A program made the translations under genes and the position numbers. Below are positions 1 to 64,000 of a stretch of 64,000 nt of DNA, piece by piece. This DNA is from Dromiciops gliroides. Its lineage: Eukaryota; Chordata; Mammalia; Microbiotheria; Microbiotheriidae. The stretch is from positions 83,330,882 through 83,394,881 of the forward strand of contig NC_057864.1 in NCBI RefSeq assembly GCF_019393635.1, given 5' to 3'. Position 1 is the stretch's first letter. Each line of letters opens with the position of its first letter. The notes beneath the pieces are model-generated. The model did no database searches. It was not told the origin of the DNA and saw only the letters and a list, made by a program, of their open reading frames with translations.

Positions 1-779
1 TTTAAACAAATTTGTCATATAAATTATTTCTATAAACTGATATGCATTATTTTATAAAACAGTTATTTAAGGAATTAAAATACTAAGTTATACGTATTAG
101 AATATATCGAGGTATATCTAAATATAATAATGTAGAAAAGTTACATTATATATGTCATATATGTGTCTGTGTATATCATATCTATGTTTGATATATGCAT
201 AAAATATAATTATATATCACAAATTAAACAAAAATTAAAAAAAAGAATCTCCTGGTGTACAGGTACTGCTAACATTGTGGCATCTGGGGGCCATAATTAA
301 AACACAAAAGTGGATTTTAAAAGACAAACAATTAAAATGTGAAAGGGCGAACAGAATCTGTGGTGCTCCTAGAAGGATATCAGATACTACACAGTCTTGT
401 ATGAATTGTCCCTTTCTTTTATTTTTTTTTTCCCTACTGCACAATCCACGTACTGGGTTGCCAGTACAAAAGTGAAAATGAGTTTACTAATAATATCATA
501 TGAATTCTTAAAGTCACAGAAGTTAAAAAGGGGGTGGTGAGGATTGGCTGTATAGGTATGCGCAAAATAGAAAACAGAAGCTTGTTTTTGGGAAAGGCAG
601 TAAATTTTGGAGAGAAGCAGAAAAATTTCAAGTAGAATGTGGGACTTGAGGTGATCCCTGAAGGAAACTAAAGATTCTAATGGGTTAAGGTTAAAAAAAA
701 GAGAGAGAGAGAGATTTTTGACATGGAGACCAATAGAAAGGCTCAGAGATAGGAGGTGAAATGTTTTGTGCAAGGAACA
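1..779. other. AT-rich DNA, nothing recognised
   Basis: Very AT-rich sequence with ATAT-type low complexity near 80-230 and a short GA run near 700. The open frames here are short, lack codon structure and match nothing I recognise. No repeat family, exon or RNA gene can be supported. Confidence 0.6.
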
Positions 780-1280
780 GCACATAAGCCAGCATGTTGT
801 AGAGTATGTGGAAGGGAGTGAAATGTAATTATGTGTGACAGATTGAGACCATGTAATGAAGTACCTAAAATGTCAAATAAAGGAATTTATATTTGATCCT
901 TGATGTAATAGTCAAAATAATTTTGGGAGGAAGGGAAATTATGTGGTTAGAACTATGCTTTTGGAAAACTGCATTGGCATCCAGTTGGAGGATGTATCAG
1001 AATGAAGAGACACTTGAAGCAATGAGTCCACTTAGGGAGCAATTGTAGTAGTGCTAGTGAGAGATGAAAAGCTTCTGGACTAAGAAAATGGCTGTGTCAG
1101 TAGATGAGAGAAATGTGGAGATAGAAATGGCAAGTTTGAAAATTCATCACTTTAAATATCTTGCTATTGCCTAATGACCTAGCATGTATTCTCTAAACTA
1201 AGGCACCATTGACAATCTGGTAGAAGGAGGTAACTGATGGATTTTAAGATAGTCATTTTGGATATTTGTTTAGAAAATAT
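780..1280 (+). repeat. Ancient interspersed repeat, family unassigned (copy 1)
   Basis: The stretch has the wording of a widespread mammalian repeat: a gene-like run ending in 'tttatatttgatccttgatg', then '...ttatgtggttagaactatgcttttggaaaactgcattgg', then an alternating 'gcaattgtagtagtgctagtgagag'. A second diverged copy lies near 24150-24760. It is heavily mutated and non-coding. I cannot name the family with confidence. Confidence 0.45.
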
Positions 1281-1734
1281 TTGATATGCCAACTGAGAGA
1301 TGAGCTAAAATAGCATGTAAACCAATTTTTTCCTATTTAAAATGAATTTATCAAAATGAGTCAATATTTAATAATACTTGATTATGCTTTTTCACCAAAT
1401 TAAGAGAAAATATCATTTTAGTACCATTAGACTAATGCCTTTGCTAATATAATCAATTGTATAAAGTTACCCTACTTCCGATTTGTTTTCCTAGAGCAAT
1501 ATTAATTCACCCTGAAGCTCTTCAAATGATGAGAAACTGTTGAAAGAATATCACATTGGTCAAAATGTATTCACAAATTAAATTTGAAAAGTTTCTTTCG
1601 ATTCCCTTTATTATTATATTATAGTGTTGATTGCATTAAAAGGTACATTTACCTTTTTTCTTCATCTTAAAGTTTTTATTCTCTAGAATATTTTTAACAA
1701 TATATTAAAAGAAATATGCATAACCCTTTCTGTT
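1281..1734. other. No feature recognised
   Basis: AT-rich single-copy-looking sequence; no open frame, repeat signature or RNA fold stands out. Confidence 0.5.
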
Positions 1735-1902
1735 TACATCAGAATTTAAACTCTAGTGGTTCCCTCTCACCTCCTGGATCAAATGTTAAATCCTCTCTTT
1801 GACATTCCTTACCTCATTATTCCTAACCTAGCTCTTTTACCTGCCCAGTCTTTTTACACATTCTTTGAATCAGTGACATTAACTTAATTGCTCATCCTCA
1901 AA

Positions 1903-2050
1903 AGAGATGGTGTGGGGGCAGCTAGATGGTGCTGTGGATAAAGCACTGGCCTTGGATTCAGGAGAACCTGACTTCAAATCTGGCCTCAGGCACTTGGCAC
2001 TTACTAGCTGTGTGACCCTGGACAAGTCACTTACCCCTCATTGCCCTGCC

Positions 2051-2130
<80 letters not shown>

Positions 2131-2131
2131 T
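1903..2131 (+). mobile_element. tRNA-derived marsupial SINE with (GA)n tail, with TSD
   Basis: The head 'gggggcagctagatggtgc' and body through 'tgtgaccctggacaagtcac' match the dominant SINE of the window. A 9-bp TSD (AGAGATGGT) lies at 1903-1911 and 2123-2131, so the element spans 1912-2122. Its tail has become a perfect GA repeat rather than poly-A. Boxes A and B of the tRNA-like polymerase III promoter are recognisable but degenerate, so this is not a tRNA gene. Confidence 0.9.
2056..2128. repeat. (GA)n microsatellite, about 36 units
   Basis: Uninterrupted GA dinucleotide run forming the 3' tail of the SINE at 1912. Likely polymorphic in length. Confidence 0.97.
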
Positions 2132-2390
2132 TCATCTCCTGACTCCTGGAATTTTCAATGGTTGTCTTCCATGAATAGAATTTTCTGGCTACTCATCTCT
2201 GTCCTCTGGTTTCCCTTCCTTTCTTAAAGTCTCAGTTAAAATTTCAACTTCTATAAGTAGCCTTTCTTTATCCCCCTTGATCCCTCTGTTTATAGTAGAA
2301 CCTGTATAAATCAGGTTTGTACATGGTTGTCTACATGATATCTCTTCCCTTAGACTGTGAACTCCTGGAGAACAGGGATTATTCTCTGAC

Positions 2391-2392
<2 letters not shown>

Positions 2393-2457
<65 letters not shown>
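2393..2457. repeat. (TA)n microsatellite, about 30 units
   Basis: Pure TA run between the end of the L2 fragment and the SINE at 2462. It can form a hairpin or cruciform. Confidence 0.97.
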
Positions 2458-2459
<2 letters not shown>

Positions 2460-2628
2460 CCTGGGGCAGCTAGGTGGTGCAGTAGAGAAAGCACTGGCCT
2501 TGAATTCAGGAGGACTTGATTTCAAATCCAGCCTCAGACATTTGAAACTTACTAGCTGTGTGACCCTGGGCAAGTCACTTTACCCTCATTGCCCTGCAAA
2601 AAAACAAAACCAAAAACAAAATATTCCC
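2454..2628 (+). mobile_element. tRNA-derived SINE, with TSD
   Basis: Full-length copy beginning 'ggggcagctaggtggtgc' and ending 'cattgccctgc' plus an A-rich tail. The TSD is ATATTCCC at 2454-2461 and 2621-2628. The target lay at the edge of the TA microsatellite. Confidence 0.92.
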
Positions 2629-2649
2629 AGGATTTAAAACAATGTTTTT

Positions 2650-2804
2650 TGTTTTTAATTAAAGTATTTTATTTTTTCCAGTTACATGTAAAGATAGTTC
2701 TCAACATTTGTTTATACAAGCTTTCCAATTTCAGATTTTTCTCCCTCCCTCCCCTCTTTCTCCTTTCCTCTAGACAGCAGGTAATCTGATATAGGTTATA
2801 TACA

Positions 2805-2850
<46 letters not shown>

Positions 2851-3136
2851 CACACACATATATATACATATATACACACATATATATACATACACACACA
2901 CATATATATATATATGTGCATGTATATATATATATATATATATAAAACATTAAACATATGTCTGCATTAGTCATGTTATAAGAGAAGAATCAGAGCATTG
3001 AGGAACAACCTCAGAATAGAAAAACAACATCACCAAAAACAAAAGAAATAGTATGGTTCAATCAGCATCTATACTCCACAGTTCTTTTTTTTTTTTTTTC
3101 TGGATTTGGAGATCCCCTTCCATCATGAGTCCCCTG
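2650..3136 (-). mobile_element. L1 3' end, antisense, with internal microsatellite
   Basis: Reverse-complement match to the 3' UTR of the L1 at 32344-38893: 'ttccagttacatgtaaagat', then the C/T tract 'ctccctccctcccc', 'cagcaggtaatctgatatag', and finally 'ctggatttggagatcccc' next to the ORF2 stop. It is 5'-truncated just upstream of the ORF2 end. The TA-rich segment of the 3' UTR has expanded (2801-2943). Confidence 0.88.
2801..2943. repeat. Compound TACA/TA/CA microsatellite
   Basis: (TACA)n followed by mixed TATA/CACA runs, derived from the TA-rich part of the L1 3' UTR. The same position is also repetitive in the L1 copies at 25136, 38680 and 50083. Confidence 0.95.
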
Positions 3137-4440
3137 AAAAAGCAATGGTTCTTAACAAATACTTATTGACTGTTTTACCAGAGATGTAACATACTATACT
3201 TTTCCAAAATTATATTCAGCTTTCTTCTTTCATATTTAACTTTTAATTAGATATATCTAGTTGTGAAAGAGTTCCAAACTGTTAACAATTTCATGTATAT
3301 TTCCCATTGCATTTCATTGAGCTTTACATATTTAGATGCCATGTCCCTTTGTGGGTGAGTATATTAACTACTGAAATCATTTCATGTATTGTGCTATTAA
3401 TCATAATGTATCACCACTGTTAATTTCTCTTAAGTGTGTATCTTGGTACTGTAGTCTTATCTAACCTCACAATTGTCTCATATACTATGAGGATTTCACC
3501 TGATGCATAATTAATTCTGTTCTAACCTCTCATTTTAATCTATTCTAAATAATTATTTTTTCAAATATGTTTCTTGTAATAGAATATCAGTGCCTTCTGA
3601 TACTTTCCTCATATATTTTATTTTTTTGTTTTTTTATTTTTTGGGGTTTTTTTTGTTTTTTTGTGGGGCAATAGGGGGTTAAGTGACTTGCCCAGGGTCA
3701 CACAGCTAGTAAGTGTCAAGCGTCTGAGGCCGGATTTGAACTCAGATACTCCTGAATCCAAGGCCTGTGCTTTATCCACTGTGCCACCTAGCTGCCCCAT
3801 ATATTTTATGAATGAACTTATCCCATTCAAGTTTATAATTATGGTTGCTTAGTTTTCTTGTTTTCCCCAACATTATATCCTCATTGTTTTCTCCTCTTTA
3901 CTTCCTATCCTAATCTTTACACAAATAACAGATGGCAAAAGAAAGAGATTGTGTTTAACAACCATATAATATAACTGGTATAGTTTGATCTCACTTTCTT
4001 CTCTTTACTTTTATGATCCATCCTCCTAAAGTTGATTGGCTTGCTGTTGACTTTTGCCCCAACACTACACTTTTTATTAAATCTCCCCCCTCCATTGCAC
4101 TACTTATTTTCCTTAATTAATTTATTAATAAACCATATTCTGTGATCAACATTCTGTTTCCCATTTCAGATAGGAATGAGGTTTATGATTCCTCACCCCC
4201 ACTCCAAAGAGGCATATATTCTTCATGTTTTCATATTAATTTTGAGTATCTCAATTATGATAAATAGTGACTTCATTTCTTACATAATATATTTCCCTAC
4301 TCCTTTTTTCCCCTCTCTATAAAAGGAAAGAAAAAAACATCCACAGACCCTATATTTTGCTTAATGTGTCTGTCAACCTTGGTGACAGTAGAATTCTGAA
4401 GTGATTCCATCTTTTGTGTGCTTTGGGATATTTTTATTTT
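3137..4440 (-). repeat. Probable old L1 segment (ORF2 N-terminal/inter-ORF part), antisense
   Basis: The wording resembles the reverse strand of L1 around the inter-ORF linker: 'gaacttatcccattcaagtttataattatgg', comparable to the 'ttcatcccattcttattcac' stretch in the antisense L1 at 24993-30281, followed by C/T-rich linker sequence. It is strongly diverged with no open frame left. A younger SINE sits at 3622-3798. Boundaries are approximate. Confidence 0.45.
3611..3809 (-). mobile_element. tRNA-derived SINE, antisense, with 11-bp TSD
   Basis: Reads '...gttaagtgacttgcccaggg...gccacctagctgcccc', the reverse complement of the SINE. The TSD ATATATTTTAT is at 3611-3621 and 3799-3809, so the element is 3622-3798. 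The poly-T on the left is the reverse of its A-rich tail. Confidence 0.93.
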
Positions 4441-4939
4441 TATTTTTACTATACATTTAAATAATTATTGTTTTGTAAAAGCTAATTATAATTGACATAA
4501 CAGAATATTACAGAGGTACAAAAGTTCATAGACCAGAATAATCCAGGGGATAATTCTTGGAACTGATGAATGAGGAAAAGAAAAAAAATACAATGGATTT
4601 AATAATGTGGATAAAGGTATATAATGCTTACTCACATAGGAGCAAATTTACCAAATCAACATAGTTCTATCACTTTTCCTAGAAATATACAGAACTTTTT
4701 GAAGACTACTGAAGGGAAAGATATCACTAAATTTTGAATTTTTCTGAGTTTAGAGCAACGAAAGGTCATGACAGGGAAAGGATTCCATCCAAAGGATTTT
4801 CTGTCAAAATGGCTGATTACTTTTTTTCATACTGTGTCAAGCAGCAAATGAAGCAAGAATAGCAATGACAAACTTTAAGAAAATAGAAGTAAATAGACAG
4901 GAATGATGATGAAAATGAAATCCAAATTAAAAATAGAAC
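4441..4939. other. No feature recognised
   Basis: AT-rich non-coding DNA; short A-rich runs only. Confidence 0.5.
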
Positions 4940-5095
4940 AAAATAATTGGAATTAAGAAGATGGGATCAAATCACATCTTTGTCACTATCTAGTGGTAAA
5001 ACAATGGCTAAGTACTTAAATTCTCTAAATTTTAATTTTCTCACCTGCAAAATGGAGACACTGATTCTGTAAAATGTAATTCAAGAACTTATCAT
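4940..5095 (+). repeat. MIR/THER1-type core-SINE fragment
   Basis: Contains the MIR-style order 'tttgtcactatctagtgg...aagtacttaaattctctaaattttaattttctcacctgcaaaatggag'. It is old and heavily mutated, with ends uncertain. Confidence 0.6.
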
Positions 5096-5449
5096 AAATT
5101 TCCAATGAGAATGCATATGAATGGTCAATCTGTAAATTATGTAAAAATGAAATCTATAATTGCTATTAAAAACTGATTACTAATCTTTACATGTAATGGA
5201 AAAAATAATAGAATAATAGATACATAAGTTATGCAGACATTATTTTTTAAAACTTTTATGGTATATATGGCAAAAATATTATAGTATTATTCAAGGAAAA
5301 GTTTTCTTTATCATAATAATGTGAAAATGGATACCCTAATTTACTTGAATACCCCACTTATCCAAGTAATCAGAACAACTTATGAGCACTAGCTGCATTG
5401 GCTAACACACCAGCTATCCTTTGCAGTGACCAAAGTCAACCTAGCTGGA

Positions 5450-6118
5450 AAATAAGTAACTCTGGAGCCAACCAATACTAACATTGAAGCAGATCCTGAA
5501 CTATTTGGTCATGGTCATTTATGGACCTTGAAGAGACATTCCTGTCTTACCTGACTGCAAGTTATGACACTATCGACATATCCCATTTATGGTCTTCTTG
5601 TCTCCAACACTCCCCCAACTCTCATTATGGGACTTTCAGAATTATCCTGTTTTTTTAGAGACCTCCCTTTCAAGACATCTACTAATCAAGCCTTGGACTG
5701 TGAACTGCTTATCACCAAGGATGCTTTCTGACTTATATATCAAAGGCCACATCTTTGACCCCCGGAATTCCTTACTCCCCCTTCCCCTTATGAATGGAAC
5801 CCATTGACTAAGCCCACCTTTCCCTCCAAAATTTCTTAACTGCCTTTGTTTAAAATATACATAAACACACAGAATCTACTACCTGGCATCCTGTTCAGCA
5901 TAGGCTTGATAGCAGCTATACAGCAGGTTACATTTTTCTTTTCTCCCTTGCTTAATAAAAACCTTTCTTTAATTTTACAGGTATTGCCTTTCTATGGTTT
6001 TCTTCTCCTTTGGGAAGAAGGGGATTTAAATCTCTAGAACTGGTCCTGCATTCTATTGTCTTCTCCTTTGGGGAATGAGAGATCTAAATTTCATTTAAGA
6101 GAGGTTTGCCTCAGTTTA
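5450..6118 (+). repeat. Putative old LTR, family unassigned
   Basis: The sequence has the layout of an LTR 3' part: C-rich U3-like stretch, then 'cttgcttaataaaaacctttctttaattttacagg' (polyadenylation signal region), then 'ccttctatggttttcttctcctttgggaag' with a repeated 'cttctcctttggg' motif, ending 'ctcagtttaca'. I could not find a TSD and the 5' limit is a guess. The short open frames inside look fortuitous. Confidence 0.35.
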
Positions 6119-6394
6119 CAATATTGACAACAATAAAATGTAAGGTTGACATTGTACTAAAATAAGTGTACCTCGATACTTGTTACAGATTTTCATTCTA
6201 AGTTGTGGAGCTCCTCATTAATTGATTCCATTTACTTAACAATAGGTAATTAAATGTAAAGAACTGATGGAAATCTTGCATCTCTGAATATAAATGTGTA
6301 TACTTGTCTTATATCATATTATCTAGAGACAAACTTACTTAAGGAGAAGTATCAAGATTTCAAACTTTCACTGTAAATATCAGCTTATTGTAGG

Positions 6395-6590
6395 GGATAA
6401 TATGCTAGTCTTTTAGTCAAGTAATACCAAGTGTCAGTCACATAATCTTTCTCCCTTTGATTCCTTAGTTGAAAAGTGGGAATGCTAATACTTCGAGCAT
6501 CAAAGAGATGGGTTTGTATTGGGGCACAGATAATATGATTTATGTAAAGGACATTACAAATAATTATAAAAATATCAGAAACAATTACTA
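6395..6590 (+). repeat. MIR/THER1-type fragment
   Basis: Diverged match to the core-SINE order (tRNA-like 'gtgtcagtcacataatctttctc', then 'ccttagttgaaaagtgggaatgctaatact', then a 'taaaggacatta' tail). Non-coding. Confidence 0.5.
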
Positions 6591-6904
6591 TTAGTATTTA
6601 TGTTGTCTACCATATTATTATACTATCAACTAAGCATTATTTTCCTGTTTATGAATTGTACCAAATAAGGACTTTTTTAGTTCAGCTAGATAGCTTAACT
6701 TAGTTCTTCATCATTAAAATTTTCTGTCAACAAACTCCTGATTATCAGGAACATTAATTTGTGTCTTTTGTCCCACCTCTTCCCTGCAGATTTTGAATAC
6801 TGTCCTGATAACAAATTATGTTTGCTCCCTTTAAGTCAGCCAAAGTAAGGAGCAGCTTTTCACCAGAATTCTGACTACTTTGTGATGAGTTTTTGGGTCC
6901 TTGA

Positions 6905-7175
6905 TAACCAAGAATGGAAGGAATGGAGAGTAAGAAAGAAGGAAAGAGTGAAGGAAGGGAAAGAGAAAAGGAGAAAGAGAGGGAGGGAAGAAGGAAAACA
7001 GGAAGGAAAGGGAGACATAAGAAGAAAGGAAAGACAGAAGAAAAGAAAGGAGAGAGGAAGGAAGAAGGAAAGAAGGAATGAAAAGTGGAAGGAAGAAAGG
7101 AAGAGAGAGAAAATGGAATAAGGAAAAGAAAGTAAATCAAAAGAAAGAAAAAGAAATGAGGAAAAGAAAAAAGTA
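6905..7175 (+). repeat. Long polypurine (GGAA/GAAA)n tract
   Basis: About 270 bases that are nearly all A or G, with irregular GGAA, GAAA and GGAG units. Such homopurine tracts can adopt triplex (H-DNA) structure. Apparent open frames on both strands here are composition artefacts. A MIR fragment follows. Confidence 0.9.
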
Positions 7176-7194
7176 CACAAGGGCAACCACTTCT

Positions 7195-7445
7195 GAATCT
7201 ACCCTGGAAAAGATAAGTGATATAGTGGAGAGAGTTCTGGACATAGAGTCAGGGTTGAATCTGGCCTTACCTATGTGACTTTGAGGACGAAACTAAACTT
7301 CTGTTTGTCTCCAATTCATCAATAAAAATGATCATAATAATATGACTTCCCTCACAGTTTTGTTGTAAGAATCAAATGAGATAATATTTGTGAAGTGTTT
7401 AGAAAAATTTACTGTTATTGCTGCTGATTATGATGATAATGGTGA
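7195..7445 (+). repeat. MIR/THER1 core-SINE
   Basis: Good core-SINE order: 'gtggagagagttctggacatagagtcagg', 'ctatgtgactttgagg', 'aaaaatgatcataataatatgacttccctcacagttttgttgtaagaatcaaatgagataat'. Sense orientation, non-coding. Confidence 0.75.
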
Positions 7446-8590
7446 TGGTGATGATTAATAGCCACTAAATAGTAAAAGAGTCCATAGCCCAGGAAGCAAT
7501 GAATAATATCATATTTTAAATGTTGGAGAAAATACTCATATTGTTTTAATGCTTATCCATTGGACTATTGGTGTACTGCAAAATCCCAACTGTGAAAATT
7601 CTTTTCATCATTGCAGAAAAATAAGTAAAGCCTAAAGAAATTGTAAACTATTACTGAAGTTTGTTTTATAATGGAAGTGATTCTAAGTAAATGATAATGT
7701 TTCCCTTGACAATATATGTGGCAATTATTTATGAGGATTTATGTGTTTTTTCAACAGGATTAATATAATATTAATTCTTTTTTTGACATTTAAACCAAAA
7801 GATAAATATCAGATGTTCACTAATCTGTGCAAAATTTATGCAATTTAAGTATTTTTACTTTCTAATATCTATAGCAAAAAATCAAATATAAAATCATGTC
7901 AAGGAAATAATACCACTAATAACACCATGCCAAACAAGTCTTTGTTTTGAAAAGTTTTTTTGAAAGTCTTTTTCTTTCTCTGCTTTTAATGTATAGAGTT
8001 GTTTTATTAGAAATTAAAATTAAACAATTAAGAAGGTGCCAGTCTATTAAGTCATATTACCTCTCTTTTTTTTGCACAATCTCCCCTATTAATCCCTATA
8101 TGAGTCATCTTCAATAAAGTATGCCTCACACTTTTGTTTCAATCATTAATCAGAATTATATAAAGACATGAATATTAAAAAAGGATATTTTGTATATACC
8201 TATGTAAATAAAATATAATACAAAAATATAAAGGTATTCATCTTTTGTTAAGCTAATATCCCCTAGAGAAATAGCAACCACTCAACTTAAAGATGTTTTC
8301 CATGTGAACAAAGGCATTCTTATTATTGCATACTAAAAATATGTGTTTAGGTTTTTGTGAAGTATAACATCTAAGTGTGTATCTAAAAATCTAATATGTG
8401 GTTGCCTTGAATTAGAAGCTTATAGCACCAGTCTTTGGGGCATTGGGGCATTAAGCATTTATTAAAGTATTTAGAAGTTAGCAATAGAGAGAAGAAGAAT
8501 ATGTGTAGTTCAGAAGGAAACCTAACTACCCTGTTGACTCTGCCAGGACCTCCAACTGGAAAAAAAAAAAAAAAGACCAATCCCCCTTTC
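7446..8590. other. No feature recognised
   Basis: AT-rich DNA without open frames of note. A poly-A run (8560-8573) marks the edge of the LTR fragment that follows. Confidence 0.5.
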
Positions 8591-8594
8591 TCTC

Positions 8595-8832
8595 TAGTGG
8601 AAGCGCTCTGTGGGCTGGCCTAGGCACAGTCCCCCCACACACATCTCCAAACTAATTGGCTGGTAGCATTGATTGACATAACTTACAGGAATTTCTATGA
8701 ATAGATGTAACTTCTGGATGCCAGGCAGCTTCCCTACACTAGTCACATGCTTTCTCCTAAGGCAGGCGGTGCCCTAGTTCTCACAATGTCTTTCCCAGCA
8801 AGGCAGTGGCACTCTGATTCTTACAGTTTGAA
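8595..8832 (-). repeat. Partial ERV LTR, antisense
   Basis: The reverse complement aligns with the 5' part of the solo LTR at 16357-16849: shared blocks include 'tgctgggaaaga', 'catccagaagttacatctat' and 'ccaattagtttggag'. Only the U3-like portion is present; the polyadenylation-signal part is missing. Confidence 0.65.
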
Positions 8833-9094
8833 CTATATTTTGTAATGTTGAAATAACATTAATGACTCTACTTTGCTTCTATCTGGCATTTTGTGAAATT
8901 ATATATTAAAGTCACATGAGTTTAGAGAAGTCATAAGATTACTCCCTCTGCCAATACTCACTCAATTTAAAGAATGTAATAAAACAATGTATTTTTCTTT
9001 CTCTCCTAAATGTCTCCTGATTGTCTCCCTATCCTCTCCAGCTAACCCTCACTGTCAAGTCACTATTTCCAAAGTCACTCCCCCATAATAAGTA

Positions 9095-9345
9095 TTAGTT
9101 GGTGCTGTTGTTCAGTCCTTTTTTCAGTCATATCTGACTCTTCATGACCCCATTTTAGGTTTTCTTGGCAAAGATGCTAAAGCAGTTTGCCATTTCCTTC
9201 TCTATCGCACTGTAATGATGAGGAAACTAAGAGAATTCTCTAAAGTCACATAGTAAGAATGTATCTGAGCCCAGACTTGAACTTAGGAAGATGAATCTTT
9301 TTGACATCAGGCCCACAGGTGTTTCCACCATGTCAACTGGTTGAC
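9095..9345 (-). repeat. Long composite marsupial SINE (MAR1-like), antisense
   Basis: Typical block order: 'ttgttcagtccttttttcagtcatatctgactcttcatgaccc', 'tttcttggcaaagatgctaaagcagtttgccatttccttctc', 'gaggaaactaag', then a degenerate tRNA-like end. Related copies lie at 15241, 19975 and 40020. Confidence 0.75.
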
Positions 9346-9364
9346 CATATAAGAAATTGGGTGT

Positions 9365-9510
9365 CTTAACCCCATCTCTCTTTGAAGCAATAAGGGTTAA
9401 AGGACTTTCCCAGGGTCGCTATTAAGTGTTGAAGGCAAGATTTGAACTCAGGTCCCCCTGACTCCAGAGCCAGTGCCCTATCAACTTTTCTGTTTAGGTA
9501 CTCCTGTGTT
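9365..9510 (-). repeat. Degenerate tRNA-derived SINE, antisense
   Basis: Shares 'gggttaaaggactttcccagggtc' and 'gatttgaactcaggtccccctgactccagagcc' with the SINE family, but is older than most copies in the window and lacks a clear TSD. Confidence 0.7.
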
Positions 9511-10012
9511 AAACTTTTAATCCTGTTTTTCATTCGTTCTAAATGCATATTAATGAGGTAAAGACCAATGTTCTGGGTCCTTGGCTACTGAAAGCTTTAG
9601 TCTTAGTTTGTCATACAATTGACATTCACTGCTTAATAAATCATTGTCTGGATGATAGTAGATTTCTTTATTTCAGTGTAAGAAATGTATATAGGCAACA
9701 ATTTGTGTAAGCAGAAATAGAAAGAATAGTTGAAATAAATGTTTTTTTGTTTGTTTCATTGAAAGAGATGACCTTCCTATATGTAGTTAACTAGCTAGCT
9801 ATTTCAAATATTATATACATTTATACTTTTACTTTTATCTCAGCAGGTCCATAATATGTTAGAAGCAAACTCATCTAAGAAAGAAAAAGAAATGTCCAAA
9901 TGATGACTAATGTAGGAATAAACATGGTATGAAGACTCCAAAAAGGGAAAAAATAAAATAGAATAACTCCTCAGGCCAAAAGTCAAACATGCCCCCCAAT
10001 CCCCCCCACCCC
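9511..10012. other. No feature recognised
   Basis: AT-rich DNA ending in a C-rich tract (9997-10018) in which the following LTR inserted. Confidence 0.5.
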
Positions 10013-10488
10013 CACCCCTGTGATAAAAAATAATGGAATTTGGCAGATGCCCAGGGGTCCCACCTGATTATTTACTATTGTTTGAGTTGGGTAAGAATGG
10101 GACACTAAGTACCTTCTTAAGGATGATTGGATGGAGGCCACACCTGGCTGGCCCTGAATGAGGTGTTGGTGTACTACTGACTTCAACAAGAGACCATCCT
10201 CAACTAATCAGCTTGAAGGACCTCCCCTTTGGGGGAAGGAGAGAGGAATGAGGAAGTGAATGCTCGCTCAGAGAAGAACTCTCCTTTTGGTGAGGAAGAG
10301 GTGTGTGGCAAGAGGAAGAACAGGAGTCCCCCTTGTTCAGGATAATCAGTTTGGTGGTTAGAGATTTCATGTGGGCTGCTAAGAAAGGAAATTGATTTCT
10401 TTCTCTCTAGCTATACTGAGTTAGATCTAAGCTAAGACTTCCATGCTATAAGGAATCTATTCTCAATCTCTAGTTCTCTTCAGTAACT

Positions 10489-10564
<76 letters not shown>

Positions 10565-10615
10565 ATATGTGTGTGTATATATGCATATGTATATGTGTGT
10601 GTATATATGTATGTA

Positions 10616-10663
<48 letters not shown>

Positions 10664-10783
10664 AATCTTTAAAAGCCTAAACTCTTTCTGAATTTATCAG
10701 TGATTTTAGCCAGCTTCCCCCCGCCAAGACTCGGGGTTGGGACAGATTAGGATCCACGATTTGGATTTTAAACAACACACCCC
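10013..10783 (+). mobile_element. Solo LTR with 6-bp TSD (same family as the 49950 LTR)
   Basis: Begins TGTGATAAA at 10019 and ends TTTAAACAACA at 10777, flanked by CACCCC at 10013-10018 and 10778-10783. It aligns along its length with the LTR at 49950-52457 ('cagatgcccaggggtcccacctgatt', 'cttccatgctataaggaa', 'gattttagccag'). No internal retroviral sequence remains, so it is a solo LTR left by LTR-LTR recombination. A TA/GT microsatellite has expanded just upstream of the 'aaaagcctaa' block. Confidence 0.88.
10493..10663. repeat. (TA)n(GT)n compound microsatellite inside the LTR
   Basis: TA run, GT run, mixed TATG/TGTA units and a second GT run. The related LTR near 52340 has only 'cttataatatatcttttaataaac' here, so the expansion arose after insertion. 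Confidence 0.95.
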
Positions 10784-11351
10784 TCATCCTGTCACAAATT
10801 TTGCTTAAATAATTCCCCAACTCCTTTGTACATTTTCCTCAGGGTCCTCATGGGTATAGAGGAGGAAGAATGTGACTCTAGGTTGAGGAAAATATTTTTT
10901 ACGTACCAACTTAATTAAACATAATCCCAACCTCCCAGAAACCTTATGTGTACAAGGGAAGAATATGTCCCATGTCTGGGAAGTGTTTTGCAACTTCTTT
11001 CTTGGTATGCTTTCTTAGTAAATATACCTTCATATAGTTAACATATGGCAACTGATTGATTTCAGGAGAATAGCACAAAGGATGATGACTTCAAAGCAAC
11101 AATGTTAGAAGCCATAGCTTTTCAAAGAAAGAATCCTGAAGAGAAAGTTATATTCTCCCCTTTGGATACCTAATTGTGCAGTTAGAAATTGATAAATGCC
11201 CCAAGAAAATATATTAAACCAACAGAGATTTATCCAGCAAAGAAGAACTCATGCAGTCATGTTTGAATGTCAAATTTTCTATTCATCTCTAGTCTTTTTA
11301 TATTGAATGGTTGAAATTTGTTTCATTAAATACCCACTTGTACCCTCTCTC
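10784..11351. other. No feature recognised
   Basis: Moderately AT-rich, no convincing open frame or repeat. Confidence 0.5.
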
Positions 11352-11780
11352 AAAGTGTAGTGGGACTCCAAGAAATCCAAAAGATTACAACCCCCTAGGC
11401 CAAGGAAAAAACAGCTTTGTTTCTCACCTCAGGTATGAGATGAGGGAGAACATGACCAAAGCATGCTGATAAGCAATCTCAAGGTCTGCAAGATGATATC
11501 CAGGATATGGATGGATGCTGCATATCATATTGATACCCATTATTCAAAGATTTCCTCATAGTTATCTTGCTCTTCCTTCTCTTTCATTTTATAAAGATAA
11601 AAAAGATCATGTCTTATCTTACTACAGTGGGACATATTTTCCATAGTGACTCAGTCTCCTGGCCATATATGTCTCTCCCAATAAATATCTTTTTATTTTA
11701 CAGGATTCGTGATGAGTCTCCAATTCTTTTGGTGAGTGACCCCTCCCCCCACTCTGGGTCACAATTTCCCCCAACAAAAG
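11352..11780 (+). mobile_element. Solo LTR with 4-bp TSD (distinct family)
   Basis: Starts TGTAGTGGGACT at 11356 and ends CCCCCAACA at 11776, with AAAG on both sides (11352-11355, 11777-11780). Contains 'cccaataaatatctttttattttacagg', a polyadenylation signal at the expected place, followed by an R/U5-like end. The 4-bp TSD is typical of gammaretrovirus-like ERVs. No internal region remains. Confidence 0.75.
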
Positions 11781-12544
11781 CATTATATTCATTTTTTTCT
11801 CTTCTCTTGGTTATACTCCTATCTTCTAAAGATTGCAGAGGATTACACATAGTTTAAACAAAGGCAAGTAATGAATTTGGAGGGAAAGTTGTGGGAAATT
11901 AAAATGAAGGGCTATACCAGACCACCCCTAGTCTTGGACTATCAAGTCAAGGAATGTAAACCACTTTCAAAGGAAGTGACTCCAGGGCAGAAGAATTATC
12001 TCTAGTTAGATAACCTTCAGCTTTCAGATATCTAGACAAAAGGACTGGTTTCCATGCATGCTCACAATGAGCTTTACCACTTTAAACTCCTTAAAAGGTT
12101 GGTTTAGGCTGACCAACATTGAAAGGGAGTTAATTTAATATCATTGACAAGGAAAAAAAAAACAACAACTGGAGAAGTGGGGGTGAGTGGGGAGTCAGCA
12201 CTTTCAAGGAAGGGGGAAACAATGTCCCACAAAATCTCAGTTATCAAGTATCATTTGTCATGAGGGAAAATAATATGTTTGGTTTATGAGTTTAAGATGT
12301 CTACTGTGTATTCACTTTAAGATGTGTGGATAGAGTTGAAAATAGGAAATTAGAAGTGATAACCACAAGTTACTGAGAACTGACTGATCCCCACATTCTC
12401 CCTATTCTGAGGCCAAAGAATTGCCTGGGGCTTACCAATCTTATCAATTTCAGACTCTTGATATTTTTAATGGATAACCCCCAAACAAACTATACCCTCC
12501 CAAATATTCCCCACCTTACTCCCTGGACTTCAAGTTATTATGTA
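11781..12544. other. No feature recognised
   Basis: Non-coding; nothing I could assign. Confidence 0.45.
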
Positions 12545-12712
12545 AAAGGTTCCATTTACATTAAGTAGTTTCTATTTAGAGTTAAGTAGCTTATATACTT
12601 AATTTAAGAACAGTCTTATAGTTCCCTTTATTAAAGGTTCATTCACATTAAATAGTTAAGTAGTTTCCATACTTAACTCAAGGGTGTCTCATAGTTCCCT
12701 TTGTTCTCTTAT
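12545..12712 (+). repeat. Diverged local tandem duplication
   Basis: Two adjacent units share 'aaggttc.att.acatta...agt' at one end and 'tct.atagttcccttt' at the other (about 12545-12635 and 12636-12712), with 'ttaagtag' and 'atacttaa' between. The units differ by indels, so the duplication is old. Confidence 0.6.
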
Positions 12713-13054
12713 CCCATGTAAACCCTGACCTCAGTTCCCATCTTTGGGTATTCCTAGCATTCTTGATTTGAGATATTCTGAGTTATAACTCCTCTACCCA
12801 GATTAAAGGCCTTATTTCTCCTATATTGATTGTTTCATTAATTTTCAGGTTAACATAAGTCAGCAGAGAGGTTATAGTAAGCTAGGTAGATTCAAGAACT
12901 GTCAGCATAAAGATGGTAATGAAATCCATGGCAGCTTATGAGATCACCAAATGAAATAATACAAAGGAAGAAGAGAAGAAGGCCTAGGATAGAACACTCT
13001 GAGACAACTATGCTTAGAGCATATGATGTGGATGAAGACACAGCAAAAGAGAAA

Positions 13055-13436
13055 GTTTTGTTAAGGGCTAAAATTCTAGCTAAACTGTCTAAAATATCTA
13101 ATGAGTGGTCACCAATAAATTATAAGCTTTAGCAAGAGTTAGACTTTTAAGCATCTATTAAGGAGAATAAGAATTTGATAAAGAGAGAGAGAAAGGCCTA
13201 GATTCCTATCTATTAAAGGGAGAGCGCATTTATAGCTCCCTTCTCAGCCAGAGTCCTCAGGAAAGAGATTGAGAGAATCAGAGCGCCAGCTCCCCCTTCC
13301 TCCTCTCACCAGCAAACATCACTTCCTGATGCCAAAGAAAAGACGCATGTTCTTGCCCTCAAAGACTTTCCTTTCATGGCAGAACTTTTCTACAGTAAAT
13401 CTCCAGCAGGTGGTGTCATTCCAATCGTTACAGTTT
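13055..13436 (-). mobile_element. Solo LTR, antisense, 4-bp TSD (same family as the ERV at 43721)
   Basis: The reverse complement runs TGTAACGATTGG (13432 end) to CCCTTAACA (13059 end) and aligns throughout with the 359-bp LTR at 43721-44079 ('cacctgctgga', 'tttgagggcaaga', 'ctctccctttaatagatag', 'cttgctaaa'). Flanked by GTTT at 13055-13058 and 13433-13436. It is about 374 bp and more diverged than the ERV copy. Confidence 0.88.
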
Positions 13437-13438
13437 CA

Positions 13439-13597
13439 CTGGGGCAGCTAGGTGGCACAGTGGATAAAGCACCAATCTTGGATTCAGGAGGACCTGAGTT
13501 CAAATCTGGCCTCAAACACTTGAAACTTACTAGCTGTGTGACCCTGGGCAAGTCACTTAACCCTCATTGTCCTGCAAAAAACAACAACAAAAAAAGT
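13439..13597 (+). mobile_element. tRNA-derived SINE
   Basis: Complete head and body ('ggggcagctaggtggcacag' to 'cctcattgtcctgc') with an A-rich tail containing AAC units. Flanks AGTTTCACT and AGTGACACT could be a mutated TSD (7 of 9). It inserted a few bases from the end of the solo LTR. Confidence 0.9.
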
Positions 13598-13599
13598 GA

Positions 13600-15240
13600 C
13601 ACTTCTTTTCCCAAGGGAGACTGGAGATCTGACTGACAGACAACAAATGCAGTACCAGAAAGAAGGCACATTGTAAAATGATCAGATAATTTACCCAGTT
13701 TCAGTACTCCTCTTCCTTACAAAGTTTGGAGATTAGGCAGGGCACAGCAAAGTAAAAGATTAAAGTTGAATGTGCACAGCAGGAAAAAGAAAGTCTTCTC
13801 AACATTGACATTCCTCTTTGTTTTTCCTCTAGGGATGGGATTAGCAGAATGTGAAAGGTCTAATATCAAAAGGACATGGGAGGTTTTTCACTTGAAGGTT
13901 GGGAGATAAGACTGGCAGGAGGATCCTGGAGCTGCCTTATGCTGGGACAGATGGAAGTCCACCAGGAAATTTGTTGCCTACCCTCGGGGATACTTGCAGT
14001 AAGAGAAAGAAGTCCTGGAATTAGAGAAAAGCCTCAAAATTCTTCTTCAAGGCCATATGGATCTGAGGACCATTTTATTTGTGTAAAGACCAAATAATCA
14101 GCTAATGGTTGTAATAGGGTGTGACTCTTTAAATTTCCGTATTGAAAAGGGCTAGAGAGGGGATGACAAGGAAAGAGAAAAGATCACACCAGTACTAACC
14201 ATTTCCCATTCCCACACTCTGTTCTAGAAATTCTAGGAAGAATTCAATTCTATTCTAAACCTGCTTGGAGATAAGCAGAAAGGAATACCGCCACCAACTA
14301 GAATGTATACCCACAATCACTGATGTTATGGATAAATGCTAAGTTTAGATCACTTCCCTGTTTGCCACTTGTCTTTGATCAGAAATAGAAAGAAATCTTG
14401 TATAAATGAACAATCTTTTCATCTATTACTAAAAAATTGCAGTTTTAGTGAATAGAATTTGATGATGATTAACCAGGTGGTGAAAGCTTTCAAAATGTTT
14501 GGATTCACTTGAAGGGTCAAGTTCATATCTAGCCTTGTTTTATGTTAACTGGTTTGTAATCATTTTGTAATCATTCTGTCTGTCATTCTCCAAAAAATTC
14601 AATTTGTAAAGAAATTCCTAGAAACCTAGTGCAAATCTTTCTTTCTCCTATTACCCATCAGTGAAAGAAGCTCACTGACCCTCAATAAAACATTCAGTTA
14701 TTTAATTAGGCAGTGTTTTCTTTTGTTGTTCCACTGGATTAAGTTCATGGTGTATGTGAAAATGTGCACTCTGAATTTTTATTCAACAGTTTTGTTTTGT
14801 TTTTAATTTTCAGACTTTGCATGCCTTTTATCATTGATTATTCATTCATGAGTTCTATGATTCACCTACACTAAGGAAAGAATTCCAGATTCATCAAAGT
14901 TTATCTTCAAATTTAGGCAAAGTCGAGGATAAAAGTGCTACATGCATAACAAATTATCTTAGATCTAGCAATCCTATCATAACCACCACCACCATCATCT
15001 TCTTCATCACTCACATATAGTACTTTAAAGTTGGCAAAATACTTATACAAGGAAACACAATATATTGTTTAATATTAATAACAATCATAAAAAAGCATGA
15101 GTTTGTTCCCATGTTGACAGATGTGAAAACAGCCTCAAATAGGTCAATAAATGGTTTCTGAAGTCTTATAAATATTAAGTTCCAAGACTTGAATATAAAA
15201 TGTCATTTTCTACTCTACTATTCCTTTCTTATCTACCCAA
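13600..15240. other. No feature recognised
   Basis: Non-coding DNA without strong open frames. A purine-rich stretch near 14150 and (ACC/ATC)n near 14985-15010 are the only local structure. Confidence 0.5.
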
Positions 15241-15810
15241 GTTCTTCTTTAGTCATTTGTCACTCATATCTGATCTAACTCTTTGTCTCCAAATTTGGGA
15301 TTTTATTAGCAAAAATAAAGGATTGATTTGTCATTTCCTTCTCCAACTAATGTTACAGATGAGGAACTGAAGCAAACAGAGTTAAGTGACTTGAATAGTA
15401 TCACATAATTGTTGTTATTTGTCCTTTGCTCTAGAAGAAGATCATGACATTGGGGAGATGTCATAACTTACAGTAAATTGGATTTAAGTGAGGGAGGGCT
15501 GGGCAAAGTCACCAAGCTCATTCTCTATGCCAGAGCCATCTAGGTTCAGTGGCAAGATATATATCAGGATAACTGGAGATAACCCTGGATGCTTAAGGTA
15601 ATTGGGATTAATTAACTTTCCCAGGGTCACACACCTAGTAACTGCCTGAGGTCAAATCTGAACTCAAGTCCTCCCAACTTCAGGGTAAATGTTCTATCCA
15701 CTGAGAACCCTAGTTACCCCATCATATAGCTACTAAGTGTTTGAGGCTAGATTTGAACCTAGGATGTCCTAACTCCATGTCTGGCACTCTATCCACTGTG
15801 TCACCTACCA
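15241..15810 (-). repeat. MAR1-like SINE, antisense, split by another SINE
   Basis: The left part (15241-15407) has 'agtcatttgtcactcatatctgatctaactctttg...tttgtcatttccttctccaac...gaggaactgaagcaaacagagttaag'. The right part (15721-15810) resumes with 'agctactaagtgtttgaggctagatttgaac'. The interruption is flanked by ATCACATA and ATCATATA, a probable TSD of the inner element. Confidence 0.75.
15408..15720 (-). repeat. Second long SINE type, antisense, nested
   Basis: Carries 'agaagatcatgacattggggagatgtcataacttacagtaaattggatttaagtgagggagggctg', 'gttcagtggcaagatatatatcagg' and a tRNA-like 3' block. It is a paralogue of the SINE split by the L1 at 32160-39053. Confidence 0.75.
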
Positions 15811-16352
15811 TTTATTATTTTGAATGGATTATGTGGAGTTCCTGTTGTATTACAACTACCTGTCTAGGGGGAAAGATGAAATACTTAGGCTTGATATTAG
15901 GTATCAGAGAAAAATAATTGGGTTTGCATTTTCTTTCGGTGACTGGAACTCATTTGGAACAGTGGGGTGCTGCCTTACCAAGTGTAAATAGTAAAGCATT
16001 CTAAAATGTAATATGCTTCTACTGTTCATATATCTTTTCCATTCCAAAACTTACTCTATTTTCTGTTGAAAACTAAGGCAAAATAACAATTGATGACTTC
16101 TTCTTTTCCTCTGAAATCAACTACGATAATCTAATCATCAACAAGAAGTGGTCCAACCTTTGTTGGGAGTCCTTTGAATTTTGCTATCGACATAGTTTAT
16201 AAAATCTTTTTTTTAAATCATATTTGGCATTTATTGGTAGAATCAGCTCATACTGAGCTTTAGTACACCTAACATTTTACATAAGAGTATTTAAGTGTCC
16301 CTGCCACTACTTATAAATGATTCTATCAAGCTTTTTTATTTCATATTATTTA
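15811..16352. other. No feature recognised
   Basis: Non-coding, AT-rich; nothing assigned. Confidence 0.5.
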
Positions 16353-16522
16353 CTTGTGTGAGAATTGGAATGACAACTCCTGCTGGGAAAGATTGCAGGG
16401 AGCTCCACCATGAGGAGAAAGAATTTGATTTAGAAACCATGTGGCTTTAGCATCCAGAAGTTATATCTATAGAACCACCTGTGGGAACTGTCAATCAGAG
16501 CTACCAACCAATTAGCTTGGAG

Positions 16523-16587
<65 letters not shown>

Positions 16588-16853
16588 ACCTGGTTTCTGG
16601 TTTCACAAGGGGGATTCTGGGAGAAGCCCCTGAGGAGGTGTCTTTTGGGTTCCTGACCTTAACTTGGCCGGTCAGAAGCTGGGGTTTATTAGTTAGAGGA
16701 AGTTTGCCTTTTAGCTCTCTGTCTCTCCTTAACAACTTCTGATGCACTTTAATAAATGCTTAAAAGTCTAAACTCTTGCTAAAGCTTCTAATTTAAGGCA
16801 ACCACCCATTAGATTTCAGACATCATAGCTAGAATTATAGCCCCTTACACTTG
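16353..16853 (+). mobile_element. Solo LTR with 4-bp TSD
   Basis: TGTGAGAATTGG at 16357 to CCCCTTACA at 16849, flanked by CTTG (16353-16356 and 16850-16853). It shares 'taataaatgcttaaaag.ctaa.ctcttgctaaagctt' and 'tagctagaatt.tagcccctta' with the ERV LTR at 43721, so it belongs to a related family with a different U3. A GT repeat sits in U3. Confidence 0.82.
16526..16585. repeat. (GT)n microsatellite inside the LTR
   Basis: About 30 uninterrupted GT units. Confidence 0.97.
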
Positions 16854-17504
16854 CTCTTACCTACATCTTCTATACATTTTTAATTAAGTTGGTTAGTTTA
16901 GTTCTTTGGTTATTTATCTTTAGACAGTTCATTTTTATGCAACTATTGGACTTATTTATGCCACCTGAATTTCATTCTTGAGAACATCACTGTTCATTTT
17001 TAGCCTTCTTTAGAGGTTTAAGCATGGATTCGTGCCTATTTCTGTCTAGTAATTTTGACCTTTTCTCGAATCTACTGCTCATGTTTACTTTTGCATAGAA
17101 CTCTACTCTTTATTTATCATAAACTCTACTTTAAAATGACTCCTCTCCATTAAGAATCATATTATTTCTATTTCAGCAGTTTTTTGCTTTGTATTGGTTT
17201 TGTTTAACTTGGCACAATCAGTTTTAAAATAGTTCCATTTTTTTTCTTCTTCTAACTCAAGAAAATCATGCAGGGGAGTCTTCTTTTTGTTAGATGGGGA
17301 AAAATAACATTGGAGGTATGCAGACTGTTTAAGAAGAGATTTTGAAGCAAGAGTAATATAAGATGGTGATTGATTGATTGATGATTGGATGAAGTTGATC
17401 ATTTATTGAGGATTAATTGATAAGAACTCAATGATGATGTGGAGGATTAATTGATGAAGATGGGGATTGATTGATGATAATTTATAATTATGATAAAAAA
17501 AACT
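16854..17504. other. No gene; GATT/GATGA low-complexity patch at 17345-17490
   Basis: Mostly unremarkable non-coding DNA. From 17345 to 17490 degenerate 'gattgattgatgatt' and 'gaggattaattgatgaagatgg' units repeat, a decayed simple repeat. Confidence 0.55.
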
Positions 17505-18135
17505 TATGGTACTTACTTTGCTGTGCTATTGTGAAGAAAATTCTCTGTCAGGTATAAGGTATTATATAAATGTTATGTATTGCTGTTGTTTCAAAAAATC
17601 AACCTCATGGGTGTATTTTAAGGAAACCTCTCTTTAAAGTTCTATATAAAAGCAGTTTACTATGAAGAAAATGATGAGCAGGATGCTATCAGAAAAATCC
17701 AGAAGGACCTACATGAGCTTATGCAACACGAAATGTACTGTATACAAAATAACAGCAATAATGCAAGATGATCCGTTGTGAATGACTTGGTTATTTTCAG
17801 CAATGCAATAATACAAGACAACTCTAAAGATATGAAAAATGCAATCCATCTACAGAAATAGAATTGATGGTGTCTGAATACAGATTGCAGCATATTTCTT
17901 TTTGTTAGTTACTTTATCTGAAGTTTTGTTTTTGCCTGTTTTCTTTCACAACCTGGTTAATGTGGAAATGTTTTGCATGGCTGTGCATTAATAGTTTATA
18001 TTGAATTGTTTGAGTTCTTGGGTGTTTGGGGAGGTAGGAAGAGAATTTGAAACACAAAGTCTTAAAAATTTTGATGTCAAAATTTGTATTTACATGTAAT
18101 TTGGGAAAATACAATTCTAAAACTAAAACAACAGA
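17505..18135 (+). repeat. 5'-truncated L1 3' end (same subfamily as the HAL1-like element's tail)
   Basis: Aligns with 55077-55806: 'tttgctg.g.taat..gaagaaaattct.tgtca', 'gatgagcaggatgctatcagaaaaatccagaagg', 'gtactgtatacaaaataacagcaat', 'cacaacctggttaatgtggaaatgtttt' and the final 'gatgtcaaaatttgtatttacatgtaatttgg'. It includes the remnant of the ORF2 C-terminus and the 3' UTR. It shows the subfamily has copies independent of the HAL1-like one. Confidence 0.8.
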
Positions 18136-18758
18136 AGGGATTTTGGGGAACAATAGTTGTCTTTAAATAGTAATATGTGATGATGCTGGCGAGTGACTAC
18201 CTCTAGATTTCTTGATATTTTATTGATAATGCATGAAGCTCTCCATAATTTGCATATTGCTTTAGATGTTTGACCAGTTTACCTGTTTTTTTTTTGTTTT
18301 CCAGTAATTTAATTCTTTAATTACAGTCATTATGCCAACTTATGTGTGTAATTCCTCATTTAACATGTGTTTTACTAACTCCATTCCTTCCAACTCTTCT
18401 CTTTTTCATTATTGCTTCATTGCCATTAAAATTCTATCAAGATAAACATGGAGCTCTTCTATTTTGACTGTTCCTTCAATGTTTATTTTTCCTTCATCAG
18501 TGCCATTTTCATTTCTACTTGTAACACTGCTGATTCTATGATGTCAGAGTTCATATACAATTGTTCCACTGTACTTAATGGGAAAAAAGGTTTTTTGTTA
18601 AAATGTTTAATAAATGTAATGTTTAATTTTCCTTTGAATAAAAAATATAAAGAGAATCTTTACACACAACTTCATTGCAGATATGGGAAGGAGGAACAAA
18701 AGTGATATATTGAAAAAAGAAGATAATGTAAAAATAAACACACACATATATATATATA

Positions 18759-18803
<45 letters not shown>

Positions 18804-19804
18804 GTTAAAATACTTTTATCTTTAATTGTATTTGTTTCTTCTTTTAAGGTTTTTTTCCTGAATCACCTTGGTATGAATTTTTAAAATTTATTCTCTTGAC
18901 AAGCTTATGATAAACTAGATTTCTTTTCACCATATTTGTTCTCTCTTTTTTTTAAATGAGACAATATTGCTCATAGTCTTTTATCAGCATTCACTGTAAG
19001 AGTTTTTTTTTTTTTCCTAATCATTTTTGTGTTATATATTATCTTGTTCTCACTTGTCATTTTTCTTTACTATTCAATTAGAGCAAGAATCTTCTGGCTA
19101 AGTTGCTTTGATTTTAAAAATATAAAATTCAACTTATATTATTAAACTTCTTTAGGAAATTTTTAGAATTTATGTTGGATCTTCTCTATACATTTGTAAT
19201 TTTCATCATCAATACCTGGTGAAAATGGGCTAGGTTGTACTTCTTTTAATTGCATGCCAAACATTTTCCCTATTATTTTGATTATTTCTTCTAATGCATT
19301 TTAATCTTTTTACCTGAAAAAAAATGTTTATTTACAAAATGGATTCAGGAATGACAGATGCCAGTATTAAACCATTTCTTTTCTGTTAAAAATAATTCCT
19401 TATTTACTTATATGATATGGTACATTCCAAGAGCAGTGCTTTCTAACTCTCCTCAACATATAATCTATGTCTTTGAAATTTCTCATTTCTAAGCACAGAA
19501 TTAACTTTCCATAGTGCCTTTTATACATCTGCCCCTATTTTTCCATTTGCATTGATGCCACTGAATACCAACATTTACATTGCTTTAATTTGATTGATTT
19601 TTCAAAATTTTGTAGACTTTCTCTACCTCCTCATTTCCTATCAGACAGCAATAGATAAGCTATAACTATTTTTTATGGTAATCATTTTGCAAATTTTTAG
19701 AATAAGCAAAACTATTCAATGTGGACAAATTTCTGATGTAATGAAGCTATTTATTATCTCTGAAAGTACAAGGAAATAAATTCTATCAGCTGCCATGCCG
19801 GAAA
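18136..19804. other. No gene; microsatellite at 18739-18800
   Basis: AT-rich non-coding DNA. A CA/TA run followed by a GA run (18739-18800) is the only clear structure. An 85-codon open frame at 18448-18705 has no recognisable domain and AT-biased composition like its surroundings; I do not call it a gene. Confidence 0.55.
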
Positions 19805-20500
19805 GGGATGAAACATTGTATGATAGCAAGGGTGTAGAACTTCATCATAGGACTTGAGTTCAAACTTTGGCTCTTACACTTTCTATCTACCAGCAAGGTC
19901 TTGAGCAAATCATTACACTTTTAATGTCTCAGTTTCTTGAACTATAAAATGAGATTATACTTGTGGTAGAGTCATTTCAGTCATGTTCCCTCTTTGTTAC
20001 CCAAATTATTGTTTGTTTTGCAAAGATGCTGGAGTGGTCTAGCATTTCCTTCTCCAGCTCATTTTATAGATGAAGAACTGGTGCAAACACAGTTAAGTGA
20101 CTTTCCCAGGGTCACACAAATAGTAAAGATCCTAGGTTTGATTTAAACTCAGGTCTTCCTTACTCCAGAACCAGAACAACATAGTTGGACAAGACTACAC
20201 TAGATGATCTCTGACATTCCTTCTAGATCTGAATATATGGTCCTATAAACATTGTTTTAGTCCATTATTTGAATATCCAGTAAAAAAAAAAAATTTCCAT
20301 TTAATTCCAGGGGTTTTTTCTCTTTTGGTTAAATATATAATAAAAATTCATTGGATAAATATAATTCACATCCTCTAGTATTTTGTTAGATATAGTTTTG
20401 TCAATGGGCACAAATCTAACATTTATAGTACAAACATATATGCTCATCTTTAGAGATGAGCTAAATATTATGTGATTCTTAGAAGCCTCTAAGCCCCTTT
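19805..20500 (+). repeat. MIR/THER1 copy plus flank (unit 1 of a diverged duplication), split by a MAR1-like SINE
   Basis: Core-SINE wording 'acttgagttcaaactttggctcttacactttct' and 'tttcttgaactataaaatgagattatac' precedes the insertion. The 3' end 'actagatgatctctgacattccttctagatct' resumes near 20195. An antisense MAR1-like SINE occupies about 19975-20180. The MIR and about 200 bp of downstream flank resemble 20895-21260. Confidence 0.65.
19975..20180 (-). repeat. MAR1-like SINE, antisense, nested in a MIR
   Basis: Shows 'tgcaaagatgctggagtggtctagcatttccttctccagctcattttatagatgaagaactg', then 'gttaagtgactttcccagggtcacac' and 'aaactcaggtcttccttactccag'. Confidence 0.75.
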
Positions 20501-20732
20501 TCACTCTTTTGCCACCCTTATTGAAAAAGCAGAAGGGGGCACACAATTGAAAGTTATTTGACAGTTTTTTCTTTGTTTCTATGATTATGATAGCCAAAAT
20601 GCATTATTAAATGATGTTAGTTGCTCAGCTTTTCTGAGTTTAGCTTGGCTTTTCCTAAGAAAGTAGATATAGTCTACTGTATCATCATAATTAAGGCCTT
20701 TGCAACATAAACAGGCCTTGCTCTTCCTCCTC

Positions 20733-20802
20733 CTCCTCCTCCTCCTCCTTCTTCTTCTTCTTCCTTTCCTCCTCCTTCGCAATCCTCTCCACTCCTCCCT
20801 TT

Positions 20803-20847
<45 letters not shown>
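20733..20847. repeat. (CTC/CTT)n and (TC)n microsatellites
   Basis: A CTC/CTT trinucleotide tract, a short mixed pyrimidine stretch, and a TC run (20811-20847). The arginine-rich open frames read from the other strand are artefacts of this tract. Confidence 0.95.
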
Positions 20848-20854
<7 letters not shown>

Positions 20855-20894
20855 GTTTTGTCAACTTTTATGTTGAAATGGGAAGAAATATGCA

Positions 20895-21260
20895 ATGATG
20901 AAAAAGGTGATAATCTCTGAGGATCTGAGTTACAATTTCAGGTTTTACACTTTCTCTCTACTCCCAGCAAGGTCTTTGGCAAATCATTTCAACTATTTAG
21001 CTCTCAGTTTCTTAAACTGTAAAATGAGATTATACAAGATATATGATCCTTTGAACATTGTTTGAATCTTTCTGGAATTCCTGTGAATAATACTTCCATT
21101 TGGTTGCAGTTTCTTATTGTCTTAAGGTTTAATTTATAGTGAAAATACTTAGAATAATATGATTCAGTTCCTTCACTGGAAACAAATCTTGCATTAATGG
21201 TACAACTGCTCAACTGCCCAAAACAACCAAATGACTTTTGGTGATATATGATCCCCTTCA
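20895..21260 (+). repeat. MIR/THER1 copy plus flank (unit 2 of a diverged duplication)
   Basis: 'ggatctgagttacaatttcaggttttacactttctctctactcccagcaaggtctttgg' parallels unit 1, including the unusual 'cagcaaggtctt'. The parallel continues about 200 bp beyond the MIR ('acttccatttggttgcag', 'aaacaaatcttgcattaatggtacaa'). Confidence 0.6.
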
Positions 21261-21316
21261 GGATCTGAAAAAATGTTGACAAATAGTATAAAATGAGATA
21301 GAAGAATCATAATTTT

Positions 21317-21513
21317 TAGCTTATCTTTAATTTTTGTTTTGGTTTTTGGGTTTTGGGTTTTTTTGCAGGACAATGGGGGTTAAGTGGCTTTCCCAGGGTC
21401 ACACAGCTAGTAAGTGTCAAGTGTCTGAAACCAGATTTGAACTCAGGTCCTCCTGAATCCAGGATCGGTGCTTTATCCACTGCGCCACCTAGCTGCCCCT
21501 AGCTTATCTTTAA
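21317..21513 (-). mobile_element. tRNA-derived SINE, antisense, 14-bp TSD
   Basis: TSD TAGCTTATCTTTAA at 21317-21330 and 21500-21513; element 21331-21499. Well preserved, therefore fairly young. Confidence 0.95.
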
Positions 21514-22669
21514 ACATGCATACATATAAAGTATGTGAATATAACCTATATTACCATTAACTTTTTAATGTAATGTAATTTAAATCTTAACTGAATTATA
21601 TATCATTATATAGCTTATAAGTGGTATGGTAAGAAATAGAACACACTAGTGGTGTGTTCATATACAATGTTATTTCCTTTAGAGTATGATGTATTACCTT
21701 TGATTTACATTACCATCTCTTGTTTCTGGAAGTTTTTCACCCAGATGTAAAATATCAAAGTCTCGGGCCTTCATCAGGTGTTTAGAAACAAATTTACAAT
21801 TTGTTTTTTGACTGCTATCCACCTGGTGATTTAGCACTGTGTGTCTTCTGATAGCCTAAACAGATCTGCCTTTACCTCTCATTCCAGGTGGAAGAATGTT
21901 TTATTCTTGTTCATTGTTTCCTATTTAAAGTCATTGAAATTTAGAAGTAATAAGAATCTCACAGGCCATTTAAGCCAAAAACTTTGGTTTTCCATGAGGA
22001 AAAACTGAATCTCAACTTGCTCAAAGTAATGCAAATAGTTCAAAATCAGAACCAAAATCCAGATTTCCTTAGTAAAATTTTATTTCCCATAAATGGCTAT
22101 CAATATTTACTACTCACAATCAAGATGTCTAAGGAAATCTGTTTCTTGATTATGTTTGTCCTTATATGGGCCACCAGTCTGATGTGTACTTATCTGTGAG
22201 GATTTGAACACATATATTTAAATGAAACTCCACTAGAGAACAAGGCCTCTGAAATATGATAGAAAAGCTACTACCTAGGTTGTTGTGCCTTCTGGCAACA
22301 CTGAATCTCATGTATAAATGTTATTTTTGATCTGTTCAAGTTAATTTAACATAAGGTTCAATGGCAATGGGGTTTAAAGTCTATCTGTTCTATATCTGTT
22401 TTAGTGCATTTACACATGATAGCATATGTGGGAATGAAAACTGATGGAAGCAAAGAACTAAACCTGTTACTCTGTGTTGAAATGAAAGGATGAAGTAATA
22501 GAAGAATGAAGAAAAAATATTTCAAGGTCCATTGAAATACAGTTTGATTGGCATTACTATTCATTTATCATAGCTAGAAAATAATAGCATTCAACTTAAA
22601 GATGGCCATAACTTGGAAATAACTATTTTACAGAAGTATTCTACCTCTCTAATTCAAAACTTTTTAAAT
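21514..22669. other. No feature recognised
   Basis: Non-coding DNA; the 60-70 codon frames have no recognisable protein signature. Confidence 0.5.
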
Positions 22670-22859
22670 TATTCTATTTAACTATTTGGGTGTTTTTTTT
22701 GTTTTTTGGTGAGGCAATTGGGGTTAAGTGACTTGTCCAGGGTCACACAGCTAGTGAGAGTTAAGGGTCTGAGGCCGGATTTAAATTCAGTACCTCCTGA
22801 CTACAGGACTGGTGCTCTATCCACTGTGCCACCTAGCTACCCCTATTCTATTTAACTAT
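22670..22859 (-). mobile_element. tRNA-derived SINE, antisense, 16-bp TSD
   Basis: TSD TATTCTATTTAACTAT at 22670-22685 and 22844-22859; element 22686-22843. It belongs to the 'ggtgaggcaattggggtt' subtype. Confidence 0.95.
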
Positions 22860-24134
22860 AATCTCATATTCTTCTCATACTTCTCTGTAGCTCACGTATC
22901 TCAAGCTGATTTTTAAAAATCAAATTTGGAAATTATCAAAAATTCTAATCATTGCAGAATAGATAGATGTGTTCAGTATATGTACACATACTGTATATGT
23001 ACATTTTCTATAATTATATGTACATATATAGTACGTGTGTATATATAGTATATACATAAGTACATGGGTATACACACATATATACATTTATTTATTTAGC
23101 AACATACAAGTAATGATTTAACTGAACTGTTCCCAAGAAATACTTATGTAGAAAGAGTGATAATGCATGGAAAATCAGGGAATAAAGAGTAAATCAATCT
23201 CTGCTCATGGTTCATTCATGTTTGTTCTCTCCATTATCCCTTGACAGGCTACTCACATTGGAATTTTCAGCAACATAACTTGCTTTCATCTTTCGTCTGA
23301 CATTATTATCTCTTCTGCTTGAATAACTCCTATGTCGACATTTTGATAACATTATCAACATCTCTTTCAAGGCAGAAATCTGACCCACATGTACTATCTG
23401 ACCATGGAGTAAATTAGTGAAGCTTCAAGTGCCCAAGGGATTCTGTAAGAAATTTCCAAGTTTCAGGGTGTGAGGGTTAGAGGGAGTTCCCACACTGGAA
23501 ATTCTCTGCAGAAATACAATCACATGCCTAAAATTTCATTCCAATAAAAAATTATTACATCTTTTTTTCTTACCAATTGTTTTCTTTAATAAACTTTGTT
23601 ATTCTCTAATTTTAAGTGAAAACAATTCAATTATGTCTGTATGAAGCTGCAGTTTGAACTTGTCAATTGAACTGGTCATTTCAATGACATCAATAAATTT
23701 GCATCAATACTTTGGCAGATATTGACGAATTGTTCAGGAGGAATGTCTAGGGAAGAGATTAAAGAAGTTGTTCTAGTCCATTGGTCAAGCACTAAATTAA
23801 TTTTACCAAGTGACTACAGAATCATTACCGGAAGCCTTCACAGGGAAAAAGGAAAAAAAAAAGAATGTTCCCTAACTTCCCAGCCAAAGGCAGGAATTAT
23901 GTTATATTATAAATAGAATGGCTGAGAAGAAATGTGCCTCCTCAAGGATCAGTTATCCATGCATATATAGCAGTATCAATGACTAAACTAGTGACAACAG
24001 TGTCTTCTCCTAAACATAAAACTCAAATGGAAATTGATGATCCATAAAATTGTAATTCAAAAATTATTTGTTCCTGTCTACATATTAGGTAAAAAAGATG
24101 GAATGAATCACATCAGTTGCTTTCATTTCAATTT
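22860..24134. other. No gene; AT/GT low complexity at 22970-23095
   Basis: A TATA/TGTA/GTAC-rich patch lies at 22970-23095. The remainder is non-coding with no assigned repeat. Confidence 0.5.
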
Positions 24135-24760
24135 AAAAGAAATGTATCAATTAATGCCACTACATGCAAGGTACTGTGTTATAAGTGAGGGACAAAAAGA
24201 TGAAATAACACATTAATTCTACTCTCAAAGCACTTGAATTCAAATATAATGTCATAATATATGAAAATGGTTATGATTCGCTGAGCACAAAAAAGAGATA
24301 AAGTCAAAGGCTGGGGTAGGCAGAGAGAAGAAGCTTCATAGAGTTGGGCCTTGAAAAAAGACAGGAATTTTACCAAGTGGGTAAATTCATTGAATGAAGG
24401 GGAAGAGAAGTATGAAGAAACAAACAAAAAGGCATAGAGAAAGCAGATAAAATTTATATCAGAAATATAGAAAACATAAAGGGAAGGAATATGAGAAGGC
24501 CTGTAAGAGAGATTGAGACTACATTGATTATATTGAAACTTGAATGCCAGGTTAAAGAGTTTGCATTGTAATTAGTAGGCAATAATTTGTTAATAAAATC
24601 TTTTCAATATTGCAATGATATGATCATAAAAGTGCATTACAAAGATTCCATAGATCTTTAATGCCAAGCATAGATGAAAGAAGAGTATAATTGATGATAG
24701 GAAAAGTATGTAATCCCAAAGTGAGATACTAAAGACCTGAATTCAGGTAGTTGGAGTGAA
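24135..24760 (+). repeat. Ancient interspersed repeat (copy 2)
   Basis: Starts with 'ccactacatgcaaggtactgtgtt' wording and proceeds through 'agagttgggccttgaaaaaagacagg', 'aggcctgtaagagagattgag' and 'gaatgccaggttaaagagtttgcattgtaattagtaggcaa'. The latter parallels 860-1080. Non-coding and old. Confidence 0.45.
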
Positions 24761-25130
24761 AATAGAAGGGAGGCAAGGGACCCATGAGATATCTCCGGTA
24801 AATTTGACATTGTTTGTCATCTAATCTATGAGTTCATTGTTGAGGGAAGAGAGACAACTTCACCCATGCTTCCTCATTTTCTTGCATCTTTACTTTCATA
24901 GATGTGGACATTTCCTAAAATGGTAAAATGAATAAGCAACATAACAATATCACCCTGTGCTACTCTTGTCTATGTACTCTCTTATATCTTTATTTTTTTC
25001 CATAAAAGTATTTATTATGTTCCAGTTACATGTAAAGAGTTTTCAACATGTTTTTATGAAATTTCTAGTTTCAAATTTTTGCCCCTCCCTATCCTCCCTC
25101 CAACTACCCCAAGATAGCAAGTAATCTGAT

Positions 25131-25162
<32 letters not shown>

Positions 25163-25468
25163 CACAATCACATTAAACATATTTCTGCATTAGACATGCT
25201 GTGAAAGAAGAATCAGAGCAAAAAGGAAAAACCTCAAAAAAAGAAAAACAACAACAAAAACAATAGAAATAGTATGGTTCTATCTTGATCTAAGTTCCAC
25301 AGGTTTTTTTTCCCCTGGATTTGGAGAGCATTTTCCATCATTCATTCTTTGGAACTATTTTGGACCATTGTATTGCTGAGCAGAGTCAAGTTTATCACAG
25401 TTGATCAACATATAATGTTGTTGATACTATGTGCAGTGTTCTCCTGGTTCTGATTACCTCACTAAGCA

Positions 25469-25777
25469 TCAGTTCATGTAAATCCTTCCAGGTTGTCTGA
25501 AATCCACCTGGTCATTCTTTCTTACCACACAATAGTATTTCATTACATTCATATACCACAACTTGTTCAGCCATTCCCTAATTAATGGGAAACACCTCAA
25601 TTTCCAATTCCTTGCCACCACAAAAAGGGCAGCTATAAATATTTTTGTACATGTGGGTCCTTTTCCCTTTTCTATGATCTCTTTGGGAAAAAGAGTCAAT
25701 GGTGGTATTGCTGGATCAAAGTGTTGCATTCCTGGTATAAATTCGACCTGGTCATAGTGTATTATCCTGATAATCAC
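25469..25777 (-). pseudogene. L1 ORF2 remnant with in-frame internal deletion
   Basis: A 102-codon open frame joins the reverse-transcriptase start (motif IIHYDQVEFIPGMQ) directly to the C-terminal segment (FDPAIP...[18 protein letters not shown]). In the near-intact ORF2 at 34600-38434 these motifs are roughly 600 codons apart. The finger, palm catalytic FADD and thumb segments are lost, so no enzyme activity is possible. Confidence 0.85.
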
Positions 25778-26880
25778 TTCCTATAATTTACTTGCTAATA
25801 TCTTATTTAAGATTTCTGCATCAATTTTCATTAGGAAAATAGGTCTATACATTTCTTTCTCTGTTTTGACTCTGCCTCATTTGGGTATCAACACCATATA
25901 CTCCTTCTTAACCTATTTTTTCCAAATAATTTGTATAGTATTGGAATTAATTGTTCTTTAAATGTTTGGTAGAATTCTCTTGTAAACCCATCTAGCCCTG
26001 GAGATTTTTTCTTAGTGAGTTCATTAATGGCTTGTTCAATTTTTTTTTCTAATATGGGCTTACTTAAGGGTTTTATTTCCTCTTCAGTTAACCTGGGCAA
26101 TTTGTATTTTTGTAAATAATTATCCATTTCACTTAGATTGTCATATTTATTGACATACAGTTGGGAAAATTAATTCCTAATTTGTGCTTTAATTTCCACT
26201 TCATTCGTGGTGAAATCACTGCTTCCATTTTTGAGACTGGTAATTTGGTTTTCTTCTTTCTTTTTTTTAAAATCAAATTAACAATGGTTTATCTATTTTA
26301 TTGTTTTTATCATAAAACCAACTCTTAGTTTTATTGATTAATTCTATAGTTTTCTTGCTGTCAACTTTATTAATTCCTCCTTTGATTTTCAAGATTTCGA
26401 ATTTAGTATTTAGTTGGGGATATTTAATTTGTTCTTTTTCTAGCTTTTGTAGTTACACACCCAATTCATTGATCTCCTCTTTCTCTTTTTGATTCATGTA
26501 AGCTTGTAGAGATATAAAATTGCCCCTAAGCACTGCTTTTGCTGCATCCCATAGATTTTGGTATGTTGTCTCATTATTGTCATTCTCTTGGATATAGTTA
26601 TTGATTGTTTCTATGATTTGTTGTTTGATCCACTCATTCTTTAAAATGAAATTATTTAGTTTCCAATTAATTTTCAGTCTCCCTTTCCACGGCTCTTTAT
26701 TACATGTAATTTTTATTGCATCATGATCTGAGAAGGATGCATACTATTTCTGCCTTTCTACACTTGACTATGAGGTTTTTGTGCCCTGATACATGGTTAA
26801 TTTTTGAATGTGTGCCATGCACTGCTGAGAAAAAGGTATATTACTTTCTATCTCCATTCAATTTTCTCCAGTCATCTATC
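25722..26880 (-). pseudogene. L1 ORF2 remnant: endonuclease-RT linker region
   Basis: The reverse strand contains broken matches to the ORF2 central part; an 80-codon frame at 25888-26127 preserves '[19 protein letters not shown]' and '[15 protein letters not shown]'. Further stops and shifts follow up to the LTR insertion at 26885. Confidence 0.85.
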
Positions 26881-27007
26881 ATATTGTGGGGACCAATTTT
26901 TAATTGGGGAGTGTTAGCTAAGCAGCTCACCACAATATTGGGGCAAGGAAGGAGACTGGCAGCCTCCCTCAAAACAGAGCAGGATTTATTTAGTGAGAAT
27001 GAACTTA

Positions 27008-27047
<40 letters not shown>

Positions 27048-27495
27048 AAATCAGCAGGATCAAGGGAAAGGAAATAAAATGGGGAAAGGGAAATTTTACA
27101 ACCTGAATAACACCACCACCCAGGAATCAGCTGAGAATACACAGCAGTGTCCTGTCACCTTCCAGCTTCCAGCTAGAATGGCGAATCTCCTCCCCTTCTT
27201 CTCAGCAGACCACAGAGAGCTCCCAGCCAATTGGCTGGTTGCTCTGACAGTCACATGACTGCACTCACTAGCCTTACAATCATTATAATTTTGGCAGGCA
27301 CATGTAGGCATCGGCAAGTGGTGATGATGTGAGGTGCCAGTGCCACGGCGACAGCTGCAACCAATGGGTGGAGCACCGTGCTATTTGCGGAGCCCCAGAG
27401 CACAGTGTGCACGCTGAGGTGTTTTTTTTTGTTCAAATTCTAGCCAAAAGATGGGGTCATAATAACCTCAAATAACAATTAATTCTTTACAATAT
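26881..27495 (-). mobile_element. Solo LTR inside the L1, antisense, 4-bp TSD
   Basis: On the minus strand it runs TGTAAAGAATTAATTG (from 27491) to TTGGTCCCCACA (26885). It has 'cactaaataaatcctgctctg' as polyadenylation signal region and a CA repeat. Flanked by ATAT at 26881-26884 and 27492-27495. It interrupts the L1 ORF2 endonuclease region. About 607 bp; the 4-bp TSD and layout fit a gammaretrovirus-like ERV. The 180-codon frame crossing its left edge is spurious. Confidence 0.85.
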
Positions 27496-27835
27496 CCAAC
27501 TTTTCTAACATTCTATTCACCTCTTTAACTTCTTTCTTATTTGTTTTGTGGCTAGATTTATCTAATTCTGAGAGGGGAAGATTCAAATCCCCCACTAATA
27601 CAGTTTTGCTGTTTATTTCCTTTTGTAACACATTTAACAGATCATCTAAGAATTTGGATGCTATACTACTTGGCACATACATTTTTAGTATTGATATTAC
27701 TTTAATATCTATAGTACCTTTTATAAAGATGTACTTTCCTTCCTTATCCCTTTTAATTAGATGTATTTTTGCCTTTGCTTTGCCTGAGATAAGGATTGCC
27801 CCCCCTGCTTTTTTTTTTTTTTTTTGGTGAGGCAA
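27479..27835 (-). pseudogene. L1 ORF2 endonuclease-domain remnant
   Basis: Open frame matching the endonuclease domain (VISILKMYVPSSIASKFLDDLLN, VGDLNLPLSELDKSS). The catalytic Asp/Asn pair of 'GDLN' is still visible. Cut at both ends by the LTR and the SINE. Confidence 0.88.
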
Positions 27836-27960
27836 TTGTGGTTAAGTGATTTGCCCTGGTTCACACAGCCAGTAAGTGTTAATTGTCTGAGACCAGATTT
27901 GAACTCAGGTCCTCCTGACTCCAGAGTCAGTGCTCTATCCACTGCACCATCTAGCTTCCC
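27812..27960 (-). mobile_element. tRNA-derived SINE nested in the L1 ORF2
   Basis: Poly-T then 'ggtgaggcaattgtggttaag...gcaccatctagcttcccc'. The flanks 'ccctgcttttttt' and 'ctctgcttttttt' are the probable TSD; both match the L1 target. Confidence 0.9.
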
Positions 27961-28759
27961 CACTACCTCTGCTTTTTTTACTTCAGCTGAAGCATAATAT
28001 ATTCTGTTCCAACCTTATAAACAGCATATTGCAGTATTCTAGTTTTTAATCCACTCTGCTATTTGCTTCCCTTTTATGGCAGAGTTCATCCCATTCTTAT
28101 TCACACTTATTATTATGGTCTCTTTCCCTCCATTCTATTCAGCCCTTTTTTGCTTTCACCCCCTTCTTTCACCCTATTCCTCCTCAGCAATGTTTTGCTT
28201 CCTACCCCTGCTTCCCCCAATCTGCCCTCCCCTCTCCCTTTTCTTTACCCTTTTCTCCCCTGCTTCTGTCCTCCCTTCTACCTGTACTACCACTCTTCTA
28301 CTTACCCTTTTACTTCCCTAAAGAATAAGCTAAATTTCTTTATCCAAATGAACATATATATTCTTCCCTCTTTGAACCAAGTCTGATGAGATTAAGGTTG
28401 AAACAATGCTCACCCCTACCTTCTTTCCCTCTATTGTAATTGATTTTTTTTGCACATGTTCATAATATGTAATTAACTCCATTCCATGTCACCTTTCCTC
28501 TTCTCCCCATAAACTCCTTTTTTTCACCCCTCAATTTTCTTTATATCATCACATCAAAGACAATTTATATTTATACCCTCTGTATATTCCTTCTTTCTGC
28601 CCAAATAGATATACAGTTCTCAAGAGTTATAAGCACTATCTTTCTGTGTAGGGACATAAACAGTTTAACCTTATTGAGTAAATTTCCCTGTTTACCTTTT
28701 TAAACTTTTCTTGAGTCTTCTATGTTAAGACCAAATTTTCTATTCAGTTCTGTTCTTTT

Positions 28760-29688
28760 CATCAGGAAACCTTGGAAGTCCCCTATTTTATTAAATGTCC
28801 ATTTTTCCTCAAAAGAGAATGCTCAGTTTTGCTGGGTAGTTCATTCTTGTTTGTGATCCAAGCTCCTTTGCTTTCTGGAATATCATGTTCCAAGCCTTGC
28901 AAATCATTTAATGTTGAAGCGGCCAGGTCCTGTGCAATCCTGACTGTGGCTTCATGATATTTAAATTGCTTCTTTTTGGCTTCTTGGAGTATTTTTTCCT
29001 TCATCTGATAATTCTGGAATTTGGCTACAATATATATTGGATTTTTCCTTTTGAGGTCTCTCAGGAAGAGATTGGTGGATTCTTTCAATGATGATTTTAT
29101 CCTCTGTTTCTATATCAGGGCAGTTCTCCTTGATAATTTCCTGGAATATGGTGTCTAGGCTCTTTTTCTGATCATAGCTTTCAGGCAGTCCAATAATTCT
29201 CAAATTGTCCTCTCCTGGATCTATTTTCTTGGTCACTTGTCTTCCCAATGAGGTATTTCACATTTTCTTTTATTTTTTTTTTCATTCTTTTGATTGCATT
29301 TGATTGATTCCTGGTGTATCATGGAATCATTAGCTTCTATGTGTCCAATTCAAATTTTTAAGGCATTGTTTTTTTCAGTAAGCTTTTGCACTTCCTTTTC
29401 CATTTAGCCAAATGATTTTTTAAAAGGAATATGCTTCCTTTTCACAGTTGCTGATTCTCTTTTGCATAATTGTCTTGTTTTGCTTTCATTTATCTCCACA
29501 TTTTTTCTTCTACCTCTCTCAATTGATTTTTAAAATCCTTTTGAGTCTTGAGACCAATTCATTTTCCCTCTTGAGGCTTCACATGTAGGTGATTTGAGAG
29601 AATTGTTTTCATCTGAGTTTCTGTTTTGCTCTTCCCTGTTCAAAGAGAAGCTCTCCATAGTAAGAGCCCTCTTCTGTTTCTTACTCAT
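28760..29688 (-). pseudogene. L1 ORF1 remnant
   Basis: Frames at 28783-29088 and 28961-29248 (minus) carry the ORF1 RNA-binding signature (DNLRIIGLPESYDQKKSLDTIFQEI; PIYIVAKFQNYQMKEKILQEA). The start codon is near 29688, and the N-terminal codons match those of the L1 ORF1 at 32935. Several frameshifts. Confidence 0.88.
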
Positions 29689-30281
29689 ATTGTAGCTTAT
29701 TTTTATTTTTATGTTGAGGTCTGCTCCTGGGGCATAAGGGTCACTGTTTCAAGCTTCCTTTGCTGGGCCATAAGGGCTGTGTCACTGGCTTTCTACTCTG
29801 AGGCCTCTATGGATTGTGGATTTCTCTACACCCTGAGCTTGCTCCCTGGACTTGCTTCAGGTACTGGGATGGCCAGGCCTTGTTGAACCTGTCCCATGGG
29901 TGGCCCTCCAGCTGGCAGTCTGCCCTCTCAGTTGGTGTTGGTGGGTATCACCACTGGCCTGCTGCACCACCAGCTTGCTGAGCCAGGATCAAGGGGCCTC
30001 AGTTGCACACTGTGGCCAAGAGCTTCCTTATCACTTGCCAGGACCCCCTCCATGCTGAATTGTGCTGTGAGCTGTGCTGCACTCTCCCTTTGCCTAAGTG
30101 AGACTGACCTTTCCTGAAGTCTTCTAAATTATCTCAAGTTGGAAGATTGTGTCTCTTTCTTTCTGTAGGTTATGTAGTTTCAGAATCTGTTTAGAGACTT
30201 GATTTATTGTTGTTTTTTAGGGAAACTTGGAAGAGCTCAGGCAAGTTTTTGGCTTCTCTCCACCATCTTGGCTCTGCCTCC
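29689..30281 (-). promoter_or_regulatory. L1 5' UTR / internal promoter (decayed)
   Basis: About 590 bp of GC-richer DNA upstream of ORF1, ending in 'ccaccatcttggctctgcctcc', the reverse complement of the L1 5' terminus, which includes a YY1-type AAGATGG site. Most CpGs have decayed. Confidence 0.75.
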
Positions 30282-31413
30282 TACTCTCCTATATCTTTAA
30301 CAGAAAGTTTACTTAAGATTCTGGGTGGTTTCTTTATGGTCTTCTGACATGGGAATTCCAATAGAATAAGTCTCATCAAGTTTCCAAGTCTTGTCAATTT
30401 AATTCCAAAACATCTTTTTCATGCTTCTGCTTCCTTCCTTTTACATAACCATCACCTTAGTTTAGGCTTTCTTCTCATCTCCCCTTGAAAAATATACTGT
30501 ATTTCTCTAAACCTTAAACATTCTTGACCTCAATTCAGGTTGTGACACTATCATTCATGTTCTAATGTTCTTCTCCTTTAATTTATTCTTCTCTCTAGAT
30601 TTTCATGACATTGCTCCCTCCCAATCCCTACTATTTATCTGAATTCTTCTTTCTCCTTTGATGCATCTTCATCCAAGTCTCTTTTGCAAATGGCAGGTAT
30701 CCCTCCAAATTCTCTCTTGCATTTATAGTAATTTGCTTTGTAATCTTCTCAGCTTGCATGGATTCAATTATCATTTCTATACCAATGATTATCAAATTTA
30801 TTTTTCCCAGCCTTAACATCTCTCCTAACATCTAGTCTCATATTTCTTAGATGTGACATCTTGATGTTTTATATGCATGATAACTTCAAAAAGGCTTATA
30901 TTGAACTCAGTCTTTCTCCCCAAACTATGCCATTTCCTAATTTCCTTATTATTTTCAAGGGCTTTGCCATTCCTCATATCATCAATATTCAAAACCTCAG
31001 TTTTATTTTCTACTCTTTACTATCTCTTATCTCTCATATTTAATTTATTGCTAACTAATTTCATAATATATCTCATATACTCCCTCTTCTTCCCTCTTGC
31101 ACTATACCTACCATGGTGCAGATCCCTATCACATCACACCTAGATAATTGCAATAACTTGCTAGTCAGTCTACCTACTTGAAGTATCCATCCATTCTAGT
31201 CCATTCTCCAGTGAGTTACAAATTTATTTCTCTAAATGCAGGCCTGATCATGTCACCCCTCTATTTAAGACACTACTGTAACTATCAACACCAAGAAAAA
31301 CAGTAATAAAAATTTTAGCTTGCAGAGCCCATAATAAGCTTACCATTCATACTTTTCCAGTCTTATTTCACCTTACTCTTTCCACATTCTTCTTCCCCAC
31401 ATATATTGTGTGA

Positions 31414-31595
31414 TGATATTCTCTTTTCTTTTTTTCTTTTTTTTGTTGTTGAGGCAATTGGGGTTAAGTGACTTCCCCAGAGTCACACAGCTTGTAAGTG
31501 TTAAGTGTCTGAGGTCGGATTTGAACTCAGATCCTCCTGAATCCAGGGCAGGTACTCTATCCACTGAGCAACCTAGCTGCCCCTGATATTCTCTT
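31414..31595 (-). mobile_element. tRNA-derived SINE, antisense, 12-bp TSD
   Basis: TSD TGATATTCTCTT at 31414-31425 and 31584-31595; element 31426-31583, inserted in the L2. Confidence 0.94.
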
Positions 31596-31607
31596 AATGT
31601 TCTTCAA

Positions 31608-31757
31608 AAAGGACACTTTTTTGTGGGACAATGAGTGTTAAGTGACTTCCCTAGGGTCACACAGTTAATAAGTGTCAAGTGTTTGAGATCAGATTTGAAC
31701 TCAGTTCCTACTGAATCCAGGGCCGATGCTTTATCCACTGCATTGCCTAGCTGTCCT
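31608..31757 (-). mobile_element. tRNA-derived SINE, antisense
   Basis: 'gtgggacaatgagtgttaagtgacttccctagggtcacacag...gcattgcctagctgtcc'. Flanks GGACACTT and TGACACCTT may be a mutated TSD. More diverged than its neighbour. Confidence 0.85.
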
Positions 31758-32343
31758 GACACCTTACCTTTTAAATCTGAATATTTTCAGCGACTTTAAC
31801 TGATGCCTGTAACTCTCTCTTTTTCTCTTGTTTCTGTATTCACTGGCTTTCTTCAAGCCACAGATAAAGTCTTCTCTGCATGTAACCTTTCTTTGTTCTC
31901 CTTAAACTTAATGTCTACCCTCTGAGATTTTCTCTACTTTTTATACTTATATCTTATTTCTACATAGTTATTGTCTTCCCCATTAGATGGTCAGCCCTTT
32001 GAGAACAGGGACTATTTCTTTGCCTTTCTCTGTATGCCTGGTGCTTAGAAGAGTATATAATATATAGTAGATGAATAATAAATGATCCCTGACTTGATTT
32101 TAGCTGACTACTGTCACAATAGCATCCTAAATGATGTCACTGTCTTTATTCTCTCCTACTCTAATTTGTTGTTTGTTGTTATTTCTCCTTCATTCTCAAA
32201 GAGGACCATGACATCCAAGAGGTGATGTCATGACTTGCAGTGAATTGGTTTTAAATGAGGGAGGGCTGTGAAATTTCACCAACTTCACTCTCTCCTTCAG
32301 ACCCATTTGGGTCCAGTGGCAAGATATATTTCAGAAAGACTGG

Positions 32344-32934
32344 GGGGCGGAGCCAAGAGGGGGCGGAGCCAAGATGGCGGAGAGGAAGCAGCAAGCTGCC
32401 TGAGCTCTCCTTCTGTTCCCTCAAAACGAACATTAAATCAAGCCTCTGGACGGATTCTGAAACTACAGAACCTGCAAAGAGACAGAGAGACACAGTCCTC
32501 CAACCAGAGATAATTTAGAAGACTTCAGGAAAAGGTCGGTCTGACTCGGGCAAAAGGGAGGCCCAGCTCAGGGCAGCAACCCAGCGCCAAGGGGGTCAGG
32601 GCAAGTCAGCAGGAGCTGCGGCCCACAGCCGAACAACTGAGGCTCCCGGAACCTGGTTCAAAAATCTGGTGGCCAAGAAGGACAGTGGAAAAACTTACCT
32701 GCACCGGCCGAGAGGGCCACGAATGGCGGGATCAGACGCTGGGGTCTGGCGCCTGGCTGGCCGAGCACAATCATACAGGAAGTGCAGGGCGGGGCATCTC
32801 CACACACCATAAAGGCCTCAGAGTAAAAGCCCGGTCACACAGCACCTATACACCTGCACAAGAAGCCCAAAACAGGGACCCTGGTTCCCCCAGAGCAGAC
32901 CTCAACTTAAAGAATAAATAAATAAGCTGCAATA
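32344..32934 (+). promoter_or_regulatory. L1 5' UTR with YY1-type site
   Basis: CpG-rich, about 590 bp. It begins with two 16-bp-spaced copies of GGGCGGAGCCAAGA (32345-32358 and 32361-32374); the second continues into AAGATGGCGG, a consensus YY1 site as used by mammalian L1 promoters to position initiation. The HAL1-like element at 52562 has a single copy. Confidence 0.85.
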
Positions 32935-34018
32935 ATGAGTAAGAAGCAAAAAAGAGCCCTCTCCATTGAGAGCTTCTGTATCAATAGGGAAGAAGCCAAC
33001 ACAAACTCAGATGAGGACAATAGCCTCAAATTGTCTACATCTGAATCCTCACAAGGGAAGGTGAATTGGTCGCAAGAACAAAAAGCCTTCCTGGAAGAGC
33101 TCAAAAAGGATTTTAAAAATCAATTGCAAGAGGTAGAAGAAAAAATGGGGAGAGAAATGAAAGCAAAACAAAAAAACTATGAAAAAAGAATCAGCAGCTT
33201 GGAAAAGGAAGCTGAAGAAAACAAAGCCTTAAAAAATTCATTTGGCCAAATGGAAAAAAAGCTGCATAATCTCACTGAAGAAAACAATACCTTAAAAAAT
33301 TCACTTAGCCAAATGGAAAAAAAAGGTGCATAATCTCACTGAAGAAAACAATGCCTTAAAAATTAAAGTGGGACAGTTGGAAGAAAAGGAATCCATGAGA
33401 CACCAAGAATCAGTCAAGCAGAATAAAAAAAATGAAAAAATAGAAAAAAATGTGAAATACCTCATTGGAAAGACAACTGATCTGGAAAACAGATCGAGGA
33501 GAGACAATTTGAGAATCATTGGACTGCCTGAAAGCCATGACCAGAAAAAGAATCTAGATACAATATTCCAGGAAATTATTAAGGAGAACTGCCCTGATAT
33601 CATAGAATCAGAGGATAAAATCATCATTGAAAGAATCCATCGATCACGCCCTGAAAGAGACCCCAAAAGGAAAACTCCAAGGAATATTGTAGCCAAATTC
33701 CAGAATTATCAGGTGAAGGAGAAAATACTCCACGCAGCCAGAAAGAAGCAATTTAAATATCATGGAGCCACAGTCAGGATTGCTCAGGACCTGGCAGCTT
33801 CAACATTAAAGGACCGCAAGGCTTGGAATATGATATTCCGGAAGGCAAAGGAGATTGGATTGCAGCCGAGAATCTATTACCCAGCAAAAATGTGCATTTT
33901 CTTTCAGGGGAAAAGATGGACATTTAATGACATTGGGGACTTTCAATCTTTCCTGGTGAAAAGACCAGAACTGAATAGAAAATTTGATCTCAACATACAA
34001 GACTCAAGAGAAGTTTAA
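32935..34018 (+). pseudogene. L1 ORF1 (RNA-binding chaperone), one frameshift
   Basis: Encodes the L1 ORF1 protein, which coats L1 RNA and acts as a nucleic-acid chaperone. Two overlapping frames (32935-33333, 132 codons; 33326-34018, 230 codons) join at an 8-A run (33317-33324). The sister repeat 63 bp upstream has 7 As, so a single inserted A is the only lesion; the ungapped length would be about 360 residues, near normal. Order: N-terminal basic leader, a long coiled coil with 21-residue repeats, the RNA-recognition domain (DNLRIIGLPESHDQ) and the C-terminal domain (NIVAKFQNYQVKEKIL). Confidence 0.93.
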
Positions 34019-34599
34019 AAAGGTAAACAGAGGGGAAAAAAAAAGTTACCCTATTAGGTTAAACTGTTTATATCCCTACACAGGAAGATAATACTCATAA
34101 CTCTTAAGAACTGTAAATGTATTTGGGCAGAGAAAAGGACTTTATATAGAGGGTATAAATATAAATTGTCTTTGATGTGATGATACAAAAGAATTAAGGG
34201 GATAAAAAGGGAGTCTATGGGGAGGAGAGGAAAGGGGAGGTGGAATGGGATGAATTATATCATATGAAGAGGTGGAAAAGAACCTATTATAATAGAGGGA
34301 AAGAAAGGAGGGGGGAACATGGTTTCAACCCTATTCTCATTAGATTTGACTCAAAGAGGGAATAACATATACGTTCATTGGGATAAAGAAACTTAACTCA
34401 TTCTTTAGGGAAACAAAAGGGGAAGGGAAAGGGGGGACTGATAGAAGGGAGGACAAAAGCAAGGGAGAAAAGGGTAAAGAAAAGAGGGGGGGTGATAAAA
34501 AGGGAGGGCAGATTGGGGGAGGCAGGGGTAAGAAGTAAAACGTCGGTGAGGAGGAATAGGGTGAAAGAAGGGGGGAAAAGTACAAAGGGGGTAAATAGA
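34019..34599 (+). other. L1 inter-ORF linker, purine-rich
   Basis: About 580 bp, A/G-rich on the plus strand, non-coding; unusually long next to the linker of human L1. An open frame from 34492 runs into ORF2, but the natural start is at 34600. Confidence 0.75.
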
Positions 34600-37500
34600 A
34601 TGGAGGGGAATAGACAGTCAGTAATAATAACTGTGAATGTGAATGGGATGAACTCTGCTATAAAACGGGAGCGAATTGCAGAGTGGATTAAAAACCAGAA
34701 CCCTACAATATGCTGTTTACAAGAAACACATTTGAAGCAGAGAGATACACACAGAGTAAAGGTAAAAGGCTGGAGCAGAATATATTATGCCTCAGCTAAA
34801 GTAAAAAAGGCAGGGGTAGCAATCCTTATCTCAGACAAAGTGCAGGCAAAAATAGATCTCATTAAAAGAGATAAGGAAGGAAATTACATCTTACTTAAAG
34901 GTACTATAGATAATGAAGTAATATCAATATTGAATATGTATGCGCCAAGTGGTATAGCATCCAAGTTCTTAGAGGAGAAGTTAAATGAGTTACAAGAGGA
35001 ATTAGATAGTAATACTATACTAGTGGGGGATCTGAATCTCCCCCTCACAGAATTAGATAAATCTAGCCAAAAAATAAATAAGAAAGAAGTGAAAGAGGTG
35101 AATAGATTACTAGAAAAGTTAGACATGATAGATGTCTGGAGAAAATTGAATGGGGATAGAAAGGAATATACCTTTTTCTCAGCAGTACATGGCACATTTT
35201 CAAAAATTGACCATGTATTAGGGCACAAAAACATCATAGTCAAATGTAGAAAGGCAGAAATAGTAAATGCATCCTTCTCAGATCATGATGCAATAAAAAT
35301 TACATGTAAGAAAGAGCCAGGGAAAAGTAGAATGAAAATCAATTGGAAACTAAATAATTTCATTCTAAAGAATGAATGGGCCAAACAAGAAATCATAGAA
35401 ACAATCAATAACTTTATCCAAGAGAATGACAATAATGAGACAACATACCAAAATCTATGGGATGCAGCCAAAGCAGTGCTTAGGGGAAAATTTATAGCTC
35501 TAAATGCTTACATGAATAAGAAAGAGAAAGAGGAGATTAATGAATTGGGCATACAACTTAAAAAGCTAGAAAAAGAACAAATTAGAAATCCCCAATTAGA
35601 CACTAAATTAGAGATCCTGAAAATTAAAGGAGAAATCAATAAGATTGAAAGCAAAAAAAACTATAGAATTAATCAATAAAACTAAGAGCTGGTTTTATGA
35701 AAAAACCAATAAAATAGATAAAATACTGGTTAATTTGATTAAAAAAAAGAAAGAAGAAAACCAAATTACCAGTATCAAAAATGAAAAGGGTGATGTTACC
35801 ACCAATGAAGTGGAAATTAAGTCAATAATTAGGAAATATTTTGCCCAACTGTATGCCAATAAATTTGACAATCTAAATGAAATGGATGAATATTTACAAA
35901 AATACAAACTGCCCAGGTTAACTGAAGAGGAAATAAAATCCTTAAATAAACCCATATTAGAAAAAGAAATTGAACAAGCTATTAATGAACTCCCTAAGAA
36001 AAAATCCCCAGGGCCAGATGGGTTTACGGGTGAATTTTACCAAACATTTAAAGAACAATTAATTCCAATATTATACAAATTATTTGGAAAAATAGGTGAA
36101 GAAGGAGTTCTACCAAATTCGTTTTATGACACAAATATGGTGGTGATACCAAAACCAGGCAAAGCAAAAACAGAGAAAGAAAATTATAGACCAATTTCCC
36201 TAATGAATATTGATGCTAAAATCTTAAATAAGATATTAGCAAGGAGATTACAGCAAGTGATCACCAGGATAATACACTATGACCAGGTGGGATTTATACC
36301 AGGAATGCAGGACTGGTTCAACATTAGGAAAACTATTAACATAATCAACCACATCAATAAGAAAACCAACCAAAATCATATGATTATCTCAATAGATGCA
36401 GAGAAAGCTTTTGACAAAGTACAGCACCCATTCCTAATAAAAACACTAGAGAGTTTAGGAATAGGGGGAGCTTTCCTTAAAATAATAAACAGTATCTACC
36501 TAAAGCCATCAGCAAGTATTATATGCAATGGAGATAAATTAGAGGCCTTCCCAATAAGATCAGGGGTGAAACAGGGATGTCCATTATCACCCCTATTATT
36601 TAATATTGTCCTAGAAATGTTAGCTTTAGCAATCAGAGAAGAGAAAGGCATTAAAGGAATTAGAATAGGCAAGGAGGAAACAAAACTATCACTCTTTGCA
36701 GATGATATGATGGTATACTTAAGGAATCCTAGAGAATCAAGTCAAAAATTACTTGAAACAATTAAAAACTTTAGCAAAGTAGCAGGATATAAAATAAATC
36801 CACATAAATCATCAGCATTTTTATACATGACCAACAAAGTTCAGCAGCAAGAGATAGAAAGAGAAATTCCATTTAAAGTAACGGTAGGTAATATAAAATA
36901 CTTGGGAGTCTACTTGCCAAGACAAACCCAGGAACTCTATGAACACAACTACCAAACACTCTTCACACAAATCAAATCAGATCTAAATAATTGGAAAGAT
37001 ATCAATTACTCATGGATAGGCAGAGCTAATATAGTAAAAATGACAATACTGCCTAAATTAATTTACTTATTCAGTGCCATACCAATCAGACTACCTAAAA
37101 AATATTTTATAGAGCTAGAAAAAATAATAACAAAATTCATCTGGAAAAACAAAAAATCAAGAATATCCAGGGAAATAATGAAAAAAAATTCACAGGAAGG
37201 TGGGTTAGCGGTACCAAACCTGAAGCTTTACTATAAAGCGGCAGTCATCAAAACTATCTGGTACTGGCTAAAAAATAGAGTGGTAGATCAATGGAATTGG
37301 CTAGGCTCAGGAAATGCAGTAGTAAATGACACTAGTAATGTAGTGTTTGATAAACCCAAAGACTCCAGCTTCTGGGATAGGAACTCAGTATTTGACAAAA
37401 ACTGCTGGGAAAACTGGAAGATAGTATGGCAGAAATTAGGCTTAGACCAACATCTTACACCTTATACTAAAATAAGGTCAAAATGGATACATGATTTAGA

Positions 37501-38434
37501 CATAAGAGGTGATACCATAGGTAAATTAGGAGAGAAAGGAATAGTGTACCTATCAGATCTTTGGAAAGGAGAACAGTTTTTGACCAAACATGAGATAGAG
37601 TATATTATAAAATGCAAAGTGGATGATTTTGATTATATTAAATTAAAAAAATTTTGTACAAACAGAAGCAATGCATCCAAAATTAGAAGGGAGGCAGAAA
37701 GCTGGGAAACAATTTTTGAGGCCAGTGCTTCTGATAAAGGCCTCATCTCTAAAATATATAGGGAATTAAATCAAATTTATAAGAATCCCAGTCATTCCCC
37801 AATTGAGAAATGGTCAAAGGATATGAACAGGCAGTTTTCTGATGAAGAAACCAAAGCTATCTATTCCCATATGAAAAAATGCTCTAAATATCTAATGATT
37901 AGAGAGATGCAAATTAAAACAACTCTGAGGTACCACCTGACACCTATCAGATTGGCTAAAATGACAAAAAAGGAAGATAATAAATGTTGGAGAGGCTGTG
38001 GGAAAATTGGAACACTAATGCATTGTTGGTGGAGCTGTGAGCTGATCCAACCATTCTGGAGAGCAATTTGGAATTATGCCCAAAGGGCGATAAAGCTGTG
38101 CATACCCTTTGACCCAGCAATCCCACTTTTAGGTCTTTTGCCCAAAGAATTCATGGAAGGGGGAAAGGAACCCACATGTACTAAAATATTTATAGCTGCT
38201 CTTTACGTGGTAGCAAGGAATTGGAAGTTGAGGGGGTGCCCATCAATTGGGGAATGGCTGGACAAGTTGTGGTATATGAATACAATGGAATACTATTGTG
38301 CTGTAAGAAATGATGAGCAGGAGGAGTTCAGAGAAACCTGGAGGGTCTTACGTGAGCTGATGATGAGTGAGATGAGCAGAACCAGAAGAACATTGTACAC
38401 AGTATCATCAACATTGAGTGTTGACCTACTGTGA
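34600..38434 (+). pseudogene. L1 ORF2 (endonuclease-reverse transcriptase), one frameshift
   Basis: The start at 34600 (MEGNRQS) is chosen by homology with the mini-ORF at 55064. The endonuclease domain keeps its hallmark residues: VNGMN, the Glu of QETHLK, GDLN, and SDHDAIK near its end. After the shift at the 8-A run 35653-35660, the frame 35645-38434 (929 codons) holds the reverse transcriptase ([20 protein letters not shown], catalytic LFADDMMVY) and the C-terminal Cys-rich segment ([18 protein letters not shown]). Total length is about 1277 codons with one extra base, normal for L1. Confidence 0.94.
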
Positions 38435-38893
38435 TGGACTATATTCTTCTCACCAATGCAATGGTACAGAAGAGTTCCAGGGAACTCATGATAGAAGAGG
38501 ATCTCCAAATCCAAGAAAAAAAAAGAAAGAAAGAACTGTGGAGTATAGATGCTGATTGAACCATATTATTTCTTTTGTTTTGGGTGCTGTTTTTTTTTTT
38601 CTATTTTGAGGTTTTGCATCACTGCTCTGATTCTTTCTCTTGTAACAGGATTAATGCAGAAATAGGATTAATGTTATTATGTGTATATATATGTGTGTGT
38701 ATATATATATCTATATGTATATATATAGAGATATATAGATATAACCTATATCAGATTACCTGCTGTCTAGGGGAGGGGGGAGGGAGGGGAGGGAGGGAGA
38801 AAAATCTGAAATTGTAAAGCATGTATAAACAAAAGTTGAGAACTATCTTTACATGTAACGGAAAAAATAAAATATCTCATAAAAAAAAAAGAA
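38435..38893 (+). terminator. L1 3' UTR and polyadenylation signal
   Basis: Includes 'gaactcatgatagaagaggatc', a TA/GT repeat (38680-38740), a G-rich tract (38770-38800) typical of L1 3' UTRs, and AATAAA at 38866 before the A-rich tail. Confidence 0.88.
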
Positions 38894-39084
38894 AGAAAGA
38901 CTGGAGATGGATCCAGATGTTTTTAAGAAAATTGGGGTTAAATGACCTGCCTATTGCCATGCAGCTAGTAAGTGTCTGAGGTCACATTCGAACTCAGGTC
39001 CTCTCAAATTCAGGGTCAGTGCTCTATCCACTGTTCCACCTAGCTGCCCATCCAACTCTAACAGGGCTAGGGGAATCAAAATTT

Positions 39085-39335
39085 GTTAACCACATACTAC
39101 ATGCTAGGCACAGTGTTAAAGCATTTTACAAATAGTCTCTATGATCCTCACAACAACCCTATGAAGTCAGTGTTATTATTATTCTTATATAACAATTAAG
39201 GAACCTGAAACAAATAGTGGTTAAATGACTTTTCCAGGGTCATATGGCTAATGCATGTAAGCTTGATTAAACTCATGTCTTCCTGATGCCAGGCCTAATA
39301 CCTCTATCTACTGTACTACCTAAGCTACCTCTAAA
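39085..39335 (-). repeat. MIR/THER1 core-SINE, antisense
   Basis: 'actacatgctaggcacagtgttaaagcattttacaaat', 'gatcctcacaacaaccctatgaagtc', 'tttccagggtcatatggcta' in the order expected of a reversed MIR. Confidence 0.8.
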
Positions 39336-39360
39336 CTAAACCAAAGAATTACTCACATTA

Positions 39361-39388
39361 AACATACACACACACACACACACACACA
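39361..39388. repeat. (CA)n microsatellite
   Basis: About 13 CA units. Confidence 0.95.
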
Positions 39389-39389
39389 C

Positions 39390-40000
39390 CCCTCCCCTGC
39401 CTCTAGGATATAATATAAACTAAATTGTTTTGCATTTTAACCATCCATGATCTGGTTTTAGCTAAACTTTCTGGAAATTATATATTACTCCCTTTCAAAT
39501 TTTCCAAGCAAATTGTTAAATTCTCATCTCTATGACTTTTCACAAAGAGGTCTTGCATGTCTGGTAAGGAGTTTCTCTTTAAATTTGTCTCTTCAAATCC
39601 CTAGTTTCCTTCAAAGCTAAGTTCAATTTTCACCTCCTGGTGATGGTTTTTCTAACTGACCCTCCCAACTGTCAGTCTTCTCTTCTTCATCGCCAAATGT
39701 CCATGTCTCTACTTCGTATATATCTTTCATTTACTTATAATTATATGCTTTGTTTCCTTCTAAATGAAATAACATTTTATATTTCTTAGCACAGTGCATG
39801 ATATTTGGTAGGTTCTTAATAAATTCTTATACCTTTTTCCTTGTCCTATTCTTTTCTGTTGCCTTCCTTTCTTTTCCTTTCCCATTCCTATACTCCATAT
39901 TTTAAAAATTCCTTGACAACAAGCATGGCTTCATTATTATATTTGTATTCTAACACCTAGCACAGTCCTTACAGCATAACAGTCACTTAATAAATAATGT
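39390..40000 (+). repeat. One or two L2 3' ends in tandem
   Basis: First: '...agcacagtgcatgatatttggtaggttcttaataaattctt' ending near 39835. Second: 'ccttgacaacaagcatggcttc...cctagcacagtccttacagcataacagtcacttaataaataatg' ending near 40000. Both match the L2 tail. Two tails 165 bp apart mean two insertions or an internal duplication. Confidence 0.65.
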
Positions 40001-40019
40001 ATTCAAGCCATTATTGGTA

Positions 40020-40265
40020 ATGTTTGTTGTTATTGCTCAGTTGTTTCTGGAATATGTAATTCTTCATGACCCCTTTAGGGGCTTTCTTGGCAAATAGAAT
40101 AGTTGTTTGCCATTTCCTCTTCCAGCTCATTTTAGAGATGAAGAAACTGAGGAAAACAGGGTTATATTGCATAGCTAATAGATATCCATGACTGGTATTA
40201 AAATCAAGGAGAGGGGTCTTCCTGATTCCAGGCCTAGCACATTGTCCTTGGAGCCATTTAGGCCA
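40020..40265 (-). repeat. MAR1-like SINE, antisense
   Basis: 'gttgttattgctcagttgtttctgg...attcttcatgacccctttaggggctttcttggcaaat...tttgccatttcctcttccagctcattttagagatgaagaaactgagg', then a degenerate 3' block. Confidence 0.78.
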
Positions 40266-40922
40266 AATTACCCCAACATGCATTTCTCCATTACCCTTTG
40301 GGTAATGTCCAACTTGAATTCCTTAGAGATTGTGTTTTTTCCATGATTTACAGCTATTATCATACCTACTGGATGAGGAAAAAATAAAATAAAAACAAAA
40401 CTTTAGATATAAACCCAATTGATGCCAGGTCAGTGATGTGTAATATGCAAGGGGAATAGAAAATTATAGATAAGAGAACATTTTGAAATAATTTTGGAAG
40501 AAAATAGCAGAAATCAAAAGTATTATTAATCAACCATTTTAGTGGCATGGTATACTATTCTAACTTTTTAAGTAATTTAATCTTCATTGAAAGAGCCAGT
40601 AGTATACAATTGTCCTCTAGAAAATATCTCTTCCAATATTCTTATAGCAATAGCAGCTATTAATATTGCAAGAATATAATAGAATGTCTTGTATGGAGTT
40701 TTTAACCAGTTTAATGACAATTATATATTATACTTTTTCACATGTGGGAAAAAGATTTCTTAACAGTATTATGTTAAATGTGAATTAAGGGAAATCTTTC
40801 ACATAAAACTCACATTTAATTTTTCAAGGAGGACAAGTCCTTATTCTATCCCACTCAGACTGTTTTTTTTTTCCATAATACAATGTATTTGATCTTCCTT
40901 CTCCCTGGATTTATTTACCTTT
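40266..40922. other. No feature recognised
   Basis: AT-rich, non-coding. Confidence 0.5.
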
Positions 40923-41480
40923 TGTGAGATTTAAAATTGTATACAAGAGCATTAAACTCCCCTTTAACCTTTCCCTTATATATATCTCTCAGACCAGTAA
41001 GTGAAAGAAGCCTCTGAGCTTTAGTTAGAGCTTTTATTGTTGGGGAATTAATTAGCCAACAAAACAAGGTGATGTTGATTAGAGATATAGGAAAGAAGAA
41101 ATACAAATAAATAGTCTTAGATCTAAGCTTAGTCTATATTCCGTATAGAATTTACCAAATTCCAAAACCACCTCTGAGGCTGAGAACCGCATCAAGCACG
41201 TGCTGTTATGGAGGACCAGGTCAATCACCAAGGACCATGTTGTCTAACCTGAGTCAGCATCTCTGTGTGCAGACCAAGCCAGCAGGTGAGGAGAGAAAAA
41301 AAGACATCACTTCCGTTCTCTCCTTGCCTTTAAGCTCGCACCCTGGAAGTGGAGTGTTTAGCAGATGCACGGGCAGTTCATCACAGTCTCTTCCCTGAAA
41401 GGGTGATCCTTCAAAAACTGGTGTCTTTCAGTTATCCTAACCAACTGTTAAAAGCTTTCACTTTTTACCACACTTTTCAA
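40923..41480 (-). repeat. Putative LTR, antisense, family unassigned
   Basis: The reverse complement shows an LTR-like layout: GC-richer U3, then 'ccaacaataaaagctctaac' as polyadenylation signal, then 'gctcagaggcttctttcacttactgg'. A conspicuous CpG-containing 'gagaacggaagtgatgtc' lies in U3. No reliable TSD, so the limits are approximate. Confidence 0.4.
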
Positions 41481-42344
41481 ATCTCATATTTTTTTGGAAA
41501 TGAATCTCATAAATAACATTATTTTGGGTCTTTTTCCTTAAAGCATTATTATCATCATCACTTTCCTCCTCTTTTTTTTCTCTTTGTATCTCTGTCTATA
41601 TCTCTCCACCACTTTTGTGTCAATAAAATTTTCAAATTTTTCCTGGTTTTGAAGTATTTATGTTGTTTTAAAGATTGCATATGGTATTTCTGTGTATTAA
41701 TAAAATAAATAATAATTAATATATAGTACACAGGGAATGGAAGGGAATGAAAAGGAAAGGAAGGGAAGGGAAAGGAAAGACATAACTAAGGGTACTTTAC
41801 TGGAAATATGAGTACTGATATTTTATGGATGTTGTTGGAAGTCTTTTTCAAGAAATTTTAAGTGAATGCAAAAGTTGAAAGTCTAGGTAGGCTAGTAATT
41901 GTGACAAGAAATAAGTTAGAGGTTAAGACAAGGAAATATATTTCACAATAAGCAAGCAGAAAGAGTAATAGATGCAAGATTCTCAGAATAGGAAGGATCT
42001 CTTAAAACAAATTACAAATGCCTTAGCCTAGAAAATAGAGATTTCTGGAATCAAAACATTTACATGTTATGCTAATCCCCAAGATTTGGAGTGGGTACAA
42101 ACAACTACCTTGGTGTGTATGTGTGTGTTTATATAACTAATTGAAGCATGTCAGAGAGTCATCCTCACCTGTGTGTGTCTTTTGAGAGTAGACATAAAAC
42201 AAAGTACTCATCTTGATTAAGAAATGACTGTAGTTTAGTGGTTCCTATGTCTAGTGCTTTTTATTGTACCCTCCCAAGTGAATAAAATAATGGAGTCTAA
42301 TTAAAAATTTTTCAATGATGTTATGTTTGGATATTCTGACATGA
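41481..42344. other. No gene; short GGAAA-rich patch near 41735-41780
   Basis: Non-coding, with a small purine repeat '(ggaaggaaa)n'. Nothing else assigned. Confidence 0.5.
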
Positions 42345-42372
42345 TATGGCACTAAATGGTATTGCATCCAAA

Positions 42373-42520
42373 ATCTTTTTTTATTTTTTCAGCACAATGA
42401 GGGTTAAGTGACTTGCCCAGAGTCACAGAGCTAGTAAGTGTCAAGTGTCTGAGGCCAAATTTGAACTCAGGCCCTCCTGAATCCAGAGGCAGTACTTTAT
42501 CCACTGTACCATATAGCTCC
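42373..42520 (-). mobile_element. tRNA-derived SINE, antisense (first of a tandem pair)
   Basis: 'gcacaatgagggttaagtgacttgcccagagtcacagag...gtaccatatagctccctctagcatcctaatt'. Inserted in the L1 target 'gcatccaaattct'. Confidence 0.88.
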
Positions 42521-42682
42521 CTCTAGCATCCTAATTTTTTTTTTTTTGCAGGGAAATGAGGGTTAAGTGACTTGCCCAGGGTCATGCAGCTAGTACGTGG
42601 CATGTGTCTGAGGCCAGATTTGAACTCAGGTCCTCCTGAATCCAGGGCCAGTGCTTTATCCACTGTACCATATAGCTCCCTC
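42521..42682 (-). mobile_element. tRNA-derived SINE, antisense (second of a tandem pair)
   Basis: Adjacent copy with the same unusual 3' wording 'ccactgtaccatatagctccctctagca.cctaatt' as the first. The normal family wording is 'gtgccacctagctgcccc'. Confidence 0.88.
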
Positions 42683-43093
42683 TAGCAACCTAATTCTTAA
42701 AGGAGAAGTTAAGTAAGTTCCAGGAGGAAATACTATTGGGGAAGAAAAATAGAGAAAGACAACTATAGACCCAATCCCCTAATGAATACTTTTAAATAAA
42801 ATACTAGCAAGTAGATTTTAACAATATATCACAAAGTTCGAACACTGAGACCAGGTGGGATTTATGCCAAGAAAGCAGCGTTGGTTCAATATTAAAAAAA
42901 GTAGCATCATAATTGACCATATCAATAAAAAAATCTAATAAATTTATACAATATTATCCCAGATGCAGAAACATCTTTGACAAAATACAGCACTCATTCC
43001 TGTTAAAAACTCTAGGAAGCATAGGAATAAATGAAGCTTTCCTTAAAATGATGAGCAGTATTTATCTAAAACATCAGAAAGTATTATGTTTAG

Positions 43094-43612
<519 letters not shown>

Positions 43613-43720
43613 AGAAAGTACTAACTTTAATGGAGATAAGTTTAGGCCTTCCAAATAAGATGAGGGGTAAAGCAAAGGTATCCATTATCACCAATATTTT
43701 TTTTTTCAATATTGTATGAG

Positions 43721-44079
43721 TGTAACGATTGGAATAACGTCACCTGCTGGATACTTACTGTAGAAGAGTTCTGCCCATGAAGGGAAGGTCTTTGAGGGCA
43801 AGACCAGGAGTCAGGAAGTGACGTGGGCTAGTGGGAGGAGGAAGGAAGAGACTGGTGCTCAGTCTCGCTCTCTTTTCCTGGGGACGCTGGCGGAGAAGGG
43901 AGCTAAAAATGTGCTCTCCCTTTAATAGATAGAAATCTAGGCCTTTCTCTCTCTCTTTACCAAATTCTTGTTTTCCTTAATAAATGCTTAAAAGCCTAAC
44001 TCTTGCTAAAGCTTATAATTTATTGGCGACCACTCATTAGATATTTTAGACAGACTAGCTAGAATTTTAGCCCTTAACA
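43721..44079 (+). repeat. ERV 5' LTR (359 bp)
   Basis: TGTAACGATTGG...CCCTTAACA. Contains 'cttaataaatgcttaaaagcc' as the polyadenylation signal region. Same family as the solo LTR at 13059-13432. Confidence 0.92.
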
Positions 44080-44190
44080 GATGGCTGACCACGAAGAGGA
44101 AAGCTAACCCTCAGTCTTCTTCTGATCTTCTGGTTGGGTAAGAAATTTCCCCTCCCTCTCCCTTTAACTGCTAAGTACTGGTGTACTGGC
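44080..44190 (+). other. ERV leader with probable primer-binding site
   Basis: Right after the LTR comes 'gatggctgaccacgaagagg'; the older relative has 'gtttggccaaccacaaagagg' at 52458. A TGG start shortly after the LTR is where a tRNA primer-binding site is expected, but I cannot assign the tRNA with confidence. A splice-donor-like 'gggtaag' follows. Confidence 0.55.
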
Positions 44191-44191
44191 T

Positions 44192-45094
44192 GTGTTTTCC
44201 TTTAAATTTTTTCGAATGGACCTTTTAGACTCCCTAATTATCCTATTTTTGATTTTAGTCTGTTTAACCAGACAAATGGGAGATAAGATCATGTTAATGC
44301 TTTGTTTTTGTGGATTTTCTATTTTTCTTTTTATTTTTGTTAAAAGAGCCAGCAACTTACTCACACAAGGAAATATCTCTCCCTCTCCCAACCATGATTT
44401 TTCAGAGAAACCTGAAGAGATTCCCGCAGCTTTTCCCAGTTCTAACAGTAATTGTTGCTTTAATTTTGCATGCCTGGAGGCAATGACCCACCCTCTAGAA
44501 GCTTTTAATCCCCTAGCACCTGGAGGCAAAGTGGGGGAAGAGGAATCCAGGCCTGAGTTCAAAATCAAGTCTGATTCAAATTGCTCTGGTCCCTCCCCTC
44601 CTCTCCAGACCCCACCCTCTACTCCTCCCATGGCCAAGCCCATTGCTTCCCCTGCCTGGGAAGTCCAGAGATCTGATGCGCATGCTCAACTTTTTCTAAC
44701 TACATTTGCAGCTTCAGGCTCAGCCCTTCCCCAGGCTGGCTGTGCTTCTGAGACAACCTTAGAAAGCCCTTTAAATTCCAGATATGCTCGTTTTGTTCAT
44801 AATTTTGCTAACCTGCTTTTGTCTTTAATTAGTAAGCTTATAAAGCATTTGTATGGTGAAAAGACTGACAGACAATATAGAGGGGTTAAAGAAGAAAAAC
44901 TTAAGCCAAATAAGAATGACAATCATCAACATAGTTCAAGACTCCTCTTCTTTTGCCATGGAAGGGTATATATTTTACAGAAATGTAGAAGTAAGCAGCA
45001 AGGTATTGATATGAGTATTGGGGATTTTAGATATCGGAATCAAAAGTGTTCTGAATTCACTCAGAGTAATAGTATCAGTTCAGAGGTTACATAG
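44192..45094 (+). CDS. ERV internal ORF, 300 residues, function unknown
   Basis: Longest frame of the ERV. Residues 9-50 are strongly hydrophobic with two likely membrane-spanning stretches (LLDSLIILFLILVCL; LMLCFCGFSIFLFIFV). A Pro/Ser-rich middle follows (PPLQTPPSTPP near 135), then a basic C-terminal third with a few Cys and one His that could be a worn retroviral zinc-knuckle remnant, but spacing is not canonical. No capsid, protease or polymerase motif is seen. It may be a reduced gag-related frame or chance; the relative at 55836 has the homologous start region, interrupted. Confidence 0.4.
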   Translation: MFSFKFFRMDLLDSLIILFLILVCLTRQMGDKIMLMLCFCGFSIFLFIFVKRASNLLTQGNISPSPNHDFSEKPEEIPAAFPSSNSNCCFNFACLEAMTHPLEAFNPLAPGGKVGEEESRPEFKIKSDSNCSGPSPPLQTPPSTPPMAKPIASPAWEVQRSDAHAQLFLTTFAASGSALPQAGCASETTLESPLNSRYARFVHNFANLLLSLISKLIKHLYGEKTDRQYRGVKEEKLKPNKNDNHQHSSRLLFFCHGRVYILQKCRSKQQGIDMSIGDFRYRNQKCSEFTQSNSISSEVT

Positions 45095-47050
45095 GATTTC
45101 TATGCTATTACATATGCATTTTGAAATTAATGGTATGGGTTTATTTTCATAGAGATTTTCATGCTTTTGAGATTGTGTCTTATACTTAGTTTTTAAAACA
45201 AGGAGAATATTTGTAAAAGCTTTTTATAGTCATGTGATCAAGTTTATATTTTATAATACTCTTATTAATATTAAGTTCATGCTCATTTAGATTTCCCTAG
45301 TTTGAATTTCATTGTCTTTTATTATTCCACGTGTATTTTCTTCTATTCATTCATCTATCTAATTTTGAAACATGGTTTTGATTTCATAATACAATGTTAA
45401 TTCTAGGAGTATTGTGCTCCCATATTCTGAGTTATTTGTTTTTGCTATTTTTTCTCAACTGATTATTTGATCAAACTCTTTAAAGCATTTCCCTGGCAAA
45501 TTGTTTGCCATGGCAAGTGTAAATTGATTCTAGAAGTATTATTTTTGATAAGCATATTCCAAAAAAAAAAAGAGAGGAACATTTGTAAAAGTTGTCTTTG
45601 AGATTGTGTTGTGCTTTAACTTGTATTCAAATATGTTCTGATTTTTCACAAAAGTAATTGTATACTAAGTAAAAAAAAGGGGTATTATTTGAAATTGTTG
45701 CATAATTATATATTATATTCTGAGTCAAGATGTATTCACATTTTTTTGCAATCATTTATTATCCTCAATTTTTAAATCCATATGAGACTTGGATTATGGG
45801 AACTTATCATTTAAGACATTAATTGCCTTTATTCTGACTTATCAGATGCCAGTTGGCCAAGATGCCATCCAATCACAAGAGGAATACATGCAAGAGCAGA
45901 CACTGAACTGTCACATGAGGGGAGACATGCATGAAGTCAAGGTATGGCCCAGGGAACGGCTTTTGACTAATGTTGAGGTTGGATTCTCTTGGTTTAATAT
46001 TTTATTTTATTTTTCCCCACAATATTGTACAGATGGCTGGAAGTATTCATCCCACCCATCTCATTTCTACACCTGGCTTCTATGCTCCCTCCTATATGCC
46101 TGATGCCATGGACATCTCAATCCCATGTATCTGATTAAGTCTGACTCAGTTTCCTCCAATATGTTCGGTGGCATGGACATATATTCCATCCACCTATTTT
46201 AGACCTGGCATACTGCATGGGCAGTACATATTGCTCAAGTGTGGGAATGCTCATATCCCATCATTTCTCTGTTCTTTTATTGTAACCCCCATAATTATCT
46301 CAGGTGTCATGATAAATACAGTGTTGAATTTGGCCTTGACACCTGTTACCAATTATATTAGATTTTTTAATTTCTCATAATGGCATGAGGATAATTAGGC
46401 AGATGATGCAAAAAGTGATGAAACAAAGATAAAAAATTATTTTTAATAATTATTATCGCAGCAATTGTCTTCTCAATTACCCTCCATAAGGGGGACTATA
46501 GTAATATTATAATTTTAAAGAATGGTTCAATTTTTGTTTTATTATATGTTTCATGTGTAACAACTAAGATTCTGAATTCCCTTAGACATGTTTTTGAGAA
46601 CTTTCATTGTTGGATTTGATTATTGACAAAGCTATTTTAAAGTTGTGTTAAGCTCAATTTTGTAGGAAATTTCCTGTCTGATTACCAGTATCCACACATC
46701 AACCCCTGAAAAGACTTCCATTCCACGACTACACCTAGAGGACATCTGAGAAAAGACTTTCAGAGACTTTAAATGAACAGTTTTGATTTGTTGTTTTTGT
46801 TGTTTTTTTCTCTTTCTGTTATAATATACACCATCTGTAACATGTATTCTCTGCAGAGGCCCTCCCTTTGCAAGACTAATGTCAAAGTGTCGGTTCATGA
46901 GGACAAAAAAAATCGCCCCTCTGGACAAAACTTTCCTCTCTTCCTTTTCTATATTGTTGTTCACATATTATTAGTTAGCAATAGTTATTATATTCTTTTT
47001 ACTGTTCCGTCAAGGAAACATTTTGTTTCTTGAGGAACAACAGGGGGGAC
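45095..47050 (+). other. ERV internal non-coding region and polypurine tract
   Basis: AT-rich with only short frames (45789-46103; 46168-46380; 46773-47033). It ends with 'aacaggggggac' directly before the 3' LTR, the expected polypurine tract that primes plus-strand synthesis. Part of it ('gattatgggaacttatcattt' near 45793) has a diverged counterpart at 56868. Confidence 0.7.
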
Positions 47051-47386
47051 TGTAACAATTGGAATAACGCCACCTGCTGGATACTTACTGTAGAAGAGTT
47101 CTGCCCATGAAGGGAAGGTCTTTGAGGGCAAGACCAGGAGTCAGGAAGTGACGTGGGCTAGTGGGAGGAGGAAGGAAGAGACTGGTGCTCAGTCTCGCTC
47201 TCTTTTCCTGGGGACGCTGGCGGAGAAGGGAGCTAAAAATGTGCTCTCCCTTTAATAGATAGAAATCTAGGCCTTTCTCTCTCTCTTTACCAAATTCTTG
47301 TTTTCCTTAATAAATGCTTAAAAGCCTAACTCTTGCTAAAGCTTATAATTTATTGGCGACCACTCATTAGATATTTTAGACAGACT
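47051..47386 (+). repeat. ERV 3' LTR, missing its last 23 bp
   Basis: Identical to 43721-44056 except at two sites (CGATTGG to CAATTGG, and ACGTCACC to ACGCCACC). It stops at '...ttagacagact' and continues directly into the host repeat 'gggcaagatg', with ACT shared by both. Confidence 0.93.
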
Positions 47387-47843
47387 GGGCAAGATGTACA
47401 AGACAACCCCAGATATTATTTTTGTCTTTGGATTCAGAACCCATTTTGGTGGTGGCAAAACAATAGGCTTTGGCATGATTTATGATTCCCTTAACTATGC
47501 AAAGAAAAATGAACCAAAGAACAGACTTGCAAAGCATGGCCTGTATGAGAAGAAAAATATGTCAAGAAAGCAGCAAAAGGAATACAAGAAGAGAATGAAG
47601 AAAGTCAGGGGTACTGCAAAGACAAATGCTGGTACTGGCAAAAAGAAGGAATAAAATGCACTATGGAGGATGTTTATCCATGAAGATATTTATTTTTCAT
47701 GAGAGCATAAATAAACTATGTAAAAACTTAAAAAAAGAAAGTACTAACTTTAATGGAGATAAGTTTAGGCCTTCCAAATAAGATGAGGGGTAAAGCAAAG
47801 GTATCCATTATCACCAATATTTTTTTTTTCAATATTGTATGAG
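47384..47843 (+). repeat. 460-bp direct repeat, right copy
   Basis: Second copy of 43261-43720. Its right end continues without interruption into 'aaatgttaactttagcaataag', the natural continuation of the L1 ORF2 fragment, so it represents the uninterrupted (empty-site) sequence. Confidence 0.95.
47387..47735 (+). pseudogene. RPS24: Duplicated 3' part of the RPS24 pseudogene
   Basis: Carries an 86-codon open frame (from 47394) identical to the one at 43271, corresponding to the C-terminal two thirds of S24, plus the 3' UTR and tail. It arose by the flank duplication, not by a second retrotransposition. No promoter, no start region. Confidence 0.94.
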
Positions 47844-48005
47844 AAATGTTAACTTTAGCAATAAGAGAAGAAAAACTAATCAAAGGAATAAAAATAGGCA
47901 ATGTGGAAACTGAAACTATCATTTTGTGGGTAATATATTTAGAGAATCCTAGAAGATCAACTAAACAATAATTACTTGAAATAAGTAATAACTTTAGCAA
48001 CACTA
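47736..48005 (+). repeat. L1 ORF2 fragment, continuation after the ERV
   Basis: Collinear with 36528-36785 of the full-length L1 ('taatggagataagtttaggcc', 'aatgttaactttagcaat', 'gagaatcctagaagatcaac', 'aataactttagcaa'). Frameshifted. Confidence 0.8.
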
Positions 48006-48754
48006 GCTTAAAAACATTAAATTAAAAAAATAATAGACGTGATTTGGTCATTTACCATTTCTTTCTTAACTCTTATTAAAAAGATAAAACAAATACAAAG
48101 ATAACCAAATAATAATGTCAAGCATGTTTGATTTGCATATGAGGAAAATTTTTCCAGAGTTATATAGTATGTGTAATTTCAAAACAGAAGAAAAACTTAT
48201 TTCATTAGGAAATATTAAAAAAAATTCCTTTATTTCTTAAAGTTTTGTATTTTATATGAGTTTTATATTTTAATTATGATGATTAAAATAATGAGAGATA
48301 TTGTGTCTGGGTAATTTAATCATTTTATTAATATGGCCAGCAGGATATTTGTAAAATGAGGTCTATAGCTATCTCTCTCAAACCAAGACCCCTTTCTTGC
48401 AATCAGGTATGATTCATATATACCTTTACCCCTTTAGGAGGTCCATCACAAAGGGATCAAATCTAATTGGTTAGCATCATTGGAAGGTAGGTTATATTAA
48501 AATAAAGTGGAAGGACATGTGACTCAAGTAAAGATGACATAAGGGAAAAATGTAGAAATCCCTACCCAAAATTACACAATGGTTCCCACCTAGAACTGGT
48601 TCATGCAGGCCAAATCTCATCAGTAAAGTTCTTCAGTTTATCTAGACAAAATAAGCTTTCTCTACCTAGGGCTCTTTTTGCTAGATTTAAATGTTCTCTG
48701 TCTCTTTTATTCCATGAATGCATTTAGAGATGTAAACATTTCCCCATATTTCTA
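48006..48754. other. No feature recognised
   Basis: Non-coding AT-rich DNA; nothing assigned. Confidence 0.45.
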
Positions 48755-48930
48755 CTGTGCTGCATTCCAAACATTTTAGTATCTTGTCTGATTGTTGTCA
48801 TTCTCTTTAATGAAATTATTGACTGTTTCTATGATTTAGTCTTTGAACCTCTCATTTAATAGAATTACAGTATTTATTTTCTAATTAATTTTAATCCATG
48901 TTTGCATGTCACGTTATTGAAAGTATAAAT
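48755..48930 (-). repeat. L1 ORF2 fragment, antisense
   Basis: 'ctgcattccaaacattttagtatcttgtctgattgttgtcattctctttaatgaaattattgactgtttctatgattt' is the reverse of the ORF2 stretch near 35395-35470. Confidence 0.8.
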
Positions 48931-49019
48931 CATAATACTATAAGATTAACTAAATACATTCCTCACATCAAACCTTTCAGCTAATTTGAGTAGATATTAT
49001 CCATCTCATTTCACAAAGG

Positions 49020-49105
49020 ATAAAACTGTGGCTCTGGAAAGTTAAGTGATTAGCCCAGGGTCACACAGTTATTCAATATCTAAGGCCAGATTAGAAAAAA
49101 GATAT
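49020..49105 (-). repeat. SINE/MIR fragment, antisense
   Basis: 'aaagttaagtgattagcccagggtcacacagtta' is the tRNA-like box of the SINE/MIR group; both ends decayed. Confidence 0.6.
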
Positions 49106-49216
49106 CACACTGCCTTTCATCAATAAACTTTAGACAGTATAAACTTTTAAATCATTATCCTCAAACTTACCTTAACTGCTGTTACCTTTACTCTCCCAGA
49201 TGAGAATCCTACCTCA

Positions 49217-49735
49217 TATTTTTTTTGTTCAGTATTTTATTATTTTCTAGTTACTTATAAGGTTAGTTTTCAGCATTTGTTTTCATAGGATTATAAGTTA
49301 CAATTTTTCTTCCACCCTCTCTTCCCTCCCTCCTCCCCAAGATAGAAAACAATCTAATGTAGGTTATAAATGTGCAATGACATTAAATATATTTCTGCAT
49401 TAGTCATATTGTGAAAGAAGAGTCAGAGCACAAGGGAAAACCTCAAATAAGAAGGAAAAAAAAAACAGCCCCAAAGTAGAAAAAGTATGGTTCATTCTGC
49501 ATTCATAAAGCACAGTTCTTTTTTCTGGATGTTGAGAATATTTGCTATATGAAATTCTTTAAAGTTGCTTTGGATCATTGCATTGCTAAAAGGAGCCAAG
49601 TCAATCACCATTGTTCATGACACAATGTTCCTGTTACTGTATACAGTGTTCTCCTAGTTCTGCTCCTCTCAGTCAGCATCAGTTTATGTAAGTCCTTCTA
49701 GGTTTCTCTGAATTCCTCCTGCTCATTACTTTTTA
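49217..49735 (-). repeat. L1 3' end, antisense, 5'-truncated
   Basis: 'tagttacttataaggttagttttcagcatttgttttcatagg', C/T tract, 'ctgcattagtcatattgtgaaag', then the ORF2 C-terminus reversed ('ttctgctcctctcagtcagcatcag'). An older L1 subfamily than the one at 32344. Confidence 0.85.
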
Positions 49736-49949
49736 CATTGATTTTTTCAGACTTTGTGTTCTTCTTCCCTCCCTCCTCATCCCTTCTTATGAAATTCAGC
49801 AATTCAATATGTGATACTTGTGTAGCAAAACATCTCATTAGTTAGACTGTGAAAGAAAATAGACAAAATATCTGTAGAAAAAGGAGCTAACAAAATTATA
49901 TTTCAATCTCTATTCAGATACCATCAGTTATACCTCTTGTTGATGATTT
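49736..49949 (-). repeat. Second L1 3' end, antisense
   Basis: Begins again with a T-rich end and the C/T tract 'cttcttccctccctcctcatccc', then 'catctcattagttagactgtgaaagaaaatagac', an L1 3' UTR pattern distinct from the preceding copy. Confidence 0.55.
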
Positions 49950-50082
49950 TGTGATAAAATAATGGAATTTAGCAGATGCCCAGGGGTCCCACCTGATTGA
50001 TCTAGTATTTTTTTTTAATAAAGCATTTTACTTTTTTCCCATTACATGTAAAGATATTTCTCAACTTTTGTTTATACAAGTT

Positions 50083-50152
<70 letters not shown>

Positions 50153-52457
50153 CATTTCTGCATTAGTCATGTTATAAGAGAAAAATCAGAGCAATGATGA
50201 AAAACCTCAAAATAGAAAAAACAACAGCACCAAAAACAAAAGAAATAGTATAGTTCATTCAGCATCTATACTCCACAGTTCTTTTTCTTTTTTTTTCTTT
50301 TCCTGGATTTGGAGATCATCTTCTATCATGACTTCCCTGGAACTCTTCTGTACCATTGCATTGGTGAGAAGAATATAGTCCATCACAGTAGATCAACACA
50401 CAATGTTGATGATACTGTGTACAATGTTCTTCTGGTTCTGCTCATCTCACTCATCATCGGCCCACGCAGGACCCTCCAGGTTTCTCTGAACTCCTGCTCA
50501 TCATTTCTTACAGCACAATAGTATTCCATTGTATTCATATACCACAACTTGTCCAGCCATTCCCCAGTTGATGGGCATCCCCTCAAATTCCAATTCCTTG
50601 CCACCACGTACAGAGTAGCTATAAATATTTTTGTACATGTGGGTCCCTCTCCCCTTTCCACGATCTCTGGGGAAAAGACCCAAAAGCGGTATTGCTGGGT
50701 CAAAGGGTATGCACAAGTTTATAGCCCTTTGGGCACAATTCCAAATTGCTCTCCAGAATGGTTGGATCAGTTCACAGCTCCACCAACAATGCATTAATGT
50801 TCCAATTTTTCTACAGCTTCTCCAACATTTATTATTTTCCTTTTTTGTCATTTTAGCCAATCTGATAGGTGTCAGGTGGTACCTCAGAGTTGTTTTAATT
50901 TGCATCTCTCTAATAATTAGAGATTTAGAGAATTTTTTCCTATGGGAATAGATAGTTTTGGTTTCTTCATCAGAAAACTGCCTGTTCACATCCTTTGACA
51001 ATTTCTGAATTGGGGAATGATTTGGATTCTTATAAATTTGATTTAGTTCCCTATATATTTTAGAGATGAGGCCTTTATCAGAAGTACTGGCCTCAAAAAT
51101 TGTTTCCCAGCTTTCTGCCTCCCTTCTAATTTTGGATGCATTGCTTCTGTTTGTACAATAAATTTTTAATTTAATGTAATCAAAATCATCCATTTTGTAT
51201 TTTATAATATTCTCTATTTCTTGTTTGGTCATACACTGTTTTCCTTTCCAAAGATCTGAAAGGTAGACTATTCCTTCCTCTCCTAATTTACCTATGGCAC
51301 CACCTCTTATGTCTAAATCATGTTATCTATTTTGACCTTATTTTAGTATAAGGTGTAAGATATTGGTCTATGCCTAATTTCTGCCATACTATCTTCCAGT
51401 TTTCTCTGCAGTTTTTGTCAAATACTGAGTTCCTATCCCAGAAGCTGGAGTCTTTGGGTTTATCAAACACTACATTACTAGTGTCATCTACTACTGTGTT
51501 TCCTGTGACTAGCCTATTCCATTGATCCTCCACTCTATTTCTTAGCCAGTACCAGATAGTTTTGATGACTGCTGCTTTATAATAAAGCTCCAGGTTTGGT
51601 ACCACTAACCCACCTTCCTGTGCATTTCTTTTCATTATTTCCCTGGTAGTCTTGATTTTTTGTTTTTCCAGATGAATTTTGTTATTATTTTTTCTAGCTC
51701 TGTAAAATAATTTTAGGTAGTCTGATTGGTATGGCACTGAATAAGTAAATTAATTTAGGTAGTATTGTCATTGTTACTATATTAGCTCTGCCTATCCATG
51801 AGCAATTGATATCTTTCCAATTATTTAGATCTGATTTGATTTGTGTGAAGAGTGTTTGGTAGTTGTGTTCATAGAGTTCCTGGGTTTGTCTTGGCAAGTA
51901 GACTCCCAAGTATTTTATATTATCTACAGTTACTTTAAATGGAATTTTGATCTAGTATTTTTTGAGAAACCTACTAAGTACCTACTTGTCTTGATTAAAT
52001 GGGGTCCATACCTGACCGGCCCTGAGTAGGGTGTTGTTCTCAGAAGTTGAGCCTAGTTAAGGTTGATTGAATTGAGATCACAGGTGGACAACTCTCAGTA
52101 GAATGTGTCTTCAGATGTTGTGGACTTGGACATCAACAGGAGACCACTCTCCACCAATCAACTTGAAGAACCTCCCATTTTGGGGAGGAGGACAGGAATT
52201 AGGAAGTGGAGGCTTGTATTTTTTGGTCTGAGACATCAGCTGGGTGGCAGGACTTCACATGGGCTGTTAGGATAGCTAGGATTTCCATGCTATAAGGAAC
52301 TTGTTCTCAAATCTCTCTCTCTTCACTATCTTATAATATATCTTTTAATAAACCCTTAAAAGCCTAAAATCTTGCTGACTTCATGAGTGATTTTAGCCAG
52401 TTTCCCCCCAAAATTGGGGTGGACAGATTAGAACCCACATTTTGATTTTAAACAACA
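49950..52457 (+). mobile_element. 5' LTR of an older ERV, split by an L1
   Basis: Begins TGTGATAAAATAATGG (49950) and ends TTTAAACAACA (52457). Without the L1 and one TSD copy it is about 558 bp. Same family as the solo LTR at 10019. It shares only the '.aataaa.cttaaaagcctaa.tcttgct' zone with the LTR of the young ERV. Confidence 0.88.
49999..51963 (-). mobile_element. 5'-truncated L1 inside the LTR, antisense, 15-bp TSD
   Basis: Perfect TSD GATCTAGTATTTTTT at 49999-50013 and 51949-51963. On the minus strand it covers the last third of ORF2 and the 3' UTR. Broken frames at 50383-50703, 50501-51232, 51327-51737 and 51694-51909 preserve '[20 protein letters not shown]', '[20 protein letters not shown]' and the C-terminal 'YTVSSTL'. 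Dead, but closely similar to the full-length L1, so fairly young. Confidence 0.95.
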
Positions 52458-52545
52458 GTTTGGCCAACCACAAAGAGGAAAGCTGAACCTCGATCTTCTG
52501 ATCTTCTGTTTGGGTAAGATTTCCCTCCCCTGTTCCTTTAAATTC
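52458..52545 (+). other. Leader of the older ERV (left part)
   Basis: 'gtttggccaaccacaaagaggaaagctgaacctcgatcttctgatcttctgtttgggtaagattt' is homologous to 44080-44160 of the young ERV. The HAL1-like element interrupts it. Confidence 0.8.
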
Positions 52546-52561
52546 AAAAGTGCTGCTTTAA

Positions 52562-53177
52562 GGGGGCGGAGCCAAGATGGCGGAGGAGAGACTGTGACTC
52601 CCACAAGCTCCAGATAAACCCGTCCATTCACGCCCAAATAATGCGGTAAAAATCAAAACCCAGAACAGCCTAATGCACATAAGAACAGAGTGAGACTGTT
52701 TCTCCGCAAAAGAGGGCGATTCTGATCACCTACTGATCAGGCTGAACAGCTCAGCGCTCGGTCCGGACCCAGCCAGGGACACTGCTTCCAGCGCATGTCA
52801 GAGTCTTCAGCACCAGCAGCTTCTGAGGCTCCGATCACGGACTGGTGACGGGGTTCGGAGGTAGGCCGGGGTGAAGTGGAGGCAGTATCTGCTGGAGTTG
52901 GGGCAAAGTGCCCTGGTTCTGAACCAGTGGGCTGAATCGAGTGGTGGTGGCCCAGTGGGGGAGGGGTAAAAGCACGCCAAGCTTCCAACCATAGAGAATC
53001 AGAGCTCAATCAGACTTCTGTTTCCGGGTCAAAGAGAAAGCGGCTGTGATTACTCATAAGCCAGGCAGGCTGAGAAGAAGCCCAATCACCCCCTGGGCCA
53101 CGCTGTAGCACCAACGGTGTGTCCGGGAAGCAGTGCTACACTTTAAGGAGTAAAAAGCCAAGAAACAGTAAGCCAGG
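52562..53177 (+). promoter_or_regulatory. HAL1-like 5' UTR with YY1-type site
   Basis: CpG-rich promoter region of about 616 bp with AAGATGGCGG at its start. It is homologous at the very 5' end to the L1 at 32344 and along its length to the antisense fragment at 57231-57624. Confidence 0.85.
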
Positions 53178-54170
53178 ATGAGTAGGCAGAGAAAGCAGAA
53201 GACCATCGAAAACTTCTTTGGGGGAAAGGTAGACCACAATACATCCTCAGAAGAAGAAGATAATAATAGGGTCAAAGCTCCAACTTCCAAAGCTTCCAAG
53301 AAAAATATGAACTGGTCTCAGGCCATGGAAGCTCTCAAAAGGGACTTTGAAGAGAAAGTAGGAGAGATAGAACGAAGATGTAGAGAAAGAGAGGAAGGAA
53401 TGGAAAGAGAAATGAGAGCAATGCAGGAGAGTCATGAGAAAAAAGTCAACAGTTTGAAAAGCCAAATGGAAAAGGAGATTAAAAAACTGTCTGCTGAAAA
53501 TAATTGCCTAAGAATTAGGATTGAACAAATGGAAGCTAGTGAGCTTATGAGAAACCAAGACACAGTAAAGCAAATCCAATTGAATGAAAAAATAGAAGGC
53601 AATGTGAAATATCTCCTTGGAAAAACAGCTGACCTAGAAAATAAATCTAGGAGAGATAATTTGAAAATCATTGGACTACCTGAAAACCATGACCAAAACA
53701 AGAGTTTAGACACCATCCTCCAAGAGATTGTGAGGGAAAATTGCCCTGATATTCTTGAAGCAGAAGCTAAAATAGAAATTGAAAAAATCCACCGATCACC
53801 TCCTGAAAGAGATCCCAAAAGGAAAACCTCCAGGAATATTATAGCCAAATTCCAGAACTCCCAGGTCAAGGAGAAAATATTGCAAGCAGCTAGAAAAAAG
53901 GAATTTAAATACTGTGGAGCTCCAATAAGGATAAAGCAAGATCTAGCAGCTTCTACATTAAAGGACCGGAGGGCATGGAATATGATATTCCAGAGGGCAA
54001 AGGAACTGGGACTACAGCCAAAAATCACATACCCAGCAAAACTAAGCATCCTCTTTCAGAGGCAAACATGGAACTTCAAGGAGAAAGAAGACTTTCAGGC
54101 ATTTGTTATGAAAAGACCTGAACTGAATAGAAAATTTGACTTTCAAATACAACACCCCGGAGAAGCATAA
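53178..54170 (+). CDS. Intact ORF1 of the HAL1-like element, 330 residues
   Basis: L1 ORF1-type RNA-binding protein, uninterrupted. N-terminus: a basic leader with QKTIENFF at residues 7-14, fitting the PCNA-interacting (PIP) consensus Q-x-x-I/L/M-x-x-F-F/Y. Residues about 45-130 are a heptad-rich coiled coil for trimerisation. Then the RNA-recognition domain (RRDNLKIIGLPENHDQ, near 160) and the C-terminal domain (NIIAKFQNSQVKEKIL; RRAWNMIFQRAKELGLQPK). The start at 53178 is the first ATG of the frame, and the downstream sequence matches ORF1 of the L1 at 32935. It has no reverse transcriptase partner within the element. Confidence 0.9.
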   Translation: MSRQRKQKTIENFFGGKVDHNTSSEEEDNNRVKAPTSKASKKNMNWSQAMEALKRDFEEKVGEIERRCREREEGMEREMRAMQESHEKKVNSLKSQMEKEIKKLSAENNCLRIRIEQMEASELMRNQDTVKQIQLNEKIEGNVKYLLGKTADLENKSRRDNLKIIGLPENHDQNKSLDTILQEIVRENCPDILEAEAKIEIEKIHRSPPERDPKRKTSRNIIAKFQNSQVKEKILQAARKKEFKYCGAPIRIKQDLAASTLKDRRAWNMIFQRAKELGLQPKITYPAKLSILFQRQTWNFKEKEDFQAFVMKRPELNRKFDFQIQHPGEA

Positions 54171-54299
54171 AAAGATAAACAGGAAAAAGACTTCATGAGG
54201 GATATTAAAAGATCAAACTGTTAACATTCCTATATGGGAAGATAATACAGAGGACACAGGTCTGAACTGAATACGAAGGGAAGTTATGTTTTGTTCTTT

Positions 54300-54391
54300 G
54301 TGGGGTGTCTTATGTATGGGGCCGGATTTGGGCTTGGGGCCTCCTGGGTCCAGGGCTGGTGCATTGTCCACTGTGCCACCTAACTAACCCA
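54300..54391 (-). repeat. SINE fragment in the linker, A-to-G enriched on the plus strand
   Basis: Recognisable through 'gccggattt...ctcctgggtcc.gggctggtgc...ccactgtgccacctaac'. Relative to the family wording 'gaggccggatttgaactcagg', 'ctgaatcc' and 'tttatcc', about seven plus-strand As read G. Confidence 0.75.
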
Positions 54392-54534
54392 TAATGACAT
54401 CCTTAAAATAGGGTTGAGGTGTAGGAGAAATAGACTGGGGGAGGGGGAAGGGGAGAGATGGTCTGGGGAGAGGTTATTCATATGAAGGAAACAAGAAAAA
54501 AGCTTATGGAGGGGAGGGGAAGAGGGGGAAGGAA

Positions 54535-55020
54535 TTGGGGAGTGATTGAACCTTAATATCATCAGAATTGACTCAAAGAAGGACTAACATACATACTCAA
54601 GTGGGTATAGTAATATATTTTGCCCTGAAGGAGGGGAGGGAGATAAGGGGGGGGGAGGGGAAGGAGGGAAGGGCAGATTCTGGGAGAGAGTAGTAAAAAG
54701 CAAAATACTTTCAAGGAAGGTGAAGACGTTCTGCATAACAGCACAAGTATGAAATATTGAATTGCTTGATTTCATAGGGAGGGTTGAGGAGAGAGGGAGG
54801 AAGAAAATTTGGAACATAGAATTAGCTCAAAGACCTTAAACTCATCAGAATTGGCTCATGGAGGGAATAACATTCACACCCAGTTGGGAGGAGTAATCTA
54901 TCTAACCTTACAGGAAGTATGAGGGGAAGAGGATAAGGAAGGAAGGGTGGAAAAAAAGGGAGTGCAGAGTGGGGAAGGGGACAGTCAGAAGTAAAATACT
55001 TTTGAGGAGGAATAGTTTAA
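54535..55020 (+). repeat. Duplicated inter-ORF linker (two diverged copies)
   Basis: Copy A (54535-54725) and copy B (54836-55020) share 'catcagaattg.ctca', 'taacat.cac.c', a G-rich tract, 'gggcagatt/gtgcagagt', and 'aa.taaaatactttc/tgagga'. Both correspond to the single linker segment at 34330-34560 in the full-length L1. Confidence 0.75.
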
Positions 55021-55063
55021 AAGAAGATGGAAAATAGAGTAAATATCATGGGAAGGGAATAGG

Positions 55064-55246
55064 ATGGAGGGAAATAGTTTTGATGACTTTGCTGGGTTAA
55101 TACGAAGAAAATTCTTTGTCAAGTTTAAGGTACATTATTTAGGGTATGATGAACAGGATACTATTAGAAAAACCTGGAAAGACCTACATGAACTGAAGCA
55201 GAGTGAAATGCACTGTATACAAAATAACAGCAATAGTGTAAAATGA
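55064..55246 (+). CDS. Mini-ORF2, 60 residues (ORF2 start fused in frame to its C-terminal end)
   Basis: Starts MEGN, as the L1 ORF2 does at 34600, then passes directly to sequence ending YDEQDTIRKTWKDLHELKQSEMHCIQNNS, the counterpart of the ORF2 C-terminus ([24 protein letters not shown]). The junction is near 55076. Endonuclease, reverse transcriptase and Cys-rich segments are all gone. The frame may be incidental, but it is open from the native start to a stop. Confidence 0.6.
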   Translation: MEGNSFDDFAGLIRRKFFVKFKVHYLGYDEQDTIRKTWKDLHELKQSEMHCIQNNSNSVK

Positions 55247-55819
55247 CCTGCTGGGAAGCATGTGGTTATTTTCAGCAAGGCAATGGTCCAATATAACCCT
55301 GAAGGACTATGAAAATGACAACCCATCTACAGAGAAAGAAGTGATAGTATCTGAAATAGTTGGAAACACATTTTTTTTTTCTTTTCTCTCTTTTTTTTCT
55401 TTTTTGGTGAGGCAATTGGGGTTGGGTGGCTTGCCTGGGGTCATGTGGCTGGTGGGTGTTGGGGGTGTGGGGCTGAATTTGGGCTCGGGTGCTCCTGGTT
55501 CCAGGGCCAGTGCTCTGTCCGCTGCACCACCTAGCTGCCCCTGGAAACACATTTTTTAAAAAAAATGTTTTTTCTCTTTGACAATTCCTCAGTCTGAAGT
55601 TTTGGGAGTTTTTTGACTGTTTTTTCCTCACAACCTAGCTAATGTGGGAATGTTTTCCATGACTACTCATGTATAATTTATTTTGAAATGCTTGAGTTCT
55701 AGTGGGTGGGGGTGGGAATAGAGGAGGAATAGAAGTTGGAACAATTTTTTTTTAATTGATGTTAAAATTTGTTTTTACATATATTTTGGAAAATAAAATT
55801 CTATTCTAAAAAAAAAAAA
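55247..55819 (+). terminator. HAL1-like 3' UTR and poly-A
   Basis: Shares 'cacaacctagctaatgtgggaatgtttt' and 'gatgttaaaatttgtttttacatatattttgg' with the L1 tail at 17505-18135. AATAAA near 55793 is followed by the A-tail. Contains the edited-looking SINE. Confidence 0.85.
55361..55557 (-). mobile_element. SINE in the HAL1-like 3' UTR, 16-bp TSD, strongly A-to-G changed
   Basis: TSD TGGAAACACATTTTTT at 55361-55376 and 55542-55557; element 55377-55541. The first 18 bases of the body ('ggtgaggcaattggggtt') and the last 30 are normal. The middle (about 55425-55520) has about 18 A-to-G changes on the plus strand among about 27 differences from the family wording. Confidence 0.92.
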
Positions 55820-55835
55820 AAAAGTGCTGCTTTAA

Positions 55836-57050
55836 ATTTTCAAATGGATTTTTTTAACTTTCTAAGTACCCCCTTTCTAACTTTAGCTTGGCTAATCAGA
55901 CAAGCAGGGGAAAAAGTCATGTTGACCCTTGGTCAGTTTGAATTTAATGAATGTTATTTTTTTTTTGGCATGCAGAGAATTGGGGAACCAGTTAAAAAAT
56001 GTTGTGTACCCCAAACTCTATCAATATAAACTCTTACTTTTAACAAGCTTTTCCTTCTACAGGTAAAGCATTTCTCCACTAAGAGCACATGGCTCTGGTT
56101 TCTGGCCTACCTTAACCTCCCCAACCCCTTCTGTACTTAACTCTTTTTCCTTCAAGCCATTTGTGTTTTTTTTTTTGTTGTTGTTTTTGAAAGGCATTGA
56201 AAAGGCCTGGAATTTACCACATACTTAAATTTCCTCCTGAAAACAAAAGAGTACTTAAAAAACCTTTTGATATTTTGTTTTCTTTTTAACTCAATTTTGT
56301 AAACTGAATGAATTTCAAAGACATTTTGAGTATATACCATTAAACTCTGATAACTTCAAGAATCTATTACCTTGATTGGACTAAGGATATAGGTGAGGCC
56401 ATTGGGCCTCAGAAGGTGAAGCTATCACAATTTTTTTTAAAGAACCACGGGTTTAATGAGCCTGTTTATAGGATTATGTTAAAAAAACAAACAAACAAAT
56501 AAAACAAACAAAAAAACACCAAAGGGTTATTGAACCCTATTGCTTGGTTTGTAAAGCAATCAATGAACATATTGAGTCTTGCTGATTGAGGTTTTATTTA
56601 TTTTTGATAAATTATCACTTCAATTATCTGTTATTGTCATACTAGACAGAGAATTCATGTACAAGATGATATGGTTTACTTGCTCAAAGAAGATTATGTA
56701 ATAATGTCGAATATTGTCAGCCATTTATATTTATATGTCATTGTGACTATGCATACTCTGGGTATGGTTTGGAATTATTGTATATATTACAAGTATATCC
56801 TCAGTTATGCAGCATAACACACATTTTTGCCATCATATTGTCTTTGGTGAAATTAATATGAAACTTATGAATTATGGAAACTTACCATTTCAGAGACTAA
56901 TTGCTCTTACAATGAGCTTGAAAAGCCCTGGAGAGAATATATGTATGGCAGGAGGAGAGACAGGTACATGTGAGATGCCCTGATGAAGGCGGAGAGAGCA
57001 GCCAAATGCAATCAGGAAGTCCATAGTTTGCTTATGATAGTGCCTATGTA
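55836..57050 (+). other. Internal region of the older ERV (right part)
   Basis: Resumes the ERV after the HAL1-like insertion: 'attttcaaatggattttttta', 'cttggctaatcagacaagcagggg' and 'aaagtcatgttgaccctt' parallel 44205-44300 of the young ERV. 'gaattatggaaacttaccatttcag' parallels 45793. No gag/pol/env motifs and only short frames. A 3' LTR was not found in the window. Confidence 0.7.
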
Positions 57051-57230
57051 GGGGGCAGCTAGGTGGCACAGTGGATAAAGCACCAGCCCTGGATTCAAGA
57101 GGACCTGAGTTCAAATCTGGCCTCATACACTTGACACTAGCTGTGTGACCCTGGGCAAGTCACTTAACCCTCATTGCCTGCAAAAGGGAAAAAAAAAAAA
57201 CAAAGAAAAAAAAACGATAGTGCCTATGTA
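57036..57230 (+). mobile_element. tRNA-derived SINE, 15-bp TSD
   Basis: TSD GATAGTGCCTATGTA at 57036-57050 and 57216-57230; element 57051-57215 with an A-rich tail. Well preserved. Confidence 0.95.
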
Positions 57231-57624
57231 GACCACAGTTGCTGGTCATAATCCAGTTTGTTCCTCTCTCCCTCCAAAAATGTCCTGAGCCAAGGCTCAG
57301 AAGAAGCCTCTGGTGCTGAAGATTCTGAGGAACTGGAAGCACTGTCTATTCCTGGATGGGTCCAGACTGCATGCTGAGCTCCACTCTCAGCCTGATCAGC
57401 AGCTGATCTCAATTGCTGCCTTTGGCTGGAAAATGGTCTCACTCTGTTCTTATGTGTGTTAGGTTGTTCTGCGGTTTTTTTGTTATTGTTGTTTGTTTAT
57501 TTGTTTTTGTTTTTGTTTGTTTTTGCTTTTTTTAAAAAATAGCATTATTTAGGAGTGAGTGGATGGGTTTATCTGCAGCTTGTGGGAGTCACAGCCTCTC
57601 CTCTGCTATTTGGCTCTGCCCCCC
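57231..57624 (-). repeat. Antisense L1/HAL1 5' UTR fragment
   Basis: Reverse complement of the element 5' end: 'agccaaatagcagaggagaggctgtgactcccacaagc' (from 57622 leftward) parallels 52568-52610. Further blocks parallel 52680-52850 ('gagtgagac', 'ctgatca', 'cagc.tctg.aggc'). The T-rich patch near 57475-57535 is an expansion. No ORF1 follows, so only the 5' UTR is present. Confidence 0.8.
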
Positions 57625-57842
57625 TGCCTACCTCATATTTTATGGGAAAAAAATGAGACCATTCACTGTGAGCTCCTTCTTTTGCTCTCTTCTACATTGC
57701 ATCTATTCAGGTGCTTTCTTCCACTATCTCTTCCTTTATTCCTGTTTCAAATGAAGAGGTGGCCTTACTCCTTAACACTACCAACCCTTCTACCTTAACA
57801 AGTGATATTATTCCATCCCATCTATTCCAACAGATTGTCTCT

Positions 57843-58003
57843 CTGTCATCCCATTTTTTTTTGAGGAAGTTGGGGTTAAGTGACTTGCCCAGGGTCACAC
57901 AGCTAGTAAGTGTTAAGTGTCTGAGACCAGATGTGAACTCAGGTCCTCCTGAATCCAGGGCTTTATCCACTGAGTCACCTAGATGCCCCTGTCATCCGAT
58001 TTT
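57843..58003 (-). mobile_element. tRNA-derived SINE in the L2, antisense, 15-bp TSD
   Basis: Flanks CTGTCATCCCATTTT (57843-57857) and CTGTCATCCGATTTT (57989-58003), one mismatch. The SINE (57858-57988) has a small internal deletion before 'ctttatccac'. Confidence 0.93.
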
Positions 58004-58465
58004 ATCATTTATCTTCAATCTCTCTTTATCTACTGGCTTCTTTCCTACTCCTTACAAACATTTCCGTGTCTTTCCCATCCTCAACAACCCCTAACTTCAT
58101 CCTTCCACCCCTGCTAATTAACCACATACGTTTCTTCTGTCCTTTATGACCAAAATCTTCTTAAAGACCATCTACAATAGGTGTATCAGCTTTCTTTCCT
58201 CTCACTCACTTCTTAACCCTTTATAATTTTGCTCCTAACATCATTCTACTGATACTACTCACTCTGAAGGTTTTGTGATTTCTTAATTGTCAAATCCAGT
58301 GGCCTTTTCTTAATCTTCATTCTTCTTGACATCTCGACAGCCTTTGAAACTGTAGATTGTCCCTTTCATCTTGATCTCCTTTTCTTTCTAGGTGTTTTTT
58401 TAAATAACACTCAGTTCTCTTCCTATCAGACTACTTCTCAGTCTTATTTCCAGTTAGGATCCTCA

Positions 58466-59067
58466 TGCTAAGACCACCTATTTTATTTTAGCTCCTCTCT
58501 ATTAGCTCATGCCCTGTTTTCTAGGGCTAAGGCCTAGAAAGCAAGCTGTACCTGAGCTTGGCATAACAACTATCCATTCTACTCTAGATGAATTCTGCTG
58601 CAGCAAAATCCCAGAATTTTTTCAAAACTGGCCCAGATATTCGCTGAGCTCAGAGAAGCACCTGTAGGTCTTCTGGTTACGAAGCGCTGCTGTAAATCAA
58701 ACATTGTTGCTGTTACTCCCTCATTGCAGCTGATACATCTCACTGTGTATTTCTTTGTCTAACCACTGCTATATGTATCAAGGCTTGGCCTTGCTATAGT
58801 GGGTCTCCTTGATATTATAGCAGAACCTAGCATGGGTGTGTAGTTTCCCTCCTCCAATGGAATAAAAAATGCTTTTTATTTGTAAACACTCTTAGCTCTT
58901 TTTTCCCCAGAAATGACAGTTGGAGTATTACCTCTGTGAGCTCTTTGGTATTTTTCATATTTAGGAACAGTTGCATAACGTCTGGGACTCTTTGGTCATC
59001 TTTTTTTCAGGGATTGACACATCGAATTCATAGCCTTGTGGGACATACCTTGGCCATGTGGCAGACA
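58466..59067. other. Unidentified insertion in the L2, possibly an LTR
   Basis: The L2 match stops at 'ttaggatcctcat' and resumes near 'tttcatagggatctgtcctaag'. The intervening 600 bp contain CpG-bearing 'ttctggttacgaagcgctgc' and a polyadenylation-like 'ggaataaaaaatgctttttatttg', which fits an LTR, but I found no TSD and cannot name a family. Confidence 0.35.
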
Positions 59068-59639
59068 TAATGTTGTTTCATAGGGATCTGTCCTAAGCCC
59101 TTTGCATGTATCCCTATGTCCTACTTCACTTTATGTTGTCATAAATTTCCATGGATTAAATTACTATTTCTATGCTTGTAAGTCTCAAATCTACCCATAC
59201 AGTTTGAACCTCTCTGCTGTCCTCCAGTCTCACATCTCCAATTGCCTTTCAGATATCTCAAACTAAATGTCCAGTATATGTCTTAAAACTCAACATATCT
59301 AAAAGTGAATTCATTATCCCTATAAACCCTCCCCACTCTAATATTTTCTTTTATGTCAAGAGCAATACCAGCCACCTAACTGAGGTGCTATCTTGGACTA
59401 TTTACTACCTCTCAGTCACATATCCAATTTGTTGCCAAGGTTTTGATTTCACATTTGCAACATCTTTCACTTATGTTCTTTTATCACTGCTATTGATTCT
59501 ACCAGCCTGATGAAGGTCTTTATCATTACTTCACACCTGTACTACTGCAATAGTCTGCTGGTGGGTCTACTTGTCTCAAGTCTCTTTCCTCTCCAGTTTA
59601 TCCTCCATGTAATTGCCAAAGTGATTTTCCTAAACTCTC

Positions 59640-59880
59640 ATTATATGCTAGGCACTGTAGGAAGCAGTGTACAGGTATCAACTCATTTGATTCTGAAAAT
59701 AACCTTGGGAAATAGGTATTATTATTATTATGCCTTTTTTGTAATTAAGGTAACTGCAGAATGCAATAAAAACTTGCTCATAACTACACAGCTAAGATCT
59801 GAGGTTAGATTTGAATTCTGGTCCTCTTGACTACAGGCCCAACACTCTATTCACTCCTCTGCCTAGCTGTCTTTGCCAAT
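59640..59880 (-). repeat. MIR/THER1 core-SINE, antisense
   Basis: 'attatatgctaggcactgtagg', 'caactcatttgattctgaaaataaccttgggaaataggtattattattatt', 'ctcataactacacagcta', 'gatttgaattctggtcc'. Follows directly on the L2. Confidence 0.82.
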
Positions 59881-59904
59881 TAATATTTATACCTATTAGA
59901 AGCT

Positions 59905-60035
59905 AATTGCTGCAATGGATATTGCAGCAGCCCTGGAGGCAGGAGGATCTGAGTTCAAATCTGGCCTCAGACACTTGACACTTCCTAGCTGTGTGACCCT
60001 GAGCAAGTCACTTAAACCCCATTGCCCTACATAAA
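59905..60035 (+). repeat. SINE, sense, 5' end degenerate
   Basis: 'gcagccctggaggcaggaggatctgagttcaaatctggcctcagacacttgacacttcctagctgtgtgaccctgagcaagtcactt' matches the family; the head is replaced by 'aatggatattgcag'. Confidence 0.85.
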
Positions 60036-60436
60036 TAAATAGGTATTAAATATTATTTCATTTACCAGGATAATATAATAATAAAATTACATTTGAGAAA
60101 AAAGTCCCCCCTGAGATAAAACTATCATCTGTTTATTTTCTATAGTTATTTTATTATCAATCAATTCAGTGAATCATTCTAAAATTATTTTAAAATGAAT
60201 TAATGTATCAAATTTTATCCCACATCTACCACATGTTAAATCCAAGATAATCTATTTTTAATGGCCAAAGACACTTTAACATGAGAATTTGAAAAAAGGG
60301 CAGAAGTAAAATATTCAGTTGCATAATTTAACTTGTTATGATTTGTTTTTTTATTTATGCACATGAACTAATGCTTTTTTTGTATTATGAGTGTAGTATT
60401 AAAAAAAGGAAAATTATATAAGGAATTCCTAAGCAA

Positions 60437-60631
60437 GTATTTTTGCTGGGCAATGAGGGTTAAGTAACTTGCCCAGGGTCACAATGCTAGTAAGTGTCAA
60501 TTGCCAGAAGCAGGATTTATACTTACATCCTCCTGAATCCTGGGCTGGTGCTTTATCCCCTGTACCACCTAGCTGCCCCACTAATCAAGACTCAGGTCCT
60601 CCTGAATCTAGGGCTGGTGCTTTATCCACTT
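60437..60631 (-). mobile_element. SINE, antisense, followed by a partial second copy
   Basis: Full body 60437-60580. Then after 'actaatcaa' a second partial unit, 'gactcaggtcctcctgaatctagggctggtgctttatccactt' (60588-60631), repeats the middle of the SINE. Confidence 0.85.
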
Positions 60632-60769
60632 CACACATAGGAATAAGAGGACTTTTCAATGTGTTTATTATAAATCTTAAGTGACAAATGAAAAAAAACT
60701 TTAAAAATATCTTTTTGAAGAAGAGTAAGTTATAGCAAATTTTATTTCTAGGTCTTTTCACAGAACTGA

Positions 60770-60880
60770 CCAGTTGCTTTACTGTGTGACTGGTTAGCGG
60801 ATTACTCTGTGATTCTGTTTGTACATCTATGAAATAATGGGTTTAGGCCATATGACCTCTACTGACTCTCTTAGCACTAG
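60770..60880 (+). repeat. MIR/THER1 fragment
   Basis: 'tgtgtgactggttagcggatt...ctgtttgtacatctatgaaataatgggtttaggccatatgacctct' follows the core-SINE order. Confidence 0.6.
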
Positions 60881-61032
60881 AACTCAAGTCAACCCATTGT
60901 ATTAACATTACATATATACAATTCATTGGAATAATAAATAACTACTATTTTTCATGGCTAGGATTTGGAATAATTTGTAATATTCTTAACACTCTTAAAT
61001 TAGTCTCTCAAAGTCTGTGTTGTTTTTTTTTT

Positions 61033-61216
61033 AATTATTATAGGGGCAGCTATGTGGCACAGTAGACAAAGCACCAGCCCTGGATTCATGTGGACCTGAG
61101 TTCAAATCCGGCCTCAAACACTTGACACTTACTAGGTGTGTCACCCTGGGCAAGTCACTTAACCCTCATTGCCCTACACCACCCCCAAAAGAAAAAGGAA
61201 TAAAAAATTATTATAG
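61033..61216 (+). mobile_element. tRNA-derived SINE, 11-bp TSD
   Basis: TSD AATTATTATAG at 61033-61043 and 61206-61216; element 61044-61205. Confidence 0.95.
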
Positions 61217-61806
61217 AAATTCACATATTTTATATACAAATCTGAATATCTCACCCTGCATCCTTCATAATTAAAATAAACTTATTAGAAAGTTAAAATG
61301 AATACAATTGTAAGCGTACTATTGTGTTAATAGTAAAAGAACTACCTAACTCCAAATAACTAGGCTAGTTTGTGGTTATTTATCTGAAACACAATTTGAT
61401 AAGCTTATGTTATATGTAAAAAGTATCAGGAAACACTTTGTTACAAAAGATTTTGAATTTTGTCCTCTCTCCCAATAGGCATTTGTCCTTTTCTTCTTAT
61501 GAAACACATTCTATAAGAACATATATGAAACCAAGAAAAACAAACACAAATACCCAGAGACAACAACTGACTGAAAAGGAAGAGAAGAGCTGGGGTGGGG
61601 AACCATTGTTGGCTCCCCACTCAAATATAAAGTACTTTTTTTTAATCTTTGTTTTTAAAAATTCACTTTAGTTCGAAAATATCTCTATATATCTATTTTC
61701 TGATAAACCACATTTCTAGTTCATCATGTTTCATACACCAGAGATTTGTGATTTAAAGCTAGATCAATTGATCCATCCATCCATCTATCTATTTTTCTCA
61801 CAACTG

Positions 61807-61849
<43 letters not shown>

Positions 61850-62989
61850 ATTGCATGTAGATTTATATATGTATGTGTGAATGAATGAATGAATATATGT
61901 ATATATGCATGTATGCACACGTGTATAAAATCTTAAGTTTATGGTCCACTGTCAAAATGATGTAAAGCTAACTTGAGTTCACGTTCAGTCTGTAAAACAA
62001 AAGACAAACTATTGCAGTATTAGAAGCTGAGAAAAAGAATACCTATACAATATTCAAGCTTTAAGGTCAGAGTTCTTTGTTGGTTTTATACAATCAACTT
62101 GCTTCTCCCTTTATTGTTATTTTTTTTTCCTCTTGGCCTAACTAAAATGGCCATATCATGTTGGATAAATTCACCTTACTTATACCTTAGAATATAACAG
62201 AAGTGAAAATATCACTTATTAATTATAAATGAGATTCCATTTGACCCTAATGGAACAAAAAAAGTAATTTAGTCCAAATCAAATGAGCTAGAAAGGAAAA
62301 GAAACCAAAACAACCACAACAAAAACAAACAAACAAAAACCCAGTCCCTGAACAAGCCACCATGTTAATGCTCTCTCGGCTGTCAAACTGAGGTCAGAAT
62401 AGCAGTTTTTCATGCAGTGCTTGCTATATAGAAGCCCATACAAAATAGTTTAACTGTTTCATAAACCTGAAATCATATTCTCTCAATCATAGTTTGCCGC
62501 TCTTCCTTCTTAGCATATTGTGTCTACTATCCTATACCTCCAACCTAAGAAAAAGAAGTTTCAAAGTCTATATTTAATACTACCTTTCTTAATTAATAAT
62601 TGTAAAATGATACAAGACCAAATTCAAATGCAAATTGTTGCACCTTTGAAGAATAGCTATATCATTAATCTGTAATCAGCCACTGACATATTCATTTGTT
62701 CAAGAGACCAGCTGTTGGTAGAGTAATTTTCATGAAATTAAGAAATCAATGTTATAACCATATGTACCCTTTAATTTGATGCAATGGGGAATTAGTAATA
62801 AAACTAGAGTAAAGGACTGAATAAAAAGATGACATTCATATAACCTTAACCCTTTCCATATATAATCCTTATAGAATAAGATGTGATTTTTAAAATCTTC
62901 TAATGCATATCATTACAGAGCTGCTCTGTTACATACTCTTATCTTATTTCTATATTGTCAAAAGGAATGACATTTAATTTTTTTAACCA
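61217..62989. other. No gene; microsatellites at 61783-61925
   Basis: (ATCC)n/(ATCT)n at 61770-61793, (TA)n then (TG)n at 61806-61848, and (GAAT)n at 61879-61892. The rest is AT-rich and non-coding. Confidence 0.6.
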
Positions 62990-63190
62990 AGTGCAAAGTA
63001 GCTGGCAGAGTGAATGGAGTGCTTCACTTAAAGTCAGGAAATTGCAAATTTGAACTCCATGCTAGGCACTAGCTGTGTGATCCTTGGTAAACCATTAAAC
63101 TTCTTTGGGCTTTTCATCAGTGAATAAGAAAGTTGTACTTGATGGCTCCTAAAGTCCTTGTCAGCCCCAAATGTGTGATTTTATATGCAG
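62990..63190 (+). repeat. MIR/THER1 core-SINE
   Basis: 'ggagtgcttcacttaaagtcaggaaa', 'ctagctgtgtgatccttggtaaaccattaaacttctttggg', 'taagaaagttgtacttgatggctcctaaagtccttgtcagcccc'. Non-coding. Confidence 0.75.
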
Positions 63191-64000
63191 AGAGACAAAT
63201 ACTGATAAAAATCACTTTCTGGTGTGATAAAATAGGAATATTTTGTGAAATTCTGGCTCTTACAAAATAATTCACAGTAAGTTGTCAAAAAGTAAAATGG
63301 GCTGCCACCAGAGATAGTGAGTACCATATTGTGGAATTTATTCACTAAAAGATAGATTATCAGTTCTCACATGCATTATAAAATTCATTGTTTTTCGGGC
63401 ATGTATTGGTTTAACTGATTCCCCAGTATTTTCTAAGCATGAAATGCTATAATTCTCATTTTCTTTTTATGAAAATAAAATTATATCATACCATCATAAT
63501 GGCATATCATTTCCTCCTAAAATATATTTATTGCCAATGATTTTATCCTATGTAAATTATTTCTTTTAATTTATTGGAAGAGATATCTATTCCCCAAATT
63601 TTGTGAGTGATATATATGCAGATACTTAGTGTCTGGAGTTATCTCCAAATTCATTTAAAATATCTTTTAAAATATTATCATCATGAAATTTAAATAATTT
63701 GATTTTGCACCAATTAAACAGAAGACTTTCAGTAAACTTAATGAAGAACAATGACATGAATAATAATATACTGTCATTGGATGTTAAGGAAAGTTATCAA
63801 TTCTCAGTTCCTCATATTAAAGCAGAATATGCAGACATATCCAAGGAAATTTATTCATTCATTTTACTAAAATCAAAAGGATGGAGCAAATGACTTTAAG
63901 GTATCATACAATTCTATGATTCTCATGTTTAGCTGCATATATTATTTTAGAGTAAATGGAAGAAGTATCTGCCTCTGTGTGTAAATGTGTGTGTGTGTGT
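63191..64000. other. No feature recognised; (GT)n begins at the window end
   Basis: AT-rich, non-coding. A GT run starts at 63985 and is cut by the window edge. Confidence 0.55.

Follow-up and report, generated by a model that had tools for sequence, protein, structure and literature searches.

The window, a stretch of 64,000 nucleotides from Dromiciops gliroides, contains a full-length HAL1-like retrotransposon that carries two SINEs in antisense orientation. The features are as follows, with position 1 being the first letter of the window:

52546..52561, plus strand: left TSD of HAL1, AAAAGTGCTGCTTTAA
52562..55819, plus strand: full-length HAL1-like retrotransposon (half-L1, ORF1 only), the carrier of the SINE, with a flanking 16-bp TSD and an L1-type ORF1
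53178..54170, plus strand: intact HAL1 ORF1 of 330 aa, with L1 RBD-like and dsRBD-like domains
54305..54390, minus strand: SINE2, an older truncated SINE, antisense to HAL1 and A-to-G changed on the HAL1 strand
55361..55376, plus strand: left TSD of SINE1, 16 bp, TGGAAACACATTTTTT, also found at the identical loci, slightly altered in some of them
55377..55405, minus strand: T-rich tract, the poly(A) tail of SINE1 in antisense
55406..55541, minus strand: body of SINE1, antisense to HAL1
55542..55557, plus strand: right TSD of SINE1, 16 bp, TGGAAACACATTTTTT
55820..55835, plus strand: right TSD of HAL1, its first As merging with the poly(A) tail

ORF1 matches the Pfam families PF02994 (E=9.3e-16) and PF17490 (E=1.9e-10), and the ORF list of the window element holds no ORF2. 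The sole plus-strand ORF of at least 70 aa located 3' of ORF1 within the element is 99 aa long (55260-55559) and crosses SINE1. HAL1 (half-L1) elements are characterised by an L1-type ORF1, a poly(A), a TSD and the absence of ORF2, and the window element shows all of these. What sets it apart is that its 3' part carries two SINEs in antisense. On the minus strand at 50501-51909 there are ORF fragments which, judged by eye, resemble L1 ORF2.

The SINE is presumably of the WSINE1 type, an assignment made by general likeness; the features seen in it are a TSD and a tail. WSINE1 elements are CORE-SINEs of Australian marsupials, abundant in the Tasmanian devil, and comprise a tRNA part, a short CORE of 41 nt and a poly(A) (PMC3403934).

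An earlier note on this DNA drew attention to dense A-to-G changes on the plus strand of SINE1, and the comparison with a hand-made SINE consensus bears this out. There are 29 differences: 18 A-to-G, five C-to-T, three G-to-A, two C-to-G, one T-to-G and no T-to-C. In plus-strand reading, 18 of 26 As are changed to G and none of 32 Ts to C (Fisher P = 3.5e-9), so that an equal excess of T-to-C, which was looked for, is not found. The A-to-G changes lie at 55424, 55425, 55429, 55437, 55445, 55447, 55451, 55454, 55455, 55461, 55462, 55470, 55482, 55483, 55487, 55498, 55517 and 55521. The consensus is identical to the majority of 70 free SINEs at all but five positions, none of them among these 18 sites. 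Site 85 (55491) is probably a nineteenth edited A: most copies have G there, while 19 of 69 free SINEs and 17 of the 73 older copies have A. Compared with the majority sequence of the window's 19 remaining SINE matches (those scoring at least 60, with lower scores left out), SINE1 shows 35 differences, 20 of them A-to-G and two T-to-C, and each of those 19 SINEs has three A-to-G changes or fewer.

The ends of SINE1 were described as normal, and they are. Its 16-bp TSD is perfect, as was also noted. The TSD had been taken to bear on age, but it goes back to the arrival of SINE1 in a HAL1 ancestor and is shared with the other loci, and thus does not date the window copy. In a consensus built from ten early copies the tail (55377-55405) is rich in (GTT)n, and in the window copy it is a mixture of C and T; the SINE1 tail appears to have turned over within the HAL1 lineage.

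Copies of the SINE1 insertion in the genome

When the genome was searched with the 142-bp SINE as query, the best 40 matches listed, out of 2716 first-pass candidates, included at least eight identical loci, the window among them. In all eight the SINE occupies the same HAL1 site and is identical over 142 bases; the TSD of SINE1 is slightly altered in two (L002 and L003). Six of the seven other loci are 99.1-99.7% identical to the window HAL1 over the 3' 1.8-1.9 kb, and the seventh (L002) matches over 0.95 kb at 98.6%. By these copies, and by the intact ORF1 and perfect HAL1 TSD of the window copy, the HAL1 lineage to which it belongs is recently active. Because seven other loci carry an identical SINE at the same HAL1 site, the window copy inherited its Gs within HAL1. 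An editing event confined to one copy is accordingly rejected, and with it the earlier proposal that the RNA of the window copy itself was edited and then inserted here; other copies of the insertion bear from 5 to 18 changes.

The aligned set comprises 110 SINE-bearing copies of one insertion, 37 young ones and 73 on older flanks. The young set consists of the identical loci and of matches to the young flanks joined to an unedited SINE (30 of the best 40), after a repeat of the window copy (L043, the same as L006) was dropped. The older copies were found with joined older flanks plus the unedited SINE (best 40) and with two older copies as queries, which added 20 and 13 new ones from the best 40 matches of each. 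Copies were classed as old or young according to the query that retrieved them and to their flank distance. Since the flank queries carried an unedited SINE, any search bias runs against the observed effect. Each copy retrieved with the young flanks and the unedited SINE has 16-18 changes (among 30 of the best 40 listed). The sample of free SINEs was reduced from 71 to 70 by one duplicate, with match spans of about 110 bases or less and with 39 HAL1-embedded matches, recognised by motif, left out.

At the 26 A sites, free SINEs have a mean of 0.4 A-to-G changes per copy (range 0-2, n=70 sampled), older embedded copies 9.4 (5-16, n=73, with 14-16 in five copies) and young embedded copies 17.2 (16-18, n=37). 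A-to-G exceeds T-to-C in 110 of 110 embedded copies versus 6 of 70 free SINEs. Four sites (31, 39, 41 and 115) read A in 37-39 of 40 old copies and G in 34-37 of the 37 young. No copy with fewer than five A-to-G changes is present among the 110 aligned, and for this reason the first five changes cannot be placed after the SINE insertion; a single burst may describe these five. A query made of early-lineage flanks and the unedited SINE returned 34 matches, out of the best 40, that were already in the copy set.

The mean flank distance to the young consensus, with T-tract columns excluded, is 5.9% for 60 old copies and 0.15% for the 37 young. Taking these 97 copies together, A-to-G changes increase as flank distance to the young consensus drops (rho -.76). 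There is no trend inside the groups (rho -.17, P=.18 for the 60 old; rho.19, P=.27 for the 37 young), so that the time order is shown between old and young and not within either group. A rough dating, given little weight here, would put the old copies at about 13 Myr, from the flank distance of 5.9% in 60 copies, and the young ones at about 0.3 Myr; the rate used is 0.0045 per site per Myr (PMC3403934). HAL1 copies with an empty site are also present, at least 40 of them at 89-92% to the joined flanks, and in the 30 such loci examined the match stops at the SINE and resumes behind it. Taken together, the copies indicate that the A-to-G changes built up within the HAL1 lineage.

Can the direction of individual changes be read from trees? 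Parsimony on the full FastTree tree counts 82 A-to-G, 161 G-to-A and 25 T-to-C changes in the SINE, and on the flank-only FastTree tree 127, 255 and 47, respectively (97 rows reduced to 89 unique ones; T tract and A/T-run columns dropped). On such short alignments the result is ambiguous, as parsimony leaves repeated A-to-G change and reversal unseparated. Furthermore, sites in the SINE combine freely, with all four combinations present for 72 of 78 pairs among 40 old copies, and flank sites do likewise (29 of 36 pairs, T-tract columns excluded), which suggests that recombination may have mixed the copies.

Distribution of changes along HAL1 and in SINE2

Apart from the SINE, the 3' 1.9 kb of HAL1 (53900-55822) has three A-to-G changes at 606 A sites, and seven T-to-C. 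This count compares the consensus of 30 empty-site loci with that of the young SINE-bearing copies over 1693 columns, after columns that were thinly covered or below a 70% majority had been dropped. The contrast with SINE1 (18/26 versus 3/606) gives a Fisher P of 6e-26, with reference ancestors that differ between the SINE and HAL1 sides. In the 73 older copies, A-to-G and T-to-C are even in about 225 bases of flank (49/4248 and 53/4218, T-tract columns excluded) and uneven in the SINE (143/1167 versus 61/2479). When all 110 copies are pooled, the flank counts, again with T-tract columns excluded, become 164/6619 for A-to-G versus 50/6328 for T-to-C; the A-to-G count comes mostly from columns 55286, 55592 and 55607, which divide old from young, two of them by A-to-G and one really by G-to-A. 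Immediately behind the SINE, the first ten bases of the right SINE1 TSD contain five As, four of them kept in every one of the 110 copies and the fifth in 109.

SINE2 is present in 23 of the 30 empty-site loci and is therefore older than the SINE1 insertion. Among 20 copies, SINE2 reads G where the majority of free SINEs has A at sites 64 (19 copies), 76 (18), 77 (16), 81 (20), 92 (19), 93 (20) and 111 (19), and it retains A at sites 71, 97, 115 and 123 (20 of 20 at each). SINE1 agrees with SINE2 at these sites except at 93, where it has T, and at 115, where 34 of 37 young copies have G. No fixed T-to-C change occurs in the well-aligned part of SINE2 in these 20 copies; in the left part, which is poorly aligned, T and C differ at a single position (site 54), and C is the prevailing base of free SINEs there. 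A query with unedited SINE2 retrieved only changed copies (20 of the best 40) and no less-changed stage. These copies show that SINE2 reached a like end state independently.

A length difference is found at the left edge of SINE2 (about 54300-54307), where most older SINE2-bearing HAL1 copies have about 10-15 extra bases and the young lineage has none.

Neighbour context and CpG decay

ADAR enzymes favour G as the 3' neighbour of the edited A. A preference of this kind is not seen in the 73 older copies, in which the mean G fraction, over few sites, is.60 before A,.33 before G,.33 before T and.27 before C. For the 5' neighbour it is.73 after T,.48 after A,.28 after G and.12 after C in the same copies, and the difference between T/A and C/G is significant (rank test P =.0018; permutation P about.0006). 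The published 5' preference of ADAR is A=U>C>G (PMC2790459). Thus the neighbour preference that the earlier note had suggested checking holds for T and A over C and G, while C and G themselves are ranked in the reverse order. This reversed order, the lack of a 3' G preference and one unchanged TAG near the SINE end (55533) speak against ADAR. As to a sparing of duplex ends, sites 4, 8, 123 and 127 (of 136) are unaltered in all 77 copies counted and also in the 73 older ones, but most of them lie outside the published end zones; the SINE-internal site 71 is likewise unaltered in 77 copies, save for one C. The young consensus, with 18 A-to-G, four C-to-T, two C-to-G and one G-to-A, has no APOBEC-type cluster of G-to-A or C-to-T. 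Much of the context, though not all of it, is that of ADAR.

Where an A-to-G change falls beside a C, a new CpG is created. In the 73 older copies, C-to-T is found at 20 of 75 cells where C precedes G and at 16 of 569 where C precedes A; the P value of this contrast (3e-11) is computed by cells of related copies, which are not independent. Three of the five C-to-T changes of the window copy (sites 30, 38 and 40) are of the new-CpG kind, and site 68 is an original CpG. The new CpGs are thus associated with frequent decay to TpG. Because the C of a CpG made by A-to-G change is often T, the G preceded the T and was located in genomic DNA.

Origin of the changes and known systems

The reading we favour, with a probability of about 0.8, is that ADAR repeatedly edited HAL1 RNA while it was paired with SINE RNA in trans, and that the edits were fixed via reverse transcription; we infer ADAR, the duplex and the partner RNA from DNA alone. 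A HAL1 ancestor received the SINE in antisense within its 3' part, so that a segment of the HAL1 RNA was complementary to SINE transcripts of the sense strand. These two RNAs would then have paired in trans, and within the duplex ADAR would have deaminated As on the HAL1 side. An inverted SINE that could act as a partner in cis was looked for in the window HAL1 and not found, which is why the partner is placed in trans. Inosine is read as guanosine by reverse transcription, and this step would turn edited As into Gs in the new DNA copy. Some edited daughters may have become new sources, and many such cycles would lift the number of changed SINE As from about 5 to 18, a rise whose time order is given by the flanks of the copies. 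New CpGs arising beside C then often became TpG in genomic DNA, as their association with C-to-T indicates, and the second, older antisense SINE of the same HAL1 arrived at a like end state. What survives of the earlier idea of ADAR editing followed by retrotransposition is the restriction to the HAL1 strand and to the SINE, the mostly ADAR-like context and the carriage by an RNA-mobile element; its single-event history does not.

Several other explanations of the same data have to be considered. It is unlikely that the inserted SINE was from the outset a member of a subfamily rich in Gs, with the older copies regaining As afterwards by mutation or by gene conversion from free SINEs. The least-changed copies do already have five A-to-G changes, parsimony permits many G-to-A changes, and the free SINEs are a sample of 70; however, none of these 70 has more than two A-to-G changes, and a G-bearing source, which the earlier note had raised as an objection, is encountered only as the HAL1 lineage itself. 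The shift from A in old to G in young copies at sites 31, 39, 41 and 115 also argues against such a source, and frequent conversion is opposed by site 93, where T is found in 1 of 70 free SINEs versus every one of the 60 old and 37 young embedded copies. The history nearest to that of the earlier note, in which one founder was edited in a single burst and passed its Gs on unchanged, would fit the eight or more identical loci and the lack of an unedited copy among the 110, but copies of the same insertion range from 5 to 18 changes and include intermediates with 14-16, which makes this history exceedingly improbable.

Selection on the antisense SINE, for example for weaker pairing with SINE RNA or for the removal of stop codons, is very unlikely to account for the pattern. 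A-to-G changes do weaken pairing, the window copy has lost eight of the ten HAL1-strand stop codons of the unedited consensus and gained one, and the 99-aa ORF traverses the SINE. The frame of that ORF, however, is stop-free even in the unedited consensus and so was not opened by A-to-G changes, and the lost stops are spread over two frames; moreover, C-to-T would weaken pairing as well, yet it is seen in 1 of 1073 C cells outside original and new CpGs in young copies. We give as little weight to a bias acting on DNA or during reverse transcription, such as transcription strand asymmetry, GC-biased gene conversion, misreading of U, or polymerase eta at WA. Transcription can push A-to-G above T-to-C and polymerase eta has a 5' W preference, so both would fit in part. 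A bias of this type should run along HAL1, where neither the consensus comparison nor the flanks of the older copies have an A-to-G excess, and GC-biased conversion would yield T-to-C as well.

How does repeated ADAR editing of HAL1 RNA compare with known systems? ADAR hypermutation of RNA viruses, as in the Drosophila sigma virus (PMC2790459), similarly produces clusters of A-to-G on one strand, with a 5' preference and a large share of the As changed in a defined region. In contrast to these viruses, the HAL1 changes are fixed in host DNA, in a retrotransposon, and are graded over copies, and the 5' neighbour that is avoided most is a base other than G. Inverted Alu pairs in human transcripts are edited by ADAR and resemble the present case in having SINE dsRNA as the target, but there the edit is in RNA and the partner in cis, whereas in the HAL1 SINE the edit is in DNA and the partner seemingly in trans (PMC4982230). 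DNA editing of retrotransposons by APOBEC (PMC2873906) also leaves a deaminase trace in genomic copies; it gives G-to-A through deamination of C, in contrast to the A-to-G of the HAL1 SINE. That study searched genomic traces for clustered A-to-G changes; it reports RNA editing for the cDNA traces, together with DNA editing of the APOBEC type, with no graded series in the portion of its text consulted (PMC2873906). Nor was a report of a graded A-to-G series in a retrotransposon found in the editing and retrotransposon literature, as covered by titles and the openings of abstracts, mostly of freely accessible papers.

A retrotransposon lineage of a mammal has probably been under lasting, directional mutation by RNA editing, with SINE RNA in trans repeatedly guiding ADAR, two independent insertions rewritten alike and the edits inherited. 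If true, A-to-I editing has been written back into a germline genome and has driven the evolution of a retrotransposon subfamily, a role which for Alu 'has not yet been determined' according to a review (PMC4982230). It would also mean that HAL1 RNA formed a duplex with sense SINE RNA in the germline. From the DNA of the graded copies alone, one can follow which sites were preferred and how the CpGs later decayed.
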